In this document: piece by piece, positions 1-64,000 of the stretch | How the letters are laid out: every line of letters begins with the position of its first letter | Position numbering within the stretch: position 1 is the stretch's first letter | From: Devosia sp. Root413D1 | GTDB taxonomy: Bacteria; Pseudomonadota; Alphaproteobacteria; Rhizobiales; Devosiaceae | Direction of reading: 5' to 3' | Assembly: GCF_001425235.1 (NCBI RefSeq) | Contig: NZ_LMEA01000001.1 | Span: forward strand, 809,615-873,614 | Length of the DNA: 64,000 nucleotides | Program-made: the position numbers and the translations under genes | Notes under the pieces: generated by a model | The model's input: the letters and a program-made list of their open reading frames with translations, nothing else | Told to the model about the DNA's origin: nothing | Database searches by the model: none

Positions 1-638
1 TGGCCGATGCGGCCAATCGGCTGGCGGGCGATGAAGGCTTTCTTTGCCGCTTCGAAATCGCCGGTGGCGTGCCAGCGTTCGTGCAGCGACGGCGATTCGA
101 CGGTGCCCGGGCAGATGGCGTTCACCCGGATGCCCTTGTCGGTATAGTCGGCGGCCATCGACTTGGTGAGCCCGACCACGGCGGCCTTCGAAATGGTGTA
201 GGCGGCGCGGTTCGGCACCGCGGTCACCGACGAGGCGACAGTCGCCATGTTGATGATGCAGCCATCCTTGCGCTCCAGCATCTGCGGCAGCACCGCCTTG
301 ATGGCGCGGATCTGCGCCCAGACGTTGAGGTCGAAGGCGAACTCGAGGTCCTTGTCGGGCATCTCGAGCACGGTACCCGACTGCACCACGCCGGCGCAGT
401 TGAACAGGATATCGATGCGGCCGATCTCGGCCACCGCCTTGTTCACTTCTTCGGTGCTCAGCACGTTGAGCACCCGGGTGGTGACACCGGGAGTGCCGTC
501 CAGCTCTTTGAGCTTTGCCGCATTGACGTCGGTGGCGATCACCTTGGCGCCGGCCTTGACGAAGGCATGCACCGAGGCAAGGCCGATACCCTGCGCCGCG
601 GCGGTAATGAGAACGATCTTGCCGCTGATATCGGCCAT
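1..638 (-). CDS. SDR-family oxidoreductase, probable 2-keto-3-deoxy-L-fuconate dehydrogenase type (3' end outside window)
   Basis: A short-chain dehydrogenase/reductase whose C-terminus runs off the left edge; about 212 codons are present. The NAD-binding motif TAAAQGIG is at residues 12-19, and the catalytic pair Tyr147/Lys151 sits in YTISK. The PGTVESPSLHER segment and Tyr147 numbering closely resemble the BDH2/DHRS6 group, which includes bacterial 2-keto-3-deoxy-L-fuconate dehydrogenases. ATG at 638 follows a GGAGA ribosome site. It is the last visible gene of a minus-strand run behind a methyltransferase and an enolase-family dehydratase, which supports oxidation of a 2-keto-3-deoxy sugar acid. 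The exact substrate is inferred. Confidence 0.85.
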   Translation of the reverse strand, partial: MADISGKIVLITAAAQGIGLASVHAFVKAGAKVIATDVNAAKLKELDGTPGVTTRVLNVLSTEEVNKAVAEIGRIDILFNCAGVVQSGTVLEMPDKDLEFAFDLNVWAQIRAIKAVLPQMLERKDGCIINMATVASSVTAVPNRAAYTISKAAVVGLTKSMAADYTDKGIRVNAICPGTVESPSLHERWHATGDFEAAKKAFIARQPIGRIG

Positions 639-666
639 GGGAAGTCTCCAGTTCTTGCTTGGTGTC

Positions 667-1506
667 TCAGGCAGCGAGATGCGCGTCGGGCGCGCGCCTC
701 GCGGTGTAGAGGGCGGTGGTCATGTTGCGCTCGACGCGACCGCCGAATTGCATGCCTGCGACGTCGAAAAGCCCGTCGAGCAGGCGCGTCCGCTCAAGCG
801 GAGGCAGCGCAGTCACGTTGGAATAGGTGGAGTAGAGTGCGCGTACCCCTCGGGGGTCGAGGGCGAGCGTCCAGCGCAGGAACTGCGGCTCGTCTGCAAC
901 GAACCCTGCAGCGTCAAAATCTGCGAGACGAGCGTCGGCATCGCTGGCGAACGAAAGTCTGCCCGAACCACGACCGGTGCTGACACGGTGTCCTTCGAAC
1001 AGGTGTGCCGTGGCCTCATGGAACGGATCGGGACGTCCGGCGTCGCCAAAGTCGTTCCAGATCAACGCCACCGAGCCGTTATCTCGCAGCAGGCCGCCGA
1101 TGCGCTTGAGGGCTGGAACCGCATCAAGCCAGTGGAAGGCCGTCGCGCTGACCACCAGGTCGAAAGACGTGGGCCGCAGTTCGGCATCCTCGAAGGTTTC
1201 GCCGACCACCGTGAGGCGTGGGTCGGCTGCGGTCTTGGCGAGGAATGCTGCAAGCCGCGTATCAGGCTCGATCGCGACCAGCCGCGCCGGATCGTGCGTC
1301 AGCAGCGGAATCGTCGCGAGGCCGGTGCCCGCCCCAATCTCGAGGATGTCGATGCCGGCGCGAAGACCGGCCCGCTGCACCAGCGCATCCCAGGTCGCCT
1401 GCGGATAGGGCGGCCGGGCGGCATGATAGTTCGCCGGATCGGCGCCGAACGCTTCCCTGCCGAAGCTCCGCTCCAGACTGGCTGGTTCGCTGGCGACGAT
1501 CGGCAC
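667..1506 (-). CDS. class I SAM-dependent methyltransferase
   Basis: A 279-residue Rossmann-fold methyltransferase. The SAM-binding motif I is ILEIGAGTGLAT around residues 54-65, followed by an acidic motif II (AIEPD) and a DLVVSATAFHWL segment typical of the Methyltransf_11 family. The start ATG at 1506 has AGGAG just upstream. It lies 10 bases after the enolase-family gene and 28 bases before the SDR, so it is probably co-transcribed with them. Its substrate cannot be read from sequence, and a methyltransferase is not an obvious step in sugar-acid breakdown. Confidence 0.85.
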   Translation of the reverse strand: MPIVASEPASLERSFGREAFGADPANYHAARPPYPQATWDALVQRAGLRAGIDILEIGAGTGLATIPLLTHDPARLVAIEPDTRLAAFLAKTAADPRLTVVGETFEDAELRPTSFDLVVSATAFHWLDAVPALKRIGGLLRDNGSVALIWNDFGDAGRPDPFHEATAHLFEGHRVSTGRGSGRLSFASDADARLADFDAAGFVADEPQFLRWTLALDPRGVRALYSTYSNVTALPPLERTRLLDGLFDVAGMQFGGRVERNMTTALYTARRAPDAHLAA

Positions 1507-1516
1507 GATGGCGCTC

Positions 1517-2623
1517 CTAAAGGTGGATCGAATGCGAGCCTTCGACGGTCATCCGCTCGATGGCATCGAAATCCCAGGCGATGCCCAGCCCCGGCTTCGA
1601 TGACGGGATGGCCTTACCATCCCGGATGGTCATCCGTTCAGTCGTCAATTGGTCTAGCTGCGGGATGTATTCGACCCAGCGGCCATTCGGAATGGCGGCG
1701 CAGAGCCCGACATGCAGCTCCATCAGGAAATGCGGGCAGACCGCGATGTTGAAGGCTTCGGCCATGTGCGCGACCTTCAGCCAGGGGGTGATGCCGCCGA
1801 CCCGGCCGACATCGACCTGGATGATCGAGCACGCATGGCGCTCCAGATACTCGCGGAAATGCATCGCCGAATAGAGGCTCTCGCCGATGGCAATGGGGAT
1901 CGAGGTGTGTTCCGAGAGCCGGGTGTGGCCGGAAATATCCTCGGCGGTCAGCGGCTCCTCGAACCAGCCGATATCGAGCGGCTCGTAGGCGCGCGCCCGG
2001 CGGATCGCCTCGTCGACATTGAAGCGCTGGTTGGCGTCGGTGAAGATTTCGAAGCCGGGGCCGACCGCCTCGCGCACCGCCGAAATACGGCGCACATCCT
2101 CATGGATCGGTCGCCCGACCTTCAACTTGCAGCCGCCGAACCCGTCGGCTTTGGCGCGCAGCGCATCTTCGATCAACGCCGCTGCTTCGAGATGCAGCCA
2201 GCCGCCCTCGGTGGTGTAGAGCGGAATGGCGTCCTGCGCACCACCGGCGAGGATGTGCAGCGGCAGCCCGAGTTTGCGCGCCTGCAGATCCCAAAGCGCC
2301 GTGTCGATGGCGGCCAGTGCGATCGAAGTAATGGCGCCGGTGGTGGTGGCGTGGGTGAGGAACAACAGCTCGCGCCAGAGCTTTTCGATCTCGTTGGCTT
2401 CGCGACCGATAATGGCGGGAACCAGCGTGCGCTTTAAGAGCTCGATCACCGAGTGACCGCCGGTGCCGATGGTGTAGCTGTAACCGGTGCCAGTGACGCC
2501 ATCCGCATCGGTGATGCGGATGATCGGGGTCTCCTGCGACACGAAGGACTGGATGGCGTCGACCCGCTTCACCTTGGGTTTGAGGTCGACCATCAGCACT
2601 TCGACCCGCGCGATCCGCGCCAT
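1517..2623 (-). CDS. enolase-superfamily sugar-acid dehydratase (mandelate racemase type)
   Basis: A 368-residue member of the mandelate racemase/muconate lactonizing group. All expected catalytic positions are visible: the KxK motif at K166/K168, metal ligands D196, E222 and E248, and the D271/H298 dyad. Such enzymes abstract the alpha proton of an acid sugar and usually eliminate water to give a 2-keto-3-deoxy acid. The open frame extends further upstream, but ATG 2623 with a GGGGAGGAA ribosome site marks the real start. It is divergent from an IclR gene and leads an operon with a methyltransferase and an SDR. The substrate is unknown; an L-fuconate-like acid would fit the SDR. Confidence 0.88.
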   Translation of the reverse strand: MARIARVEVLMVDLKPKVKRVDAIQSFVSQETPIIRITDADGVTGTGYSYTIGTGGHSVIELLKRTLVPAIIGREANEIEKLWRELLFLTHATTTGAITSIALAAIDTALWDLQARKLGLPLHILAGGAQDAIPLYTTEGGWLHLEAAALIEDALRAKADGFGGCKLKVGRPIHEDVRRISAVREAVGPGFEIFTDANQRFNVDEAIRRARAYEPLDIGWFEEPLTAEDISGHTRLSEHTSIPIAIGESLYSAMHFREYLERHACSIIQVDVGRVGGITPWLKVAHMAEAFNIAVCPHFLMELHVGLCAAIPNGRWVEYIPQLDQLTTERMTIRDGKAIPSSKPGLGIAWDFDAIERMTVEGSHSIHL

Positions 2624-2747
2624 GGCTTCCTCCCCGAGGCGATGCGCACACCGGCTGAATCCGGCTTGTTGTGCATATGTGAAAAGACTATTCGTGAGTA
2701 AGCACGTGAGGTTTGCGGCGTCAATTGCGCCGAAGGGAGGAAGGCGC

Positions 2748-3506
2748 GTGGTTCCCCTCGAGGATCTGGAGAAGTACCGCGCCCCGGCCCTCGATAAGGG
2801 GCTGGATATCCTCGAGTTGCTGGCGGCGACCGAGGAGAGCCTGAGCCAGGCCGAGATCGCCAAGGCGCTCGACCGCTCGCCCAACGAAATCTACCGCATG
2901 CTCGACCGGCTGGTGCGCCGGGGCTTCGTGCGCCGCACGTCCGCGGATCGGTATGAGGTGACGCTGAAGCTGTTCGAGCTGGCGCATGCCCGCCCGCCAC
3001 TGCAGCGGCTGTTGAGCCAGGCCATGCCGGTGATGCGGCGCTTCGCGAGGGATGCGCAGCAGGCCTGCCATCTCGCCATCTATGACCGCGGCAACCTGGT
3101 GGTGGCGGCGCAGGTCGATGGCCCCGGCTACTGGAATGTCTCGGTGCGGGTGGGCTCGCGCATCAGCCTGATCAACACCGGTTCCGGCCATGTGCTGCTC
3201 GCCTTCGCCGCGGCCGACGAGCGCCGGCTGATGCTCGAGGAGCAGGATCAGCCCGAGCAGCTGACGCCGGCGCTGGAAGAGCGGCTGACCCGGGTGCGCC
3301 AGCAGGGTTTTGAGAATATGCAGAGCCTGCAGATCGCCGGGGTGAACAATCTCTCCGTGCCGATCCTCGGGCCGATGGGCCGGGTGCTGGCAGTGTTCAC
3401 CTGCCCCTATTCGGAGCGGCTGGACGTCAAGACCGCGCCGGGGTGCGATGCGGCCTTGCAGCTGCTGATCGCCTGCGGCCAGGAAATTTCGCAGCGGCGG
3501 AGCTGA
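2748..3506 (+). CDS. IclR-family transcriptional regulator
   Basis: A 252-residue regulator. An N-terminal winged helix (residues about 14-75, with the helix SQAEIAKALDRSPNEIYRML) is followed by an IclR effector domain. GTG 2748 is chosen because GGGAGG lies seven bases upstream; the longer open frame upstream is read through from the divergent promoter region. The gene points away from the dehydratase at 1517-2623 and towards the mutarotase and dehydrogenase downstream, so it probably controls one or both sets in response to a sugar acid. The effector is inferred only from context. Confidence 0.88.
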   Translation: MVPLEDLEKYRAPALDKGLDILELLAATEESLSQAEIAKALDRSPNEIYRMLDRLVRRGFVRRTSADRYEVTLKLFELAHARPPLQRLLSQAMPVMRRFARDAQQACHLAIYDRGNLVVAAQVDGPGYWNVSVRVGSRISLINTGSGHVLLAFAAADERRLMLEEQDQPEQLTPALEERLTRVRQQGFENMQSLQIAGVNNLSVPILGPMGRVLAVFTCPYSERLDVKTAPGCDAALQLLIACGQEISQRRS

Positions 3507-3548
3507 GCGTCTGGCGCGAGTTGGCCGAGAATATCGTCCACATTCGAT

Positions 3549-3626
3549 GTCATCCCTGCGAAAGCGGGGATCCAACTCGCAGCCCGCGACAGCGGAGAAA
3601 TGGGTCCCAGCTTTCGCTGGGATGAC
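3549..3626. repeat. family A REP-like palindromic element, copy 1
   Basis: An imperfect 78-bp inverted repeat that begins GTCATCCC, has arms of the type GCGAAAGC/GCTTTCGC, and ends GGGATGAC. It lies between the IclR gene and the mutarotase. Near-identical copies occur at 10965, 37339, 53485 and 59880, always between genes. Confidence 0.85.
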
Positions 3627-3684
3627 ACCGGTGGGTGGGAGAGGCCGCCCGCCTGACAAATGAGTTGAAGGGAGAGACGAGACG

Positions 3685-4014
3685 ATGAAGCGTTATGGGG
3701 CGGTGCTGGGGCTGAAGCCCGAGGCGGTGGCGGATTATGTGCGGGTGCATGCCGCGGTGTGGCCGGATGTGCTGAAGCAGATCAGGAACTCCAACATCCG
3801 CAACTACTCGATCTTTTTGAAGCAGCCGGAGAACCTGCTGTTCTCCTATTTCGAGTATGTCGGCACCGACTACGCCGCCGATATGGCGGCGATGGCGGCC
3901 GATCCGGTGACGCAGGAATGGTGGTCGGTCTGCATGCCGATGCAGTCGCCGCTCGAGACCCGCAAGGATGGCGAATGGTGGGCCTCGATCGACGAAGTGT
4001 TCCACACCGATTGA
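3685..4014 (+). CDS. L-rhamnose mutarotase family protein
   Basis: A 109-residue protein of the RhaM family (formerly DUF718), which interconverts the anomers of L-rhamnose or related 6-deoxy sugars. The catalytic Tyr18 and His22 are present, as is the paired tryptophan motif near residues 76-77. GGGAGAGACGAG precedes the ATG. It is followed nine bases later by a 2-hydroxyacid dehydrogenase. A second paralogue lies at 38283, so the two probably serve different sugars or pathways. Confidence 0.88.
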   Translation: MKRYGAVLGLKPEAVADYVRVHAAVWPDVLKQIRNSNIRNYSIFLKQPENLLFSYFEYVGTDYAADMAAMAADPVTQEWWSVCMPMQSPLETRKDGEWWASIDEVFHTD

Positions 4015-4022
4015 GTGAACCG

Positions 4023-5027
4023 ATGCAGCCCAGGCTCGCCTTCGCCTACGATCCGCAATTCACCGAGCACGTCTTCGCCGCCGAGCAGTTGCAGCGGCTG
4101 GCGGGCCTCTGCGACATCCTGCGGCATGAGCCGCTGCTCGAGCTCACCTCGCCTGATGCGAAGGCCATACTGGCAGAGACCGAGATCCTCATCACCGGCT
4201 GGGGGCCGCCGCAGCTCGATGCGAGCACCCTCGCGGCCGCACCGAAACTCCGGCTGATCGCCCACTCGGCCGGCTCGATAAAGTACTTCATCGCGCCCGA
4301 GGTGGTGGAGCGCGTCGCCGTGACCTCGGCGGTAACCGCCAACGCAGTGCCGGTGGCGGAGTTCACCGTCGCGGCGATCCTCTTTGCCAACAAGGGCGTG
4401 CTGCAGTTCCGCGACATTTACCGGCGCGAGCGGCGGCACCTGCGTTCGCACCCGCTGATGGCTTCAGGGCTCGGCAATTATCGGAAGACCGTCGGCATTA
4501 TCGGCGCTTCACGCATCGGGCTCAAAACCATCGAGTTGCTGGCCCCCTACGATTTCGAGCTGCTGCTGACCTCGACCAGCACCACGCCGGAGCAGGCGGC
4601 GGCGCTTGGGGTGGAACTGGTCGAACTCGACGACCTCCTGGCTCGTTCCGACGTCGCATCGCTGCATGCCCCGGCGCTGCTCTCGACCCGGCACATGATA
4701 GACGCAAGGCGGCTGGCGCTGCTGCGGGACGGGGCGACCTTCATCAATACCGCCCGCGGCAGCATCGTCGACCAGGATGCGCTGCTCAGTGAGCTGGTCG
4801 CCGGGCGCCTCAATGCGGTGATCGACGTCACCGAGCCTGAAGTGCTGCCGGCGGAGTCGCCGCTTTACGATCTGCCCAATGTGCTGCTGACCCCGCACAT
4901 CGCCGGCGCCATCGGCGGCGAGCGCGAACGGCTCGGCACGCTCGTCGTCGACGAGGTCGAACGCTTCGTCCGCGGCGAGCCGCTGCTCTACCGGGTGCCG
5001 CACGAGTTGCTGGGGCAACTCGCCTGA
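4023..5027 (+). CDS. D-isomer-specific 2-hydroxyacid dehydrogenase
   Basis: A 334-residue NAD(P)-dependent 2-hydroxyacid dehydrogenase. The nucleotide-binding domain carries VGIIGASRIG around residues 159-168, and the catalytic block near TARGSIVDQDAL and LLTPHIAG supplies the usual Arg/Glu/His set. ATG 4023 gives a normal family length; the open frame upstream overlaps the mutarotase in another phase and is not coding. The close spacing to the mutarotase suggests one transcript. It may reduce a keto acid such as glyoxylate or hydroxypyruvate arising from sugar-acid cleavage; the substrate is not determined by sequence. Confidence 0.87.
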   Translation: MQPRLAFAYDPQFTEHVFAAEQLQRLAGLCDILRHEPLLELTSPDAKAILAETEILITGWGPPQLDASTLAAAPKLRLIAHSAGSIKYFIAPEVVERVAVTSAVTANAVPVAEFTVAAILFANKGVLQFRDIYRRERRHLRSHPLMASGLGNYRKTVGIIGASRIGLKTIELLAPYDFELLLTSTSTTPEQAAALGVELVELDDLLARSDVASLHAPALLSTRHMIDARRLALLRDGATFINTARGSIVDQDALLSELVAGRLNAVIDVTEPEVLPAESPLYDLPNVLLTPHIAGAIGGERERLGTLVVDEVERFVRGEPLLYRVPHELLGQLA

Positions 5028-5031
5028 GCTT

Positions 5032-5064
5032 CGTTTGACTGTACCGAACTTCCTGATACAAACG
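5032..5064 (+). promoter_or_regulatory. putative promoter and flanking dyad of the ArsR-type regulator gene
   Basis: TTGACT (5035-5040), 16 bases, then TACAAA (5057-5062), a plausible sigma-70 promoter. Perfect six-base arms CGTTTG (5032-5037) and CAAACG (5059-5064) bracket it and could be an operator. Confidence 0.4.
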
Positions 5065-5093
5065 CCCTTCAGCGTTTGGGAGCGTCACGATTC

Positions 5094-6020
5094 ATGAGCC
5101 GCAACTTCCTGCTCATCGACCCTGAGGAGAGGCCGGAGGTATTGAAGGCGCTCGCCTCCGAAGTGCGCGTCGCCATCCTCAAGCTGCTGCACGTGCAGGG
5201 CGCGATGAACGTCAACGATATCGCGGCCAAGCTTGGCCAGCCGCAATCGACGGTCAGCTCGAATATGCAGACCCTGGTGGAAGCCGGGCTGGTGCGCACC
5301 GAGACGCAGAAGGCGCGCAAGGGCAACCAGAAGATCTGCCACAGCCTGTTCGACGAAGTGCTGGTGATGTTCAAGGAGGACATCCGCCCCTTGAAGGCCA
5401 ATGCCATCGAAGTGGCGATGCCGCTCGGGCTCTATACCAGCTGCGAAGTCTCGGCGCCGTGCGGGCTCTGCTCCACCGAGGGGATCATCGGGCTGCTCGA
5501 CGTGCCCGATACCTTCCTCGATCCTGACCGCATGAAGACCGGGCTGATCTGGTTCACCCGCGGCTATGTCGAATACCAGTTCCCCAACAATGCCCGGCTG
5601 GCGCAGCAGAAGATCACCTCGATGGAGTTCAGCTTCGAGCTGAGCTCGGAAGTGCCCGGCACCAGCGCCGATTGGCCAAGCGACATCACCGTCGGCGTCA
5701 ATGGCCAGGATATCGGCACCTGGACCTCGCCCGGCGATTTCGGCGACAAGCGCGGCGTCTACACCCCGGATTGGTGGAAGCTGAAGGGCAGCCAGTACGG
5801 CAAGCTCAAGAGTTTCCGCGTCAACGGGACGGGGACTTACGTCGACGGCATGAAGATCTCGCCGGTCTCGCTGAAGGACCTCGATCTCGACACCCACCAC
5901 TCGATCCGGCTCCGGGTCGGGGTGAAGGAAGATGCCAAGCACCCGGGCGGCATCAACATTTTCGGGCGCGGCTTCGGCAATTACGATCAGGACATCGTGC
6001 TCCGGATCGAGACGGAGTGA
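5094..6020 (+). CDS. ArsR-like winged-helix regulator with C-terminal beta-sandwich sensor domain
   Basis: A 308-residue protein. Residues about 10-95 are an ArsR-type winged helix (KALASEVRVAILKLL; AAKLGQPQSTVSSNMQTLVEAGLV). The remaining 210 residues are rich in aromatic and Gly-Asn-Asp positions and look like a jelly-roll or carbohydrate-binding fold; they lack a metal-sensing ArsR signature, apart from a CGLC near residues 123-126. Predicted regulators of this size and architecture (COG4189 type) are known beside arabinofuranosidase genes. Here it directly precedes the GH51 gene in the same direction, so it probably controls that gene in response to an arabinose-containing sugar. ATG 5094 is preferred over TTG 5076. 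Confidence 0.78.
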   Translation: MSRNFLLIDPEERPEVLKALASEVRVAILKLLHVQGAMNVNDIAAKLGQPQSTVSSNMQTLVEAGLVRTETQKARKGNQKICHSLFDEVLVMFKEDIRPLKANAIEVAMPLGLYTSCEVSAPCGLCSTEGIIGLLDVPDTFLDPDRMKTGLIWFTRGYVEYQFPNNARLAQQKITSMEFSFELSSEVPGTSADWPSDITVGVNGQDIGTWTSPGDFGDKRGVYTPDWWKLKGSQYGKLKSFRVNGTGTYVDGMKISPVSLKDLDLDTHHSIRLRVGVKEDAKHPGGINIFGRGFGNYDQDIVLRIETE

Positions 6021-6112
6021 GCAGAGGCGCATAGCGGGTGGCGATGGCGAGCAGGCAGGGAGCCTGTTTCGCGCGACATGCCATTCGCCGCGCACGACTC
6101 GCCACCCGCCCC

Positions 6113-6141
6113 TTGACGCGCCGCGACCTGTTCCATATCAA
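6113..6141 (+). promoter_or_regulatory. putative sigma-70 promoter of the GH51 gene
   Basis: TTGACG (6113-6118) and TATCAA (6136-6141) are separated by 17 bases, 45 bases upstream of the ATG at 6186. Confidence 0.5.
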
Positions 6142-6156
6142 GCTAGGCGATATAGA

Positions 6157-6172
6157 TCACCAAAGCTGGTGA
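6157..6172. promoter_or_regulatory. operator-like perfect palindrome upstream of the GH51 gene
   Basis: TCACCAAAGCTGGTGA has perfect six-base arms around a four-base spacer. It lies just downstream of the predicted transcription start and 13 bases before the start codon, a position typical of repressor operators. The adjacent winged-helix regulator is the natural candidate ligand. Confidence 0.55.
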
Positions 6173-6185
6173 CATGGAGGAGCGT

Positions 6186-7742
6186 ATGCGGGCGACGGTA
6201 ACGGCGCACAAGGACTATACCATCTCGAAGATCGACGACCGGGTGTACGGGGCTTTCCTCGAACATCTCGGCCGCGCCATCTATACCGGCATCTACGAGC
6301 CCGGCCACGCCACCGCCGACAAGAACGGCATGCGCGGCGACGTCGCCCAACTGGTACGCGACCTCAAGGTGCCGATGGTCCGCTATCCCGGCGGCAACTT
6401 CGTGTCGGCCTATAACTGGGAAGATGGCGTGGGGCCGCGCGAGCAGCGCCCGACCCGGCTCGACCTCGCCTGGCACACCTCCGACAGCAACGCCGTGGGC
6501 GTCCACGAATTCGCCGACTGGTGTGAGCTGGTCGACACCGAGATGATGCTCGCCATCAACCTCGGTTCGCGCGGCCTCGACGATGCCCGCAACTTCCTCG
6601 AATACGTCAACGGCCCGACCGGTTCGTACTGGGGCGACCTCAGAAAGAAGAACGGTCGCGCCGATCCGTTCAACGTCAAGCTCTGGTGCCTCGGCAACGA
6701 GATGGACGGCCCCTGGCAGGTCGGTCACAAGACCGCCCACGAATATGGCCGCCTCGCCAACGAAGTCGCCAAGACCATGCGTGCCTTCGACAAGAAGCTC
6801 GAGCTGATCGTCTGCGGTTCGTCGCATGCGAACATGCCGACCTATCCCGATTGGGAACGCGAGGTGCTCGAGCACACCTACGACAATGTCGACCACATCT
6901 CATTGCACATGTACTTCGCCAACCGCGAGAACGAGCGTGCCCTGGCCGAAGGCGGCACCGCTGAGGTGCTGGCCAAGAACACTGCCAACTACCTGGCGCT
7001 CAACGAAAAGCTCGACCGCTACATCGCCACGGTGGCCTCGACCATCAGCTTCGTGAAGTCGAAGAAGCGCAGTAAGCACGACGTCTATATCAGCTTCGAC
7101 GAGTGGAACGTCTGGTACCACTCCAACAAGCAGGATCGTAAGATCCTCGATGGCAATGACGGCTGGCCGCATGCGCCGCGCCTGCTCGAAGACATCTACA
7201 ACTTCGAGGATGTGCTGCAGGTCGGCCTGATCCTCAACACCTTCATCCGCCGCTCCGACGTGGTGAAGCTCGCCTGTATCGCCCAGCTGGTGAACGTCAT
7301 CGCGCCGATCATGACCGACCCCAAGGGGCAGGCCTGGCGGCAGACCATCTACTACCCGTACTATTTCGCCTCGGTCTATGGCCGCGGCACGGCGCTGCAG
7401 CTGGCGATCAACACCCCCGGCTATGACGCCGAGCACGGCGACAATATCGGCTATGTCGACGTCTCGGGTGTCCACAACCAGGAAGATGGCACCATCAGCT
7501 TCTTCGCAGTGAACCGTCACGCCACCGAAGCGATCGATGTCGACCTGAGCCTCGAAGGCTTTGGTGCCGCAACGGTGATCGACCACCAGGTGATGACCCA
7601 CGCGAACCTGCGCGCCGTCAACACTGCCACCGAGCAGACCAATGTCGCCCCGTCCAAGGGTTCGGGCGCCAAGGTCGACGGCAAGGTGCTGAGCGTGAAG
7701 CTCCAGCCCCACTCCTACCAGATGATCCGCGTGAAGGTCTGA
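6186..7742 (+). CDS. abfA: alpha-N-arabinofuranosidase, GH51
   Basis: A 518-residue glycoside hydrolase of family 51, which releases terminal L-arabinofuranosyl residues from arabinan, arabinoxylan or their oligosaccharides. The acid/base Glu172 is in CLGNEMDGPW and the nucleophile Glu306 in ISFDEWNVWYH, so both catalytic residues are intact. There is no signal peptide, so it should act on imported oligosaccharides in the cytoplasm. ATG 6186 is chosen over 6174 because GGAGG at 6176-6180 is correctly spaced for it. The upstream regulator, promoter and palindrome suggest substrate induction. Confidence 0.93.
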   Translation: MRATVTAHKDYTISKIDDRVYGAFLEHLGRAIYTGIYEPGHATADKNGMRGDVAQLVRDLKVPMVRYPGGNFVSAYNWEDGVGPREQRPTRLDLAWHTSDSNAVGVHEFADWCELVDTEMMLAINLGSRGLDDARNFLEYVNGPTGSYWGDLRKKNGRADPFNVKLWCLGNEMDGPWQVGHKTAHEYGRLANEVAKTMRAFDKKLELIVCGSSHANMPTYPDWEREVLEHTYDNVDHISLHMYFANRENERALAEGGTAEVLAKNTANYLALNEKLDRYIATVASTISFVKSKKRSKHDVYISFDEWNVWYHSNKQDRKILDGNDGWPHAPRLLEDIYNFEDVLQVGLILNTFIRRSDVVKLACIAQLVNVIAPIMTDPKGQAWRQTIYYPYYFASVYGRGTALQLAINTPGYDAEHGDNIGYVDVSGVHNQEDGTISFFAVNRHATEAIDVDLSLEGFGAATVIDHQVMTHANLRAVNTATEQTNVAPSKGSGAKVDGKVLSVKLQPHSYQMIRVKV

Positions 7743-7781
7743 GGCCTGCCGCACGGCGGCCCCGGCCGTCGTCCGTCAAGC

Positions 7782-7918
7782 ACCGGTGCGGGCTGACCCC
7801 CACCCCTGTCCCCTCCCCCAAACAGGGGGAGGGAGACCAAAACACTGGTATTCGTGAGAGCGTCTTCCTCCCTATGTTTAAGGGGGAGGGATCAATGGTG
7901 GGGGTCAGCCCGCGCCGG
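7782..7918. repeat. family B large inverted repeat, copy 1
   Basis: A 137-bp inverted element. GCGGGCTGACCCCCACCCC on the left is mirrored by GGTGGGGGTCAGCCCGC on the right, with inner CCCTCCCCC/GGGGGAGGG arms. The same architecture recurs at 56345 and, as one half, at 62998; a short fragment is at 10924-10944. Confidence 0.75.
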
Positions 7919-7955
7919 ACGTGCATTAGCCTTTGCCCCCATCCGCAGAGCATGA

Positions 7956-8106
7956 TTGGGTCCGCCGCTGCAGCGAGACCCATGCAGTGGCGAAATTGAT
8001 CAACTACAGCTTCGTGCTCCGCGAGCTCGGCTGTGACGGCTGGGTCGGCTGCGAATACCGCCCGCTGGCCGGGACCAGCGCCGGCCTCGGCTGCCGTTAC
8101 CGCTGA
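7956..8106 (+). pseudogene. hydroxypyruvate isomerase remnant (C-terminal fragment, frameshifted)
   Basis: Only the last ~50 codons of a hydroxypyruvate isomerase (Hyi) survive. In one frame 7971-7997 reads a match to the conserved GEI segment; a shift at 7998-8001 then restores the conserved [19 protein letters not shown] and GTSAGLG segments, ending at TGA 8104-8106. There is no start codon, no N-terminal domain and no ribosome site. It is a decayed relic of a gene that normally belongs to glyoxylate/hydroxypyruvate metabolism. Confidence 0.7.
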
Positions 8107-8246
8107 GGCACATCGTTGGCGCGTCGGCGCGGGCCATCTGAGGGCATCGCCCCGAGTTGCCCCGGCCTGCCCCGAGTGACCAGCTACGCCGGCCGCGGCA
8201 GCCCTTCTAGGCTCGATCCACTTGGTCGGGTTCGGGCAGTGGGGCA

Positions 8247-10910
8247 ATGAGGTCTTCGGGGGGTTGGCGGCGCCTGTTCGCCGCAACGCTGGCAGTCGAG
8301 CTGTCGCTCGCCATGATGCTGGCGCCGGCACGGGCGGCCGATGTCGACATTTCCACCAGCACCACCACCGGGGTGAACCTCAACCTCTATGCCGGTACCA
8401 CGGTCGACATCCTCTCGGGCGTCGCGGTCAGCAACACCCTGGGCGGGCCGACGGTCAGCGGCACCGGCACCTGGGCGCTCGGCAACCACGGCAGCGTCAG
8501 CGGGCAGATCAAGCTCGACGGTGCCGGCTCCATGGTCACCAATTCGGGCCTCGTCACCGGCGGCAATGCCATCACGCTGCTCGGCGGCGGCACCGTGGTC
8601 AACGAGCTGGGCGCGACCATTAACGCCACCAGCAGCGGTATCAGCATCGGCAAGTTCCCCAGCGGCGGGAATCCCGGCGTCGGCCCGGGCGTCGTCGTCA
8701 ATTCCGGCACCATCACCCAGGTCGTCGCCGGCGGCGACCTGGTGCTGCTGCAGTTCGGCGGCTCAGTGACCAACACCGCCACCGGCGTGATCACCGGCAA
8801 CAGTTCCGGCAACGCCGTATCGATCGGCCAGGGCAGCGAGCGCACGGTGATCAACTCGGGCTCGATCATCAACACGCGGCTGACTGGCTTCTCCACCGGC
8901 GTGTTCGTGCAGGGTGGGCCGAGCATCATCACCAACAACGCCGGCGCCGTGATCAAGGGCGGCTATAATGGCGTCTATGCCAGCGCCACCGGGGTGCTGA
9001 CCTTCAGTAATGCCGGCACCGTCGAATCGACCGGCAGCAGCGCCAGTTCCAAGGCAGTGGAGGCGACCGGCGGCGGCACTTTCCTCAACTCCGGCACCAT
9101 CAGGTCGGCAGCGGGCGACGGGCTCTACCTCAACGCCGCCGGCACGGTGACCAACTCGGGCACCATCACCGGCGCCGTCAACGCCATCAACTTCAACGGC
9201 AGCAGCACCCGCACCCTGAAGCTCGATACCGGCTCGGTGCTCAACGGGCTGGTAAAGGGCGGCACCGGCACTGACAACCTGATCCTTCTCGGAACCGGCA
9301 GCGAAAGCGTCGCCAAGTTCCTCAACTTCGATACCCTGTCCATGCAGGGCAGCGCCTGGACGCTGAACGACGCCGGCAGCTTTTCGACCAGTGCCGAGGT
9401 GCAGGCCGGCGTGCTGAGCATTCTGGGCACGCTCACCAGTCCGACGATCGAGATCCGGGCGCTCGGCACGGTCAAGGGCACCGGCACGCTGGCGGGCGCG
9501 GTGAACAATGCCGGCACCGTCGACGTCTCGGCCGGCACGCTGAACATCAGCGGCAGCTATGGCAACGAGGCGGGCGGCACCTTCAGGGTCGGCGTTACGC
9601 CCGCGGCGGCCGCTGGGCATCTCGCCGTCTCGGGCGTCGCCATGCTGGCCGGCGGCACGGTCAGCGTTACCGCTGCGAGCGGCTCCTATGCGCTGGGCAG
9701 CGCCTATCAGATCCTCACCGCCTCGAGCGTCAGCGGCGCGTTCACCGGCCTCGTCGACGACTCGGCGTTCCTGCAGTTCGTGCTCGACTACGACACACCT
9801 GGCGAGGTGTGGCTGCGCGTTTCGGCGATCGCCAACCTCCCCGCGATCGCCGAGACGCCAAACCAGCTCGCCACCGCCACCGCGCTGCAGGCGCTGCCAT
9901 CGAGCCCGCTGTTCGATGTCGTGGTGCCGCTGAACACCGCCGATGCGCTCGAGGCCTTCGACGATCTCTCGGGCGAGGTGCATGCCTCACTGTTGCGCGC
10001 CCTGGCCGATGCCAGCCGACACCAGCGCGACGTGGGCCTGGACCGGGTCGACGCCGCGTTCGCGGCGCTTGCCGAAAGCCAGGTCGGCGCGCGCAACGTC
10101 TGGGCCCGCGGCTACGGCGGCGCCGGCACGGTGGATGGCGACGGCAACGCCGCCGGCTTCGACTTCGGTGCCGGCGGCTTGCTGCTCGGCGCTGACGGCT
10201 TGGTGAGCCGTGAGGTGTTCCTCGGCGTATTGGCGGGGATCGGTGGGGTCGCGGTCGACCTGCCCGAGCGGGACTCGCGGGCCGAAGCGACCACCTACCA
10301 GCTTGGCCTCTATGGCGGCGCGGCGCTGGGCGAAGTACGGCTGGCATTCGGCGCCGGTTTGGCTTCGAACCAGGTGTCGGCGACCCGCACCCCGAGCTTC
10401 ACCGGCTTCAGCGAGACGGTCACGACGGACTACGCTACGACGACGGCGCAACTGTTCGGCGAACTCGGCTATGCGTTCGAACTCGGTGAGGTGACGCTGA
10501 CGCCGTTTGTCCGCGCCGCGCTGATCGGCCAGTCGGGCGGGCGTTACGGCGAGAGCGGCGGCGACGCGGCCCTGAGCGGCGCTTCAGAAGACATCGGGGC
10601 GGCAGTGCTGACCGCCGGTCTCAAGGCGGCGCGCCGCTTCGTGCTCGGTGATGGCCTGGTGGTCGCCGCTCGCGGCAGCATCGCGCTGCAGCGCACCACC
10701 GGCGACCAGCCGACCGCCACGCACGGTTTTGCCGGCGGCACGCCATTCACGGGGAGCGGGGTCAAGCCGGATGACACCGCATTGCTGCTCGAAGCCGGGC
10801 TCGGCACTGAGCTGGCGCCGGGCGTGAGCCTCGATCTCGGCTACCAGGGCCAGTTCGGCAGCGCGCAATCGGCCCAGGCGGTGAAGCTCACGCTGTCGGG
10901 GAGGTTCTGA
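8247..10910 (+). CDS. autotransporter (type Va) outer-membrane protein
   Basis: An 887-residue secreted protein. Residues 1-31 are a Sec signal peptide ending near ARAAD. Residues ~32-530 are a low-complexity passenger with repeated N-S-G-T-I and Gly-Asn turns typical of a right-handed beta-helix. Residues ~610-887 are an autotransporter beta-barrel that ends in the expected terminal aromatic residue (SGRF). It probably displays or releases an adhesin-like stalk. It stands alone, flanked by repeats, and no protease or lipase motif is visible in the passenger. ATG 8247 is the only start that keeps the signal peptide intact. Confidence 0.88.
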   Translation: MRSSGGWRRLFAATLAVELSLAMMLAPARAADVDISTSTTTGVNLNLYAGTTVDILSGVAVSNTLGGPTVSGTGTWALGNHGSVSGQIKLDGAGSMVTNSGLVTGGNAITLLGGGTVVNELGATINATSSGISIGKFPSGGNPGVGPGVVVNSGTITQVVAGGDLVLLQFGGSVTNTATGVITGNSSGNAVSIGQGSERTVINSGSIINTRLTGFSTGVFVQGGPSIITNNAGAVIKGGYNGVYASATGVLTFSNAGTVESTGSSASSKAVEATGGGTFLNSGTIRSAAGDGLYLNAAGTVTNSGTITGAVNAINFNGSSTRTLKLDTGSVLNGLVKGGTGTDNLILLGTGSESVAKFLNFDTLSMQGSAWTLNDAGSFSTSAEVQAGVLSILGTLTSPTIEIRALGTVKGTGTLAGAVNNAGTVDVSAGTLNISGSYGNEAGGTFRVGVTPAAAAGHLAVSGVAMLAGGTVSVTAASGSYALGSAYQILTASSVSGAFTGLVDDSAFLQFVLDYDTPGEVWLRVSAIANLPAIAETPNQLATATALQALPSSPLFDVVVPLNTADALEAFDDLSGEVHASLLRALADASRHQRDVGLDRVDAAFAALAESQVGARNVWARGYGGAGTVDGDGNAAGFDFGAGGLLLGADGLVSREVFLGVLAGIGGVAVDLPERDSRAEATTYQLGLYGGAALGEVRLAFGAGLASNQVSATRTPSFTGFSETVTTDYATTTAQLFGELGYAFELGEVTLTPFVRAALIGQSGGRYGESGGDAALSGASEDIGAAVLTAGLKAARRFVLGDGLVVAARGSIALQRTTGDQPTATHGFAGGTPFTGSGVKPDDTALLLEAGLGTELAPGVSLDLGYQGQFGSAQSAQAVKLTLSGRF

Positions 10911-10964
10911 GACGCGGCCCCAGGGCCGGTGCGGGCTGCCCCCAGTACGTTCCACCTACTCGAT

Positions 10965-11042
10965 GTCATCCCAACGAAAGCTGGGACCCAACTCACAGCC
11001 TGCGCCAGCGGAAGGATGGGTCCCTGCTTTCGCCGGGATGAC
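10965..11042. repeat. family A REP-like palindromic element, copy 2
   Basis: A 78-bp palindrome starting GTCATCCC and ending GGGATGAC, with ACGAAAGCTGGG and CCTGCTTTCGCC arms. It lies between the autotransporter gene and the DUF763 gene; a fragment of family B (10924-10944) is just before it. Confidence 0.85.
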
Positions 11043-11143
11043 ATCCGGTTGGGAGGGGAGGCTGAGCATAGCTCCGGCTCGCAGTCAGTTTGTTTCTCTT
11101 TTGTTCCCATGCTACAATCGCGGGCGAACAAGGAAAACACCCC

Positions 11144-12406
11144 ATGGCCAATCGAGGCGGGAGCGCCGATCTGCCCTTGCATGGCGGGCGGGTGCCGAAA
11201 TGGCTGAGCGAGCGCATGGCGCGGCTCGGCGCGGTGATCTGCCAGGCCATCGTCATGGAATATGGCCGCGACGAGCTGCTGAGCCGGCTGGCCCATCCGT
11301 TCTGGTTCCAGTCGTTCGGCGCGGTCATGGGGATGGATTGGCACTCCTCCGGCATCACCACCAGCGTGATCGGCGCGCTGAAGGGCGGCCTCCGGCCGCT
11401 GGAGCGCGAACTGGGTCTGCATGTCTGCGGCGGACGCGGCCGGCATTCGCGCAAGACCCCCGACGAACTGGTGGCGATCGGCAACCGCGTCGGCTTTGAC
11501 GGCGCGGCGCTGGCCAAGACCAGCCGGCTGGTCGCCAAGGTCGACAGCGCCGCGGTGCAGGATGGGTTCGAGCTTTATCTGCACGGCTTCATCGTCGCCG
11601 ATGACGGCCATTGGGTGGTGGTGCAGCAGGGGATGAAGGGCGATACCAAAACCGCGCGACGCTATCACTGGCGCTCTGAGGGTCTCAGGAGCTTTGTCGA
11701 GCAGCCGCACGCGGCGATCGAGGGCGCCGGGCAGGGGACGATCGTCAACCTGACCGATGTTCGGGCGGCGCGCTCGCGCAGCTCGCAGGTCGATATCCTC
11801 GGCGGCATGGGCCCGGATGCCATCGTGCGCGAGGTCGGTCGGATCGAGGGGATCGCCGAACCGGCGCCGGTCGAAGACGATCAGCCGCTGCTGCCGCATC
11901 TGGTGATGCCGGAGCATCACGACATCCGCCCCAAGGACGTGATGCTGCGCCGGCTGCACGGCAGTCTCGCCGCGGCGGCCGATCGGGCGCCCACCGATTT
12001 CACCGAACTGCTGCTGGTGCCGGGCGTTGGGGCGCGCACCGTGCGGGCGCTGGCCCAAGTGGCCGAGGTGGTGCATGGCGCACCACACCGCTTCGCCGAT
12101 CCGGCCCGCTTCGCCATGGCGCATGGCGGCAAGGACAGCCATCCGTTCCCGGTGCCGCTGAAAGTCTACGACGAGACCATCCGGGTGCTGAAATCGGCGG
12201 TCGGCAAGGCGAGGCTCGGCCGTGACGAGGAGCTCGACGCGATCAAGCGGCTCGACCGGCAATCGCGCCAGCTCGAGGCCGGCGCCACCGGCCCGAGCTT
12301 TAGCGAGTTCATCGCCGAGGAGCGTCGCCGGGCTCCCGAATATGGCGGGCGCACCGTGTTCGATGACCTGCCCAGCGCTTATGCCCGGGCCAAGATGCGG
12401 GTATAG
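11144..12406 (+). CDS. DUF763 domain-containing protein
   Basis: A 420-residue member of the DUF763 family. It starts with the family hallmark ADLPLHGGRVPKWL near residues 7-20, and a helix-hairpin-helix-like LLVPGVGARTVRAL segment near residues 290-303 suggests nucleic-acid contact. The biochemical function of the family is not established; it is found in many bacteria and archaea. ATG 11144 follows an AGGA site; in-frame codons before it are excluded because they lack the conserved N-terminus. The gene sits alone between repeats and a GNAT-like gene. Confidence 0.85.
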   Translation: MANRGGSADLPLHGGRVPKWLSERMARLGAVICQAIVMEYGRDELLSRLAHPFWFQSFGAVMGMDWHSSGITTSVIGALKGGLRPLERELGLHVCGGRGRHSRKTPDELVAIGNRVGFDGAALAKTSRLVAKVDSAAVQDGFELYLHGFIVADDGHWVVVQQGMKGDTKTARRYHWRSEGLRSFVEQPHAAIEGAGQGTIVNLTDVRAARSRSSQVDILGGMGPDAIVREVGRIEGIAEPAPVEDDQPLLPHLVMPEHHDIRPKDVMLRRLHGSLAAAADRAPTDFTELLLVPGVGARTVRALAQVAEVVHGAPHRFADPARFAMAHGGKDSHPFPVPLKVYDETIRVLKSAVGKARLGRDEELDAIKRLDRQSRQLEAGATGPSFSEFIAEERRRAPEYGGRTVFDDLPSAYARAKMRV

Positions 12407-12443
12407 CGATCGGGTCTGACCAGCGGACGCCCGAGAGATCAGC

Positions 12444-13226
12444 ATGTCTACCGATGATCAGTTCACCCTCGTTTCGGCCGAGCAGCGGCCGGACCTGATC
12501 CCGGCATTCGCCGAGCTTGCAGCGCCGGTCTGGCCGGCCTTCATGGACGGCGACCGGGCGATCATCGAGTGTTGGGATCGCCTGTTCGATGCCGGCCTGT
12601 CCCGCTTCCAGTTCGTCGTGTTGCGCACCGGGCCCCGCGGAGCTGAACAGGTCGTGGCCAGCTCCAACAGCATTCCCTTCGCCTGGGCGCAGCCCGAGGA
12701 CGATGCGTCCCTGTCCGATGACGGCTGGGATGCGGTGCTCAGCGCCGGCGTGGAGGCCTTTGTCGCCGGCCGGCCCGTCAACACGCTCTCGGCGCTGTCG
12801 ATCGTCGTGGCGCCCGAGCTTCGCGGCTCCGACTTGGCCGAGCGTCTGCTGCGCAACATGAAGGCCCGCGCCACAAAGGACGGCTTGCAGGCGCTGGTGG
12901 CGCCGGTCCGTCCGACACGGAAGCCGAGCTACCCGCTGACCTCGTTCGCCGACTATCTGGGCTGGACGACCGACAGCGGCGCTCCGTTCGATCCCTGGGT
13001 GCGCAAGCACTGGCAACTGGGGGCCCGCATCGTCAAGGTCGCGCCCCGCTCGATGACCGTGGCGGCACCGCTGTCACAATGGACGGACTGGACCGGTCTC
13101 CGCTTTCCGGTCTCGGGCCGCTTCCACCTGCCGGGTGGCCTGGCGCCACTCGTCGTCGACTGCTCTGCCGGAACCGGGCTGTATGAGGAACCCAACGTCT
13201 GGATGCGGCATCCGCTGGAGCCGTGA
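12444..13226 (+). CDS. GNAT-like N-acetyltransferase, hypothetical
   Basis: A 260-residue soluble protein. The central region resembles a GNAT acetyl-CoA-binding fold: a beta-strand LSALSIVVAPELRGSDLAER followed by a helix, where R-G-S-D-L-A occupies the place of the Q/RxxGxG/A signature. The C-terminal third is unusual for the family and rich in Trp and Pro. The start ATG lies 37 bases after the DUF763 stop, with GAGAG upstream, so the two may be co-transcribed. The acceptor is unknown. Confidence 0.65.
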   Translation: MSTDDQFTLVSAEQRPDLIPAFAELAAPVWPAFMDGDRAIIECWDRLFDAGLSRFQFVVLRTGPRGAEQVVASSNSIPFAWAQPEDDASLSDDGWDAVLSAGVEAFVAGRPVNTLSALSIVVAPELRGSDLAERLLRNMKARATKDGLQALVAPVRPTRKPSYPLTSFADYLGWTTDSGAPFDPWVRKHWQLGARIVKVAPRSMTVAAPLSQWTDWTGLRFPVSGRFHLPGGLAPLVVDCSAGTGLYEEPNVWMRHPLEP

Positions 13227-13305
13227 GCTGGGGTGCCTGCTCGCGGCCTGCGCCGGATGACACCGGTCACTGGGGAAAGCCGCACTCAAACAGCAGAAAA
13301 TGAAC

Positions 13306-13334
13306 GGGCCGGGCGGAGACCATCCGCCCGGCCC
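13306..13334. terminator. strong hairpin terminator between converging genes
   Basis: Perfect twelve-base arms GGGCCGGGCGGA and TCCGCCCGGCCC surround a five-base loop. Read on the minus strand it is followed by GTTCATTTTC, so it most probably terminates the dehydratase gene that ends at 13355. Confidence 0.75.
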
Positions 13335-13354
13335 GGACTCAATACCGCCGACGA

Positions 13355-14557
13355 TCAGTCGAAGAAGCCGGCGTCCTCTTCCTTGAGGTAGCGCTTGGCC
13401 GCCTTGGCATCGATGTCGAGGCCGAGGCCGGGCCCCGGCAAGAGGTCGACATGGCTGTCGACGACGATCGGTCCGGAGGGCAGGCCCGTGACGATCTCGT
13501 TCCAGAACTCGTCGGAGGCCGACGGATACTCGAAGGCGATATAGTTGGCCGGCAGCGTGGCGCAGACATTGATCAGCGCGCCGAGACCGAGCAGGCCATT
13601 CGCCGTGCCGTGCGGCGCCATCATGATCGAGTGCATATAGGCGTGCTCGGCCACCCACTTGAGCTCGGCAATGCCGCCGATATCGGCCGGATCCGGACCG
13701 ACGACGCGCACCGCCTGGGTCTCGATCAGTTCCTTGAAGTTGTGGCGCAGGTAGATCTGCTCGCCGGTATGGATCGGCGTGGTGGTGGAGTTGGTGAGCT
13801 CACGATAGGCCTGCGGGTTGACCCACGGCACGTAGTCGCCGGTGAGCATGTCCTCGAGCCACATGATGTTGTATTTTTCGACGGCATTGGCGAACTTGAT
13901 GGCGTCGTTGAGGAACCAGCCGGGGCCGCAGTCGAGCGCCAGGCTCACTTTGTCGCCCAGCGCTTCCTTCATCGCGATGACGCAGTCGAGCAGGTAGTTG
14001 AAGCCGTGCTCGGAGATCTGCCCCTGGTCCATGGCGCCATGGTAGCCGGCCTTTTTGCCGATCGGGCCATAGTGGAAATCGGGGTAGCTGTCCTTCTGGC
14101 TGGAATGGAAGCTCAGCCCCTGCTTGACCATGAAGAAGTTCTGCGGCTGCTCGGCCATCCACTTGACGTCGGCGGCGAAATCCTCGGGCCGGTCGCCCGA
14201 GCGCTTGCGGCGCACCGAACCGTTATAGACCCGCACCTTGTCGCGCACCTTGCCGCCCAAGAGCTTGTAGGCAGGGACACCCGCTGCCTTGCCGGCAATG
14301 TCCCACAACGCGTGCTCGATCACCGACACCGCCGCGCCATAGGGCTTGAAGCTGCCGCGCTGGCGGATTTTCATCATGCAGCGCTCGACGTCGGTCGGGT
14401 CCTCGCCGATCAGCGCGTCGCGGAAATGCAGGATGAACGGCTTCAGGTAGGTCTTGGTGTATTCCACCTCGCCGATGCCGTAGATGCCCTCGTCGGTGAC
14501 GATGCGGACGATCGGATGCTTGCCGATAACGGCAACGCGCAGGTCGGTGATCTTCAT
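13355..14557 (-). CDS. enolase-superfamily sugar-acid dehydratase (mandelate racemase type)
   Basis: A 400-residue mandelate-racemase-group enzyme. Metal ligands are D209 (ALDCG), E235 (WLEDM) and E266 (TGEQIYL); D292 and H316 (MAPHGTAN) form the probable general-acid/base pair, with K145 on the opposite face. It should convert an aldonic or uronic acid to a 2-keto-3-deoxy acid. GGAGTT precedes ATG 14557. It is the second gene of a minus-strand pair with a GntR regulator and is divergent from the transporter/dehydratase operon at 15664. The substrate cannot be assigned from sequence. Confidence 0.87.
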   Translation of the reverse strand: MKITDLRVAVIGKHPIVRIVTDEGIYGIGEVEYTKTYLKPFILHFRDALIGEDPTDVERCMMKIRQRGSFKPYGAAVSVIEHALWDIAGKAAGVPAYKLLGGKVRDKVRVYNGSVRRKRSGDRPEDFAADVKWMAEQPQNFFMVKQGLSFHSSQKDSYPDFHYGPIGKKAGYHGAMDQGQISEHGFNYLLDCVIAMKEALGDKVSLALDCGPGWFLNDAIKFANAVEKYNIMWLEDMLTGDYVPWVNPQAYRELTNSTTTPIHTGEQIYLRHNFKELIETQAVRVVGPDPADIGGIAELKWVAEHAYMHSIMMAPHGTANGLLGLGALINVCATLPANYIAFEYPSASDEFWNEIVTGLPSGPIVVDSHVDLLPGPGLGLDIDAKAAKRYLKEEDAGFFD

Positions 14558-14669
14558 GATAACTCCTCGTGCCTGCCGGGCGGCAGGCGTCTCCCAATCT
14601 GGCCGCCGGGGAGGCGGCCCCTCAAATAACTTTCGGCCGGCGGGACGGACCTTCCGCTGGCCCCTCGGA

Positions 14670-14713
14670 GCGCTTTCAGGAAAAGTTGTGAGACTTTTCC
14701 GGTTCGAAAGCGC
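14670..14713. repeat. nested palindrome, rhizobial intergenic-element-like hairpin
   Basis: An outer arm GCGCTTTC (14670-14677) pairs with GAAAGCGC (14706-14713), and an inner arm GGAAAAGT (14679-14686) pairs with ACTTTTCC (14693-14700). It lies just after the GntR stop codon and could act as a terminator or attenuator before the dehydratase. Similar palindromes are common intergenic elements in rhizobia. The rest of the 175-base gap contains a further small hairpin, GCCTGCC/GGCAGGC. Confidence 0.6.
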
Positions 14714-14732
14714 GACAAATCAAATACACGCC

Positions 14733-15425
14733 CTATCGGCGCAGGCTCCTCTGGGCGACGCCCATCTGCTCGATGATGTGGCGCCCCGAGCCCTCGACGT
14801 GGCGGGCGACAACCGCGGCGGCGCCATCGGCGTCCTGCGCCCGGATGCGGTCGATCAGGTCGCGATGCTCGCGCAGCACCGATTGGCGACGGCTCAGCGA
14901 GGTCGGAAAGCGCCGGCTGATGGCGCGCAGGATCTCGCGATGCTTCCACCACAGTTCGGCGGCGTGGCGGTTGTAATGGCGGTCATAGATGAACTGGTGA
15001 AAGCGGGTGTCGAGCCGGCCATGCAGCATCGGATCGGCAAAGTTCAGCGCTTCGATTTCGGCCTGGATGCGCTCCAGCTCGAGGATGTCGGCGTCTGAGA
15101 CGATCGACACGAACCAGCGAGTCAGCGCCGGCTCGATCAGCATCTCGATCTCGATGATGTCGCGCACGAAATCGGCATCGATCGGCCGCACCCGCGCCCC
15201 GCGGTTGGGCTCGATCAGGACGAAGCCTTCGCCACGCAACTGCTGCAGCGCTTCACGCACCGGATTGGTCGAGGTCTGGTAGTGCTCGGCAAGGTCCGCG
15301 ACCTTCAGTCGCTCATTGGGCCCCAACCGTCCCGAAACGATGTCCTCGCGGATCATCTCGTAGACGGAGGCCTGCTGCTCGAGGGTCTCCTCGGGCTGGT
15401 CCGACTTGACGGTCACCTCGCTCAT
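14733..15425 (-). CDS. GntR-family (FadR/FCD subfamily) transcriptional regulator
   Basis: A 230-residue regulator. The N-terminal winged helix spans about residues 18-85 (IREDIVSGRLGPNERLKVADL; STNPVREALQQL), followed by an all-helical FCD effector domain. Its conserved Asp/His positions (for example DTRFHQFIYD) typically bind a metal and a carboxylic acid. FCD regulators such as UxuR and ExuR sense hexuronates or aldonates. The gene is divergent from the 15664 transporter operon and upstream of the dehydratase at 13355, so it probably represses both sets until a sugar acid binds. Confidence 0.88.
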   Translation of the reverse strand: MSEVTVKSDQPEETLEQQASVYEMIREDIVSGRLGPNERLKVADLAEHYQTSTNPVREALQQLRGEGFVLIEPNRGARVRPIDADFVRDIIEIEMLIEPALTRWFVSIVSDADILELERIQAEIEALNFADPMLHGRLDTRFHQFIYDRHYNRHAAELWWKHREILRAISRRFPTSLSRRQSVLREHRDLIDRIRAQDADGAAAVVARHVEGSGRHIIEQMGVAQRSLRR

Positions 15426-15501
15426 TGGTTCTGTTTATGCAGCTTTTTTGGGCAAGCCAAGCCCCGTTCGCACGCAAAGCGCGCAAAATAATGTACGACT
15501 T

Positions 15502-15522
15502 TGGTGATGTTGACATACACCA
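15502..15522. promoter_or_regulatory. operator-like dyad in the divergent gntR/transporter promoter region
   Basis: TGGTG-N11-CACCA overlaps a TTGACA hexamer at 15510-15515. It is in the gap between the divergent GntR regulator and the ABC transporter operon. No convincing -10 element was found at ideal spacing. Confidence 0.45.
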
Positions 15523-15663
15523 GTTTTGCTGGAAATCTGCCATACTAGTTGGGAAAAGCCGGCGCCAAGCCCGGTTCCCGAGGCGAGAACAGCGCACGCT
15601 GTAAAGGGCTTTGCTGCGGCTATGGGCCGGGCAACGCCCTGATTTGAGGAGGAGGATTTCTCA

Positions 15664-17154
15664 ATGCATATGAACACCGGCCGGCGTCTGCTTGGCCTTT
15701 CGATGGCGGTGCTGAGCGCTGCCACCATGCTGACGACGGCGACGACCGCGTCCTACGCCCAGAGCGTGGACCTGAGCAAATGGTCGCCGGAATACGTCAA
15801 GTCGATCGCCGGCACCAAGCAGTTCGACGCTGCCAAGGATTGCGGCGCGGTTGTGCCGAACGATTACACCGGTTCCGTCAGCTACTGGTACACCGGCCCG
15901 TTCGAAGCCGACCCGCAGATCGCGCATGACCAGGACAAGGCGTTCTGGGAGGCCTTCAAGGCCGCCTATCCGAACATCACCACCGAAGTCCAGTCGATCA
16001 CCTATAACGAACTGCTCGACAAGTTCCGCACCTCGCTGCTCGGCAACTCGGCTCCGGCCGTTATCCGCCTGCAGATCCTGGGTGGCGTCGAGTTCGCCGC
16101 CAAAGGCTACCTGCAGCCGCTGAAGCCGGAAGATGTCGGCTACACCGCCGCGGACTTCTGGCCCGGCGCGCTGAAGTCGGTGACTTACGAGGGTGTCAGC
16201 TACGGCCTGCCGACCAACAACGAAACCATGGCGATGATCTGGAACGCCAAGGTGTTCAAGGATGCCGGGCTCGACCCGGAAAGCCCGCCGGCCACCTGGG
16301 ACGATGTCGTCGCCTATTCCAAGCAGATCAACGAGAAGCTGGGCATCCCGGGCTACGGCCTCGTCGCCAAGCAGAACGCCGGCAATACCCCGTTCCGCTT
16401 CATGCCGCAGCTCTGGGCCTATGGTGGCGGTGCCCTCGACGAGGCCTCGGCCGAGCCGGGCTACAAGGACGTCTGGATCAACAACGCCGGCTCCAAGCAG
16501 GCGCTGCAGGCTGCCTACCAGATGTACGCCGTCGACAAGTCGGTCCCGACTTCGGCGCTGACCAACACGCAGGGTGAAAACCAGGCGCCGTTCATCGCCG
16601 GCAAGCTCGGCATGATGATTGCCCACCCGGCCGAATACGCCAAGATGAACGATCTCGCGTCCAAGGCGACCGGCACCGACAAGGTAGTTGCCGACGAAGT
16701 GGTCGCCAACATGCGCTACGGCCTGATCCCCACCGGTCCCGACGGCAAGCGCGCCGTGGTGTTCGGCGGCTCCAACATCCATGTGGTGAAGCCCGAGTTC
16801 GTGCAGGGTGGCAAGGTGGACGAGCAGGCCGTCAAGGCGCTGATCTGCTTCTGGGACAGCCCGGAATGGTCGACCAAGCTCGCCTGGGTCGGCTCCAACC
16901 CCGGCAACATCAATGGCTTCCTGACGGACGCCATGAAGGAACGTCTCGACACCATCAAGTTCCTCGACGTCACCACCTCGATGCTGCCCAATGGTATCCC
17001 GTTCCCGGTGATCCCGCAGGCGCCGGAAATCATGAACATCATCGTTCCGGATATGCTGCAGAACGCCCTCACCGGCAACATGACCGTCGACCAGGCGGCC
17101 GAGGATGCAGCCACCAAGGTCAAGGCCATCGTCGACGGCGGCGGCGGCATCTGA
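15664..17154 (+). CDS. ABC transporter, sugar substrate-binding protein (family 1)
   Basis: A 496-residue extracellular solute-binding protein with an N-terminal signal peptide of about 33 residues ending ASYAQ. The body has the family 1 pattern, including AFWEAFKAAYPNITTEV, an ALK/YEG-VSYGLPTNNETM segment and a Trp-rich C-terminus. It should capture an oligosaccharide or sugar acid in the periplasm. A strong GAGGAGGAGGA ribosome site precedes the ATG. It is the first gene of an operon with two permeases, an ATPase, three dehydratases and an RraA-like aldolase. A hairpin after its stop codon fits the usual higher expression of the binding protein. Confidence 0.92.
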   Translation: MHMNTGRRLLGLSMAVLSAATMLTTATTASYAQSVDLSKWSPEYVKSIAGTKQFDAAKDCGAVVPNDYTGSVSYWYTGPFEADPQIAHDQDKAFWEAFKAAYPNITTEVQSITYNELLDKFRTSLLGNSAPAVIRLQILGGVEFAAKGYLQPLKPEDVGYTAADFWPGALKSVTYEGVSYGLPTNNETMAMIWNAKVFKDAGLDPESPPATWDDVVAYSKQINEKLGIPGYGLVAKQNAGNTPFRFMPQLWAYGGGALDEASAEPGYKDVWINNAGSKQALQAAYQMYAVDKSVPTSALTNTQGENQAPFIAGKLGMMIAHPAEYAKMNDLASKATGTDKVVADEVVANMRYGLIPTGPDGKRAVVFGGSNIHVVKPEFVQGGKVDEQAVKALICFWDSPEWSTKLAWVGSNPGNINGFLTDAMKERLDTIKFLDVTTSMLPNGIPFPVIPQAPEIMNIIVPDMLQNALTGNMTVDQAAEDAATKVKAIVDGGGGI

Positions 17155-17175
17155 TCGCCTGCTGAAGCACTCTCG

Positions 17176-17199
17176 GACCGGCGGCACCCGTCGCCGGTC
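17176..17199 (+). terminator. intercistronic hairpin after the binding-protein gene
   Basis: GACCGGCG and CGCCGGTC arms surround an eight-base loop, followed by a short pyrimidine run. It lies between the binding-protein gene and the first permease and probably stabilises or partly terminates the upstream message. Confidence 0.5.
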
Positions 17200-17228
17200 T
17201 CTCCTCTTCACAACCAGGGTTATGCGCT

Positions 17229-18188
17229 GTGAGCACTGTTCCGGGACAAGCCATCTTTCGCGACGTACCCGAGCCCAGGCGCATCGGCCTCAGCCAAAAG
17301 GTGTGGAACAGCCGCTTCGATTATCTTTATGTGGCGCCTGCCCTGATCGTGATGCTGATCGTCATCGGCTATCCGATCTACTACACCATCGAGCTGAGCT
17401 TCTTTAACACCCCGGCGAGCCTGGCGCTCAGCGCCAAGCAGTTCAACGGCCTCGACAATTACGTCACCATCCTGACCAGCCCGGTGTTCTGGAAGGTCAC
17501 CTGGCAGACGGTGCTGTGGACGGTCCTTTCCACCTTCTTCGCCTTCATGATCGGGCTGGGCGCCGCGCTGGCGCTGCATCGCGAGTTCGCCGGCCGCGGG
17601 GTGCTGCGTGCACTGCTGCTGATTCCGTGGGTGGTGAGCGCGGTGGCCGCCTCCTATGTGTGGAAGTGGCTCTATCACTCCGATTTCGGCGCTATCAGCG
17701 CCATGCTCACCCAGGTCGGGTGGATCGATAAGCCGATCAACTTCATCGACAACACCAACACCTCGCTCTACGCGCTGATCGTCGTGAACGTGTGGAAGGA
17801 ATTCTCCTTCGCCATGATCATGCTGATGGCCGGTCTGCAGACGGTTCCCGATACGCTGCTGCGCGCCGCGCAGGTCGATGGCGCCAGCCCCTGGCAGCGC
17901 TTCTGGCATGTCACCTTCCCACACTTGCAGGGTGTGTCGATGGTCACCCTGCTGCTGCTCGCGGTGCAGAACTTCAACTCCTTCATCATCCCCTGGATCA
18001 TGACCGGCGGCGGCCCGGCCGGCTCGTCGGACATCTGGATCACCCATATCTACCAGCTTGCCTTCGGGCGGCAGCGCTGGGGCGTCGCCTCGGCCTATGC
18101 GGTGATCCTGTTCATCGTGATGATGGTGCTCGGCTACTTCTATGTCCGTGCATTGACCAAGGGCGATGACGCGAGGGCCGCCGGATGA
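17229..18188 (+). CDS. ABC transporter permease, MalF/UgpA type
   Basis: A 319-residue inner-membrane permease with six predicted membrane helices. The EAA-type cytoplasmic loop that contacts the ATPase is visible near residues 217-235 (AAQVDGASPWQRFWHVTFP). The start is GTG at 17229. Its stop overlaps the next permease start by four bases (ATGA at 18185-18188), indicating translational coupling. It forms a heterodimeric channel with the downstream permease. Confidence 0.92.
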   Translation: MSTVPGQAIFRDVPEPRRIGLSQKVWNSRFDYLYVAPALIVMLIVIGYPIYYTIELSFFNTPASLALSAKQFNGLDNYVTILTSPVFWKVTWQTVLWTVLSTFFAFMIGLGAALALHREFAGRGVLRALLLIPWVVSAVAASYVWKWLYHSDFGAISAMLTQVGWIDKPINFIDNTNTSLYALIVVNVWKEFSFAMIMLMAGLQTVPDTLLRAAQVDGASPWQRFWHVTFPHLQGVSMVTLLLLAVQNFNSFIIPWIMTGGGPAGSSDIWITHIYQLAFGRQRWGVASAYAVILFIVMMVLGYFYVRALTKGDDARAAG

Positions 18189-19063
18189 CCATGGAACTGA
18201 GTGCAGGCGCCGCCAAGCGCCGTGGTGCAGGTGGCTGGCGCTGGAGCGGGCGGATCTTCCTCCTCCTGCTGCTCGGCTTCACTGTGATGCCGATGATCTG
18301 GATGTTCATCACCTCGCTGAAGACCGGCTTTGCGGCGATGCAGTATCCGCCGCAATGGTGGCCGGCCGAACCGACGCTGGAGAACTACTGGCGGCTGATC
18401 GACCCCTCGGGCAATGTCGGCCGCGACTTCATCCAGTATTTCTGGAACAGCATCTGGGTCTCGACCCTCACCACCATTCTCGCGGTGGTGGTGGCGGTGC
18501 CGGCCGCCTACGCCTTCTCGCGCTTCCGCTTCCCCGGCCGCAACTTCCTGTTCTTCGCCGTGCTGCTCAGGAACATGTTCCCGGCCGTGGTGTTCCTCGT
18601 GCCGCTGTTCATCCTGATGAAAGCGCTGGGGCTGGTGAACACCCACGGTTCGCTGATCCTCACCTACCTGACCTTCGGCCTGCCGCTCGCCATCTGGCTG
18701 CTCAAGGGCTTCTACGACAACATCCCGGTGCAGCTCGAACAGGCGGCCCGCATCGATGGCGCGACGCGCTTCCAGGCCTTCTTCCTGATCGTCATGCCGC
18801 TGTCGACGCCGGGCATCATCGCCACCTCGATCTACAGCTTCATCGGCGCCTGGAACGAGTACATCTACGCCTACACCTTCCTCACCCGGCACGATCAGAT
18901 GACCCTGCCGGTCGGCATCCAGCGCTTCTTTTCGGAGAACGCCACGGATTGGCCGGGGCTGATGGCCGCCACCTTCATGATGAGCATCCCCGTCGTGGTG
19001 CTGTTCCTCGTCCTGCAACGCTACTTCGTGCGCGCCCTGACCGAGGGCGCCGTGAAGCACTAA
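18185..19063 (+). CDS. ABC transporter permease, MalG/UgpE type
   Basis: A 292-residue inner-membrane permease with six predicted helices. The EAA loop near residues 180-200 reads [19 protein letters not shown], which should dock on the MalK-type ATPase encoded 22 bases downstream. The four-base overlap with the upstream permease ensures stoichiometric synthesis. Confidence 0.92.
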
Positions 19064-19085
19064 CGGAAAGCTCAAGGAAACCCAT

Positions 19086-20183
19086 ATGGCTCAGGTTATC
19101 CTCAAGGACGTGGTCAAGAACTACGGCGATGTCTACGCCGTGAACCACGTGTCGCTGACCGTCGAGGACGGAGAGTTCGTCGCGCTGGTCGGCCCCTCCG
19201 GCTGCGGCAAGACCACGACGCTCAACCTGGTCGCCGGGCTGATCCCGATGTCGGGCGGCACCATCAACATCGGCGACCGCGACGTCACCGACCTCGACCC
19301 CAAGGACCGGGACATCGCCATGGTGTTCCAGAACTACGCGCTCTACCCGCAGAAGTCGGTCTACAAGAACCTCGCCTTCCCGCTGCAGATGCGCAAATTG
19401 CCGAAGGAAGAGATCGACAAGCGGGTCCAGGCCGCCGCCAAGACCCTCGATATCGTCCATCTGCTGGAGCGCAAGCCGCGCGAACTGTCGGGCGGCCAGC
19501 AGCAGCGCGTGGCGCTGGGCCGGGCGCTGGTGCGCGAGCCGCGCGCCTTCCTGATGGATGAGCCGCTGTCGAACCTCGACGCCAAGCTGCGCGTGCAGAT
19601 GCGCTCCGAGATCAAGCGTTTCCACCAGGATCTCAACGCCACCATCATCTACGTGACGCACGACCAGCTCGAGGCCGTCACCATGTCCGACAAGATGGCG
19701 GTGATGAATGGCGGCTTCCTGCAGCAATATGACAGCCCGGCCAACGTTTTCGCCAACCCGGTGAACATGTTCGTTGCAAGCTTCGTTGGCTCCCCTGCCA
19801 TGAGCCTCGTGCCGCTGACCGCCGCATCGAAGGATGGGAAGGTCGTGCTCCAGAGCCCCGAGGGCTGGGAGATGCCGCTCTCCGACGCCAATGGCCGGAA
19901 GGCGCTGAGCGCCAAATCCAGCAAGGTGGTGCTGGGCGGCCGGCACTCGACCATCACGGTGCACAAGTCTCAGGTGCCGGGTGCCGTACCGGGCAAGGTC
20001 TATACGGTCGAGCCGACCGGCGACGTCACCTTCGCCCAGGTCTTCGTCTCCGGCGCCGTGGTCAATGTCAGCGTCGCCCCGACCTTCCAGCTCAGGCCCG
20101 ACGAGCCGGTGTTCCTCGAGTTCGATCAGGACCGCATGCATCTGTTCGACGGCGAAACCGAAATGGCACTCAAGCTCGCATAA
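19086..20183 (+). CDS. ABC transporter ATP-binding protein, MalK/UgpC/MsmX type
   Basis: A 365-residue ATPase. The Walker A is GPSGCGKTT near residues 37-45, the signature LSGGQQQR near residues 135-142, Walker B FLMDEP, D-loop SNLDA and the switch His in THDQ. The C-terminal ~130 residues are the regulatory OB-fold domain of the MalK group. Because the second MalEFG-like importer (26925-30283) lacks its own ATPase and MalK-type ATPases can serve several importers, this protein may power both systems; that is inference. Confidence 0.93.
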
Positions 20184-20254
20184 GCCGCCAATCGATTTGT
20201 CCTTCCATCGGGCGGCCCGGTAGCGACCGCTCCCCAGCCAAGGCTTAACCCCCA

Positions 20255-21610
20255 ATGACTTCGAACCCTGCCGAAGACGCGCTTAATCGCGTCAACACCA
20301 GCTCCCGCCCGTCTGATTTGAGGATCACCGATATCCGCGTGGCCGAGATCACCGGTGCGCCGTTCCGCTCGGCGCTGCTGAAGATCTATACCAACCAGGG
20401 CATCGTGGGCTTGGGCGAAGTGCGCGACGGCGCCAGCGCCACCTACGCGCTGATGCTGAAGAGCCGGCTGCTCGGCGAAAACCCTTGCGATGTCGACCGG
20501 CTGTTCCGTCGCATCAAGCAGTTCGGCGGCCACGGCCGGCAGGGTGGCGGCGTCTCGGCCATTGAGATCGCGCTCTGGGATCTCGCCGGCAAGGCCTATG
20601 GCGCGCCGATCTACCAGATGCTGGGCGGCAAGTTCCGCGACAAGGTGCGCTGCTATTGCGACACCGACGCCGATCGCCCGAGCGGCACTGAGATGGGCAA
20701 GCGTTTGAAGGAGCGCATGGACAAGGGGTTCACCTTCCTGAAGATGGACCTGGGGCTGATGGAGATCGCCCATATCCCCGGCGCCGTCGTTGGCCCGGCG
20801 GGCGTACTCGAAGGCTTCAAGCAGCACGCCGGCGGCATCCGCGCGACCAACAACGAGGAGCGCAAGGCGCGTAACCTCGTTTACGACGCGCAGAACGTCA
20901 TGCACCCGTTCACCGGGCTGCACTTCTCCGAAAAGGGTCTCGACCTGCTCGAGCAGTACATTGCCGAAGTGCGCGACGTGATCGGGCCCGAGATCCCGCT
21001 GGCCATCGACCATCTCGGCCATATCTCGCTGCAGGACGGTATCCGGCTGGCGCAGCGCATCGAGAAATACACCCCGGCCTGGCTCGAGGACGTGATCCCC
21101 TGGCAGCATGCGGAGAGCTATCGCCGGTTGCAGGAAGCGACCTCGGTGCCGATCTGCACCGGCGAGGATATCTACCTGAAGGAAGGTTTCGAGCCGCTGT
21201 TCAACGCCGGCATCTCGGTCATCCATCCCGATATCCTCACCACCGGCGGCATCCTCGAAACCAAGAAGATCGGCGACGCGGCGCAGGACCATGGCATCGC
21301 CATGGCCATCCACATGGCCGAGAGCCCGATCGCCGCGATTGCCGCGGCCCATATCGCCACCGCCACCGAGAACTTCCTGGCGCTCGAATATCACTCGGTC
21401 GATGTGCCGTGGTGGGATGACATCGTCACCGGCTTCGACGGTCCGATCGTCAAGAACGGCTTCATCGAGCTCAGCGACAAACCGGGCCTCGGCATCGACG
21501 ACGTCAACGACGAGCTGCTGCGTCAGCACCTGCAGCCTGGTGTTACCGACATCTGGCAGCCGACCGACCAGTGGGACAATGACATGTCCTGGGACCGCAC
21601 CTGGTCCTGA
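20255..21610 (+). CDS. enolase-superfamily sugar-acid dehydratase (mandelate racemase type)
   Basis: A 451-residue mandelate-racemase-group enzyme, longer than most because of an insertion around residues 165-225 in the barrel. Metal ligands are D252, E278 (WLEDV) and E304 (TGEDIYL). D326 and H353 form the probable catalytic dyad; K163 (FLKMD) is on the other side. The C-terminal [14 protein letters not shown] resembles the equivalent segment of the dehydratase at 13355, so these two may be related in specificity. It is the first of three different dehydratases after the transporter genes. The substrate is unknown. Confidence 0.87.
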
Positions 21611-21650
21611 GGAACATCCAGTCCCGAGCGAGCGTGGAGCGACGCATCAA

Positions 21651-22865
21651 ATGAAGATCAAGGAAATCAAGGTCATCGTCTGCTCGCCCGGGCGGAACTT
21701 CACCACGGTGAAGGTGATCACCGACGAGGGTGTCTACGGCATCGGCGATGGCACGGTGAACGGCCGCGAGCTGTCGGTCGCCAGCTATCTCGAGGATCAC
21801 GTCGCTCCGGCGCTGATCGGCATGGATCCGCTGCGCACCGAGGATATCTGGCAGTATCTCTATAAGGGCGCCTACTGGCGTCGCGGCCCGATCACCATGG
21901 CGGCGATCTCGGCCATCGACATGGCGCTGTGGGATATCAAGGCCAAGGTTGCCGGCCTGCCGCTCTACCAGCTGCTCGGTGGCCGCTCACGCGACAAGGT
22001 GATGGTCTACCGCCACGCCTCCGGCCTCGAAATCTCCGAGGTGGTCGAGGGCGTCCTCGCCATCAAGGAAACCGGCGTCGAGGCGATCCGCGCCCAGGTC
22101 GCCATCCCCGGCCTGCCGCCGATCTACGGCACCGGCGATTCCACCGATACCGCAGCGCTGAAGGGCCGTGGGGCCATCGTGCCGCACGAGGAAGTCTGGG
22201 CGACGCACAAATACCTGCCGCTGGTGCCCAAACTGTTCGAGAAGGTGCGCGACGCGGTGGGCTGGGACGTGCACCTGCTGCACGACGTGCATCACCGCCT
22301 GACCCCGATCGAAGCCGCCCGCCTCGGCAAGGACCTCGAGCCCTACCGGCTGTTCTGGCTCGAGGACGCCATTCCCGCCGAGCTGCAGGAAGGCTTTCGC
22401 ATCATCCGCCAGCACACCACGCAGCCCCTCGCGGTGGGCGAGGTGTTCAACTCGATCTACGACACCCACACGCTGATCACCGAGCAGTTGATCGATTATG
22501 CCCGCGTCACCTCCACTCATGCGGGCGGCGTCACCGGCATCAAGAAGATTTTCGATCTGGCGGCGATCTACCATGTGAAGTCGGCGTGCCACGGCCCGCA
22601 GGACGTGTCGCCGATCGCCATGGGCTGCAACATCCATGTCGACGTGGCGATCCCGAATTTCGGTATCCAGGAATTCGCCAACTACTCCGAGCTGATGTTC
22701 GACGTGTTCAAATGCGCCTGGTCGTACGATCGCGGTTACCTGCAACCGGGCGAAGTACCCGGCCACGGCGTCGATTTCGACGAAAGTCTCGCTGCCAAAT
22801 ACCCCTACAAGCAGGCTTACCTGCCGATCGCCCGTCTCGAAGACGGCAGCATGACCAGCTGGTGA
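21651..22865 (+). CDS. manD: D-mannonate dehydratase, enolase-superfamily (ManD)
   Basis: A 404-residue enzyme matching the ManD/RspA subgroup throughout. The diagnostic R147, Y159 and the HDVHHRLTP block (D212, H214) are present, with E238, E264 and H314 completing the site. ManD dehydrates D-mannonate, and in some members D-gluconate, to 2-keto-3-deoxy-D-gluconate. The open frame continues further upstream in phase with the previous gene, but ATG 21651 is the homologous start. A UxuA-type enzyme for the same reaction is encoded at 25806, an apparent redundancy. Confidence 0.9.
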
Positions 22866-22875
22866 GGAACCAACA

Positions 22876-24033
22876 GTGAAGATCACCGCCATCAAGCCGT
22901 TCCCGGTCTGGGTCGGCCATCGCAACCAGCTGATCGTCAAGATCGAAACCGATGCGGGCATTTTCGGCTGGGGCGAAAGCGGGCTCAGCGGCCGCGAGAA
23001 GGCCGTCGTCGGGGCGCTCGAGCACTATGCGCAGTTCCTCGTCGGGCGCGACCCGATGCAGATCGGCGCGCTGTGGCAGGAGATGTACCGCAGCCAGTAC
23101 TTTGAGGGCGGGCGCGTGCTCACCGCGGCGCAGTCGGCGCTCGATATCGCGCTCTACGACATCAAGGGCAAGGCACTGGGGGTACCCGTTTACGAACTCC
23201 TCGGCGGCAAGCACCGCGACTTCATCCCGACCTTCGCCTCGACCGGCTCGATCAGCGGCGACGAGACCATCGAGGACGCAAAAAAGCTGATGGCCCGCGG
23301 CTGGTCCACCATCCGCTTCTTCCCCGCCGAATGGAACGACGCCCAGGGCATTTTCGAGCCGCGCGAGTCGATCGGCAAGACCGCCAAATTCCTCACCAAG
23401 GCGCGCGAAGCGCTGGGCGAAGACGTGGTGCTGGGCATCGACTACCACCACCGGCTGAGCGTCGCCGAGACGGCGAGCTTCTGCCAGAAGATGCCATCCG
23501 GCACGCTCGATTTCCTCGAGGAGCCGATCCGCGACGAGACGCCCGAGGCCTACGAAAACCTGCGGAAACTCACCGACGTGCCCTTCGCCATAGGCGAGGA
23601 GTTCTCCTCCAAGTGGCAGTTCCTGCCCTATATCGAACGCGGCATCCATCAGTACAACCGGCTCGACCTCTGCAATGTCGGCGGCTTCACCGAGGCGATG
23701 AAGGTCGCCGGCTGGTCCGAGGCGCACTATGTCGACCTGATGCCGCACAACCCGCTGGGGCCGATCTGCACTGCGGCGACCATCCACTTCTCGGCGGCGA
23801 CGCCGAACTTCTTCGCGCTCGAAGTGCGCGCCAACGCCACCGACCTCTATGCCGGCACGCCTACCGCGGAGCTGTTCCCCACCATGCCGCTGCTCGATGG
23901 CGCGTTATTCCGCGTGCCGGACGCGCCGGGGCTCGGCATCGAAATCAACGAAAAGCTGCTCGACAAGGACAGCTTCAAGTTCTGGGAGGCGCCCCACCTG
24001 AAGCGCCGCGACGGTTCGGTTACGAACTGGTAG
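22876..24033 (+). CDS. enolase-superfamily dehydratase, D-galactonate dehydratase-like
   Basis: A 385-residue enzyme resembling the D-galactonate dehydratase (DgoD) subgroup. Metal ligands are D189, E215 (FLEEPI) and E241 (AIGEEF). H191/H192 and H291 (LMPHNPLGP) occupy the places of the DgoD catalytic histidines. GTG 22876 follows GAGGA and starts 10 bases after ManD. Galactonate or a C4-epimeric aldonate is the likeliest substrate, but members of this subgroup differ. Confidence 0.87.
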   Translation: MKITAIKPFPVWVGHRNQLIVKIETDAGIFGWGESGLSGREKAVVGALEHYAQFLVGRDPMQIGALWQEMYRSQYFEGGRVLTAAQSALDIALYDIKGKALGVPVYELLGGKHRDFIPTFASTGSISGDETIEDAKKLMARGWSTIRFFPAEWNDAQGIFEPRESIGKTAKFLTKAREALGEDVVLGIDYHHRLSVAETASFCQKMPSGTLDFLEEPIRDETPEAYENLRKLTDVPFAIGEEFSSKWQFLPYIERGIHQYNRLDLCNVGGFTEAMKVAGWSEAHYVDLMPHNPLGPICTAATIHFSAATPNFFALEVRANATDLYAGTPTAELFPTMPLLDGALFRVPDAPGLGIEINEKLLDKDSFKFWEAPHLKRRDGSVTNW

Positions 24034-24061
24034 ACCCGAAACTCATCTGGAGGAGATACTT

Positions 24062-24832
24062 ATGGTCCACATCATGCAAAGCCCGATCCCGGCGTTCAAG
24101 CGTCCGAGCAAGGACGTCATCGCCGCGCTGAAGGATATCGGCACCGCCACCGTGGCCGGGTCGCTCGGCCACTCCGGCTTCCGCAACCCGCACATGGTCG
24201 GCCCGGTCAGCCAGTATAAGGGCAAGTCCATCGTCGGCACCGCCCTGACGCTGCAGTTCATGCCGCAGCGCCCGGATCTCTTCAGCGAAGGTGAATATTC
24301 GGATCCCGAAAAGCAGCTGCATCGCCACGTTCTCTATGAAGTCGAAGAGAACGACGTGGTGGTGGTCGACGCGCGCGGCGACCTGAGCTCGGGCGTCTTC
24401 GGCGATATGATGTCGACCTACTTCAAGGGCCGCAAAGGCGCCGGCATCGTCATTGACGGCGTGATGCGCGACAAGCCCAACGTCGACAAGCTCGATCTCG
24501 CCATCTGGATGCGCGGCTGGACCCCGAACTACCACGTCCAGGTCTCGATCTGGCCGGCGGCAGTGAACGTGCCGATCTCCTGCGGCGGCGTCATGGTCAT
24601 CCCGGGCGACATCATCATGGCCGACGATGACGGCGTCGTCGTGCTGCCGCAGTCGATGGCCGAAAAGGTCATCGAGGATTCGAAGAAACACGCCGAGTGG
24701 GAAGTGTTCAGCCGCGAAAAGCTCACTGCCGGTGAATCGCTCCGCCGCTACTACCCGCTGCACCCCGATGCCGAAGAAGAATACCAGGCCTGGCGCAAGG
24801 CCAAGGGCCTGCCGCCGAGCCCCAGCCACTGA
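24062..24832 (+). CDS. RraA-like protein, probable HMG-aldolase-type lyase
   Basis: A 256-residue member of the RraA/4-hydroxy-4-methyl-2-oxoglutarate aldolase superfamily. The central phosphate/oxalate-binding G-x3-D segment (SSGVFGDMMS) and the Arg-Asp pair (GVMRDKPNVD) used by the aldolase members to bind metal and substrate are present, with an N-terminal extension and a C-terminal helical tail. A strong GGAGGAG site precedes it. As last gene of an operon with three sugar-acid dehydratases, it plausibly cleaves or otherwise processes their 2-keto-3-deoxy product, rather than regulating RNase E. Confidence 0.82.
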   Translation: MVHIMQSPIPAFKRPSKDVIAALKDIGTATVAGSLGHSGFRNPHMVGPVSQYKGKSIVGTALTLQFMPQRPDLFSEGEYSDPEKQLHRHVLYEVEENDVVVVDARGDLSSGVFGDMMSTYFKGRKGAGIVIDGVMRDKPNVDKLDLAIWMRGWTPNYHVQVSIWPAAVNVPISCGGVMVIPGDIIMADDDGVVVLPQSMAEKVIEDSKKHAEWEVFSREKLTAGESLRRYYPLHPDAEEEYQAWRKAKGLPPSPSH

Positions 24833-24858
24833 GGCGACGAGCTTAGCTGTGAAACGAG

Positions 24859-24887
24859 AAGGGCGCCCAAGTGGCGCCCTTACTTTT
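24859..24887 (+). terminator. rho-independent terminator of the transporter/dehydratase operon
   Basis: Perfect nine-base arms AAGGGCGCC and GGCGCCCTT surround a CAAGT loop, followed by ACTTTT, 27 bases after the RraA-like stop codon. Confidence 0.85.
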
Positions 24888-24925
24888 GGTGCTGGATGGT
24901 GGCCGGATGCCGGCATCCAGCCCGG

Positions 24926-25078
24926 TTCGCACCCCCTCCGAGCTGCGCTAGGTCGCTTCGCTCCCAAGCTCCGCTTGCCTCCCCCGTCGAGGGGGAGGTG
25001 GGGCCGGTGCTTGTGGCTTGGATGTGCCCGATACACCGGCGGGCACCTCCCCCTCGACGGGGGAGGTTGGGAGGGGTG
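24926..25078. repeat. family B inverted repeat, copy 2
   Basis: Left half with TCCCAAGCTCCGCTTGCCTC and GGGGGAGGTG, right half with CACCTCCCCCTCGACGGGGG. The same ~150-bp design recurs at 48224-48376 in the opposite orientation. It fills most of the 353-base gap between 24833 and 25185; apart from the terminator nothing else was recognised there. Confidence 0.7.
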
Positions 25079-25185
25079 CGCAGCGCGCTCGATGTCGAGG
25101 TGGCCAGCGTGGCGCGATATTTCCATTTCTCGCAACTGTGCCGCCGCCGCTATTACTAGCCGGCGCAGTCGCTCGTGGCGGTCAC

Positions 25186-25718
25186 ATGGTTCCCAGCATC
25201 CTCTCGCATTACTACGCCCGTGAGCGCGGTCCGTTCCGATCGCTTTCGGACCTGCCACACGCGGAGGCCGAGAGCGTGCTCGAGGCCATTCGCCAGCGCG
25301 GCGACGGCTTTGCCAGCCAGCGGCGGCCCGACTACCTGGTCATCCGGCGTGACCTGGAAGCGCTGGTCCGGCAGCGCTTCATCGACAAGGGTGGCCGTCC
25401 GGTCCGCAGCACGCCGCGCTACATGATCCTGGGGCAATGCGACTGGGTGCGCGATTGGTATCTCGAGGGATGTTCGCTGGCGGTGCCGCTGGCGCGTTTC
25501 GACCCCCGGATCGTCAGCTTCACCTATGGCGACAGCTTCCCCGCCATGCGGCACATGACGGCAAGCCGCACCGCGGGCAGGTGTTTACCCTCGGCGAGCT
25601 GCCTTGGCTCGTCGAGCAGTTCGGCCTCCCCCAGCAACGTGCCGAAACCACCGGTCCGGACCGGTACATCGAAGCGCAGGTATGGGACGATGAGCCGCTT
25701 GGCGAGTGGTTGGGTTAG
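25186..25718 (+). pseudogene. hypothetical protein interrupted by a frameshift
   Basis: From ATG 25186 the frame encodes about 123 residues beginning MVPSILSHYYARERGPFRSL and running to FPAMRH near 25555. It is then out of phase, and the sense continues in a neighbouring frame (DGKPHRGQVFTLGELPWLVEQ) to the stop at 25716-25718. Together they make a ~177-residue soluble protein rich in Tyr, Arg and Trp. It resembles a widespread uncharacterised family, but I cannot name a function. A one-base loss or a two-base gain near 25556 would explain it, as would a sequencing error. Confidence 0.65.
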
Positions 25719-25758
25719 CCTCGCCGGCGCGCTGCTTGTGCGAGGGCCACAAGACAAA

Positions 25759-25779
25759 GGGCGGCCCACTGGACCGCCC
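25759..25779 (-). terminator. rho-independent terminator of the uxuA-type gene (minus strand)
   Basis: GGGCGG and CCGCCC arms; read on the minus strand the stem is followed by TTTGTCTT. It is 27 bases after the stop codon of the gene ending at 25806. Confidence 0.7.
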
Positions 25780-25805
25780 ATGAAGCGCCGTTGCGGCGTG
25801 CCGGA

Positions 25806-26855
25806 TCAAGCCTTGCCCAAAAACTCGGCCATCCGGATCAACCCCTGCATATACCCAATCGCGTGCGAGCGGCCGCGGTGGTTCCAGTCGCTGTCACCGT
25901 CCATCTTGGGCACGTGGTCGTCGAGCAGGAAGCCATCGAAGCCGTTCTTGGCGAGCAGCACGATGACTTCGGCCGGGTCGAAATTGCCATCGCCGATGAA
26001 GCACTCGACGAAGTTCGGCACCGACCCCTTCACGTCGCGGAAGTGGATGTAGGAGATCCGGCCCTTGGGCGCGAAATACTCGATCATCTCGTTGACGTTG
26101 GCCTTGCCGCCTTCCATCTCCGAGCAGCAGCCGAGGCAGAGGTCGAGCGACCAAGCCTCCGAGCGGCCGACCAGGTCATAGGCCTTCTTGAAATTCTCCG
26201 GCTTGTAGAACAGCCGCGCCACGCCGCCCAGCATCGGCACCGGCGGATCGTCCGGGTGCAGCGCCAGCTTCAGGCCTTCCTCTTCGGCCACCGGCAGCAC
26301 CGCCTTCATGAAATACTCGTAGTTGCTCCACATCTGCTCTTCGGTGATCAGCGGGCCGTCCTTGCCGAACAGCGGCATCGAGGAGGCGCGTCCGAGCGTC
26401 GTCGGCATGAACGAGCGGAGCAGCTCGAGATTGTCGATATTGGCTTCGACCACCGCCATGTCGAATTGCCGGGCCACGGCGCCGCCGCGGGTCGCGGCAT
26501 CGCGCTTGGTGGTCCACACCGAGTTGGGCATGAAGTGCAGCCCGAGCACCGGGATGCCGGCGCGCGCCACGGCGCGGATCGTTGCCTGGTAGTTCTCGAT
26601 CTGCTCGTCGCGGCCCTCGAGCCCCATCATCGCCTTGTGGTAGAAATGGGTGGGGACGTTCTCGATCGCTTCGAACTTGAGGCCGGCTGCCTCCACCTGG
26701 TCGACCAGCGCCCTGACGTCCTTTTGCTCCCAGCGATTGTCGCCCGGCAGCGTCGGGTTGTTCATCTGCAACCCGGTGGCGCCGATCTGCGCCGCGAAGC
26801 GGAGCCTTTCCTCGCTCAGTTCATGGAACTGGCCGACCGCAACTCTGATACCCAT
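25806..26855 (-). CDS. mannonate dehydratase, UxuA-family
   Basis: A 349-residue TIM-barrel protein of the xylose-isomerase-like superfamily resembling UxuA. HPDDPP at residues 200-205 is the UxuA signature. Further metal/substrate residues are in CCSE (243-246), YIHFRDVKG (269-277) and the C-terminal DDHVPKMDG (312-320). UxuA dehydrates D-mannonate to 2-keto-3-deoxy-D-gluconate in the hexuronate pathway. ATG 26855 with AGGA upstream is preferred to GTG 26876. It is the last gene of a minus-strand set with a binding protein and two permeases, so import and dehydration are coupled. Divergent members of this family may use other acids. Confidence 0.82.
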   Translation of the reverse strand: MGIRVAVGQFHELSEERLRFAAQIGATGLQMNNPTLPGDNRWEQKDVRALVDQVEAAGLKFEAIENVPTHFYHKAMMGLEGRDEQIENYQATIRAVARAGIPVLGLHFMPNSVWTTKRDAATRGGAVARQFDMAVVEANIDNLELLRSFMPTTLGRASSMPLFGKDGPLITEEQMWSNYEYFMKAVLPVAEEEGLKLALHPDDPPVPMLGGVARLFYKPENFKKAYDLVGRSEAWSLDLCLGCCSEMEGGKANVNEMIEYFAPKGRISYIHFRDVKGSVPNFVECFIGDGNFDPAEVIVLLAKNGFDGFLLDDHVPKMDGDSDWNHRGRSHAIGYMQGLIRMAEFLGKA

Positions 26856-26896
26856 TCTCTTGTTCCTAAATTGCACTGCAGTTGGTGTGTCACCGG

Positions 26897-26919
26897 GTCA
26901 TTCCCGCATAGGCGGGAAC
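26897..26919. repeat. short dRS3-like palindrome (family A partial copy)
   Basis: GTCATTCCCGC-ATAG-GCGGGAAC, followed by CCCCGTCATCCC that overlaps the 3' end of the permease gene. It is a half-length relative of the family A elements. Confidence 0.6.
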
Positions 26920-26924
26920 CCCCG

Positions 26925-27809
26925 TCATCCCTTGACCGATCCCTCGGTCATGCCCGCCACCATGAAGCGCTGGGCAACGAAATAGAGGATCATCAGCGGC
27001 ACCGACGAGATCGCTGCGCCGGCCATCAGCGGGCCCCAGGGCAAGACGTCGGAGGTGATGAGATAGTTGAGCGCCAGCGGCGCGGTGCGCACGCTTTCCG
27101 ACGTGGTGAGCACCAGTGCGAACAGCAGCTCGTTCCAGGCGCCGGTGAAGGTGAAGATGGCGACCGCCGCGAGGCCGGGCGCCGAGAGCGGCAGGGTGAT
27201 GCGCAGCAGCGCCCCGAACCGGGTCAGCCCGTCGATCATCCCCTGCTCCTCGAGCTCACGCGGTACGCCGCGGAAATAACCCTGCAGCAGCCAGGTGGAG
27301 AGCGGCAGCGAGAAAGTGAGGTAGACGAGGATCAGGCCCTGCAGCGAGTTGCCGAGCTTCAGCTGCGCCATGACGATCGACAGCGGAATGAACAGCAGCG
27401 AGCCGGGGGTGAGGTAAGCGAAGAGGATCAGCCGGCCGATGACGCCGCGAAAGCGATAGCGGAACCGCACCATCGAATAGGCGGCGAACGACGAGATGAT
27501 CACCGAGATCACGGTGACGGTCGAGGCGACAATGAAGCTGTTGCGGATCGACAGCAGGAACTGCCCGTCGGCGAGCAGCTTCTCGAAGTTGGCGAGGCTG
27601 AAGCGGGACGGCCACAGAGACGGCACACGCAGGATGTCGCGTGGCAGTTTGAGCGACGTCGCCAGCATCCAGTAAACCGGGAACAGCACGAGGATGACCG
27701 CGACGATCAACGCGGCATAGCTCAGCAGCCGGGCGATCAGGAACCGGCGACGCGCCGAGGCGCCGGCATTGGTCGGCGCCGCACTGGCGATTTCGGCGAG
27801 ACTGGCCAT
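26925..27809 (-). CDS. ABC transporter permease, MalG type
   Basis: A 294-residue inner-membrane permease with six predicted helices. The EAA loop near residues 185-205 reads LEEQGMIDGLTRFGALLRIT. It starts one base inside the stop codon of the upstream permease, indicating translational coupling. Its stop codon lies within a family A-like repeat. It works with the permease at 27809-28720 and the binding protein at 28955-30283; no ATPase gene is in this set. Confidence 0.92.
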   Translation of the reverse strand: MASLAEIASAAPTNAGASARRRFLIARLLSYAALIVAVILVLFPVYWMLATSLKLPRDILRVPSLWPSRFSLANFEKLLADGQFLLSIRNSFIVASTVTVISVIISSFAAYSMVRFRYRFRGVIGRLILFAYLTPGSLLFIPLSIVMAQLKLGNSLQGLILVYLTFSLPLSTWLLQGYFRGVPRELEEQGMIDGLTRFGALLRITLPLSAPGLAAVAIFTFTGAWNELLFALVLTTSESVRTAPLALNYLITSDVLPWGPLMAGAAISSVPLMILYFVAQRFMVAGMTEGSVKG

Positions 27810-28720
27810 TATTCCTCCCTCCGCATCATCAGCGAAGTGGCAAAGATCACGAGGATGGCCAGCACCGGCAGCATGTAGACCGACACCGCGGCGGCTTCAC
27901 CGATGCGCTGGGTCTGCATGCCGAAATAGGCCAGCACCGGGAACACCATGGTGGCGTCCGACGGGCCGCCGGCGGTCAACAGCCAGACATGCTCGAAGCC
28001 GTTGGCGGTCCAGATCGAAGAGAGCAGCGTGGTGACGATGATCACCGGCAGAATGCTGGGGATGGTGACGTTCCAGAACCGCTGCCAGGTATTGGCGCCG
28101 TCAACGATCGCCGCCTCGTAAAGTTCTTTGGGCACCGATTGCAGGGCCGCAAGAATTGAGATGAACCAGAACGGAAAACCGCGCCACACCGAGGCGATGA
28201 TCACCGAAGCCATGGCGGTGGTGCGGGTGCCGAGCCAGTCGACGGTGCCGGCGTAGAGCCCGGTCTGGTTGAGGATCAGATTAATGCCGCCGCCGATCGG
28301 CTGGTAAAGCACGCGCCAGGTGAGGAAGGCGACGAAAGCCGGCATGGCCCAAGGCAGCATCAGGAACGAGCGGAAGATACCTCGCCCCGGCAGGTTCTGG
28401 TGCACCAGCAGTGCCAGGCCCAGCCCGATCACCAGCTTCAGCACGTCCGAAACGAGGACGATGACAATGGTGTTGCGGATGGCGGCCCAGAAGGTCGCGG
28501 TCCCCGCCAGGTATTCGAAGTTCTTGAAGCCGATGAAGTTGCCGGTGCTGCCGATCACCATGTCGGTGAACGACACCCAGATGGCAAAGAAAAACGGATA
28601 GGCGACCAGCCCGAGGATCAGCAGCACCACCGGCGCCACCAGCGCATAGGCGAAGAGCTTGAGCTTGAACCCACCGCCGAAGCGGCGGCGGGGAGTGGAG
28701 TCTTGCGTTGAAACAGTCAT
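27809..28720 (-). CDS. ABC transporter permease, MalF type
   Basis: A 303-residue inner-membrane permease with six predicted helices. The EAA loop near residues 200-220 reads YEAAIVDGANTWQRFWNVTI. It is separated from the binding-protein gene by 234 bases filled by a family B repeat, and overlaps the next permease by one base. Confidence 0.92.
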   Translation of the reverse strand: MTVSTQDSTPRRRFGGGFKLKLFAYALVAPVVLLILGLVAYPFFFAIWVSFTDMVIGSTGNFIGFKNFEYLAGTATFWAAIRNTIVIVLVSDVLKLVIGLGLALLVHQNLPGRGIFRSFLMLPWAMPAFVAFLTWRVLYQPIGGGINLILNQTGLYAGTVDWLGTRTTAMASVIIASVWRGFPFWFISILAALQSVPKELYEAAIVDGANTWQRFWNVTIPSILPVIIVTTLLSSIWTANGFEHVWLLTAGGPSDATMVFPVLAYFGMQTQRIGEAAAVSVYMLPVLAILVIFATSLMMRREE

Positions 28721-28734
28721 GATCGGTGCGCTTG

Positions 28735-28863
28735 GCTACCCCTCACCCTCACCCTCACCCTCACCCTAACCCTCTCCCCAGAGGGGCGAGGGGACGCACT
28801 TTGCGCCGGCAGTGCCACAACGCCCCCTCGCCCCTTTGGGGAGAGGGTGGGGGTGAGGGGCAG
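28735..28863. repeat. family B inverted repeat, copy 3, with a CCCTCA hexamer run
   Basis: GGCTACCCCTCACC... CTCTCCCCAGAGGGGCGAGGGG on the left is mirrored by CCCCTCGCCCCTTTGGGGAG... GGTGAGGGGCAGCC on the right. The left arm holds about four tandem CCCTCA units (around 28740-28765). It separates the binding-protein gene from its permeases, within the operon. Confidence 0.75.
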
Positions 28864-28954
28864 CCAAGCACTCAGGCCATGCAATGCGTAACTTTTCCAA
28901 AACATCCGCGGATGGCCCCGGGAGGAACCATCCGCGGCAGGGAGGAACTTGGGA

Positions 28955-30283
28955 TCAGTACTTGTCGTAGATCGCCTGGCCCTGGGTCTGCGCTTCGGCG
29001 ATCGCCTTGTCGAAGTCCCAGCCATCCACCACCACGCGCTGGGCGAGCTTGGGAATGAGGAAGTTGGAGCCGAAATCAGCGAAGGCCGCGTTGTTGACAT
29101 CCGGGTAGGCCGGAGCCGTGCCGTTCTTGGCGAGCCCGAGCAGGCCGACGAGGATGGTGTTGGTGCCGTCGAACGCCTGCAGCTTCTCCTGGTTGGTCAG
29201 CACCGGACCATAGATCGCCACGTTGAAATAGGCGTTCATGAACTCTGGCGACGAGAGGTGTTCGAGCAGCGCCTTGGCTTCGTCCTGCACCGGGCTCGCC
29301 TTGGTGATGGCGCGCAATTGCACGTCGATCGGCGAGATGATGCCCTTGGGGCCGCCGGGCAGCGGCGAGAAGGCGCTGGATTCGAACAGTTCCGGATCGT
29401 CTTTCCGCGCGGCGATACCGACCGAGCCGGTATTGGCGATGAAGCCGGCCTGGCCCGACAGATAAGCCTGGTTGTCGCCGGCGCCGTCCCAGGTGGTGTT
29501 GCCGGGCGAGAACAGGCCCTTGTCCCAGGCATTCTTCAGCCAGGTGAGCCACAACCGCGTCTCGGGCGAGTCGATCGTCACTTTCTTGCCGGCGTCGTCG
29601 GCGATGCGGCCACCGAACGACTGCAGCACCGCGACCTGCAGGTTGGCGTCACCGACATTGGAGAGGGCGAGACCCAGCCCCGAAACCGGTGCCTTGTTGA
29701 TGGCTTCCGCCTGCGTCACCAGTTCGTCCCAGGTCTTGGGCGCCTCGGTGAAGCCGGCGGGCTCGAGCAGGTCCTTGCGCCGCAGCAGCAGGTTGCCGTT
29801 GACGCCGAACGGGATGCCGACGCGGGCAATGCCGCCATCCGCCGTCAGGTCGGATGCGGTATCGGGACCGGCGAACCAGCCGCCCTGCGCGTCGCCGATC
29901 TTCTTGTAGAGATCGCCGACATCGGAGAACTGGCTCTGCCGGGCGAGCAGCCGGGCGAGGCCGAGACCCATGTCGAGGGCATCCGGCATGGTGTTGGACG
30001 ATACTGCCGCCGAGACCTTCTGGGTGGTCTCGTTCTGGTTGATCATCACCACTTCGGTGGCGACGCCGTTGGCGGCGCCCCAGGCGTTGATGGTGTCGGT
30101 CAGCAGCTTGTTGGCATCGTCCGAAAAGATCAGGCCACCCCAGTAGGTGAGCTTCTTGCCCTGCGCCAGGGCGGGCATCGGGAAGCTGCTCGCGGCGGCC
30201 AGCGCCAGGCCGCTTGCAGCGGTCTTCAGCACGCGGCGGCGCGACCAGCCGGCCGGCTTCTGGGTGTCGAATGATTTGGTCAT
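28955..30283 (-). CDS. ABC transporter, sugar substrate-binding protein with Tat signal
   Basis: A 442-residue family 1 extracellular binding protein. Residues 1-40 form a twin-arginine signal: SRRRVLK at 14-20, a hydrophobic stretch, and a cleavage site after ALA. The body shows LTYWGGLIFSDD at the mature N-terminus and TWDGAGDNQAYLSGQAGF in the middle. It delivers substrate to the two downstream permeases. Tat export implies that it folds before crossing the membrane. It is divergent from a GntR regulator, which probably controls it. Confidence 0.92.
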   Translation of the reverse strand: MTKSFDTQKPAGWSRRRVLKTAASGLALAAASSFPMPALAQGKKLTYWGGLIFSDDANKLLTDTINAWGAANGVATEVVMINQNETTQKVSAAVSSNTMPDALDMGLGLARLLARQSQFSDVGDLYKKIGDAQGGWFAGPDTASDLTADGGIARVGIPFGVNGNLLLRRKDLLEPAGFTEAPKTWDELVTQAEAINKAPVSGLGLALSNVGDANLQVAVLQSFGGRIADDAGKKVTIDSPETRLWLTWLKNAWDKGLFSPGNTTWDGAGDNQAYLSGQAGFIANTGSVGIAARKDDPELFESSAFSPLPGGPKGIISPIDVQLRAITKASPVQDEAKALLEHLSSPEFMNAYFNVAIYGPVLTNQEKLQAFDGTNTILVGLLGLAKNGTAPAYPDVNNAAFADFGSNFLIPKLAQRVVVDGWDFDKAIAEAQTQGQAIYDKY

Positions 30284-30460
30284 GGGCTCTCCTCCAAGAT
30301 GAGCTCGTGTGCGGCTTGGCGATTGCGGCGACGTGCCGGACTGATCGCTGGGGCGATCAACGTTCGGTGGATCGCGCCGCCTCCCCGCGGGGTCCCGATT
30401 TGCCTAGAGCGCGGTGGCTCAAATGGCCCGGCCGCTCCCAGTTTTCTCGCAGCGCCGGCT

Positions 30461-30500
30461 TTTAAATATATTTATTAGCGCTATTAAGAGCGTATTATGG
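30461..30500. promoter_or_regulatory. AT-rich divergent promoter/operator region
   Basis: In a GC-rich genome this 40-base AT island (around TTTAAATATATTTATTAG and GTATTATGG) lies between the binding-protein gene and the GntR gene. It contains CGCT-N6-AGCG as a small dyad. It probably holds the divergent promoters and the regulator site. The remainder of the 259-base gap shows nothing recognisable. Confidence 0.5.
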
Positions 30501-30542
30501 GGCTCGAACAACTGTCAATGCGCCATTGGCTAGGAGAAAAGG

Positions 30543-31193
30543 ATGAGGGGTGAAATCGAGAATGCCGGTTACGCCGCGTTCTTTGACGCTCTCATCGACG
30601 GCCGTCTGAAGCTCGGCCAGACCCTGACGCAGGAGGAGCTGTGCAAGGTGCTGGGTCTGTCGCTGTCGCCGATGCGCGAAACGACGACGCTGCTCGAGGC
30701 CGAGGGGCTGATCACCGTCCGCCGCAAGGTGGGGATCACCATCTTCTATCCGGACGTGAAGTTCGTCGGCAACTGCTTCCAGTTTCGCGGCCTGCTCGAA
30801 CGCGAGGGCCTCAGGAAGTTCGCGCAGACCGTGACCCCAGCCTGGATCGACGCGATGCGCGCCGAACATCTCGGGATCATCGATTTCGTCCGCCAGACTA
30901 ACGACATGGAACGCTACCGCGTGCCGGTAAAACTGCTCGAGCGGAAGTTCCACGACACCTTCGTCGCCGCCTTCGACAATGATCAGATCAGGGTCAACTA
31001 CGCGCGGCTGACCCAGAAGATGTACCTGTTGCGCCTGCACAACCTCAACGCGGTCGGCCCGGCCAACACCGTGACCTCGATGGAGGAGCATATGGTGATC
31101 ATCGACGCGCTGAAGGCTGGTGATGTCGAGGCCGCCTGCGACGGGCTCGACCGGCACCTGCAGGGCGTGCTGCACCGCGTGCTGACGACGTAG
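30543..31193 (+). CDS. GntR-family (FCD) transcriptional regulator
   Basis: A 216-residue regulator. A compact N-terminal winged helix (residues about 10-66, with TQEELCKVLGLSLSPMRETTTLLEAEGLI) is followed by a helical FCD domain. A ribosome site AGGAGAAA lies just before ATG 30543. Its divergence from the ABC transporter/UxuA set at 25806-30283 makes it the likely sugar-acid-responsive repressor of that set. Confidence 0.87.
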   Translation: MRGEIENAGYAAFFDALIDGRLKLGQTLTQEELCKVLGLSLSPMRETTTLLEAEGLITVRRKVGITIFYPDVKFVGNCFQFRGLLEREGLRKFAQTVTPAWIDAMRAEHLGIIDFVRQTNDMERYRVPVKLLERKFHDTFVAAFDNDQIRVNYARLTQKMYLLRLHNLNAVGPANTVTSMEEHMVIIDALKAGDVEAACDGLDRHLQGVLHRVLTT

Positions 31194-31210
31194 CACCGGC
31201 CTCACCGTGA

Positions 31211-31239
31211 TCGCCTTCTCCCACAAGGGTAGAAGGCGA
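31211..31239. terminator. hairpin between converging genes
   Basis: TCGCCTTCT and AGAAGGCGA form perfect nine-base arms. It lies between the GntR gene and the converging membrane-protein gene. No T-run follows, so termination is only probable. Confidence 0.45.
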
Positions 31240-31260
31240 AGGAGCCGAAGCGACCGTGTC

Positions 31261-31707
31261 CTAAACCACGTTGCTTGCCGGCTTCCTTCCGCTGCGAAGG
31301 TTCGCTTCGTGGTCGTGCAGCACCACCAGCACCGAGGCGATCAGCCCGGCGAACAGCCCGGCCAGCAATCCGATCATCATGCTGTCGGTGATGCCCATCA
31401 GCTGGCCGATGCTGCTGGTCGCAAGGCCTGCCGCGACGGCGGTAACGAAGGCGCCGACCCAGACCGACAGCGGCGCGTGTCGTTCGCGGTTGGAAAGGAA
31501 GAATTGCGGCATCGCCTCGCCCAGATAACGCCGGATGACGATCTCGGCCGCCACCGCACAGAAGGCGGCGACGATACCGACCGAGGCGCGGCCGGCGTCG
31601 TTATCGGCGAACACGGCGCCGACCAGGGCGCCCACCAGCGTGGCGATGACGACGGCAGCAATGATGTAGGCTGTAACTTCGTAGCGCGCATTGGACGGAC
31701 TGGGCAT
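31261..31707 (-). CDS. hypothetical inner-membrane protein
   Basis: A 148-residue protein I do not recognise. It has four predicted membrane helices (about residues 12-33, 43-60, 82-100 and 108-130), Gly- and Ala-rich, with a charged cytoplasmic loop between helices 2 and 3 (RRYLGEAMPQFFLSNRERH) and a basic C-terminus. It stands between a GntR gene and a sugar ABC operon on the opposite strand, with no obvious partner. Confidence 0.65.
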   Translation of the reverse strand: MPSPSNARYEVTAYIIAAVVIATLVGALVGAVFADNDAGRASVGIVAAFCAVAAEIVIRRYLGEAMPQFFLSNRERHAPLSVWVGAFVTAVAAGLATSSIGQLMGITDSMMIGLLAGLFAGLIASVLVVLHDHEANLRSGRKPASNVV

Positions 31708-31815
31708 TTTACACTCCAGGTCACTCGCTCACCCACTTCGATGCTAGCGCCAACCTGACGGCCGGACAACTCCGCCGCACTCGTCGCTCAGTCGCAAGTC
31801 GTATCCCGCGCCCCG

Positions 31816-31853
31816 TTGACAAGCACCGGAGCCGGCGATTAGCTGTCCCTAAT
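31816..31853 (+). promoter_or_regulatory. putative promoter/operator of the ribose-type ABC operon
   Basis: TTGACA at 31816-31821 is followed by a small perfect dyad ATTAG-N6-CTAAT (31838-31853). The -10 element at ideal spacing is weak, so only the -35 and the dyad are supported. Confidence 0.4.
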
Positions 31854-31907
31854 ATGAAACGCCCGTTCCAGATGCGGAACGTACGACGGGCGATCGGGAG
31901 GAAGCTC

Positions 31908-32711
31908 ATGAGTGACGAGGCGCTCTCGCCTGTCCTTGAGGCACACAGTATTTCGCGCCATTTCGGTGCGGTGGTGGCGCTCGCCGATGCGTCGCTGACG
32001 CTGCGACCGCGCGAGGTGGTGGGGCTGGTGGGCGACAACGGCGCCGGCAAGTCGACGTTGCTGAAGATCCTCTCCGGCATCGTCACCCCGTCCGGCGGCG
32101 ACATCGTCATCGATGGCAAGCCGGTGGTGCTGAAGCGCGCCCAGGACGCCATGGATGCGGGGATTGAGACGGTCTACCAGGACCTGGCGCTGGTCGACAC
32201 CATGTCGGCCTACCAGAACGTCTATCTCGGCCGCGAGGAACTCTCGAAGCACCCGCTGGCCCGGCTGTTCAACCTCGTCGATGACCGCCGGATGCGCGAG
32301 CGGGCCCGCGAAGTGCTGGACATGCTCAAGGTGAAGATCCCCTCGATCAACGTCTCGGTGAAGGGTATGTCAGGCGGCCAGCGCCAGTGCCTCGCCATCG
32401 CCCGGGCTTTGCTCTGGGGTCGTCGCATCGTCATCCTCGACGAGCCGACAGCGGCGCTCGGGGTACGCGAGACCGGCCAGGTGCTCGAGGTGATCCGCGA
32501 CCTGCGCCAGCACGACGTCTCGGTGATCATCGTCAGCCACAATATGCAGCAGCTGATGAGCGTCGCCGATCGCATCACGGTGATGCGGCTGGGCCGCTCG
32601 ATCGCCACCCGCACCGTCAAGGATACCGAGGTCAACGAGATCGTCGGTTTGATTACCGGCGCCATTCCGGGCGACTCGCCCGAAGCGCGCGCCGCGGAGG
32701 TTGCGGCCTGA
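31908..32711 (+). CDS. sugar ABC transporter ATP-binding protein, single-domain (FrcA-like)
   Basis: A 267-residue ATPase of the ribose/xylose (CUT2) class. Walker A is GDNGAGKST near residues 40-48, the signature MSGGQRQ near residues 147-153, Walker B VILDEPTAAL and switch His in VSHN. Typical RbsA proteins are fused tandem ATPases of ~500 residues; this one has a single domain, as in the Sinorhizobium FrcA system, and must dimerise. ATG 31908 with GGGAGG is preferred to the in-frame ATG at 31854. It begins an operon with a binding protein, two permeases and a dehydratase. Confidence 0.9.
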   Translation: MSDEALSPVLEAHSISRHFGAVVALADASLTLRPREVVGLVGDNGAGKSTLLKILSGIVTPSGGDIVIDGKPVVLKRAQDAMDAGIETVYQDLALVDTMSAYQNVYLGREELSKHPLARLFNLVDDRRMRERAREVLDMLKVKIPSINVSVKGMSGGQRQCLAIARALLWGRRIVILDEPTAALGVRETGQVLEVIRDLRQHDVSVIIVSHNMQQLMSVADRITVMRLGRSIATRTVKDTEVNEIVGLITGAIPGDSPEARAAEVAA

Positions 32712-32764
32712 GGCAAAGCCTCGGAGCCGATCAGACTATTTTCGCAAAAGGGAGGAGACCTATC

Positions 32765-33817
32765 TTGCGCAACTCAGTACGTGCATTCGCCGTCATGGCG
32801 CTTTCGGTTCCCGCGCTCATCGGCATTGCCGGTGTCGCGGAAGCCCAGGACAAGTTCAAGCTCGGCATGGCGGTGGGTGGCAACACCTGCTGCGAATGGA
32901 TGAAGGCCCAGGGCGACGTCGCCCGCGCCCTCGCCGAGAAGGAGGGCTGGGACTACGTCGAGCTCTCCAACAATAATGACCCTGCGACGGCTCTGAAGAA
33001 CGTGCAGATCTTCGCGCAGGAGGGTGTTGACGCGATCATCCAGTTCAATGGCCAGGCTGCATCCAACCCGGCCATCTCGGCTGTCGCCAAGCAGGCCAAT
33101 ATTCCGATCGTCACCTACGATATCGCCGATCCCGGCATGTATTTCGTCGGCATCGACAACCTCGGTGCGGGCATTGCCGGCGGCGAGGGCCTCGGCGCCA
33201 TCGTCAAGGAAAAGTGGAACTGCGAGCCCGATCTGGTGATCTCGGCTGAAGGCGCCGGCGCCGGCATCGTCAACGAGTGGCGGACCGGCGGCATGCGCAC
33301 CGGCCTCGGCAATGTCTGCCCGGACATTGCCAAGGAGAAATATGTGAGCTTCGAGAGCCAGGGTGACGCGGCTGTCGGCCTGCCGGCCGCTCGCGACCTG
33401 CTCGCCGCCCATCCCGATGCCAAGAAGATCGCCGTGGTCGGCCTGAACGATGGTGGTGTGCTCGCCCTCATCAACGCCGCCGAGCAACTCGGCCGCGCCG
33501 ACGAAGTCATCGGCTGGGGCCAGGACGGCGCCTTCATCACCGGCGACAACGTCAACCCGCATCTGGTCGGTTCGGTGTTCTACTTCCTCGAGGGCTACGC
33601 CGTGTATGCCATCAAGGACGTGATCAAGCCGATTGCCGAAGGCAACACCCCTGCGCTGAAGGCCGATGCCGGCGATCCGGCCTCCAAGGTCCAGCCGTGC
33701 CCGGTCACCGCCGAGCAGGCCAAGTCGGTGCCCGACATGCCGGAACGCGTGAAGCAACTGCTCGCTGCCCCCGCCGGGACGACGGAGTACGAGCTGTTCT
33801 GCCCGAACAAGGGTTGA
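32765..33817 (+). CDS. sugar ABC transporter substrate-binding protein (periplasmic-binding-protein-like, CUT2)
   Basis: A 350-residue protein with a Sec signal peptide of about 27 residues ending VAEA. The mature part has the ribose-binding-type fold with QEGVDAIIQFNGQAA, PIVTYDIADPGMYFVG and a hinge segment GLNDGGVLALINAAEQLGR. TTG 32765 is used as start because a strong GGGAGGAG lies seven bases upstream and the next start would cut the signal peptide. It feeds the two permeases downstream, from which it is separated by a family B repeat. Confidence 0.9.
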   Translation: MRNSVRAFAVMALSVPALIGIAGVAEAQDKFKLGMAVGGNTCCEWMKAQGDVARALAEKEGWDYVELSNNNDPATALKNVQIFAQEGVDAIIQFNGQAASNPAISAVAKQANIPIVTYDIADPGMYFVGIDNLGAGIAGGEGLGAIVKEKWNCEPDLVISAEGAGAGIVNEWRTGGMRTGLGNVCPDIAKEKYVSFESQGDAAVGLPAARDLLAAHPDAKKIAVVGLNDGGVLALINAAEQLGRADEVIGWGQDGAFITGDNVNPHLVGSVFYFLEGYAVYAIKDVIKPIAEGNTPALKADAGDPASKVQPCPVTAEQAKSVPDMPERVKQLLAAPAGTTEYELFCPNKG

Positions 33818-33841
33818 GTCCGACTGGCAGGACGGTGCGCG

Positions 33842-34022
33842 GTGCCTCACCCCCACCCTAGCTTTGCTACAGGGCCGCTGGCCCTTAGCGACGCTACCCT
33901 CCCCACAAGGGGGAGGGAGAGGCAGCGGCACCAGCACCGTCCTCACCACCCTCCCTCCCCTTGATGGGGAGGGTAGTGAAGCTTGCCTCTCGCGACAGCG
34001 AGGGCCTAGCGGGTGGGGTGGG
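33842..34022. repeat. family B inverted repeat, copy 4, inside an operon
   Basis: CTCACCCCCACCCTAGC... and GGCCTAGCGGGTGGGGTGG ends enclose CCCTCCCCAC/GGGGGAGGG and CCCTCCCCTTGATGGGGAGG hairpins. It occupies most of the 242-base gap between the binding-protein gene and the permeases. Confidence 0.7.
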
Positions 34023-34083
34023 GCGACGCGCACCGCTTCACACTTCACACTGACTGCCGATGAACCCCTCGGAACCACCGCCG

Positions 34084-35073
34084 ATGTCCCTCACCCAAGC
34101 CACCGAGACCGCGCCGCCGGCTGTACCGTTAACGGTCCGGTTCGGTGGCTGGGGCACCGGCATCATGCTGCTTGCCGTGTGGCTGCTGCTGATCGCCGCC
34201 ACCGGCCTCTACCGCCCCGACTTCCTGTCGCAGCAGACGGTGCTGGCCATCGCCTTCACCATGTCGATCGTCGGCGTATTGGCGATCGGGCAGGGGCTCG
34301 TCGCCATCTCGGGCGGCTTTATCGACCTGAGCCAGCCGGCCGGCATGATCACCGCCAGCCTCGTCGCGGTGCGGCTGTCGGAGGCCGGCATGCCGCTTGC
34401 CGTCGTGATCGTCGGCGCTGTCCTCACCGGCATGGTGTGGGGCGCCTTCAATGCGGCGATCATCGTCTTTGCCAAGCTCAATCCGGTGATCGTGACACTG
34501 GCCACCAATTTCATCGGCCTCGCCGCCTTGTTCCTGGTGTTCCAGCTCGCCGAAGTACCGCTCAACTCCGACATCTATCATTTCGGCCGCGCCAGCTTGT
34601 TCGGCCTGCCGGCGATCTTCTGGCCGATGCTGGGGCTGGTGCTGGTGGTGGGGTTCCTCGTGCCGCGCACGAAGTACGGCCGCCGCGCCACCGCCGTTGG
34701 CGGCAATCGCGCTGCCGCCAAGGCGCGCGGCATTTCGCTGAGGGCGACGCGTTTCGCCATCTTCATGGCCGCCGGGGGCTTCGTCGGTTTTGCCGCAGTG
34801 CTGTTCGCGGCGACCGCCGGACCGTTCAACCCGGGTTCGGGCAACGCCATGCAGCTCAACATCATCGCCGGGGTGATCCTCGCCGGCATTTCGCTCGCCG
34901 GTGGGCGCGGCAATTTCTGGATGCTGCTGCTGAGCGTCGGCTTCCTCTCCACCATTCCCACCTCGCTGGTGTTCTTCGGGCTCAGCTCTGACACCCAGTC
35001 GATCTTCCAGGGCCTGATCCTCGTCATCGCGGTCGCCATCGACGGCTTCCGCGCGAGAAAGGGAACGCCGTGA
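34084..35073 (+). CDS. sugar ABC transporter permease (RbsC-type)
   Basis: A permease of ~329 residues with eight to ten predicted membrane helices. It carries the CUT2 signature around GGFIDLSQPAGMI and a cytoplasmic loop GRRATAVGGNRAAAKARGI. ATG 34084 is preceded by GGAA at good spacing; ATG 34060 would add eight residues without a ribosome site. Its stop overlaps the next permease start by four bases (GTGA). Confidence 0.9.
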   Translation: MSLTQATETAPPAVPLTVRFGGWGTGIMLLAVWLLLIAATGLYRPDFLSQQTVLAIAFTMSIVGVLAIGQGLVAISGGFIDLSQPAGMITASLVAVRLSEAGMPLAVVIVGAVLTGMVWGAFNAAIIVFAKLNPVIVTLATNFIGLAALFLVFQLAEVPLNSDIYHFGRASLFGLPAIFWPMLGLVLVVGFLVPRTKYGRRATAVGGNRAAAKARGISLRATRFAIFMAAGGFVGFAAVLFAATAGPFNPGSGNAMQLNIIAGVILAGISLAGGRGNFWMLLLSVGFLSTIPTSLVFFGLSSDTQSIFQGLILVIAVAIDGFRARKGTP

Positions 35074-36077
35074 GCAACGTCACCGCTGATACCACCGCGT
35101 CCACCCTGCCGCCCGCGCCGCATAACCCCTGGCGCGAGCTGCTGACCGGCTCGGTCGCCTCGATCACCTTCACCTTCATCGCCGTGGTGGCGGTGGGCTG
35201 GTTCTGGGTCGGGCCAAAATTCCTGTCGTTTGGCAATATCTCGATCATGGGCACCTTCCTGATCGTGCCGCTGATCGTCGGCGCCTTCTCCGGCATGGCG
35301 CTGCTCTCGGGCGTCGTCGACCTGTCGATCGGCTCGATGGTCGGCTTCTCCTCGGCGGTGTTCGCGCTGCTGATTTCGCTCGGCTGGGATCCGGCCAGCG
35401 CCGCGGCGGTGACGCTCTGCGCCTGCCTTTGCTTCGGCGCCATCAACGCCATCGCCATTGTCGGCTTCGGCGCAGAGCCGATCGCTGCGACGCTCGGCAT
35501 GCTGGTGGCTTTGCGCGGCATCGCCTGGGTGCTGCTCGGCTCGCAGGGCGCCATCTTTGCCTTCAACATCGACATGTTCAACCTGGTCAGCACCACGGTA
35601 TTCGGGCTGCCGCTGTTCTTCCTCCTCGCCATCCTCTTGACCGCCATCGCCGCGCTGATCGTTACCAAGACCCGCGTCGGTCGGCATGTGCAGGCGGTGG
35701 GCGGTGACGACAAGGCCGCGGGGCGCGCCGGCATTTCGGTGAAGAAGGTGCGGGTCGCGGCGCTGCTGCTCTCATCCTTCGGCGCCGGACTCGGCGGCAT
35801 CGTCTATGCCGCGCAGCTCGGCAGCGCGGCGCGTGCCACCGGCGTCGGGCTCGAGTTCCAGGTCTATGCGGCGCTGATGATCGGCGGCTACTCGATCCTG
35901 CGTGGCGGCGTCGGCAACCCGGTCGGTGGTGCGCTTGGCCTCTTGGCGGTCGCCGGGGTCAGCAACATCCTCGATCTCAAGGCCATCAGCCCCTACTACG
36001 TAAACATCATTGTCGGCCTGCTGCTGCTCGCCGCAGTCCTGCTCGATCGCCTGCGTGGCGGCGACGCCTACGAATAA
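35070..36077 (+). CDS. sugar ABC transporter permease (RbsC-type), second subunit
   Basis: A 335-residue membrane protein paralogous to the preceding permease, with SGVVDLSIGSMVGF and GRHVQAVGGDDKAAGRAGI motifs. The start is GTG 35070, translationally coupled to the upstream gene. Two distinct permeases imply a heterodimeric channel, in contrast to the single RbsC or FrcC of classical systems. Confidence 0.9.
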   Translation: MSNVTADTTASTLPPAPHNPWRELLTGSVASITFTFIAVVAVGWFWVGPKFLSFGNISIMGTFLIVPLIVGAFSGMALLSGVVDLSIGSMVGFSSAVFALLISLGWDPASAAAVTLCACLCFGAINAIAIVGFGAEPIAATLGMLVALRGIAWVLLGSQGAIFAFNIDMFNLVSTTVFGLPLFFLLAILLTAIAALIVTKTRVGRHVQAVGGDDKAAGRAGISVKKVRVAALLLSSFGAGLGGIVYAAQLGSAARATGVGLEFQVYAALMIGGYSILRGGVGNPVGGALGLLAVAGVSNILDLKAISPYYVNIIVGLLLLAAVLLDRLRGGDAYE

Positions 36078-36112
36078 CAACCAGTTATCACCCGACCCAA
36101 GGATTTTGTGCC

Positions 36113-37306
36113 GTGAAGATCTCGGACATCACCATCAAGACGTTCCGCACCTATGCCGACCGCTGGGATGTCGGCCACGCGCTGCCTTTGCCCAACACGC
36201 AGATGATGCAGACGGTGCTCACCATCCACACCGACGAAGGCGTGGTCGGGCACTATTTCGGCGGCGGTTCGCACGGCGACAATGAGGGCCTCAACGTCGT
36301 CGACCAGCAGCAGATCCTGTGGCGTATCAAGGATCTGCTGGTTGGCCAGGACCCGATGGATCGCGAGATGATCTGGAAATGGATGTGGGTCGCCAACGTC
36401 CAGGAAAACGTCGCCTCGGTGATCGACAACGCGCTGTGGGACCTCGCCGGGCGCTACGCCAACCTGCCGGTCTACAAGCTGATGGGCGGCGCCGGGCGCG
36501 AGAAGGTGAAGGCCTACGCCTCGACCTACCCCAATATCGGCAAGCCGCACGTCTATGCCGAGCATGCGCTGGCCTGCAAAAACGAGGGCTACATCGCCTA
36601 CAAGATCCACCCGCACTATTTCTGGAACCCTGAGACCGGTCAGCCGACACCTGGCCGCCCGTCCAATATCAAGGCCGATATCGAGACCTGCCACCTGGTG
36701 CGCGAGGCGGTGGGGCCGGATTACGTGCTGATGTTCGACCCGTGGGGCACCTACATGACCATGGAGGAGGCGATCCAGGTCGGACGCGAGCTCGAAAAGC
36801 TCAACTTCTACTGGTACGAGCACCCGATGCCGGAATACCGCACCGAGAGCTATGTGCGGCTGAGCCGGGAGCTGCAGATCCCGATCCTTTCCCCCGAGAT
36901 CATCGCCGGCGGCGTGTTCTCACGCGCCGAGTGGATCCTGCGCGGCGCCGGCGACATGAGCCGCATCGACGTGGTGCGCGGCGGCATTACCGGAGCGCGG
37001 AAGACCGCCATCGTCGCCGAAGCCTATGGGCTGCGCTGCGAGATGCACATGGCCGGCTGGGGCAACCTGCAGGTGATCGGCGCCACCTCCGAGGATACCT
37101 CCGAGTATTACGAGAAGGGCCTGCTCGCGCCGGGCGTCGATTACGACGCGCCGCACCCCTACCTCAAGAACACTGTCGATAAGATCGACTCCGAGGGCTT
37201 CGTGCACATGCCCAAAGGCCCCGGCATGGGCTACGAAATCGAGTGGGACTATATCGACGACAACCTGATCGAACCCAACGCCACGACCAAGAAGACCCAC
37301 TGGTAG
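36113..37306 (+). CDS. enolase-superfamily sugar-acid dehydratase (mandelate racemase type)
   Basis: A 397-residue mandelate-racemase-group enzyme. Metal ligands are D209 (MFDPWG), E236 (WYEHPMPEY) and E262 (SPEI). K164/H166 (YKIH) lie on one face and D286 plus H312 (MHMAGWGN) on the other. The start is GTG 36113 with AAGGA upstream, 35 bases after the second permease. With the mutarotase, aldo/keto reductase and DHDPS-like gene downstream, it is the natural dehydration step for the aldonic acid formed from the imported sugar. Substrate identity is not readable. Confidence 0.87.
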   Translation: MKISDITIKTFRTYADRWDVGHALPLPNTQMMQTVLTIHTDEGVVGHYFGGGSHGDNEGLNVVDQQQILWRIKDLLVGQDPMDREMIWKWMWVANVQENVASVIDNALWDLAGRYANLPVYKLMGGAGREKVKAYASTYPNIGKPHVYAEHALACKNEGYIAYKIHPHYFWNPETGQPTPGRPSNIKADIETCHLVREAVGPDYVLMFDPWGTYMTMEEAIQVGRELEKLNFYWYEHPMPEYRTESYVRLSRELQIPILSPEIIAGGVFSRAEWILRGAGDMSRIDVVRGGITGARKTAIVAEAYGLRCEMHMAGWGNLQVIGATSEDTSEYYEKGLLAPGVDYDAPHPYLKNTVDKIDSEGFVHMPKGPGMGYEIEWDYIDDNLIEPNATTKKTHW

Positions 37307-37338
37307 GGCCAGGCGTTGTGGTCGCGATCAACCACGGA

Positions 37339-37414
37339 GTCATTCCCGCGAAAGCGGGAACCTCTGTTTACGGTGCCTGCCTCGAACGGAGGTCCCCGCT
37401 TTCGCGGGGATGAC
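37339..37414. repeat. family A REP-like palindromic element, copy 3
   Basis: A 76-bp palindrome GTCATTCCCGCGAAAGCGGG... CCCCGCTTTCGCGGGGATGAC between the dehydratase and the IclR gene. Confidence 0.85.
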
Positions 37415-37485
37415 ACGGTGGAGGTCTCTGGCGCCGGGGAAACACTTCCCTGACCAGACTGCAGCCGCGAGGAGTAACAACCTAG

Positions 37486-38271
37486 ATGTCGAGCATCATC
37501 CGGTCCGTCCAGGCCATGGATCTGCTGGCCCGCAAGGGTCCGCTGGGGGTCCGCGCCGTGGCGCAGCAGTTGCAGCTGCCGCTCGGCTCGGTGCACCGGA
37601 TGCTGCTCGACCTCAGCGAAGAAGGGGTGGTCGATCGCACGCCGTCCGGCGAGTGGGAGCTGAGCTTCCGCCTGCTCGAGATCACCGGGCTGCAGCTCGA
37701 GCGCATCGACCTGCCGCGGCTCTGCCGGCCGTTCGCCGAGCAGATCGCCGAGGCCACCCGCGAGACGGTGAACGTCAATGCGCTGAGCGGCATGTTCGGG
37801 GTGTGCATCGACAAGGTGCGCGGCAACGAGGGCATGCAGCTCGATATGCGTATCGGTTCGCGCGGTCCGCTGAACTGCGGCGGCGCAGGCAAGGCGATGT
37901 TGTCCTATATGCCCGAGGCCCGGCAGGAGGAGGTCTATACCCACCCGCTGCCGGCGCTCACCAGCCACACCATCGTCGACGCCACCAGGCTGCGCGAAGA
38001 GATCGGCCGCATCCGCGAGCGCTTCTATTCGATCGACGACCAGGAGGTGGTGATGGGCGTCTATTGCGTCGCGGTGCCGCTGCTCGATCGCTCCGGCCAC
38101 TCGGTCGGCGCCATGAGCGTCACCGGGCCGTCGGTGAAAAAGCCGGGCGGCGACAACGTCATGCCGGTCGTCGCCATGCTGTGGGACGCCTGCGAGCACG
38201 TGAGCCGCCGGCTCGGCTATGCCGGCGAATGGCCGCCGGCCGCCGCTGCGGCAACCCGCCTCGCCGGTTAG
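37486..38271 (+). CDS. IclR-family transcriptional regulator
   Basis: A 261-residue regulator. The N-terminal winged helix (residues 1-65; VRAVAQQLQLPLGSVHRMLLDL) is followed by the effector domain with NCGGAGKAMLSYMP near residues 126-139, a conserved IclR segment. GAGGAG lies upstream of ATG 37486. It is inserted between the dehydratase and the mutarotase gene in the same direction, so it probably controls the surrounding sugar pathway. Confidence 0.88.
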   Translation: MSSIIRSVQAMDLLARKGPLGVRAVAQQLQLPLGSVHRMLLDLSEEGVVDRTPSGEWELSFRLLEITGLQLERIDLPRLCRPFAEQIAEATRETVNVNALSGMFGVCIDKVRGNEGMQLDMRIGSRGPLNCGGAGKAMLSYMPEARQEEVYTHPLPALTSHTIVDATRLREEIGRIRERFYSIDDQEVVMGVYCVAVPLLDRSGHSVGAMSVTGPSVKKPGGDNVMPVVAMLWDACEHVSRRLGYAGEWPPAAAAATRLAG

Positions 38272-38282
38272 GGAGAAGACCT

Positions 38283-38594
38283 GTGGTCCGCATTGCCTGG
38301 ATGATGAAGCTGAAGCCCGGCAACGAGGCGATCTATAAGCTCAAGCACGACGAGATCTGGCCCGAGATGCTCGATGCCATGCGGCGCGACGGCGTGCGCA
38401 GCTTCTCGATCTACCGCAACGGGCTCGACCTCTTCGCCTATATGGAGCGCGACAACGCCCCCGATCCGGCGACCCCAATCAGCGACCTGACCTGGCGCTG
38501 GTGGGAGATGATGGCGCCCTACATGGAAACCAATTCCGACTTCTCGCCGGTGCAACGCCCGGTCGAGGAAATGTTCAACTTCGAAAATCGCTGA
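38283..38594 (+). CDS. rhaM: L-rhamnose mutarotase
   Basis: A 103-residue protein matching E. coli RhaM in length and key residues: Tyr18 and His22, the IWPE segment, SFSIYRNG, and the paired Trp-Trp near residue 76. It interconverts alpha and beta L-rhamnose (or a related 6-deoxy sugar), supplying the anomer used by the next enzyme. The start is GTG 38283, 11 bases after the IclR stop. It is followed by DHDPS-like and aldo/keto reductase genes, which suggests an oxidative pathway. Confidence 0.87.
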   Translation: MVRIAWMMKLKPGNEAIYKLKHDEIWPEMLDAMRRDGVRSFSIYRNGLDLFAYMERDNAPDPATPISDLTWRWWEMMAPYMETNSDFSPVQRPVEEMFNFENR

Positions 38595-38608
38595 GAGAGC
38601 CATTGTCC

Positions 38609-39517
38609 ATGACCTCCGCCGCCATCAGGGGCGTAGTGCCCATTCTCGTCACGCCATTTCACCCCGATGGCAGCATCGACGAGGAGAGCCTCGCACGCCT
38701 GATCGAGTTCAACATCGCAGCCGGGGTGCACGGCCTCGGCGTGGCGCTGGGCAGCGAAGTGTTCAAGTTCAACGAGGCCGAGCGCGCCCAGATCACGCGC
38801 TCGACGATCAAGGCGGTGAACGGCCGCGTGCCGGTGATTATCAACTCCGGCGCTGCCGGCACCGATCTCGCGGTGTTCTATTCGCGCGCTGCCGAGGCGG
38901 CGGGCGCCGATGCCCTGATGGTGATCCCGCCCTCGTTCATGCCGGTAAGTTCGGAGGAGATCTTCGACTATTACCGCGCCATCGATGCGGCAGTCGGCAT
39001 CCCGATCATCCTGCAGGACGTACCGCAGGGGCCGATCTCGCCGGCCCTGGCGCTCCGCATCGCCGACGCCTGCCGGAACGTCACCTACATCAAGGTTGAG
39101 ACCGTGCCGGTTACCGGCAAGGTGCATGCGATGTCGAGTGCAGCGGGCGACCGGTTGACGATTTTCGGCGGCGCCGGCGGCAGCTATTTCATCGAGGAAC
39201 TGCGGCGCGGTGCGCATGGCACCATGCCGTTCTGCAGCCAGCCCGCCGATTTCGTTGCGGTGTGGGACGCCTTCCAGCGCGGCGATGAAGCCGCGGCGCG
39301 CCAGCGCTTCGATGCGACGATCATGGCAGTGAACCGGCTGGGCAACCAGGGCGGCGACATCTTTTACGCCATCCACAAGCAGCTGCTGGTGCGGCGCGGC
39401 ATCATCCGCCACGCCCTGGTCCGCAGCCCGACCACCGCGGTCGACCCGATCACCCAGCGCGAGATCGACGAGCTGCTGGCGACCATCGTTCCGACCCCGG
39501 TCGCCTTCGGGGCCTGA
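38609..39517 (+). CDS. DHDPS-family aldolase/dehydratase lacking the usual catalytic tyrosine
   Basis: A 302-residue TIM barrel of the dihydrodipicolinate synthase/N-acetylneuraminate lyase family. The Schiff-base lysine is K162 in YIKVE. The usual YNxP tyrosine is replaced by Gln136 (ILQDVP), and the upstream GTTGE loop is altered to LGSEVF. Context suggests cleavage or dehydration of a 2-keto-3-deoxy acid made by the dehydratase at 36113. The missing tyrosine means the proton relay must differ from classical DHDPS. It ends two bases before the aldo/keto reductase start. Confidence 0.85.
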   Translation: MTSAAIRGVVPILVTPFHPDGSIDEESLARLIEFNIAAGVHGLGVALGSEVFKFNEAERAQITRSTIKAVNGRVPVIINSGAAGTDLAVFYSRAAEAAGADALMVIPPSFMPVSSEEIFDYYRAIDAAVGIPIILQDVPQGPISPALALRIADACRNVTYIKVETVPVTGKVHAMSSAAGDRLTIFGGAGGSYFIEELRRGAHGTMPFCSQPADFVAVWDAFQRGDEAAARQRFDATIMAVNRLGNQGGDIFYAIHKQLLVRRGIIRHALVRSPTTAVDPITQREIDELLATIVPTPVAFGA

Positions 39518-39518
39518 G

Positions 39519-40556
39519 ATGGATCCGTTCGCGCTCAGGCCGCTCGGCCGGACCAGCCTCGAGCTGCCCCGGCTCGGGCTGGGCGGCGCGTCCCTCGGCA
39601 ACATCTTCAACACCATCCCCGAAACCCAGGCCGACGCCACGCTCGACGCGGCATGGGATGCCGGGGTGCGCTTCTATGATACCTCGCCCTGGTATGGCCG
39701 CGGGCTCAGCGAGCACCGGATCGGACGTGGGCTTTACCTCCGCCCGCCGGGCGAGGCGATCGTCTCGACCAAGGTCGGCCGGGTGCTGTTTGCGCCCGAT
39801 GACGTTGCCGCCTTCGAAGCGAGCGAACGCAGCTGGCCGAACGGGCTGAAATTCCAGCATCGGCACGATTACAGCTATGCCGGGGTGATGCGGAGCTACG
39901 AGGACAGCCTGCAGCGGCTGCGGCGCAATCGCGTCGACGTGCTGGTGATCCACGATCTCGACCTCGCCAATCTCGGCAGCGAGGAATTGGTCAGCCAGCA
40001 TCTCGATGCGCTCGACGCCGGTGGCGGCATGCGGGCGCTCGAGGAGCTGAAGGCAGCGGGGCTGATCAAGGCCATCGGTGCCGGCGTCAACCGCATGGGC
40101 ACCATCCCGCGCTTCCTCGAACGCTTCGAGCTCGATTTCTTCCTCGTGGCGCTGCCCTACACTTTGGCCGAGCAGCCGGTGCTGGATGTCGAGTTCCCGC
40201 TTTGCCAAGCGCGCGGCGTCGGCGTGATCATCGGAGGCGTCTTCGCCTCCGGCATCCTCGCCACCGGGCCGGTGCCCGGCGCGCGCTACAACTATGCCAT
40301 CGCCAACGAGGAGCAGCTCGCCCGGGTTGGCCGCATGCAAGCGGTGTGCGAACGGCACGGCGTGCCGCTGGCGGCCGCAGCGCTGCAGTTCACCCTGCAC
40401 CATCCGCTTGTCGCCTCGGTGATCCCGGGCGCCTTCCACCCCGATCACCCGCGCCGCAACGTCGAAAGCATGCGGGTCGAGATCCCCGCCGATCTGTGGG
40501 GCGAGCTGAAGCACGAAGGTCTGCTGCGCATGGATGCGCCGACACCGCAAACGTAG
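39519..40556 (+). CDS. aldo/keto reductase, D-threo-aldose / L-fucose 1-dehydrogenase-like
   Basis: A 345-residue aldo/keto reductase. The catalytic tyrosine is in DTSPWYG near residue 52, the lysine in STKVGR, and the pocket His in RHDYSY. The L-fucose/D-threo-aldose 1-dehydrogenase group oxidises the C1 hemiacetal of a sugar to the lactone with NAD(P). This fits between the mutarotase and the aldonate dehydratase encoded nearby. No separate lactonase gene is visible in the cluster, so lactone opening may be spontaneous or encoded elsewhere. Confidence 0.87.
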   Translation: MDPFALRPLGRTSLELPRLGLGGASLGNIFNTIPETQADATLDAAWDAGVRFYDTSPWYGRGLSEHRIGRGLYLRPPGEAIVSTKVGRVLFAPDDVAAFEASERSWPNGLKFQHRHDYSYAGVMRSYEDSLQRLRRNRVDVLVIHDLDLANLGSEELVSQHLDALDAGGGMRALEELKAAGLIKAIGAGVNRMGTIPRFLERFELDFFLVALPYTLAEQPVLDVEFPLCQARGVGVIIGGVFASGILATGPVPGARYNYAIANEEQLARVGRMQAVCERHGVPLAAAALQFTLHHPLVASVIPGAFHPDHPRRNVESMRVEIPADLWGELKHEGLLRMDAPTPQT

Positions 40557-40572
40557 CGTCTTGCACGGGCGG

Positions 40573-40737
40573 TGCCACACCGCCCCCTCGCCCCTTTGGG
40601 GAGAGGGTTGGGGTGAGGGGCGCCAAGCGCGCAGGACCATCCAGTTAGGGTACCGCAGAGGGCACAGCCCTTCAGCCAGTGTGCTTGGCTACCCCTCACC
40701 CTGACCCTCTCCCCAGAGGGGCGAGGGGACGGGTGTG
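40573..40737. repeat. family B inverted repeat, copy 5
   Basis: CACCGCCCCCTCGCCCCTTT... GGTGAGGGGCGCCAAGC on the left and GCTTGGCTACCCCTCACC... GAGGGGCGAGGGGAC on the right. It fills the gap between the aldo/keto reductase and the converging lipase gene; its unit is shared with 28735 and 63757. Confidence 0.75.
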
Positions 40738-40763
40738 GCACGGCCGGTGCTCGCTCGAAGCGC

Positions 40764-41660
40764 TTACGTCAGCCGCGCCAAATACGGCACGGCTTGCGCG
40801 CCCTTCAGCTTCTGCGCCAGCCGCGCGACGTAGAGTTCCGACGCGTGGTTGGCGATGCTGAGCCCGTGGCTTTCGCGCCAGATCTCGCCGATCGAAATCG
40901 CGTTGGCGTCCTGGTGCGTCAGGTAGACGAAATCGGCGCCCGGATGGAGGATCACCTCCTCGCCGAAATGCTCGAACGGGAAGGTCGGCACCATCGAGAC
41001 GAAGTCGTCGACATTGACCACCCGGGTGATCGGCAGGCTGGCGAGCTTGCTGGCGCCCACCGCATTGGTCACCCGTGGCTGGCCGAACGTGGTGGTGCGG
41101 GCGAGGCTGTAGCCGTCATCCCTCAAATAGAGCGACAGCACCGCGGCGATGCCGGCGCCCATCGAATAGCCGCTCACGTAAGTCCGGTAATCCTTGCGCA
41201 GTTGCGGCGCGACTTCGGCGCGCACGGCGAGCGCGCTGTCCTCGAAGCCGCGGTGCAGCGGGATGCCGTGCCGGGCTTCGGGCTTGAGGAAGATGTCGAA
41301 GTCCTCCAGCCAGTCCTTGAGGTTCAAGGAGCCGGGCATCGACAGGTACTGCGCCTTTTTGCCGTGATCCTGCTCGACCACGTAGCGCACGCCGACCGCC
41401 GGGATCTGGCCAACCTTGGTCACATTGGTCCACCGGCCACGGATCTCGGCTTCGCTGCGCTGCGAGTCGTCGGCGCGCCGGGCCATCTGATGCAGGAGCG
41501 GAAAATCGACCTTCGCCTTGTCGACCTTGCTGCCGAGGCTGTTGAGTGCCTGCGGGCTGATCGAGGTACAGGCGGCGATCGGCAGCGCGACAAGGCCGCC
41601 GAGCACCATGCGCCGGCTGATCGCCGACGCCGTCAGTCTGTCGTCCCGGTCCGCGCTCAC
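40764..41660 (-). CDS. lipase-family (class 3) lipoprotein
   Basis: A 298-residue alpha/beta hydrolase. A lipoprotein signal ends in LPIAAC (lipid-attachment Cys31), preceded by SRRM. The nucleophile Ser166 lies in GYSMG; Asp218 or Asp219 (NVDDF) and His265 or His272 are the remaining triad candidates. It is probably anchored to the outer or inner membrane facing the periplasm and hydrolyses an ester. It follows cydX on the same strand after 52 bases with a small hairpin between, so it may be an independent unit. Confidence 0.8.
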   Translation of the reverse strand: MSADRDDRLTASAISRRMVLGGLVALPIAACTSISPQALNSLGSKVDKAKVDFPLLHQMARRADDSQRSEAEIRGRWTNVTKVGQIPAVGVRYVVEQDHGKKAQYLSMPGSLNLKDWLEDFDIFLKPEARHGIPLHRGFEDSALAVRAEVAPQLRKDYRTYVSGYSMGAGIAAVLSLYLRDDGYSLARTTTFGQPRVTNAVGASKLASLPITRVVNVDDFVSMVPTFPFEHFGEEVILHPGADFVYLTHQDANAISIGEIWRESHGLSIANHASELYVARLAQKLKGAQAVPYLARLT

Positions 41661-41665
41661 TTTGG

Positions 41666-41686
41666 CCCCGCTGTCTCACTGCGGGG
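41666..41686 (-). terminator. hairpin after cydX
   Basis: CCCCGC and GCGGGG arms around a nine-base loop lie between cydX and the lipase start. No T-run follows, so it is a weak candidate for the end of the cydABX transcript. Confidence 0.35.
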
Positions 41687-41712
41687 ACCATGCCACAGAC
41701 CGCGCCGCGCTG

Positions 41713-41847
41713 TCAGGTGGCGGGACGGCTGTCGTCGGGCTGGGCCTTCGACTTCAGCGCATCCTCGCGGAACTCGAACCACATGGCGTTGAGGATGCCG
41801 AAGCTGCAGGCGAGGCCGACGCCGAGGATCCAGGAAAAATACCACAT
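41713..41847 (-). CDS. cydX: cytochrome bd oxidase small subunit CydX
   Basis: A 44-residue single-span membrane protein. It begins MWYFSWILGVGLACSFGILN, with the tryptophan, glycine and AMWFE positions typical of CydX, and has a charged C-terminal tail. CydX is required for a stable cytochrome bd complex. It starts 14 bases after the cydB stop codon, as the third gene of cydABX. It is easily missed because of its size. Confidence 0.9.
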   Translation of the reverse strand: MWYFSWILGVGLACSFGILNAMWFEFREDALKSKAQPDDSRPAT

Positions 41848-41860
41848 CCGATCGTCTCCC

Positions 41861-43009
41861 TTAGTAGGCGTTGGGGTTCTTGTTGAGGCTGGCGGTGGTC
41901 ACCGGCCCGCGCATCACCCGGAACACCCAGCTGGTGTAGATCAGGATGATCGGCAGGAAGACGATCGCCGCGCACAGCATGACGAACAGCGTCAGCTGGC
42001 TCGACGAGGCGTCCCACACCGTGAGGCTCGACTGCGGGTCGATCGATGAGGGCAATAGGAACGGGAACAGCGACAGCCCGGCGGTGGCGATGATGCCGAA
42101 GATGGCAAGGCTCGAGCCGAGCAGCGCCACCAGTCGGGCGCGGGCGCCGAGCGCCCACCAGGCAACGAGGCTGCCGAATACTGCGAGGATCGGCAGGGCC
42201 ATGGTCCACGGCATGGCGCCGTAATTGCCGCCCCAGGCGCCGACTTCGCGCACCACCTCTTTGCCGAGCGGGTTCGACGGGGCGATGGTCATCGGCGGGC
42301 CGACCAGGCGGTAGCCTTCGAGCACGTAAAGCGCCAGCACTCCACCAAGCACGAACAGCACGATCGTCGCCAGCGCCGACCAGCGGCCATATTCGCGCGC
42401 TCGCTCGGCGATCTCGCCATCGGTGCGGCCGGCGATCACCGTGGCGCCCTGCGTCACGATCATCGTGAGGCTGACCAGCCCTGAGAGCAGGGCGAACGGC
42501 GTCAGGAGGCCGAAGAAGTTGCCGGTGTAGGTGACACGCTGCGTCACATCGAGCTGGAATGGCGCGCCGAGAAACACATTGCCGACCGCGACGCCGAAGA
42601 TCAGCGATGGCAGGAAGCCGCCGATGAACAATGCCGCATCCCAGGTGGCGCGCCAGCGCGGATCGCTGACCTTGCCGCGGAACTTGAAGCCCACCGGCCG
42701 GATGATCAGCGCCAGGAGGATGGCGATCATCGCGATGTAGAATCCCGAAAAGCTAACTGCATAAAGCTGTGGCCAGGCGGCGAAGATGGCGCCGCCGCCG
42801 AGGATCAGCCACACTTGGTTGCCTTCCCAGGTCGGGCCGACGAGGTTGATCAGCACGCGCCGCTCTTCATCGGTCTTGGCGACGAACGGCAGGAGCGTAC
42901 CGACGCCGAGGTCGCGCCCGCCCATCACCGCAAAGCCGATCAACAGGATGCCGAGCAGGGCCCACCACAGGATGCGCAGCGTTTCATAGTCGAGAGGAAT
43001 GGTGCTCAT
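41861..43009 (-). CDS. cydB: cytochrome bd ubiquinol oxidase subunit II
   Basis: A 382-residue membrane protein with eight to nine predicted helices. [21 protein letters not shown] near residues 58-78 (quoted in part: [10 protein letters not shown]) is the CydB signature. It partners CydA and CydX in the high-affinity quinol oxidase. ATG 43009 gives the normal length; the much longer open frame upstream overlaps cydA in another phase and is not coding. Confidence 0.94.
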
Positions 43010-43020
43010 CGGGCTGTTCC

Positions 43021-44595
43021 TTACTTGGCGGGGGCGATCGTGGCGGTTTCGACCGGCTCGACCGACTGATCGAAGTTCAGCTTGTCGGAGGGGCCGTGCT
43101 TGATGGTGCGAACCATCAGCCAGACCATGACGATGAGCAGCGCCGTGTAGAGCAGCATGAAGAAGCTCAGCGAGATCACCAGATCCCAGAAGTTGAGCCC
43201 CGAGGCGGCGTAGAAGGTGGGCAATACGCCCTCCACCACCCAGGGCTGCCGGCCATACTCGGCGATGAACCAGCCCGCTTCGATGGCGATCCACGGCAGC
43301 GGCAGGGCGGCGACGGCTACCCAGAGCAGCCAGCGCGGCTTTTCGATCCGGTGCGTCGAGGCCTTCCAGAACCACAGCGCGAAGAAGGCGATGAAGAAGA
43401 AGCCGGCGCCGACCATGATGCGGAAGCTCCAGAACAGCGGCCACACGTCCGGTACCGTATCGAGCGCCGCCTTGGCGATCTCCTCGCCGGTGGCGTTCTC
43501 GACATCGGGCCGGTACTTCTTCAGCAGCAGCGCATAGCCGAGGTCGGCTTTGGCGGCGTTGAAGGTGTCGCGCGCCGCGCCGTCATTGCGGTTCGCCTGC
43601 AGCGCGTTGAGCGCCTTGTAGGCCTCGACGCCATTGACGACGCGCAGCGCCGCACGCTCGGTGAGCTCGGTAATGCCCGGCAGGTCGCGATCGAGCGAGC
43701 GCGTGGTGATGAGCCCGAGCACCCAGGGGAACTGCACTTCGAAAGCCGGGCGGCCATCACTGCCCGGAATAGCGAACAGGGTGAGCGCGGCCGGGGCCGG
43801 CTCGGTGTGATACATCGCCTCCATCGCGGCGATCTTCATCTTCTGGTGCTCGGTCGCCACATAGCCCGACTCGTCACCGAGGACGACGACGCTGAGCGCC
43901 GAGGCGAGGCCGAAGCTGGCGGCGACGACGATCGAGCGCTTGGCCAGTTCCTGGTGCTTGCCGCTCAACAGGAACATCGCGCTCACCGCCAGGACGAACA
44001 CCGCGCCGCAGACATAGCCGGCCGAGACGGTGTGGACGAACTTCGCCTGCGCCACCGGGTTGAACAGCACCGCCATGAAGTCGGTGACTTCCATGCGCAT
44101 GGTGTCGGGGTTGAACGCGGCGCCCACCGGGTTCTGCATCCAGCCATTGGCGATGAGGATCCACAGCGCCGAGAAATTGGCGCCCAGCGCCACCAGCCAG
44201 GTGACGGCGAGGTGCGCCACCGGCTTCAGCCGATCCCAGCCGAAAAAGAACAGCCCCACCAGCGTCGCTTCGAGGAAGAAGGCCATCAGCCCTTCCATCG
44301 CCAGCGGCGCGCCGAACACGTCGCCGACATAGTGGCTGTAATAGCTCCAGTTCATGCCGAACTGGAATTCCATCACCACCCCGGTGGCGACGCCCATGGC
44401 GAAGTTGATGCCGAACAGCACCCCCCAGAACAGCGTCGCCTTGCGCCAGACGACGCGTCCGGTCATCACGTAGACGCTCTCCATGATGGCCATCACGAAG
44501 GACAGGCCCAGCGTCAGGGGCACGAACAGGAAATGGTACATCGCTGTCGCAGCGAACTGGATGCGCGACAGATCGACGACGATGGGATCGACCAT
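43021..44595 (-). CDS. cydA: cytochrome bd ubiquinol oxidase subunit I
   Basis: A 524-residue membrane protein that carries hemes b558, b595 and d and the quinol site. His21 in [14 protein letters not shown] is the distal heme ligand equivalent, FVHTVSAGY supplies a second His, and [12 protein letters not shown] is the family hallmark. The short Q-loop form is present. ATG 44595 matches homologues; a longer in-frame start at 44658 is unlikely. The FNR box at 44694 lies about 100 bases upstream, so low oxygen should induce it. Confidence 0.95.
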
Positions 44596-44685
44596 GGGGA
44601 TGCCTCGTGTTGTCCGGCCCAAGTCTGCACAAACAAGTCTGCACCAGGTGGCCGGCATGCTTGCCGCAGTACATGCATTCGCATC

Positions 44686-44715
44686 GCATCGCCTTGATCC
44701 AGATCAAGGCGATGC
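44686..44715. promoter_or_regulatory. FNR box in the divergent cydA/cydD promoter region
   Basis: A perfect TTGATCCAGATCAA (44694-44707) is embedded in a longer perfect dyad: GCATCGCCTTGAT and ATCAAGGCGATGC, 13-base arms around CCAG. It lies between divergent cydABX and cydDC and should bind the FNR-type regulator encoded at 48421. A TATAAG at 44723-44728 is a possible -10 for cydD. Confidence 0.85.
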
Positions 44716-44762
44716 GCATGACTATAAGCCAGATTTGGAGACCTTCTCCACACGGTAGGTCA

Positions 44763-46496
44763 ATGGACGATAAGGCGAAAATCGGGGGGCGCTGGCTGAA
44801 CCGCCTCGCGGCAGCCGACCGGCCGTTGCTTATTGCGGTGCTCGGCCTGCCGCTGCTGGCCGGTGCGCTGCTGGTGGCGCAGGCCATGGTGCTGGCGGGG
44901 CTGCTGCATCGCGCCATCGTCGAGGGCGCTGGGCTCACGACACTGCTGCCGCAGCTGGCGCTTTTGGCGAGCATCCTCGTCATTCGCATCGCGCTGGGTG
45001 GCCTCGGCGAAGTCGCGGCCGTGCGCTTCGGTGAAGCGATCAAGGCGCGGCTGCGCACCGGGCTGGTCGCCGACCTGCTGCGCCGCGCCCCGACCTGGAC
45101 CGCCTCGAAGAGCTCCGGGGCGCTGTCGAGCACCGTGCTCGAACAGGTCGAGGCGCTGGACGGCTATTTCACCCGTTACCTGCCGGCCATGCTGCAGGCG
45201 GCGATCCTGCCGATCGGCTTTGCCGTCATCGCCTTCTCGGTCGATTGGATCGTCGGGCTGTTGTTCCTGATCTCGGCCCCGCTGATCCCGGTGTTCATGG
45301 CGCTGGCCGGCTGGGGCGCCGAAGCCGCGAGCCGCTCGCAGGCCGCCGCGCTGAACCGGCTGAGCGGCCGCTTCGCCGATAGGCTGCGTGGGCTGGTGAC
45401 GCTGAAGCTGTTCGGCCAGGACGCGGCGGAGACGGCGCGGGTGCGGCTCGCCTCCGAGGAGTTGCGGGTGCGCACCATGCGGGTGATGCGCATCGCCTTC
45501 CTCAGCTCGGCGGTGCTGGAATTCTTCGCGGCGCTAGGGGTCGCCGGCGTGGCGCTCTATGTCGGGCTGACCTTCCTCGACCTGGTGAACCTCCACAGCT
45601 CCGAGCTGACGCTCGGCGCCGGGATGTTCCTGCTGCTGATGGCGCCCGAAGTGTACCAGCCGTTGCGCCTGCTCGCGGCGCACTACCACGACCGCGCCTC
45701 GGCCAGGGCCGCCGTGGCGGAGATCGAGCGCGAACTCGATGCGCTGCCGGGGGAAGCGACGCCTTTGGTCGCGGTCGCCGCGGCTGCCGTCGCGACGGGC
45801 GCTGCGACGCTCGAGCTGCGTGCCGTTGCGCTGGACGACCCGACCGGGCGGCCGGTGCTCGCCGCCGCCGACCTCACCCTCGAGCACGGAGCCCGGATCG
45901 CTATCCTCGGCGCCAGTGGCATCGGCAAGTCGACCCTGCTCGAGGCCATTGCCGGGTTGCGGACCTTCAGCGGCGAGATCCGCATTGACGGGCGGGCGCT
46001 TGCCGAGATCGCCGAACCGCAGCTGCGGCAGCGCGTCGCCATGCTGGGGCAGCGGCCACGGCTGTTCGCCGGCAGCATTGCCGACAATATCAGGCTGGGG
46101 CGGCGTGACGCCGATCATGCGGCGGTGCGGCAGGCGGCGCAGCTGGCGCGGGTCACCGACTTCGCCGACGCCTTGCCCGAGGGGTTGGCGACGCACCTCG
46201 GCGAGGACGGGCTGGGCCTTTCTGGCGGCGAGGTCCAGCGCATTGCGCTGGCCCGCATCTACCTGCGCGATCCCGGGCTGATCCTGCTCGACGAGCCGAC
46301 GGCGCATCTCGATGCCGCGACCGAGGCGCTGGTGCTCGATGGCCTCGCCGAATTCGCCGGTGGGCGCACGCTCATCGTCGCCACCCACGCGCGGGCTGTC
46401 GCGGCGCGCATGGACAAAGTGTTCCGCGTCGCCGGCGGCAAGCTGCTGCCGGCGCCGAAGCCGGTCATCACCGATCGCAACGTGGGGGCGGCATGA
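44763..46496 (+). CDS. cydD: heterodimeric ABC exporter subunit CydD (cytochrome bd assembly)
   Basis: A 577-residue fused membrane/ATPase half-exporter with six N-terminal helices and a C-terminal nucleotide-binding domain (GASGIGKST Walker A, LSGGE signature, LLDEPTAHLD). CydDC exports glutathione/cysteine or handles heme and is needed to assemble cytochrome bd. ATG 44763 is the homologous start; the open frame extends back through the promoter region. Its stop overlaps the cydC start by four bases. Confidence 0.93.
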   Translation: MDDKAKIGGRWLNRLAAADRPLLIAVLGLPLLAGALLVAQAMVLAGLLHRAIVEGAGLTTLLPQLALLASILVIRIALGGLGEVAAVRFGEAIKARLRTGLVADLLRRAPTWTASKSSGALSSTVLEQVEALDGYFTRYLPAMLQAAILPIGFAVIAFSVDWIVGLLFLISAPLIPVFMALAGWGAEAASRSQAAALNRLSGRFADRLRGLVTLKLFGQDAAETARVRLASEELRVRTMRVMRIAFLSSAVLEFFAALGVAGVALYVGLTFLDLVNLHSSELTLGAGMFLLLMAPEVYQPLRLLAAHYHDRASARAAVAEIERELDALPGEATPLVAVAAAAVATGAATLELRAVALDDPTGRPVLAAADLTLEHGARIAILGASGIGKSTLLEAIAGLRTFSGEIRIDGRALAEIAEPQLRQRVAMLGQRPRLFAGSIADNIRLGRRDADHAAVRQAAQLARVTDFADALPEGLATHLGEDGLGLSGGEVQRIALARIYLRDPGLILLDEPTAHLDAATEALVLDGLAEFAGGRTLIVATHARAVAARMDKVFRVAGGKLLPAPKPVITDRNVGAA

Positions 46497-48154
46497 GAGC
46501 CATCTTCGCCTTTGCGCCACTGCTGGGGCGGTTGAAGGGCCCGATTGTGCTCACCGTGCTGCTGTCGCTGCTGACGCTGCTCGCCGGCATCGGTCTGCTC
46601 GGGCTTTCCGGCTGGTTCCTCACCGCAGCGGCGCTGAGCACGCTCGGCTCGGCCTTCAACATCTTTGCGCCTTCGGCAGGCGTCCGCGGCCTGTCGTTCA
46701 TCCGTATCCTCGCGCGCTACGGCGAAAAGCTCAGCGGTCACGACATGACGCTGCGGCTGCTGTCCGACCTCAGGGCCTGGCTGTTTGCACGGCTGTTTCC
46801 GCTGGTCCCGCTGGCGCGGCGCTTCGGCCGTGGCGACCTGGTCAGCCGGTTGCTCGCCGATGTCGAGGCGCTGGATACGGTGTTCCTCGTGGCGCTCGGG
46901 CCGATCAGCACCGCGGTACTGGCCGGCGCCGCGATGACCGTGGCGCTGGCGCTTGCCTTGCCCGGTGCGGCCCTGGTCTATGCGCTGCTGTTCTTTGCCG
47001 CGGTGCTGCTGGTGCCGGTGGGGCTGGTGCTGGCCTCGCGCGCTGTCGGCAGCGAGGTCGTCGCGGCTGGCGCGGCGCTGCGCCAGGCCGTGCTCGATGG
47101 CGTCGACGGGCACCAGGACCTGGTGCTGTTCGGCGCTACAGGCGAGGCTGCGGCGACCGCTGCAACCGCATCGGCGCGGCTGGCACAGGCCCGCCGACGG
47201 CTTGGTCTTCGCGCCGCGCTGGCTTCGGCGCTGGTGCAACTGCTGGCCGGCGGTGCCCTGCTCGGCACGCTGGTGGCCGGTTTCGCGGCGCTCGAGGCCG
47301 GTGCGATCGACGGGCCACTGCTCGCCGGTCTGTTGCTGGCGGTGCTCGCCAGCTTCGAAGCCTCCGCCATGCTGGTGCGCAGCGCCACGCGGCTCGCCGG
47401 AGCCGCCGCCGCTGCCGACCGGCTGCAGGCCATCGCCAGCAGCGCGCCCGCCGTCGCCGAACCGGCCGAGCCGCTGCCGATTCCGGCAGGCGGCGATATG
47501 CGCTTCGAGGCAGTGCGCTTCGGCTACGACCCGCAGCACCCGGTGCTCGACGGGCTGAGCTTTGCGGTCCGGAGCGGTGAATGCGTCGCCATCACGGGAC
47601 CGAGCGGCGCCGGCAAATCGACCATCGCGCAATTGCTGCTGCGGCTGGCCGATCCGGACGCCGGCGCGGTGCGCCTCAACGGCAGTGACCTGCGCGATGT
47701 CGCCGGCCCCGAGCTTCGCCAGCGGGTCGCGCTGATGACCCAGGATGCGCCGGTGTTTCTCGACACCATCCGCGTCAACCTTCGCGTCGGGCGCGACGAT
47801 GCCGATGATGCCGCGCTGTGGCGCGTGCTCGAGGCGGTGCATCTGGCGGAGTTCGTTCGCGGCTTGCCCGGGCAGCTCGACGCCGTGGTCGGAGAGGCAG
47901 GCCGAACCCTCTCGGCCGGGCAGGCCCGCCGCATCTGCCTGTCGCGCACCCTGCTGTCGCGCGCCGACGTCATCGTCTTCGACGAACCGACCAGCGGGCT
48001 CGATGCCGAGACCGAGGCAGCGTTTCTCGCCGAACTGCCGGAGCTGACCCGCGGCCGCACGGCCATTGTCATTACCCACGCGGTGGTACCGGAGACGTTT
48101 GACCGGGTGCTGGAACTCAGGGCCGGGCGGTTGGCTGAGGTTCGCCACCACTGA
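46493..48154 (+). CDS. cydC: heterodimeric ABC exporter subunit CydC (cytochrome bd assembly)
   Basis: A 553-residue partner of CydD with six helices and a C-terminal ATPase (GPSGAGKST, LSAGQARR signature, VFDEPTSGLD). The signature is LSAGQ instead of LSGGQ, a variant also seen in other CydC proteins. Translation is coupled to cydD by ATGA at 46493-46496. Confidence 0.93.
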   Translation: MRAIFAFAPLLGRLKGPIVLTVLLSLLTLLAGIGLLGLSGWFLTAAALSTLGSAFNIFAPSAGVRGLSFIRILARYGEKLSGHDMTLRLLSDLRAWLFARLFPLVPLARRFGRGDLVSRLLADVEALDTVFLVALGPISTAVLAGAAMTVALALALPGAALVYALLFFAAVLLVPVGLVLASRAVGSEVVAAGAALRQAVLDGVDGHQDLVLFGATGEAAATAATASARLAQARRRLGLRAALASALVQLLAGGALLGTLVAGFAALEAGAIDGPLLAGLLLAVLASFEASAMLVRSATRLAGAAAAADRLQAIASSAPAVAEPAEPLPIPAGGDMRFEAVRFGYDPQHPVLDGLSFAVRSGECVAITGPSGAGKSTIAQLLLRLADPDAGAVRLNGSDLRDVAGPELRQRVALMTQDAPVFLDTIRVNLRVGRDDADDAALWRVLEAVHLAEFVRGLPGQLDAVVGEAGRTLSAGQARRICLSRTLLSRADVIVFDEPTSGLDAETEAAFLAELPELTRGRTAIVITHAVVPETFDRVLELRAGRLAEVRHH

Positions 48155-48223
48155 AAGGCCCAGCTCCGCTTGAGAGAAATCAGGTCTGGGATGGCGTGCC
48201 TCCCGCGAACATGGCGCGCGTTG

Positions 48224-48376
48224 CCCACCCCACCCCATCCCTCCCCGTCAAGGGGAGGGTGCCGGCTGGTGCTTGTGTCGGTGGCCAGCCACAAACTCGA
48301 TGCTCACCTCCCCCTTGACGGGGAGGCAAGCGAAGCTTGGGAGCGTAGCGAGCTAGCTGTAGCTCGGAGGGGTGTG
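48224..48376. repeat. family B inverted repeat, copy 6
   Basis: CACCCCATCCCTCCCCGTCA... and GAAGCTTGGGAGCGTAGCGA... AGCTCGGAGGGGTG. It is an inverted counterpart of the copy at 24926-25078 and fills the gap between the converging cydC and fnr-type genes. Confidence 0.7.
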
Positions 48377-48420
48377 ACTTGGCCACGATGCACGCGGCGA
48401 CCTCGCCACCAGCCCTTCAC

Positions 48421-49143
48421 CTACCCGCAAAGCCCCTGCAACGCTTCGAGGTCGGGCACCTCGACCGTCCGGTTATTGGTAATCGAAACCACTCCCGCCT
48501 GCCGCAGCTTGGTCAGCTGGCGCGATACTGTCTCGATGGTGAGCCCCAGGAAATCGGCGATATCCGAGCGGGTGAGCGGCAGCTCGAAGCTGACGCCGTC
48601 GCTCGGCTCGGCCGCGGGGTCGGCATGCATGGCGATCAGATAGAGGAAGCTTGCGACCTTCTCCTGTGCGGTTTTCCGCCCAAGCGTCACCATCCAGTCG
48701 CGCGCTTCGTCGAGCTCGCGCAGCGTCTGCTGCATCAGCCGGTGCTCGAGCGCCGGGGTGCTGGCGATCATCTGCTCTAGCGCCGGCCGCGGGATGACGC
48801 AGAGGTCAACCGTGGAAGCCGCCTCGGCGGTGACCACGCTCTCCCGCCCGAACAGCCGGCCGAGGAAATCCGGTGCGAATTGCAGGCCGACCAGCTGCTG
48901 GCGGCCGTCTTCCAGCACCTTGCTGAGCTTGACCACCCCGCGCATGACATTGGCATAGGCGTGGATCGCCGTGCTGTCGCCGATCAGTTCGTCGCCGTGC
49001 TCGTGCCGTTCCTTGCGGGTGTGGCGGGCGAATTCGATCAGCTCATCGGGCTTCAGCGCACCGCACATGCCTCGGTGACGCGCTTCGCAGCTGCGGCACA
49101 GCACGGGGGTCTCGGAATTGTGGATGTCCAGACGCTCGCCCAT
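48421..49143 (-). CDS. Crp/Fnr-family oxygen-responsive regulator (FnrL/FixK type with Fe-S cysteines)
   Basis: A 240-residue FNR homologue. The N-terminal cysteines C16, C19 and C27 (CRSCEARHRGMC) and the central C115 match the four ligands of the oxygen-labile [4Fe-4S] cluster. A cNMP-fold domain and long dimer helix follow. The DNA-recognition helix LTIETVSRQLTKL has the E-SR residues that read TTGAT. It probably activates cydABX, cydDC and the small gene at 49206 when oxygen falls; boxes lie at 44694 and 49383. Confidence 0.92.
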   Translation of the reverse strand: MGERLDIHNSETPVLCRSCEARHRGMCGALKPDELIEFARHTRKERHEHGDELIGDSTAIHAYANVMRGVVKLSKVLEDGRQQLVGLQFAPDFLGRLFGRESVVTAEAASTVDLCVIPRPALEQMIASTPALEHRLMQQTLRELDEARDWMVTLGRKTAQEKVASFLYLIAMHADPAAEPSDGVSFELPLTRSDIADFLGLTIETVSRQLTKLRQAGVVSITNNRTVEVPDLEALQGLCG

Positions 49144-49205
49144 CGCGGGTGAGCCTTACACCCTCCCGCGACCTGGCGGATGGTGAGGTTTGTCGCACGC
49201 GGCAT

Positions 49206-49328
49206 TCAGTCTCGGGGGGCGGACCGCGGCGTATTTCGCGTGTACCACATCACCCAGCCGAGCGTGCCCATCAGCAGGCTGAAGGCGGCGACGACAGCGG
49301 TAACGACGATGGCGGCTTCGGGCGGCAT
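49206..49328 (-). CDS. small single-span membrane peptide beside an FNR box
   Basis: A 40-residue open frame: MPPEAAIVVTAVVAAFSLLM, then a GTLGWVMWYTRN segment and a basic, polar tail. Residues ~5-29 form one clear membrane helix. It lies between the fnr-type gene and a perfect FNR box, reads in the same direction as fnr, and its start codon is six bases from GAGAG. I recognise no family; small subunits of terminal oxidases (CydX, CcoS, CcoQ) have comparable size and layout. Coding status is inferred from hydrophobicity, box and position, not from a database match. Confidence 0.5.
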   Translation of the reverse strand: MPPEAAIVVTAVVAAFSLLMGTLGWVMWYTRNTPRSAPRD

Positions 49329-49335
49329 GTCTATG

Positions 49336-49356
49336 CTCTCTGCTTGACGCAGAGAG
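49336..49356 (-). promoter_or_regulatory. hairpin enclosing the ribosome binding site of the small membrane peptide
   Basis: On the minus strand CTCTCTGC-GTCAA-GCAGAGAG forms a perfect eight-base stem. Its 3' arm contains the GAGAG that would serve as ribosome site for the ATG at 49328. The stem would hide that site. Confidence 0.5.
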
Positions 49357-49382
49357 AGCACCACGCAACGGTACGCGACGCC

Positions 49383-49396
49383 TTGATCCAGATCAA
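49383..49396. promoter_or_regulatory. FNR box upstream of the small membrane peptide gene
   Basis: TTGATCCAGATCAA, identical to the box between cydA and cydD, with flanking near-perfect arms GCGACGC/GCGTCGC. It is 55 bases upstream of the 49328 start codon and 240 bases from the fnr-type gene. Confidence 0.8.
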
Positions 49397-49442
49397 AAGC
49401 GTCGCGATTTCCGTGGCTTGGACAGAACAGCCGAGGTAGCGC

Positions 49443-49955
49443 TCAGCGCGAGAACGGCACCGAAGCCGTCAGCACCTGGCCGGAATTGTTGAACTCGACC
49501 TCGAAATCGACGGTGATGGCGTTGCCCTCGAGCAGAATCCGCGAGCCGATGCGCACATCATTGCCGCCGCGATCCTGCTGCTTCTCGCGCAGGTCAAAAT
49601 TGATCGTGTCGCCCTTGATCTGGCCGACCGCAACCCCGGTGAAGCCCGCATTCGAGCTCATCACCGCCTGGTAGCGCTGCGCCTTGTCGTCGAAGGCGAT
49701 GGTGCCGCTGACCGACAGGTTCATGTCGATCAGGCTGCAGCGGCCGGCATAGTTGATCTTGTTCAGGTTACCCTTGGAAATGCCGAGCCGACATTTGAAC
49801 GGTTCGGGATTCTGGCCTCCGACCAGTGCACCCGCTCCCTTCCAGTCGCCCACGTACGACTCCAGGACTTCCACTGGCCCGGAAATCGCCGGCGTCGCCA
49901 TTCCCGCCAGCGTCATGGCGGTGACGGCCATAGCGGCATGCAGGTGCTGTCTCAT
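49443..49955 (-). CDS. hypothetical periplasmic protein
   Basis: A 170-residue protein with a Sec signal peptide of about 25 residues (ending AISG). The mature ~145 residues look all-beta, with repeated short strands (YVGDWKGAGALVGG; VDFEVEFNNSGQVL) and two cysteines (C54, C73) that could form a disulfide. I do not recognise a family with known function. It is divergent from the ABC exporter genes at 50140; a small perfect dyad lies between them. Confidence 0.7.
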   Translation of the reverse strand: MRQHLHAAMAVTAMTLAGMATPAISGPVEVLESYVGDWKGAGALVGGQNPEPFKCRLGISKGNLNKINYAGRCSLIDMNLSVSGTIAFDDKAQRYQAVMSSNAGFTGVAVGQIKGDTINFDLREKQQDRGGNDVRIGSRILLEGNAITVDFEVEFNNSGQVLTASVPFSR

Positions 49956-49984
49956 CTCGTCCCACGCCCTCCAACGGCGTTCTA

Positions 49985-50000
49985 GCGTTCAGTAACGCTG
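49985..50000. promoter_or_regulatory. small dyad in a divergent promoter region
   Basis: AGCGTT-CAGT-AACGCT, perfect six-base arms, lies 30 bases upstream of the periplasmic-protein gene and 140 bases upstream of the ABC ATPase gene. No regulator gene is adjacent. Confidence 0.35.
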
Positions 50001-50139
50001 AAATCTGTAAGCGGCCGGGTATTCGGTCCGCTTCCATTTTGACTTGCCCGCCCGACGATGCCAGAGATCATGCGGCGGGCAGTAAGAAGCAAGAGCGGCC
50101 TGCACATTCTTTTGGTTTGTCCCCTACCGCAAGTCCCAA

Positions 50140-50883
50140 ATGGCCCTAAGTCAAGACCACAGCTCCAGTCCGCGTGTCCCGGCGGCGCAGCCGATCGTTG
50201 ATGCGTCCGGGGTGAATTACACTCTGGAGGTCGCTTCACAGCCGCTTCACATTCTGAGGAACGTCTCGCTCCGGGTCGAAGCCTCGGAAGTCGCGGCAAT
50301 CGTCGGGCCTTCAGGCAGCGGCAAGACCTCGCTGCTGATGTTGCTGGCCGGACTGGAACGCGCCACGTCCGGCAAGGTGGTGGTCGCCGGGCAGGACCTT
50401 TCGGGGTTGAGCGAGGACGATCTGGCGGTGTTCCGCCGCCATACGCTGGGCATCGTGTTCCAGAGTTTTCACCTCATCCCGTCGCTGACCGCGCTCGACA
50501 ATGTCGGGCTGGCGCTCGAGATCGCCTCGCCCGACCTGTCGCTGGCGCAGACCCGCGAGGCCGCCGCGGCGGCGCTCGAGGCGGTCGGGCTCGGCGGCCG
50601 GCTGCAGCATCGGCCGGCGGCTTTGTCGGGCGGCGAACAGCAGCGCGTCGGGCTGGCCCGCGCCATGATCGCCAAGCCGCGGCTGCTCCTGGCCGACGAG
50701 CCGACCGGCAACCTCGACCAGGAAACCGGCGCGGTGGTGGTCGAGCTGATGTTCGATCTGGCCCGCCAGCAAGGCACCGCGGTGGTGCTGATCACCCATG
50801 ATCCATCGCTGGCGGCGCGCGCCGACCGGGTGTTCACCATGACATCAGGCGAGCTGGTCGAAACCCGATCGGTCCAAGCCTGA
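50140..50883 (+). CDS. ABC transporter ATP-binding protein, YbbA/LolD type
   Basis: A 247-residue ATPase of the MacB/LolD/YbbA class. The Walker A is GPSGSGKTS near residues 59-67, the Q-loop FQSFHLIPSL, signature LSGGEQQR, Walker B LLLADEPTGNLD and switch His ITHDP. It directly precedes a YbbP-like permease and shares the TGATG junction at 50880-50884. No strong ribosome site precedes ATG 50140, so the start is less sure. Confidence 0.9.
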   Translation: MALSQDHSSSPRVPAAQPIVDASGVNYTLEVASQPLHILRNVSLRVEASEVAAIVGPSGSGKTSLLMLLAGLERATSGKVVVAGQDLSGLSEDDLAVFRRHTLGIVFQSFHLIPSLTALDNVGLALEIASPDLSLAQTREAAAAALEAVGLGGRLQHRPAALSGGEQQRVGLARAMIAKPRLLLADEPTGNLDQETGAVVVELMFDLARQQGTAVVLITHDPSLAARADRVFTMTSGELVETRSVQA

Positions 50884-53429
50884 TGCGCGCCGTCCTCGCG
50901 GCCATCCGCATCGGCCTGCTCGATATGCGCGGCGACTTGCGGCGCTTCGGCCTCCTGATCATCTGCCTCGCCGTCGGCACGGCGCTGATATCAGGCGTCA
51001 GCTCGGTGGGCGCCAGCATCCGGCAGGCGGTGGAAGAAAATGCCGCCGTACTGATGGGCGGCGATGTCGAGCTGTCGCGCGCCGACCGGCAGGCCACCGC
51101 CGACGAGCTGGCGCTGATCTCGCGCTTCGGGCGGGTGTCCTATGTCGTCGACACCAATGTCCGCGCCGAGGTTGGCAATCAGAGCGCCTTTGTCGATCTG
51201 GTCTCGGTGGGCGATACCTATCCGCTGCTCGGCGCGGTCGACAGCCCGCAACTGCCGTCGGGCGAGACGCCGTTTGCCTTCCTGTCATTCCGCGACGGCA
51301 AGTTCGGCGCGCTGGTCAGTCCGCTGATGCTCGATCAGCTCGGCATCAAGGTCGGCGACACGCTCGAGATCGCCGGCACCGAGTTCGTAGCGCGCGGCGC
51401 GCTGGGCGGCCTGCCCGATGCCGCGGTACGCGGCTTCCGGCTGGGCCTCCCCGCCGTCATCACCACCGAGGCGCTGGCGGTGCTCTCCGACCGCACCTCG
51501 CCGCTCCCGGGGCTTGGCACCTTTTTTCGCTACAAGCTGGTGCTGACCGAGGGCGACGCCGATAGCGGCAAGGCGGCGCTGGAGACCGCGCTCGCCGATC
51601 CGAGCTGGACCATCCGCTCGGCCCGCGAGGGCCTCGGGCCGATGGTGCGCTACTACGACCTGTTCATGCGCTTCCTGGTGATCGTCGGTCTCGCCTCACT
51701 GCTCATCGGCGGGGTCAGCGTCTGGACCAGCATTTCGGCCTATGTCGCCGAGCGCGCCAATGTCATCGCCGTGCTGCGCAGCATGGGCGCCGGGCGAGCC
51801 CGCATCTTCGTGCATTTCTTCTCGCAGATCGCGGCGCTCGCGGGCGTTGGCGTCGGCATCGGCCTCGTCGTCGGCGCCGGCACCGCGCTGGTGGCGCTGC
51901 CGGCCATCGGCGCCGCCGTCGGTGTCGACCTGGCGCCGACCCTGCATGTCCAGCCCCTGCTGGTGGCGGCGGGCGTCGGCTTTCTCATCGCCTTTCCCTT
52001 CTCCTACCTGCCCCTGCAGCAGGCCCAGACCATCAGCCCGGTGACATTGTTCCGCTCCAAGGGGCTCGCCGCGCCGCCGATCGACTGGGCTGGGCTGATC
52101 TTTTCGGCGCGTATCGTCCCCTTGGTGCTGGCCGCCGCCCTGTTCCTGTGGCTCGCCGTCATCATGACCAACGATTCGATGCTGGTCGCGGCCTTCGCCA
52201 TTGTCAGCGTGCTGTCGGTGGTGCTGTTCCAGTTCGGCATCTTTCTCGCCCGACAGGCGTTGCGGAAATCGCCCGAACCCGCCAACCGCGTGCTGCGCTA
52301 CGCGCTGCGCAATATCTCGAGCCCGGGCTCCAACGCTTCCTCGGTGGTGATCTCGGTCGGGCTGGCGCTCGCCATGCTGGTGGTGGTGCTGGTGCTGCAG
52401 GTGAACCTCAGGAACGAATATCTGGGCGCCTCGGTGTTCGACGCGCCGACGCTGGTCGCCTCCGATCTCTTCTCCGATGAGGTCGATACGCTGCAGCAGC
52501 TGAAGGACGAAGGCAGCGACATCACCGCCTTTGCCGCAACTCCGATGCTGCGCGGCGCGCTGAGCGCCATCAACGACACCCCGGTGGAGCAACTGCAGCC
52601 GCGGGGACCCGAGGCATCGTTCCTGCTCTCGGGCGAGATCCCGCTGACCTACCGGCAGGTACTGCCGGCGACCTCGAAGCTGGTGGCAGGGGACTGGTGG
52701 CCGGTCGACCACCAGGGGCCGCCTTTGGTGTCGCTGCACCAGAGCCTTCGCGCCGGCCTCGGTATCAAGCTCGGCGACAAGCTGTCCTTCGCCATCTTCG
52801 GCGACACCATCACCGCCGAGGTTGCCAATTTCCGCGATTACTCCTGGCAGGGCGGCATCGACTTCCTTGCCACCTTCTCGCCGGGGGTGCTGGACGAGTA
52901 CCCCTCGACGCTGTTGGGTTCGGTGACCGCTGCGGCGGGACGCGAGGAGGCAGTGGAGCGGGAACTTGCCAGCTTGCTGCCCGATGTCCGCTTCATCGCC
53001 ATCGGTGCGACGCTCGAGCAGATCACCCGGGCCCTGAGCCAACTGTCGCTTGCCGCCTCGCTGGTCGGCGGGTTGGCGGTGGGCAATGGACTGCTGGTGC
53101 TGATCGGCAGTCTTGCCACCGGACGCCGGCAGCGGCAGGCCGACGCGGTGATCTCAAAAGTGCTCGGCGCCAAGCGCTTCGACGTGCTGTCGGTTTCGGT
53201 GCTGCACTATGTGCTGCTGGCGGCTTTCGCCGCCGTGCTGGCGACGCCGCTCGGCATCGGGCTCGCCTGGATTCTCACCCTGGTGCTGCTCGAGGTCGAG
53301 TTCGCCCTCGATGCGACGACGCTTGCAGCGGTCGATCTCGGCGCCATCGTCATCACCGGCTTCCTCGGCGCCACCACCATTGTCGGCGTGCTCCAGCGGC
53401 GTTCAGCCGGCTTCCTGCGCGAGCCGTGA
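50883..53429 (+). CDS. ABC transporter permease, FtsX/YbbP-like
   Basis: An 848-residue membrane protein with the double-FtsX architecture of YbbP: an N-terminal helix, a large periplasmic domain (residues ~50-255), a three- to four-helix bundle (~260-460), a second periplasmic domain (~505-705) and a C-terminal helix bundle. With the ATPase it forms a mechanotransmission-type exporter thought to move hydrophobic or envelope-linked substrates. YbbAP is often beside a lysophospholipase or arylesterase; here none is adjacent. Confidence 0.88.
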   Translation: MRAVLAAIRIGLLDMRGDLRRFGLLIICLAVGTALISGVSSVGASIRQAVEENAAVLMGGDVELSRADRQATADELALISRFGRVSYVVDTNVRAEVGNQSAFVDLVSVGDTYPLLGAVDSPQLPSGETPFAFLSFRDGKFGALVSPLMLDQLGIKVGDTLEIAGTEFVARGALGGLPDAAVRGFRLGLPAVITTEALAVLSDRTSPLPGLGTFFRYKLVLTEGDADSGKAALETALADPSWTIRSAREGLGPMVRYYDLFMRFLVIVGLASLLIGGVSVWTSISAYVAERANVIAVLRSMGAGRARIFVHFFSQIAALAGVGVGIGLVVGAGTALVALPAIGAAVGVDLAPTLHVQPLLVAAGVGFLIAFPFSYLPLQQAQTISPVTLFRSKGLAAPPIDWAGLIFSARIVPLVLAAALFLWLAVIMTNDSMLVAAFAIVSVLSVVLFQFGIFLARQALRKSPEPANRVLRYALRNISSPGSNASSVVISVGLALAMLVVVLVLQVNLRNEYLGASVFDAPTLVASDLFSDEVDTLQQLKDEGSDITAFAATPMLRGALSAINDTPVEQLQPRGPEASFLLSGEIPLTYRQVLPATSKLVAGDWWPVDHQGPPLVSLHQSLRAGLGIKLGDKLSFAIFGDTITAEVANFRDYSWQGGIDFLATFSPGVLDEYPSTLLGSVTAAAGREEAVERELASLLPDVRFIAIGATLEQITRALSQLSLAASLVGGLAVGNGLLVLIGSLATGRRQRQADAVISKVLGAKRFDVLSVSVLHYVLLAAFAAVLATPLGIGLAWILTLVLLEVEFALDATTLAAVDLGAIVITGFLGATTIVGVLQRRSAGFLREP

Positions 53430-53484
53430 GCGTGGCCGTGGGGCATTCGCGGTCAGTTGCACAGTTTGCTCCACCAACTCGGTG

Positions 53485-53560
53485 TCACCCCAGCGAAAGC
53501 TGGGGCCCATTTCTCAGCCCGCGCAGGTGGATGGTTGGGTCCCAGCTTTCGCTGGGATGA
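53485..53560. repeat. family A REP-like palindromic element, copy 4
   Basis: GTCACCCCAGCGAAAGCTGG... CCCAGCTTTCGCTGGGATGAC. It lies between the converging permease and MFS genes and could also act as a bidirectional transcript end. Confidence 0.85.
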
Positions 53561-53636
53561 CACCCGGTGGAGGAGGCGAAGCAGTGGGCCATTTTCGTCC
53601 ACCGCCTCCTCCACCAACCGGTTCATCTGGCAAGCT

Positions 53637-54872
53637 TCAAGCCGCGACCGCCTGGCCCGGCATCTGGTCTTCGTCCACGTCCTTCTTCTTCGCCGGGAAG
53701 GCCAGCGCCAGGGCGGCGGCGGCGATGCCGATGCCGGCTGAGGCGATGTAGAGCCAGTGGTAGGTGCCGAACGTATCGTAGAGCCAGCCGCCACCGACCG
53801 GGCCAAAGGCCATGCCGATGCTCGAGGTCATCACCATGCCGCCCAGCACCGTGCCCATCACCCGCGGGCTGAAATAGTCGCGTGCCAGCACCGAGTAGAG
53901 TGGCATGACGCCGCCATAAGCGAGCCCGAGCACCGCCGCCAGCGCGTAGAACTGGGGCAGCTCGCTGACATAGATGTAGGTGTAGATGCCGACGGCCTGC
54001 AGCACGAGGCCGCCGACGATCACCTTGCGCACGCCAAGCCGGTCGGCCAGGACGCCGAAGATCAGCCGGCCGAACAACCCGGCAAGGCCCTCGACGCTGT
54101 AGATGCTGGCCGCCGCCAGCGCCGAGGCGCCGCAGATCATGGCGTAGCTGACGGTGTGGAAGATCGGGCCGGAATGTGCCGCGCAGCAGAGGAAGAACAC
54201 CGAAGCGAGGACGACGAACTGCGGCGTGCGCAGCGCCGACCAGCCGGTCGAGGCCCGCTTGGGTTGCGCCGCGGCGCTCGGCGTCGGCGCGGGTTCGGGC
54301 TCCGTCAGCGTCGGAGCGCGGCGGATCAACAACGCAGCCGGCACGATGACGATCAACGCGCCGATGGCGATGGATAGCATGGCGCTGCGCCAGCCGGTGG
54401 CCTCGATCAGGTAGCTGGCGAACGGGGTGATCACCATCGGCGCAATGCCGCCGCCGATCGATACCAGCGACACTGCGAGGCTGCGGTTCTTGTCGAACCA
54501 GCCCAGCGTCGTCGAGATGATCGGCGCGAAATAGGCGCCGCCCGCCGCGCCGACCAGCCCGCCATAGGCGAACTGGAACACCAGGAGGTCGCTGGCCTGG
54601 CTGCCGAGCAGCAGTCCGGCCCCGAGCAGCACGGTCGCCATCAGCACCACCGGTCGCGCCCCGATGCGATCGCTCAGCGTCCCCCAGCCGAAGCCGGAAA
54701 CACCCATGACGATGAAGCCGACGGTCATCGCCGCCGAAATGCCGGCGCGGCTCCAGCCGGTATCCTCAGCCATCGGTTGCAGGTAGACGGGCAGGGCGAA
54801 CATCGCCCCCATTGCCACACAGGTGATCAGCGCGCCTGCCGCGACGACGACCCAGCCATAATGCTTGCTCAT
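53637..54872 (-). CDS. MFS transporter
   Basis: A 411-residue major facilitator with twelve predicted helices. The inter-helix 2/3 loop GWGTLSDRIGARPVVLM and its repeat in the second half (GVLADRLGVRKVIV) are visible, and the central loop is Pro/Ala-rich. It resembles monocarboxylate/oxalate-formate type antiporters. ATG 54872 is the homologous start. Divergence from an HxlR regulator with two palindromes between them suggests that the transporter is induced by a small molecule; the substrate is unknown. Confidence 0.87.
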   Translation of the reverse strand: MSKHYGWVVVAAGALITCVAMGAMFALPVYLQPMAEDTGWSRAGISAAMTVGFIVMGVSGFGWGTLSDRIGARPVVLMATVLLGAGLLLGSQASDLLVFQFAYGGLVGAAGGAYFAPIISTTLGWFDKNRSLAVSLVSIGGGIAPMVITPFASYLIEATGWRSAMLSIAIGALIVIVPAALLIRRAPTLTEPEPAPTPSAAAQPKRASTGWSALRTPQFVVLASVFFLCCAAHSGPIFHTVSYAMICGASALAAASIYSVEGLAGLFGRLIFGVLADRLGVRKVIVGGLVLQAVGIYTYIYVSELPQFYALAAVLGLAYGGVMPLYSVLARDYFSPRVMGTVLGGMVMTSSIGMAFGPVGGGWLYDTFGTYHWLYIASAGIGIAAAALALAFPAKKKDVDEDQMPGQAVAA

Positions 54873-54974
54873 TGTTCCGTCCCTCAGGATATATCCTGCC
54901 ATTTAGACGAGCGGCGGCGGCGCCATTCGACAGTGCGACGCAAAATATCTGCCGCGACACCATCGCCACAACCA

Positions 54975-54989
54975 CTTGCATATTGCAAG
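54975..54989. promoter_or_regulatory. HxlR operator-like palindrome 1
   Basis: CTTGCATATTGCAAG, perfect six-base arms around TAT, in the gap between the MFS gene and the divergent HxlR regulator. A relative lies 37 bases to the right. Confidence 0.6.
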
Positions 54990-55011
54990 GTGTATACCCA
55001 GCTACAAACTG

Positions 55012-55026
55012 CTTGTAAACTGCAAG
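55012..55026. promoter_or_regulatory. HxlR operator-like palindrome 2
   Basis: CTTGTAAACTGCAAG shares the CTTG...GCAAG frame with the site at 54975 and ends 32 bases before the regulator start codon, a position suited to autoregulation. Confidence 0.55.
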
Positions 55027-55058
55027 TGGAATGCCGAACACGTCTATGACCAGGAGCC

Positions 55059-55547
55059 GTGCCTGTGGATCGCCGATCCGGATGCCCCATTAACCTCTCC
55101 GTCGAAGTGCTCGGCGATCGCTGGAGCCTCGTGGTGCTGCGCGACATCATGTTCGGCAACTTCCGCACCTATGGCGAACTGCATGGCAACTCGCTCGAGG
55201 GCATCGCCACCAACATCCTCGCCAGCCGGCTGAAGCGGCTGATGGAGGAGGGGCTGGTGACCGCCGCCGCCGACCCCAATCACAAGCAGCGCACCATCTA
55301 CAACCTGACCGAAATGGCCATCGCGCTGGTGCCGGTGATGGTGCAGCTGGGCGCCTGGGGCGCGCAGTTCCTGCCGGCGAGCCCCCAGTTGTCGGCTCGC
55401 GCCGTCGCGCTGGCTCAGGGTGGGCCGCAGATGGCGGACGACTTCATGGCCGAACTCCGCCACCTGCACCTGGGCGCCCCAAAACCGGGGCGCTCGGTGC
55501 TGGCCGAGCTCGAAGCGGCCTATCAGGCAGCGGCTCAGAACCCGTAA
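55059..55547 (+). CDS. HxlR-family transcriptional regulator
   Basis: A 162-residue winged-helix regulator. The family pattern is clear: Cys9 in SGCPINLSVEVLGDRWSLVVLRDI (here cited as SGCPI and LGDRWSLVVLRDI), the recognition region GIATNILASRLKRLMEEGLV and the wing Y-NLTEMA. A reactive cysteine near residue 9 is shared with redox- or electrophile-sensing members. GTG 55059 follows AGGAG. It probably controls the divergent MFS gene and itself. Its last 13 bases overlap the end of the opposing outer-membrane gene. Confidence 0.9.
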   Translation: MPVDRRSGCPINLSVEVLGDRWSLVVLRDIMFGNFRTYGELHGNSLEGIATNILASRLKRLMEEGLVTAAADPNHKQRTIYNLTEMAIALVPVMVQLGAWGAQFLPASPQLSARAVALAQGGPQMADDFMAELRHLHLGAPKPGRSVLAELEAAYQAAAQNP

Positions 55548-56227
55548 TTCACCCCGAGCTTGACGATGTGCAGGTCCTGCTGCGCATCGAGGCTGCCGCC
55601 AGCATAGTCGAGCTCGGCGCCGAGCGCGACGAAATCATACTCGATGCCGGCCGTGGCGTTTTCGCTGAAGGCGAACTCGGTGCCCAGCCCGACGGTCCAG
55701 CCCATGGCGACCGCATCGGCGGAGGTCGGTGGCGGTGCCGGCAACGGCGCGGTTTGGGTAAGCGTCGAGCGCACCCCGCCGGCGGCAAGCCCGCCCTTGG
55801 CATAGAGCAGCAGCGTATCGGCGGCATAGCCAACGCGGCCGGTGACGGTGCCGAGCCAATCGAGGTCGTAGCTGTAATCGAAGCTGTTGGCGCCGACGGT
55901 GGCCGAGCCGTCGCCGCCAATCCAGCTCTTCGCCAGGTCCGCCTCGGCGCCGAATACCAGCACGCCCGCCTCGGCGTTGAAGCCGGCCCGCACGCCCGCC
56001 AGCCAGCCGCCAGCCGCGAGGTCGAGCGGGTCGGCGAGACCGCTTGGTTCATCCAGCGTGACGTCGCTGCTGCCGGCGCCGCCGAACAGGCCGGCATAGG
56101 CGCCGGACCAATCGTAATCCGCCGCCGCGGCGATCGCTTCGGGATCATCGACGATCAGATCGGCTGCCGCAGCCGTTCCGCCCGCGAGGCCGAAAACGGC
56201 AAGCAGCGTGAGCGCAGAAATTCGCAT
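55535..56227 (-). CDS. outer-membrane beta-barrel protein (Omp25/31-like)
   Basis: A 230-residue porin-like small barrel. A signal peptide (residues 1-22, ending TAAAA) is followed by SGAYAGLFGG, alternating hydrophobic/polar strands such as WLGTVTGRVGYA and LLLYAKGGLAAGG, and a terminal aromatic (VNYGF). This fits the eight-stranded outer-membrane proteins abundant in Hyphomicrobiales. Its 3' end overlaps the converging HxlR gene by 13 bases. Confidence 0.87.
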   Translation of the reverse strand: MRISALTLLAVFGLAGGTAAAADLIVDDPEAIAAAADYDWSGAYAGLFGGAGSSDVTLDEPSGLADPLDLAAGGWLAGVRAGFNAEAGVLVFGAEADLAKSWIGGDGSATVGANSFDYSYDLDWLGTVTGRVGYAADTLLLYAKGGLAAGGVRSTLTQTAPLPAPPPTSADAVAMGWTVGLGTEFAFSENATAGIEYDFVALGAELDYAGGSLDAQQDLHIVKLGVNYGF

Positions 56228-56344
56228 GGTGTGGCCCCCCATCAGTTCGCGCTGGGCGAACCTACGGGTAACTGCGTGATGTGGGCGTCATGGATTCGAC
56301 GAGATTCGCATCTGGCGTGGTGGGTAGTTCGGAGCGGGAAGAGT

Positions 56345-56452
56345 ACCCCCACCCTGTCCCTCCCCCGCAAGGGGGGAGGCGACCAAAACACTGTCGCTAG
56401 TGTAGGCGTCTTCCTCCCCCTTGCGGGGAGGGGACAGGGGTGGGGGTGCTCT
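56345..56452. repeat. family B inverted repeat, copy 7
   Basis: CCCCCACCCTGTCCCTCCCC and GGGGAGGGGACAGGGGTGGG arms enclose a centre resembling 7840-7875 (GACCAAAACACTG... GCGTCTTCCTCCC). It fills the 281-base gap before the sorbosone-dehydrogenase-like gene. Confidence 0.75.
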
Positions 56453-56508
56453 GTGCGCACCGGCCTTTGTGGTCACCGCGGCACGCGCTGAGGACAGAGA
56501 GTCGCGTA

Positions 56509-57810
56509 CTAGGCCCCAGTAACGCGCCAGATCACGTCGCCGACGTCGTCGGCCATCAGCACGGCGCCATCCTTGGCGATTACCACGCCGACCGGGCGGC
56601 CATAAGAATCCTTCTCATCAGGCGACAGGAAGCCGGTGAGGATGTCGCGCGGCGTGCCCGTCGGCTTGCCGTTGGCGAACGACACGAAGGCGAGCTTATA
56701 GCCCGAGAGCGTCGAGCGGTTCCACGAGCCGTGCTGGCCGATGGCCATGCCGTCGCCAAAGCCCGGGAGGGTGCCTTCGGGCAGCCAGCAGAGGCCGAGC
56801 GAGGCGGTATGGCCACCCAGCGCGAAGTCGGGTGCGATGGCGGTCGCGACCTTGGCCGGATCCTGCGGCACGCGATCGTCGACGATCTTGCCCCAGTACG
56901 AATACGGCCAGCCGTAAAAGCCGCCATCTTTCACCGAAGTCAGGTAATCGGGCGGCGTCTCGTCGCCGATGCCGTCGCGCTCGTTGACCACGGTGAAGAG
57001 CTCACCCGTCGTCGGCTCGAACGCGAGGCCCACCGGGTTGCGGAGGCCCCCGGCGAAGATGCGGCTCCGGCCGGTCGTGAGGTCGAGCTCGAAGATACAG
57101 GCGCGGCCTTCCTCGACCGCCATGCCGGAATCGCCGATATTGGATTGCGAGCCGACGCCGACATAGAGCTTGGTCTGGTCCTTGCTGGCGAGGAGGCTGC
57201 GCGTCCAGTGGCCGCCCGGCTTGGTCGCCATCAGCTTCTTGCCGCTTGCGGTGATCTTGGTGTCGCCGACCGTGAACGGGTAGGCGTAGACGCCATCGGT
57301 ATTGCCGACATAGAGCGTCTCGCCGATCAGCTGCATGCCGAATGGCTGGTTCAGGCCTTCGAGCAGTGTGTGCTGCTGTTCGGCGACGCCATCGCCATCG
57401 GCATCACGCAACAGCGTAATGCGGTTGGGGCTCTGCCCGACGGCGGCAGCGCGCCGCATGGTGGTGAAAATGGCGTAGTCGAACGGCGTCTTGATGGCGC
57501 CGCCCGGGGTGCTCAGCGCCTCGGCCACCAGCACGTCGCCATTGGGCAGCACATGCATCCAGCGCGGGTGCTTCAGGCCGCGGGCGAAGGCATTGACCGT
57601 TAAGCCAGCGGCCGCGGTCGGCTTGTGGTCGCCCGACCAGCCGCGCGCCGTCGGCATCTTCAGCGTCGGGATCGCCTGCGGCCGCGCCGCGGGGATATCG
57701 GGCGTGCTGCCGTAGAGCGGGCTGCGCTTCGGCTCGTTGAAGCTGCGCGCCAGGATCGCCCCGGCGCCAACCCAGGCAACCACGCGGGCGTAGATATCGG
57801 CAAAGCTCAT
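56509..57810 (-). CDS. sorbosone dehydrogenase family (PQQ-like beta-propeller) protein
   Basis: A 433-residue six-bladed propeller related to L-sorbosone/soluble glucose dehydrogenases. Characteristic blade segments are GLKHPRWMHVLPNGDVLVAE, RITLLRDADGDGVAE, GLNQPFGM, GGLRNPVGLAFEP and GQHGSWNRS. Family members oxidise sugars or aldehydes with PQQ. No cleavable signal peptide is clear; a weak hydrophobic stretch spans residues 8-22, so location is uncertain. It precedes no PQQ-synthesis gene in this window. Confidence 0.85.
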   Translation of the reverse strand: MSFADIYARVVAWVGAGAILARSFNEPKRSPLYGSTPDIPAARPQAIPTLKMPTARGWSGDHKPTAAAGLTVNAFARGLKHPRWMHVLPNGDVLVAEALSTPGGAIKTPFDYAIFTTMRRAAAVGQSPNRITLLRDADGDGVAEQQHTLLEGLNQPFGMQLIGETLYVGNTDGVYAYPFTVGDTKITASGKKLMATKPGGHWTRSLLASKDQTKLYVGVGSQSNIGDSGMAVEEGRACIFELDLTTGRSRIFAGGLRNPVGLAFEPTTGELFTVVNERDGIGDETPPDYLTSVKDGGFYGWPYSYWGKIVDDRVPQDPAKVATAIAPDFALGGHTASLGLCWLPEGTLPGFGDGMAIGQHGSWNRSTLSGYKLAFVSFANGKPTGTPRDILTGFLSPDEKDSYGRPVGVVIAKDGAVLMADDVGDVIWRVTGA

Positions 57811-57898
57811 GCTGTCCCTCTAAATTTCGTCGGTGCGCACCGCGGGCGCGCACCATACCAGCCGCATACTTGCCTCCGGCATGGAAGGCAATCTTGCC

Positions 57899-58768
57899 TT
57901 AGTCGATCCCGGCGGCCTTGAGGTCGGCCCAGAGATTATCCTCGGGCACGTAGCCGATCCACTCACGCGCCTCTTCGAGATCCCAGGCCATGCCGGTATT
58001 GTTCGACATGCCGGAAACGACGATCGCCGGGGCCGGCCACTTGCTGGCGTCGGCGCGCAAAGCCGCCACCATCAGCCGGTTGTGGTCGCCATTCGACAGC
58101 CACATGTTGCGGTACCACAGGGCGTTGCGCTTGATCACCGCCCGGTCGGTTTCGCCGCGGTCGCCACCGCCGCTGCCGGCGATGGTGGTGGCGAGGTTCT
58201 CGCCGCGCTGGCACCAGCCGATGCGGGTCGACACCGCGGTGATCCTGCCATTGGTCGCGGCGGCCCGGGCGGCGCAGACGCGCTCGCCCAGCGCCTTGGT
58301 GGCGCCATAGGCCGAGCCCCATTTGTAGCCGTCGTCATAATAGCGCGTGCCGCTGATATGCGGCGTCGACATCCGGAGCTTGCCGTCGGCCGGCAGCGGC
58401 GCATCCTTGTAGCCGCCCATGGCGTGGTTGGACGAAGCGAAGATGAAGCGGCAGGGTTTTGTGCCGCCGCCTGCCTGCTCGAGCAGGTTCGCCGTCATGT
58501 CGAATGAGGCGGCCGATTCGGCCCAGCTCGAGTTGGGCGCCGGGTTGGCCGAGGCATAATGGACGATGCCGTCGGCGGCCTGCGCCTCCTTGCGCCAGCG
58601 CTCGTCATAGGGGTCGGCGAGGTCGGCAACCACTACCCGGGTCTTCTTGCCCGCGGTGAACGGGGCAACGTCGATGGCGACGATCTCCTCCACCCAATCG
58701 GCCGTTTCCAGGTGCTCCCTGAGCTTGCTGCCCAGGTTTCCGGCGCCCCCGGTAATCACTACCCGCAT
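57899..58768 (-). CDS. NAD-dependent epimerase/dehydratase, uronate dehydrogenase-like
   Basis: A 289-residue extended SDR. The GGAGNLG glycine motif is at residues 7-13, and the catalytic Tyr/Lys lie in YGATKAL. Overall it resembles bacterial uronate dehydrogenases, which oxidise glucuronate or galacturonate to aldarolactones. ASSNHAMGGY is a segment common to that group. It is divergent from a 6-phosphogluconate dehydrogenase and upstream of the sorbosone-dehydrogenase-like gene, so an oxidative sugar role is plausible but the substrate is inferred. Confidence 0.82.
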   Translation of the reverse strand: MRVVITGGAGNLGSKLREHLETADWVEEIVAIDVAPFTAGKKTRVVVADLADPYDERWRKEAQAADGIVHYASANPAPNSSWAESAASFDMTANLLEQAGGGTKPCRFIFASSNHAMGGYKDAPLPADGKLRMSTPHISGTRYYDDGYKWGSAYGATKALGERVCAARAAATNGRITAVSTRIGWCQRGENLATTIAGSGGGDRGETDRAVIKRNALWYRNMWLSNGDHNRLMVAALRADASKWPAPAIVVSGMSNNTGMAWDLEEAREWIGYVPEDNLWADLKAAGID

Positions 58769-58857
58769 AGTCGTTCCTCCTCATTCGGGGCTGCCCCCGT
58801 AATCTCGATGTCGCGTATAACACCCCCCGCGTCAGTCGCTACACTGGAGTGTGCATC

Positions 58858-59835
58858 ATGCAGATCGGTATTGTCGGGTTAGGCCGCATGGGGGGCAATA
58901 TCGCCAAACGGCTGATGCGCGCCGGGCACGATGTCGCCGTCTACGATATCGACGCCAATGCCCGCGCCACGCTCGGCAATGACGGCGCCCGGCCCGCCGA
59001 GACGCTCGAGGCGCTGGTTGCCTCGCTGACCGAGGCCCCGCGCGCCATCTGGGTGATGCTGCCGGCCGGCAAGATCACCGAAGGCACCATCGCCCATCTC
59101 GCCTCCTGCCTCGCGCCCGGCGATATCCTGATCGATGGCGGCAATTCCTACTACAAGGACGATATCCGCCGCGCCGCCGAGTTGCAGAAGACCGGCATCC
59201 GCTATGTCGATGTCGGCACCTCCGGCGGTGTCTGGGGTCTCGATCGCGGCTATTGCCTGATGATCGGTGGCGAAAAGGCCGCGGTCGACCATCTCGACCC
59301 GATCTTTGCGGCGCTCGCCCCCGGCAAGGGCGAGATCGAGGAAACGCCCGGCCGCGGCAGCCTCGATCCGCGCGCCGAACAGGGCTACATCCACGCCGGG
59401 CCGGCGGGCGCCGGGCACTTCGTCAAGATGGTCCATAACGGCATCGAGTACGGCATGATGCAGGCCTATGCCGAGGGTTTTAACATCCTCGAAAGCAAGA
59501 ACGCCGAAGTGCTGCCGCCGGGCGAGCGCTTCGAGCTCAACGTCGCCGATATCGCCGAAGTCTGGCGGCGCGGCTCGGTGGTCACCTCCTGGCTGCTCGA
59601 CCTCTCGGCCATCGCGCTCGCCAAGGATCCCAAGCTCGAGGCCTTCTCCGGCCACGTCGCCGATTCCGGCGAAGGGCGCTGGACGGTGGAAGCAGCGATC
59701 GAAGAAGCGGTGCCGGCCGAAGTGCTGACGGCGGCGCTCTTCACACGCTTCCGCTCGCGCCAGGAGCACAACTTCGCCGAGAAAATGCTGTCAGCGATGC
59801 GGCTCGGGTTCGGTGGGCATAAGGAACAGAACTAG
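58858..59835 (+). CDS. gndA: 6-phosphogluconate dehydrogenase, short NAD-type
   Basis: A 325-residue decarboxylating dehydrogenase that converts 6-phosphogluconate to ribulose 5-phosphate. GLGRMG is at residues 6-11; GGNSYYKDD and [13 protein letters not shown] are the substrate-binding signatures. It is the ~300-residue bacterial type, usually NAD-dependent, rather than the ~470-residue classical Gnd. ATG 58858 is preferred because CTGGAG lies eight bases upstream; GTG 58849 is in frame. Confidence 0.9.
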
Positions 59836-59879
59836 GGGACTCTGCCAGGAAAGCGCCCAGTTTTCTCCACCCACTCGGT

Positions 59880-59957
59880 GTCATCCCAGCGAAAGCTGGG
59901 ACCCAACTCGCAGCCCGTGCCAGCTGATGGATGGGTCCCAGCTTTCGCTGGGATGAC
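59880..59957. repeat. family A REP-like palindromic element, copy 5
   Basis: GTCATCCCAGCGAAAGCTGG... CCCAGCTTTCGCTGGGATGAC, the most symmetrical copy in the window, between converging genes. Confidence 0.88.
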
Positions 59958-60037
59958 AGCCGGTGGGGAGGCGAGAGCGCGGACCGTCTACGACATGCTC
60001 TAGCTGCGAGCCTCAGCGCAACCGCTGAAAGCATGCC

Positions 60038-61057
60038 CTAAGGCGTCTTATCCGCCATCGCCGTACAAAGCTGGGCCACGGCCCTGAGCTGGGTGTTCTG
60101 CTCCAGCGTCGGGTTCGTCGCCGCGACCGCTTCCCAGAGGTTTCCGGTTTCCACCTGCTCGACGGCGCAGCCGCAATAGCGCTCGCAGCGGGCGAGGTCG
60201 GAGCCGGTGCCGAGGCAGGCGGCACTGCAGCTTTTGACGAAATCCTGGCTGAGGCTCAGCACCGGCGGCGCCAGTACCGGCGCCGAGAGCTGCGTCAGCC
60301 CCCACAGCACGCCGATAATCAGCGGCTGGTGGACCACATAGATTGGCAGGCTCCAGCGGCCCATCCACGCCAGCCCGCGCGCCAGCGGCTCGTTGCTGTG
60401 GAAGTGCGCGAGATCCTCAGCCAGCGGCGAGGCGAGGATCAGCCGCATCGCGGCGATGCCGAGCAGCACCACGCCGAACCACGGGAAGATCGGCACCACG
60501 TCGCTGGTCGGCGGCGAGGTTGGCCAGAAACCGATCCAGCCGAGCTCGCGGCTCGAGAATATCGGATCGTTGTAGAGCAGGTTCGCCGCAATGATGGCGA
60601 CGCCGAGGACAGCGACCAGCCAAGGCGGCAGCCTGAGGAAGGCGAGCCCCATCAGCGAGAACAGCGCAATGGCATGCAGCACGCCGAAGAACACGAAGAA
60701 ATCGGGGAACATCCAGTAGGTCCCCGCCGTCACCAGCAGCGCGCAGGCGACGACAATACCGAAGCGGCGCCAGAACTGGTTCCAGCGGATGGCTTTGCCA
60801 TGCGCCAGCACCAGCCCGGCGCCGACCAGCAGCAGGAAGCTCGAAAGGATCGACTTCTGGAACATCACCCAGCCGATGACCGTGGTGACGTCGACGTTCG
60901 AGTAGCCGAAATAATAGAGGTCCCAGGCGATGTGGAAGATGACCATGGCGATGATCGCCACGCCACGCAGCAGGTCGAGCAGCTGGTAGCGGGGGCGCTG
61001 CCCGCTGCTCACGTCACGACTCACCTGCTGCAACTCCCGCTCGTCTCCGGCGACCAT
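60038..61057 (-). CDS. DUF1624 (heparan-alpha-glucosaminide N-acetyltransferase-like) membrane protein with Cys-rich tail
   Basis: A 339-residue inner-membrane protein with seven to eight predicted helices. The N-terminal LLDLLRGVAIIAMVIFHIAWDL carries the family Arg and His positions (cited as LLRGVAIIAMVIFH), and IYVVHQPL near residue 250 is the second conserved block. Homologues transfer acetyl groups across membranes. After the last helix a ~75-residue soluble tail holds six cysteines (CSAACLG, CERYCGC and a final C), an addition not usual in the family. Substrate unknown. Confidence 0.8.
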   Translation of the reverse strand: MVAGDERELQQVSRDVSSGQRPRYQLLDLLRGVAIIAMVIFHIAWDLYYFGYSNVDVTTVIGWVMFQKSILSSFLLLVGAGLVLAHGKAIRWNQFWRRFGIVVACALLVTAGTYWMFPDFFVFFGVLHAIALFSLMGLAFLRLPPWLVAVLGVAIIAANLLYNDPIFSSRELGWIGFWPTSPPTSDVVPIFPWFGVVLLGIAAMRLILASPLAEDLAHFHSNEPLARGLAWMGRWSLPIYVVHQPLIIGVLWGLTQLSAPVLAPPVLSLSQDFVKSCSAACLGTGSDLARCERYCGCAVEQVETGNLWEAVAATNPTLEQNTQLRAVAQLCTAMADKTP

Positions 61058-61127
61058 AGTGGAACGCTCACCGCGCGCTCAAGCGCCTGAAGCTCCCCTC
61101 AAGGGCAGGGGAGCTAAGGCCCGCGTG

Positions 61128-61574
61128 CTAACCGCGGCCGCGATAGCCCGGCACGCCCTGTTCGGGCAACCACAGGTTGGCCGGCGCTGCGCCGGTCTGC
61201 CAGAACACATCGATCGGGATGCCGCCGCGTGGGTACCAGTAGCCGCCGATGCGCAGCCAGCGCGGCGCCAGCGCCTCGACCAGGCGCTTGGCGATCTCCA
61301 CCGTCGTCGCTTCGTGGAAGGCGCCGTGGTTGCGGTAGGAGAACATGAACAGCTTCAGCGATTTGCTCTCAATCATCCACTGGTCGGCGACATAGTCGAT
61401 GACCAGGTGCGCGAAATCCGGCTGTCCGGTGATCGGGCAGAGCGCGGTGAATTCCGGCACGGTGAAGCGGATCAGGTAGTCGATATCGGGATGGGGGTTG
61501 GGTACCCGGTCGAGCACGGCGCTGGCCGGGTCGAGCGGCATCTCGGCCGGGCGGCCGAGGACGGACGTATCCAT
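61128..61574 (-). CDS. queF: NADPH-dependent 7-cyano-7-deazaguanine reductase
   Basis: A 148-residue unimodular QueF that reduces preQ0 to preQ1 in queuosine tRNA modification. The catalytic Cys46 and Asp53 are in [12 protein letters not shown]; the NADPH-binding ESKSLKLF is at residues 69-76. ATG 61574 is the homologous start. No other queuosine gene and no clear preQ1 riboswitch lie nearby. Confidence 0.95.
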
Positions 61575-61785
61575 GGTCTTCTCCTGAGGTCGGGCCCGGC
61601 GGATAACCGGGGACGGGAGTTGCGTTCTGCCACCGGCGATGACCGGCGCGGGGGCCTCCATACGCCGCGCGCACCACCGAGAGCCAGCATAATCGCCCGG
61701 GCGTAGCCGAATGACTTCGCATCCCCGCAAAGCTCGGCTACCATCACCTCATGTATTCGGGTGGGTTGGGTTTGAAGGCGGGTTA

Positions 61786-62211
61786 ATGGAGCAGATCCTC
61801 GTGGCGGCGGCGACGCTGCCGGTGAGCGTATTGGGGCCGCGGGCGGTGCTGGTGAATGAGGGCGCGCGCACCGGCAAGCTCTACATCCTCAAATCCGGCG
61901 ATCTCGAAGTGGTGCGCGATGGCAGCACGGTGGCGGCGATCGGTGACCCGGGTTCGGTGATCGGCGATATGTCGGCGCTGCTCGACCTGCCGCATTCGGC
62001 GACCGTCCGGACGCGCAACGGCGCCGAAGTGCATGTGGCCGACGACGCCGACGCGTTCCTCGACGCGCATCCGGCCGCGGCCCGGCATATCGCAAAACTC
62101 CTCGCGGCGCGGCTGCACAAGACCACGGCGCTGCTGGTCGATATGCGGCGGCAGGCCAAGGTCCGTGAGGACCAGGTGATGTTCGACAAGATTTTCGCAC
62201 TGCTCGAATAG
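61786..62211 (+). CDS. stand-alone cyclic-nucleotide-binding-fold protein
   Basis: A 141-residue protein consisting only of a cNMP-type beta-roll; there is no helix-turn-helix or output domain. The phosphate-binding cassette reads GDMSALLDLPHSATV: Asp replaces the usual Glu, and His replaces the Arg that contacts the cyclic phosphate. Ligand binding may therefore be altered or absent. It is 14 bases upstream of a paralogue. Confidence 0.8.
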   Translation: MEQILVAAATLPVSVLGPRAVLVNEGARTGKLYILKSGDLEVVRDGSTVAAIGDPGSVIGDMSALLDLPHSATVRTRNGAEVHVADDADAFLDAHPAAARHIAKLLAARLHKTTALLVDMRRQAKVREDQVMFDKIFALLE

Positions 62212-62225
62212 CGGGAGTTGCTCTG

Positions 62226-62666
62226 GTGGCGGACAAAGAGACGGAAAGCTGGCTGAAGTTCGATTTCTTCCCCGCCGGCACGGAGCTGATCGTGCAGGGC
62301 CGGCAGGCCGGCGGCAGCTTCATGGTGCTGAAGGAGGGCGAGGTCGAAGTGCTGCGTGACGGCAAGTTCGTCTCCACCATCAAGCAGCCCGGCGCCATCT
62401 TCGGCGAAATGAGCGTGCTGCTGGAGCGCCCGCACTCGGCGACGGTGCGCGCCGTCACCGATGTGCAGCTCTATGTCATCAACGACGCACTTGCCGTGCT
62501 CGAGGCGCACCCGTCCTGGCTGCTGCAGATCGCCCGGCTCCTGGCGCAGCGCGTCAACACCACTACGGCGCAACTGGTGGCGCTGAAGAGCCGGGAGGCC
62601 GAGGAGGACGACGTCCTGGTGCTGCCGACCAACGTCTTCTCCTCCTGGGCGGATCCGCAGATATGA
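62226..62666 (+). CDS. stand-alone cyclic-nucleotide-binding-fold protein, paralogue
   Basis: A 146-residue beta-roll protein like its neighbour. Its cassette is GEMSVLLERPHSATV: the Glu is present but Arg is again His. The GTG start lies 14 bases after the first copy, and its stop overlaps the start of the SelT-like gene by four bases, so all three are coupled. Confidence 0.8.
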   Translation: MADKETESWLKFDFFPAGTELIVQGRQAGGSFMVLKEGEVEVLRDGKFVSTIKQPGAIFGEMSVLLERPHSATVRAVTDVQLYVINDALAVLEAHPSWLLQIARLLAQRVNTTTAQLVALKSREAEEDDVLVLPTNVFSSWADPQI

Positions 62667-62974
62667 CCGACAAACCCAAGCTTGCCATCACCTACTGCAC
62701 GCAGTGCAACTGGCTGCTGCGCGCCGCCTGGATGGGGCAGGAGGTGCTCTCGACCTTCGGCCTCGAAATGGGCGAGGTCAGCCTTGTTCCCGGCAGCGGC
62801 GGCATTTTCGAAATCCATCTCGATGGCGTGCTGATCTGGGAGCGCAAGCGCGACGGCGGCTTCCCCGATGCCAAGCAGATCAAGCAGCTGGTGCGCGACC
62901 GCGTCGATCCCGGCCGCGACCTCGGCCATATCGACCATCCGCACGGCCCAGCCGCGAAGCACGGGCACTCCTGA
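62663..62974 (+). CDS. SelT/SelW/SelH (Rdx) family thioredoxin-like protein
   Basis: A 103-residue Rdx-family protein with the redox motif C12-T-Q-C15, using cysteine rather than selenocysteine, followed by NWLLRAAW typical of the family. The C-terminus is His-rich. It is translationally coupled to the cNMP-fold gene upstream. The family is thought to act in thiol redox reactions, but bacterial partners are unknown. Confidence 0.88.
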   Translation: MTDKPKLAITYCTQCNWLLRAAWMGQEVLSTFGLEMGEVSLVPGSGGIFEIHLDGVLIWERKRDGGFPDAKQIKQLVRDRVDPGRDLGHIDHPHGPAAKHGHS

Positions 62975-62997
62975 CCGGCCCGATTTCAGTGTGAGCG

Positions 62998-63078
62998 TCT
63001 CCCTCCCCCGGGGCGCTACCGCGTCCCCTTGTTTAGGGGGAGGGGACAGGGGTGGGGGTCAGCCCGCACCAGCTCGAT
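62998..63078. repeat. family B repeat, half copy
   Basis: Right-hand half only: CTCCCTCCCCCGG... GTTTAGGGGGAGGGGACAGG, then GGTGGGGGTCAGCCCGCACC, matching the right side of the copy at 7782-7918. The remainder of the 211-base gap shows nothing else. Confidence 0.65.
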
Positions 63079-63185
63079 TTGGGCCCAATCGCCGGCCCTA
63101 GCAACTATCGCGGCCTCCAGCCGTTGCGTGAACCCGGCAAGGTCCCCACATCAGGCCACACCGCAACCCCGAACCCCTGGACCCC

Positions 63186-63743
63186 ATGAGCATGCTCAAG
63201 CGCTTCGCCTTCCTCGGCCTCGCCCTCGTTCTCACTGGCGCGCTCGCCGCATGTGGCAACAATAACGGCACCGATGTGGGCCGCGTCGGGGTCGACTGGA
63301 CCGGCAACGACATCAATGTCGAAGCGGTCGCCGATCCGGAGATCAAGGGCGTCGTCTGCCATGTCGCCTATTTCAACCGCTCGCTGATCGATCGGCTGCA
63401 GCAGGGCAACTGGTTCGAGGATCCGTCCTATTCGGCGGTCGATTGCGCCGCCGCCGGCCCGGTCACCATCGGCAACATCAACACCAACAAGGGTGGCGAA
63501 GAGATCTTCAAGCAGTCGCGCTCGCTGATCTGGAAGAGCCTGCGCGTCTCGCGCATCTATGATGCCGAGAACAACTCGCTGGTCTACCTCGCCCACTCGC
63601 GCGAGTTGCAGCAGGGTTCGGGCAAGATGTCGCTGTCGGTGGTGCCGCTCACCGGCCTCGACGTCACCTGGACCAACGGCGCCCCCAAGGGCTCGCCTGC
63701 GGCAGCCGCAGCAGCACCCGCGCCGGCCGCGGGTGGTATCTAG
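63186..63743 (+). CDS. CreA-family lipoprotein
   Basis: A 185-residue CreA homologue. A lipoprotein signal ends in ALAAC (Cys23), while E. coli CreA has a plain signal peptide. The CreA core is clear: VEAVADPEIKGVVCHV, AAAGPVTIGNI, IFKQSRSLIWKSLRVSRIYD and NSLVYLAHS. The last ~20 residues are a Pro/Ala-rich tail. CreA function is unknown. It stands alone between two family B repeats. Confidence 0.87.
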   Translation: MSMLKRFAFLGLALVLTGALAACGNNNGTDVGRVGVDWTGNDINVEAVADPEIKGVVCHVAYFNRSLIDRLQQGNWFEDPSYSAVDCAAAGPVTIGNINTNKGGEEIFKQSRSLIWKSLRVSRIYDAENNSLVYLAHSRELQQGSGKMSLSVVPLTGLDVTWTNGAPKGSPAAAAAAPAPAAGGI

Positions 63744-63756
63744 GCTTTAGCCGGCC

Positions 63757-63900
63757 GCGCCACAACGCCCCCTCGCCCCCTTGGGGAGAGGGCGGGGGTG
63801 AGGGGCGCCAAGCGCACCGGCATCGAGCGCTGGGCCGGCCTTGCAGCGACGGCTGCACATCCCGTTTGCTTGGCGCCCCTCACCCTAACCTCTCCCCTTA
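63757..63900. repeat. family B repeat, copy truncated at its right end
   Basis: CCCCCTCGCCCCCTTGGGGA... GGTGAGGGGCGCCAAGCGC and GCTTGGCGCCCCTCACCCTA... as at 40573, but the final arm stops after CTCTCCCCTTAAGGG instead of continuing. Confidence 0.65.
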
Positions 63901-64000
63901 AGGGACTGTTGCGCAGTTGGCGAGGGCTGGTGGTTTGGGCCGCAGGCGTAGCCCTGAGGGGGCGGTTCTGGCGGCTTTTGCTGAGTAGGATTGGTAAGTG
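63901..64000. other. possible edge of an insertion sequence
   Basis: The sequence GGGACTGTTGCGCAG begins exactly where the preceding family B repeat is cut off. It resembles terminal inverted repeats of several IS families (GG-x-CTGTTGC-A type). No transposase reading frame is visible in the remaining ~85 bases, so this is tentative. Confidence 0.25.

Follow-up and report, generated by a model that had tools for sequence, protein, structure and literature searches.

The window analyzed here, a stretch of 64,000 nucleotides from Devosia sp. Root413D1, carries on its minus strand a gene for a 40-residue single-helix membrane peptide (49206–49328, stop codon included), and the sequence relationships place this peptide in an unnamed family of single-helix peptides found in Devosia, in other genomes of its order, and in further Alphaproteobacteria. 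Genes of the family have an FNR-type box at a nearly fixed position and, where the upstream gene runs in the same direction, an excess of complementarity across the predicted transcription start. The account that we favor, with a probability of roughly 0.55, is that of an FNR-boxed membrane-peptide family whose genes carry a start-straddling hairpin that blocks only read-through RNA. When oxygen falls, an FnrN/FixK-type regulator would act at the box, whose median start is 69 nt ahead of the start codon, and turn the peptide gene on. The transcript so started would begin inside the hairpin, lacking its 5' arm, with the ribosome site free, while read-through RNA from the upstream gene would keep both arms and have its ribosome site blocked. 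The peptide itself may then bind a membrane complex that serves low-oxygen respiration and tune it, in the manner of other single-helix small subunits, a role that we propose with low confidence from its regulation and size.

Read from 49328 to 49206, the frame translates as MPPEAAIVVTAVVAAFSLLMGTLGWVMWYTRNTPRSAPRD, 40 residues with one strongly hydrophobic stretch, and from its size and hydropathy the product is predicted to sit in the membrane. The source of the window is a Devosia close to D. insulae DS-56 (fnrN product 97% identical, locus L060). Across the five genomes of the D. insulae group the frame is full-length, with identical and intact start and stop codons. In nine of the ten pairs of this group dN/dS is 0.11–0.29 (ratios derived from separately computed dN and dS); the closest pair, which differs at only five codons, gives 0.72. 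The peptide gene is under purifying selection in this group, and conservation together with dN/dS rules out a chance frame as the reading of 49206–49328, so that the 40-residue membrane frame proposed in a preliminary description of this DNA is real and conserved in relatives. A longer GTG start at 49364 (52 aa) is disfavored, because it is the ATG that is conserved and transcription is predicted to begin after the GTG; some database entries of relatives use longer frames.

Pooled, the family comprises 88 distinct peptides of 29–62 residues, and the consensus of 26 members reads MPxExxxxVxAVVxAFxxFMxxLAWxxWxT. In 77 of 83 peptides the positive charge is greater at the C-terminus than at the N-terminus, and the C-terminus is therefore predicted to face the cytoplasm. 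Among 136 Devosiaceae genomes, matches were found in 43 with the first profile (E up to 0.05) and in 85 with the last (E up to 0.1), with further matches in 97 of 297 genomes of the order (E up to 0.05) and 26 of 385 of the class (E up to 0.01), all of these being rough counts, since many of the weakest matches lie inside long frames and are non-members, and diverged members escape detection. Of 239 genomes drawn from the phylum, five gave a match, all from the same order, but this draw says little beyond the class, as the genomes listed (25 of the 239) are all of that order. Three genomes (G024, G035, and G681) have three profile matches each, and one of the copies in each of G024 and G035 directly follows the fnr gene.

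The family has gone essentially unlabeled. Of 120 database relatives listed, all are called hypothetical protein or are unnamed, save three with automatic names (amino acid transporter, YraI, and oxidase subunit 3), and no relative among the matches listed has a precomputed Pfam domain. Pfam and NCBIfam scans of 26 members returned nothing at E below 0.001, a search of PDB sequences with a 48-member family profile returned no match at E up to 10, and an Rfam scan of 48000–50200 gave a single match, at another place and far below the gathering score. Small membrane proteins under FNR control have precedents. Literature searches turned up no recognizable description of this peptide family, of its near-fixed promoter geometry, or of a start-spanning hairpin tied to the direction of the neighboring gene. 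The accessible portions of PMC4842269, PMC6515984, and PMC10117765 hold no link to the family; in the part of PMC6710368 available, a small hypothetical protein of Bradyrhizobium diazoefficiens, bsl4623, with a box at -71, is listed in an nnrR mutant table. A second small membrane protein, M(N/E)RIHITQHSSLGA.WFAGWLF (50–51 residues), is encoded at L203 and L230 in genome G083 and at L221 in G071, with an FNR box about 65–67 nt before its ATG; its G083 form has no NCBIfam match.

The box of the window's gene, at 49383–49396, reads TTGATCTGGATCAA toward the peptide and starts 68 nt before the ATG. As had been claimed earlier, it is identical to the box between the divergent cydA and cydD genes: TTGATCCAGATCAA occurs without mismatch at 49383–49396 and at 44694–44707, and with up to two mismatches there are five matches in the window against 0.13 expected. 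The pattern TTGAT-N4-ATCAA is exact in the window and conserved in relatives, a box with at least 8 of its 10 positions starting 63–88 nt (median 69) before the ATG of 83 of the 88 distinct family peptides, all inside the interval of 55–90 nt; the other five are without a box at that place. At a stricter threshold (9 of 10), the box precedes 78 of the 88 family peptides versus 70 of 9114 other short frames from the same loci. Leaving out nine peptides from loci picked by the box pattern, it is present in 74 of 79. In three sets of loci inspected singly, the box (at least 8 of 10, at 63–88 nt) was found in 27 of 30, 11 of 25, and 27 of 29, and the three loci without it in the first set and about ten in the second concern longer frames. 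The conserved position of the box across the family makes it likely that FnrN/FixK-type regulators activate these genes at falling oxygen, which upholds, at that strength, the low-oxygen induction proposed earlier for the window's gene, presumably through activation by FNR.

In class II FNR activation the center of the box lies 41.5 bp before the transcription start, and adding this distance to the box center predicts a start at about 49348 (49346–49350). Across 80 aligned family promoters there is a weak -10-like signal (A 50% at 37, A 44% at 39, and T 45% at 41, with positions numbered from the box start), which in the window corresponds to a predicted -10 element, TGCTCT (49355–49360), itself a weak match. 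Since the class II spacing and the -10-like signal both give it, transcription probably starts near 49348, within the hairpin loop and some 20 nt ahead of the ATG. For R. leguminosarum, mapped activating anaeroboxes are listed, in the portion of PMC7888657 available, at locations -32 to -34, which we read as the near edge of the box, and the predicted start agrees with this 32–34 nt spacing. The cyd box likewise begins 69 nt ahead of the probable start codon of cydD (ATG at 44763, picked by eye), a geometry like that of the peptide gene. Elsewhere in the same genome, contig C12 has a cluster (25849–70557) of 10 of the genome's 25 FNR-like boxes, which holds ccoN (35011–36387) and a second FNR-type gene (42807–43493).

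Along the minus strand, the order is a gene with a weak THAP4-like heme-barrel match, below cutoff in a domain scan (49955–49443), the FNR box, the peptide gene, and an fnrN-type regulator gene (49143–48421), an arrangement whose coordinates bear out the earlier placement of the peptide frame between the FNR-type gene and the box. The THAP4-like gene runs in the same direction, about 115 nt from the peptide ATG, and is a possible source of read-through RNA. The fnrN gene begins 62 nt after the peptide gene and is probably co-transcribed with it; its product has N-terminal cysteines (C-X2-C-X7-C). In the gap before fnrN (49144–49170) there is a separate dyad, CGCGGG...CCCGCG, just before the fnrN ATG and almost fully conserved across most of the five genomes, and between cydC and fnrN (48220–48380) there are facing repeats, CTCCCCGTCAAGGGGAGG, which to the eye look like a dispersed palindromic element. 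Neighbors vary by lineage and include M29 peptidase, Usp, Hsp20, YkuD, short-chain dehydrogenase, ArsR, HU-like, and SET proteins, along with what we take to be uvrA-like and recD-like genes. Seven loci have a neighbor that is presumably cydC-like (the names cydC and cydD being our assumption throughout), and an eighth such candidate, at L278, is a MalK-type ATPase by domain scan.

The preliminary description had suggested an accessory of a terminal oxidase, and a place as accessory subunit in the cytochrome bd or the cbb3 oxidase would make sense of a box that is the same as the cyd box and of a size similar to that of single-helix subunits such as CydX (PMC4325964, in the part available). 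CydX/CbdX (PF08173, TIGR02106), the small subunit of cytochrome bd, indeed resembles the peptide in its single helix, length, and tie to low-oxygen respiration, but the peptide has no sequence match to it and lies outside the cyd operon. The peptide is not a missing CydX: the place directly after cydB is held by a canonical cydX (41713–41847, minus strand), whose product scores 65.1 and 71.2 bits with the two curated models, and neither model is among the 11 and 15 families that two scans of 26 family members gave at E up to 1. FixQ/CcoQ (PF05545), CcoM (NF041600), and CcmD (TIGR03141), single-helix proteins that belong to cbb3 oxidase or to heme export, show a faint resemblance to the family, in one, one, and four of 26 members, respectively, with none at E below 0.001 (best E 0.093, 0.069, and, for CcmD at E up to 1, 0.0015); against CcmD, P0008 scores 14.2 bits, under the cutoff of 25.95. 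With genera pooled, cydA is found in 70 of 76 peptide-bearing genomes versus 37 of 60 others (p 2e-5), but within the two large genera this difference is gone (12 of 14 versus 2 of 2, and 42 of 43 versus 24 of 25). For ccoN there is no association with the peptide (46 of 76 versus 36 of 60). Oxidase co-occurrence thus gives no signal within genera, although genomes scored as lacking the peptide are uncertain, since its profile fails to find diverged members. Peptide genes, moreover, are mostly unlinked to oxidase genes. Two peptide-bearing genomes are without both oxidases, G021, whose peptide is a weak match with a stop inside, and G101, 99% complete, where cydA has no match and ccoN none over cutoff. 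G003, the closest relative and the source of the L060 contig, has cydA and the peptide with no ccoN match, so the peptide does not need a cbb3 oxidase there. The suggestion of an oxidase accessory is thus not supported, and we consider it rather unlikely.

A different proposal is that the peptide feeds back on FNR/FixK regulators, for instance by anchoring them to the membrane or by acting as a brake. The neighbor that recurs is a CRP/FNR-family gene, within about 1.5 kb at 16 of 76 loci by sequence clustering (6 of the 16 checked by Pfam, and the window's own also by domain scan), in several lineages and arrangements, and the peptide precedes fnrN both in the window and in D. enhydra, where the order of box (at -68), small membrane frame, and fnrN recurs, the D. 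enhydra peptide being assigned by place and pattern, without a profile match. Set against this, 60 of the 76 loci have no such neighbor in the fetched flanks, the D. insulae group and family f27, each one lineage, account for 11 of the 16 that do, the figure of 16 of 76 is a raw count, and genes under one regulator often adjoin without interacting. Feedback of this kind appears quite improbable.

The hairpin of the window pairs a 5' arm at 49349–49356 with a 3' arm at 49336–49343, both on the minus strand, 8 nt long, 100% complementary, and 5 nt apart. The 3' arm, GCAGAGAG, contains the purine-rich ribosome site (AGAGAG) and ends 7 nt before the ATG, so the perfect eight-base stem of the preliminary description is exact. 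Taken alone, this hairpin is ordinary (z -0.83, with 39 of 200 shuffles folding as well), and its arm score is weak (z -1.59, a fraction of 0.085 of shuffles being equally good; -1.41 in the direction analysis), as are those of D. insulae (-1.05) and genome G013 (-0.39); with the window's own value weak, the case for the hairpin is carried by the family. In five genomes, the leader from the predicted start plus 12 coding nt folds at only -1.2 to -2.9 kcal/mol. Upon adding the upstream arm, the same sequences reach -13.0 to -21.8 kcal/mol. Because the start is predicted inside the hairpin, with the 5' arm placed before it, an FNR-started mRNA would lack that arm and have an open ribosome site. 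Of the masked ribosome site described earlier, the location in a hairpin therefore stands, but the FNR-started mRNA should be unmasked, and masking would be expected on read-through RNA.

Across the family, the pairing of the segment before the predicted start with the leader, compared to shuffles of that segment alone, gives a mean z of -1.03 (n=80), versus -0.43 for other FNR-boxed genes (n=57, p 0.027) and -0.19 for other genes (n=160, p 4e-5). At least six ribosome-site bases pair with sequence upstream of -20 at 50 of 80 loci and fewer than six at the remaining 30; where the hairpins are clearest, the median distance from loop center to ATG is 18.75 nt, and hairpin sequences vary from lineage to lineage. 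Split by the direction of the upstream gene, in a comparison conceived after the excess had been seen, the family gives -1.54 where the two genes run the same way (n=41) and -0.48 where they diverge (n=37, p 0.0011). This difference holds for six choices of segment (p 0.0005 to 0.0114, or 0.0019 to 0.0187 without box-chosen loci) and upon averaging over 56 peptide clusters (p 0.0045). Generic genes show no such split (-0.30, n=67, versus -0.22, n=114; p 0.84), and other FNR-boxed genes show little (-0.41, n=14, and -0.20, n=32). The family exceeds generic genes at same-direction loci (p 6e-5). At divergent loci it does not differ from them (p 0.36), which, with the 30 of 80 loci having fewer than six bases paired, makes the hairpin a tendency and not a rule. 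Upstream genes were assigned from codon bias by a rough rule that errs at times, at least once against the hypothesis, since L004 was scored divergent and yet clustering puts its upstream gene with those of L001–L003 and L005.

We regard it as likely, by analogy to phage T4 gene e, that the hairpin blocks translation of read-through RNA. Were the real start further upstream, the hairpin would lie within the FNR-driven mRNA and control its translation directly, as its hold on the ribosome site at 50 of 80 loci might suggest; both the box spacing and the -10-like signal, however, put the start in the hairpin, and such control does not predict an excess limited to same-direction upstream genes, so we judge this arrangement unlikely. 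That the effect is seen where the upstream gene runs the same way, over short gaps (median 111 nt), could also be explained if the hairpin were that gene's transcription terminator. TTTT within 25 nt of the ATG is found, however, at only 7 of the 41 same-direction loci, generic genes with same-direction neighbors have no such excess, and the ribosome site is often covered by the 3' arm, all of which leaves a terminator very unlikely.

In the known case of T4 gene e (and I-TevI), according to the part of PMC3014915 available, the leader hides the ribosome site in long transcripts, and a promoter in the 5' arm gives short transcripts that are open, a layout that is proven for gene e. The peptide genes differ in being chromosomal and, it appears, oxygen-regulated, with a start and a block that are predicted and a hairpin sequence that varies by lineage. 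In their box (TTGAT-N4-ATCAA) they resemble the FnrN/FixK anaerobox promoters of rhizobia, with a predicted-start spacing that fits the mapped boxes in the available portion of that work, although the product there is fixNOQP or fixGHIS and here an unnamed peptide family. One might go further and see double-locked, oxygen-gated micropeptides throughout the alphaproteobacteria, with FNR/FixK starts inside a silencing hairpin, so that the peptide would be made only upon firing of the oxygen regulator, and FNR/FixK neighbors that hint at feedback on oxygen sensing or the respiratory membrane, a generalization that we offer only tentatively.

Proteins of under 50 residues frequently escape annotation, and this family is spread across numerous genomes of one order and reaches some others in the class. 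With its near-fixed FNR-type promoter, it would clearly and testably enlarge the low-oxygen regulon known from rhizobia and related bacteria. A start-spanning hairpin that is stronger where read-through is possible would extend the logic of T4 gene e to oxygen-controlled chromosomal genes, and would give a simple genomic signature of genes that are not to be translated from read-through RNA.
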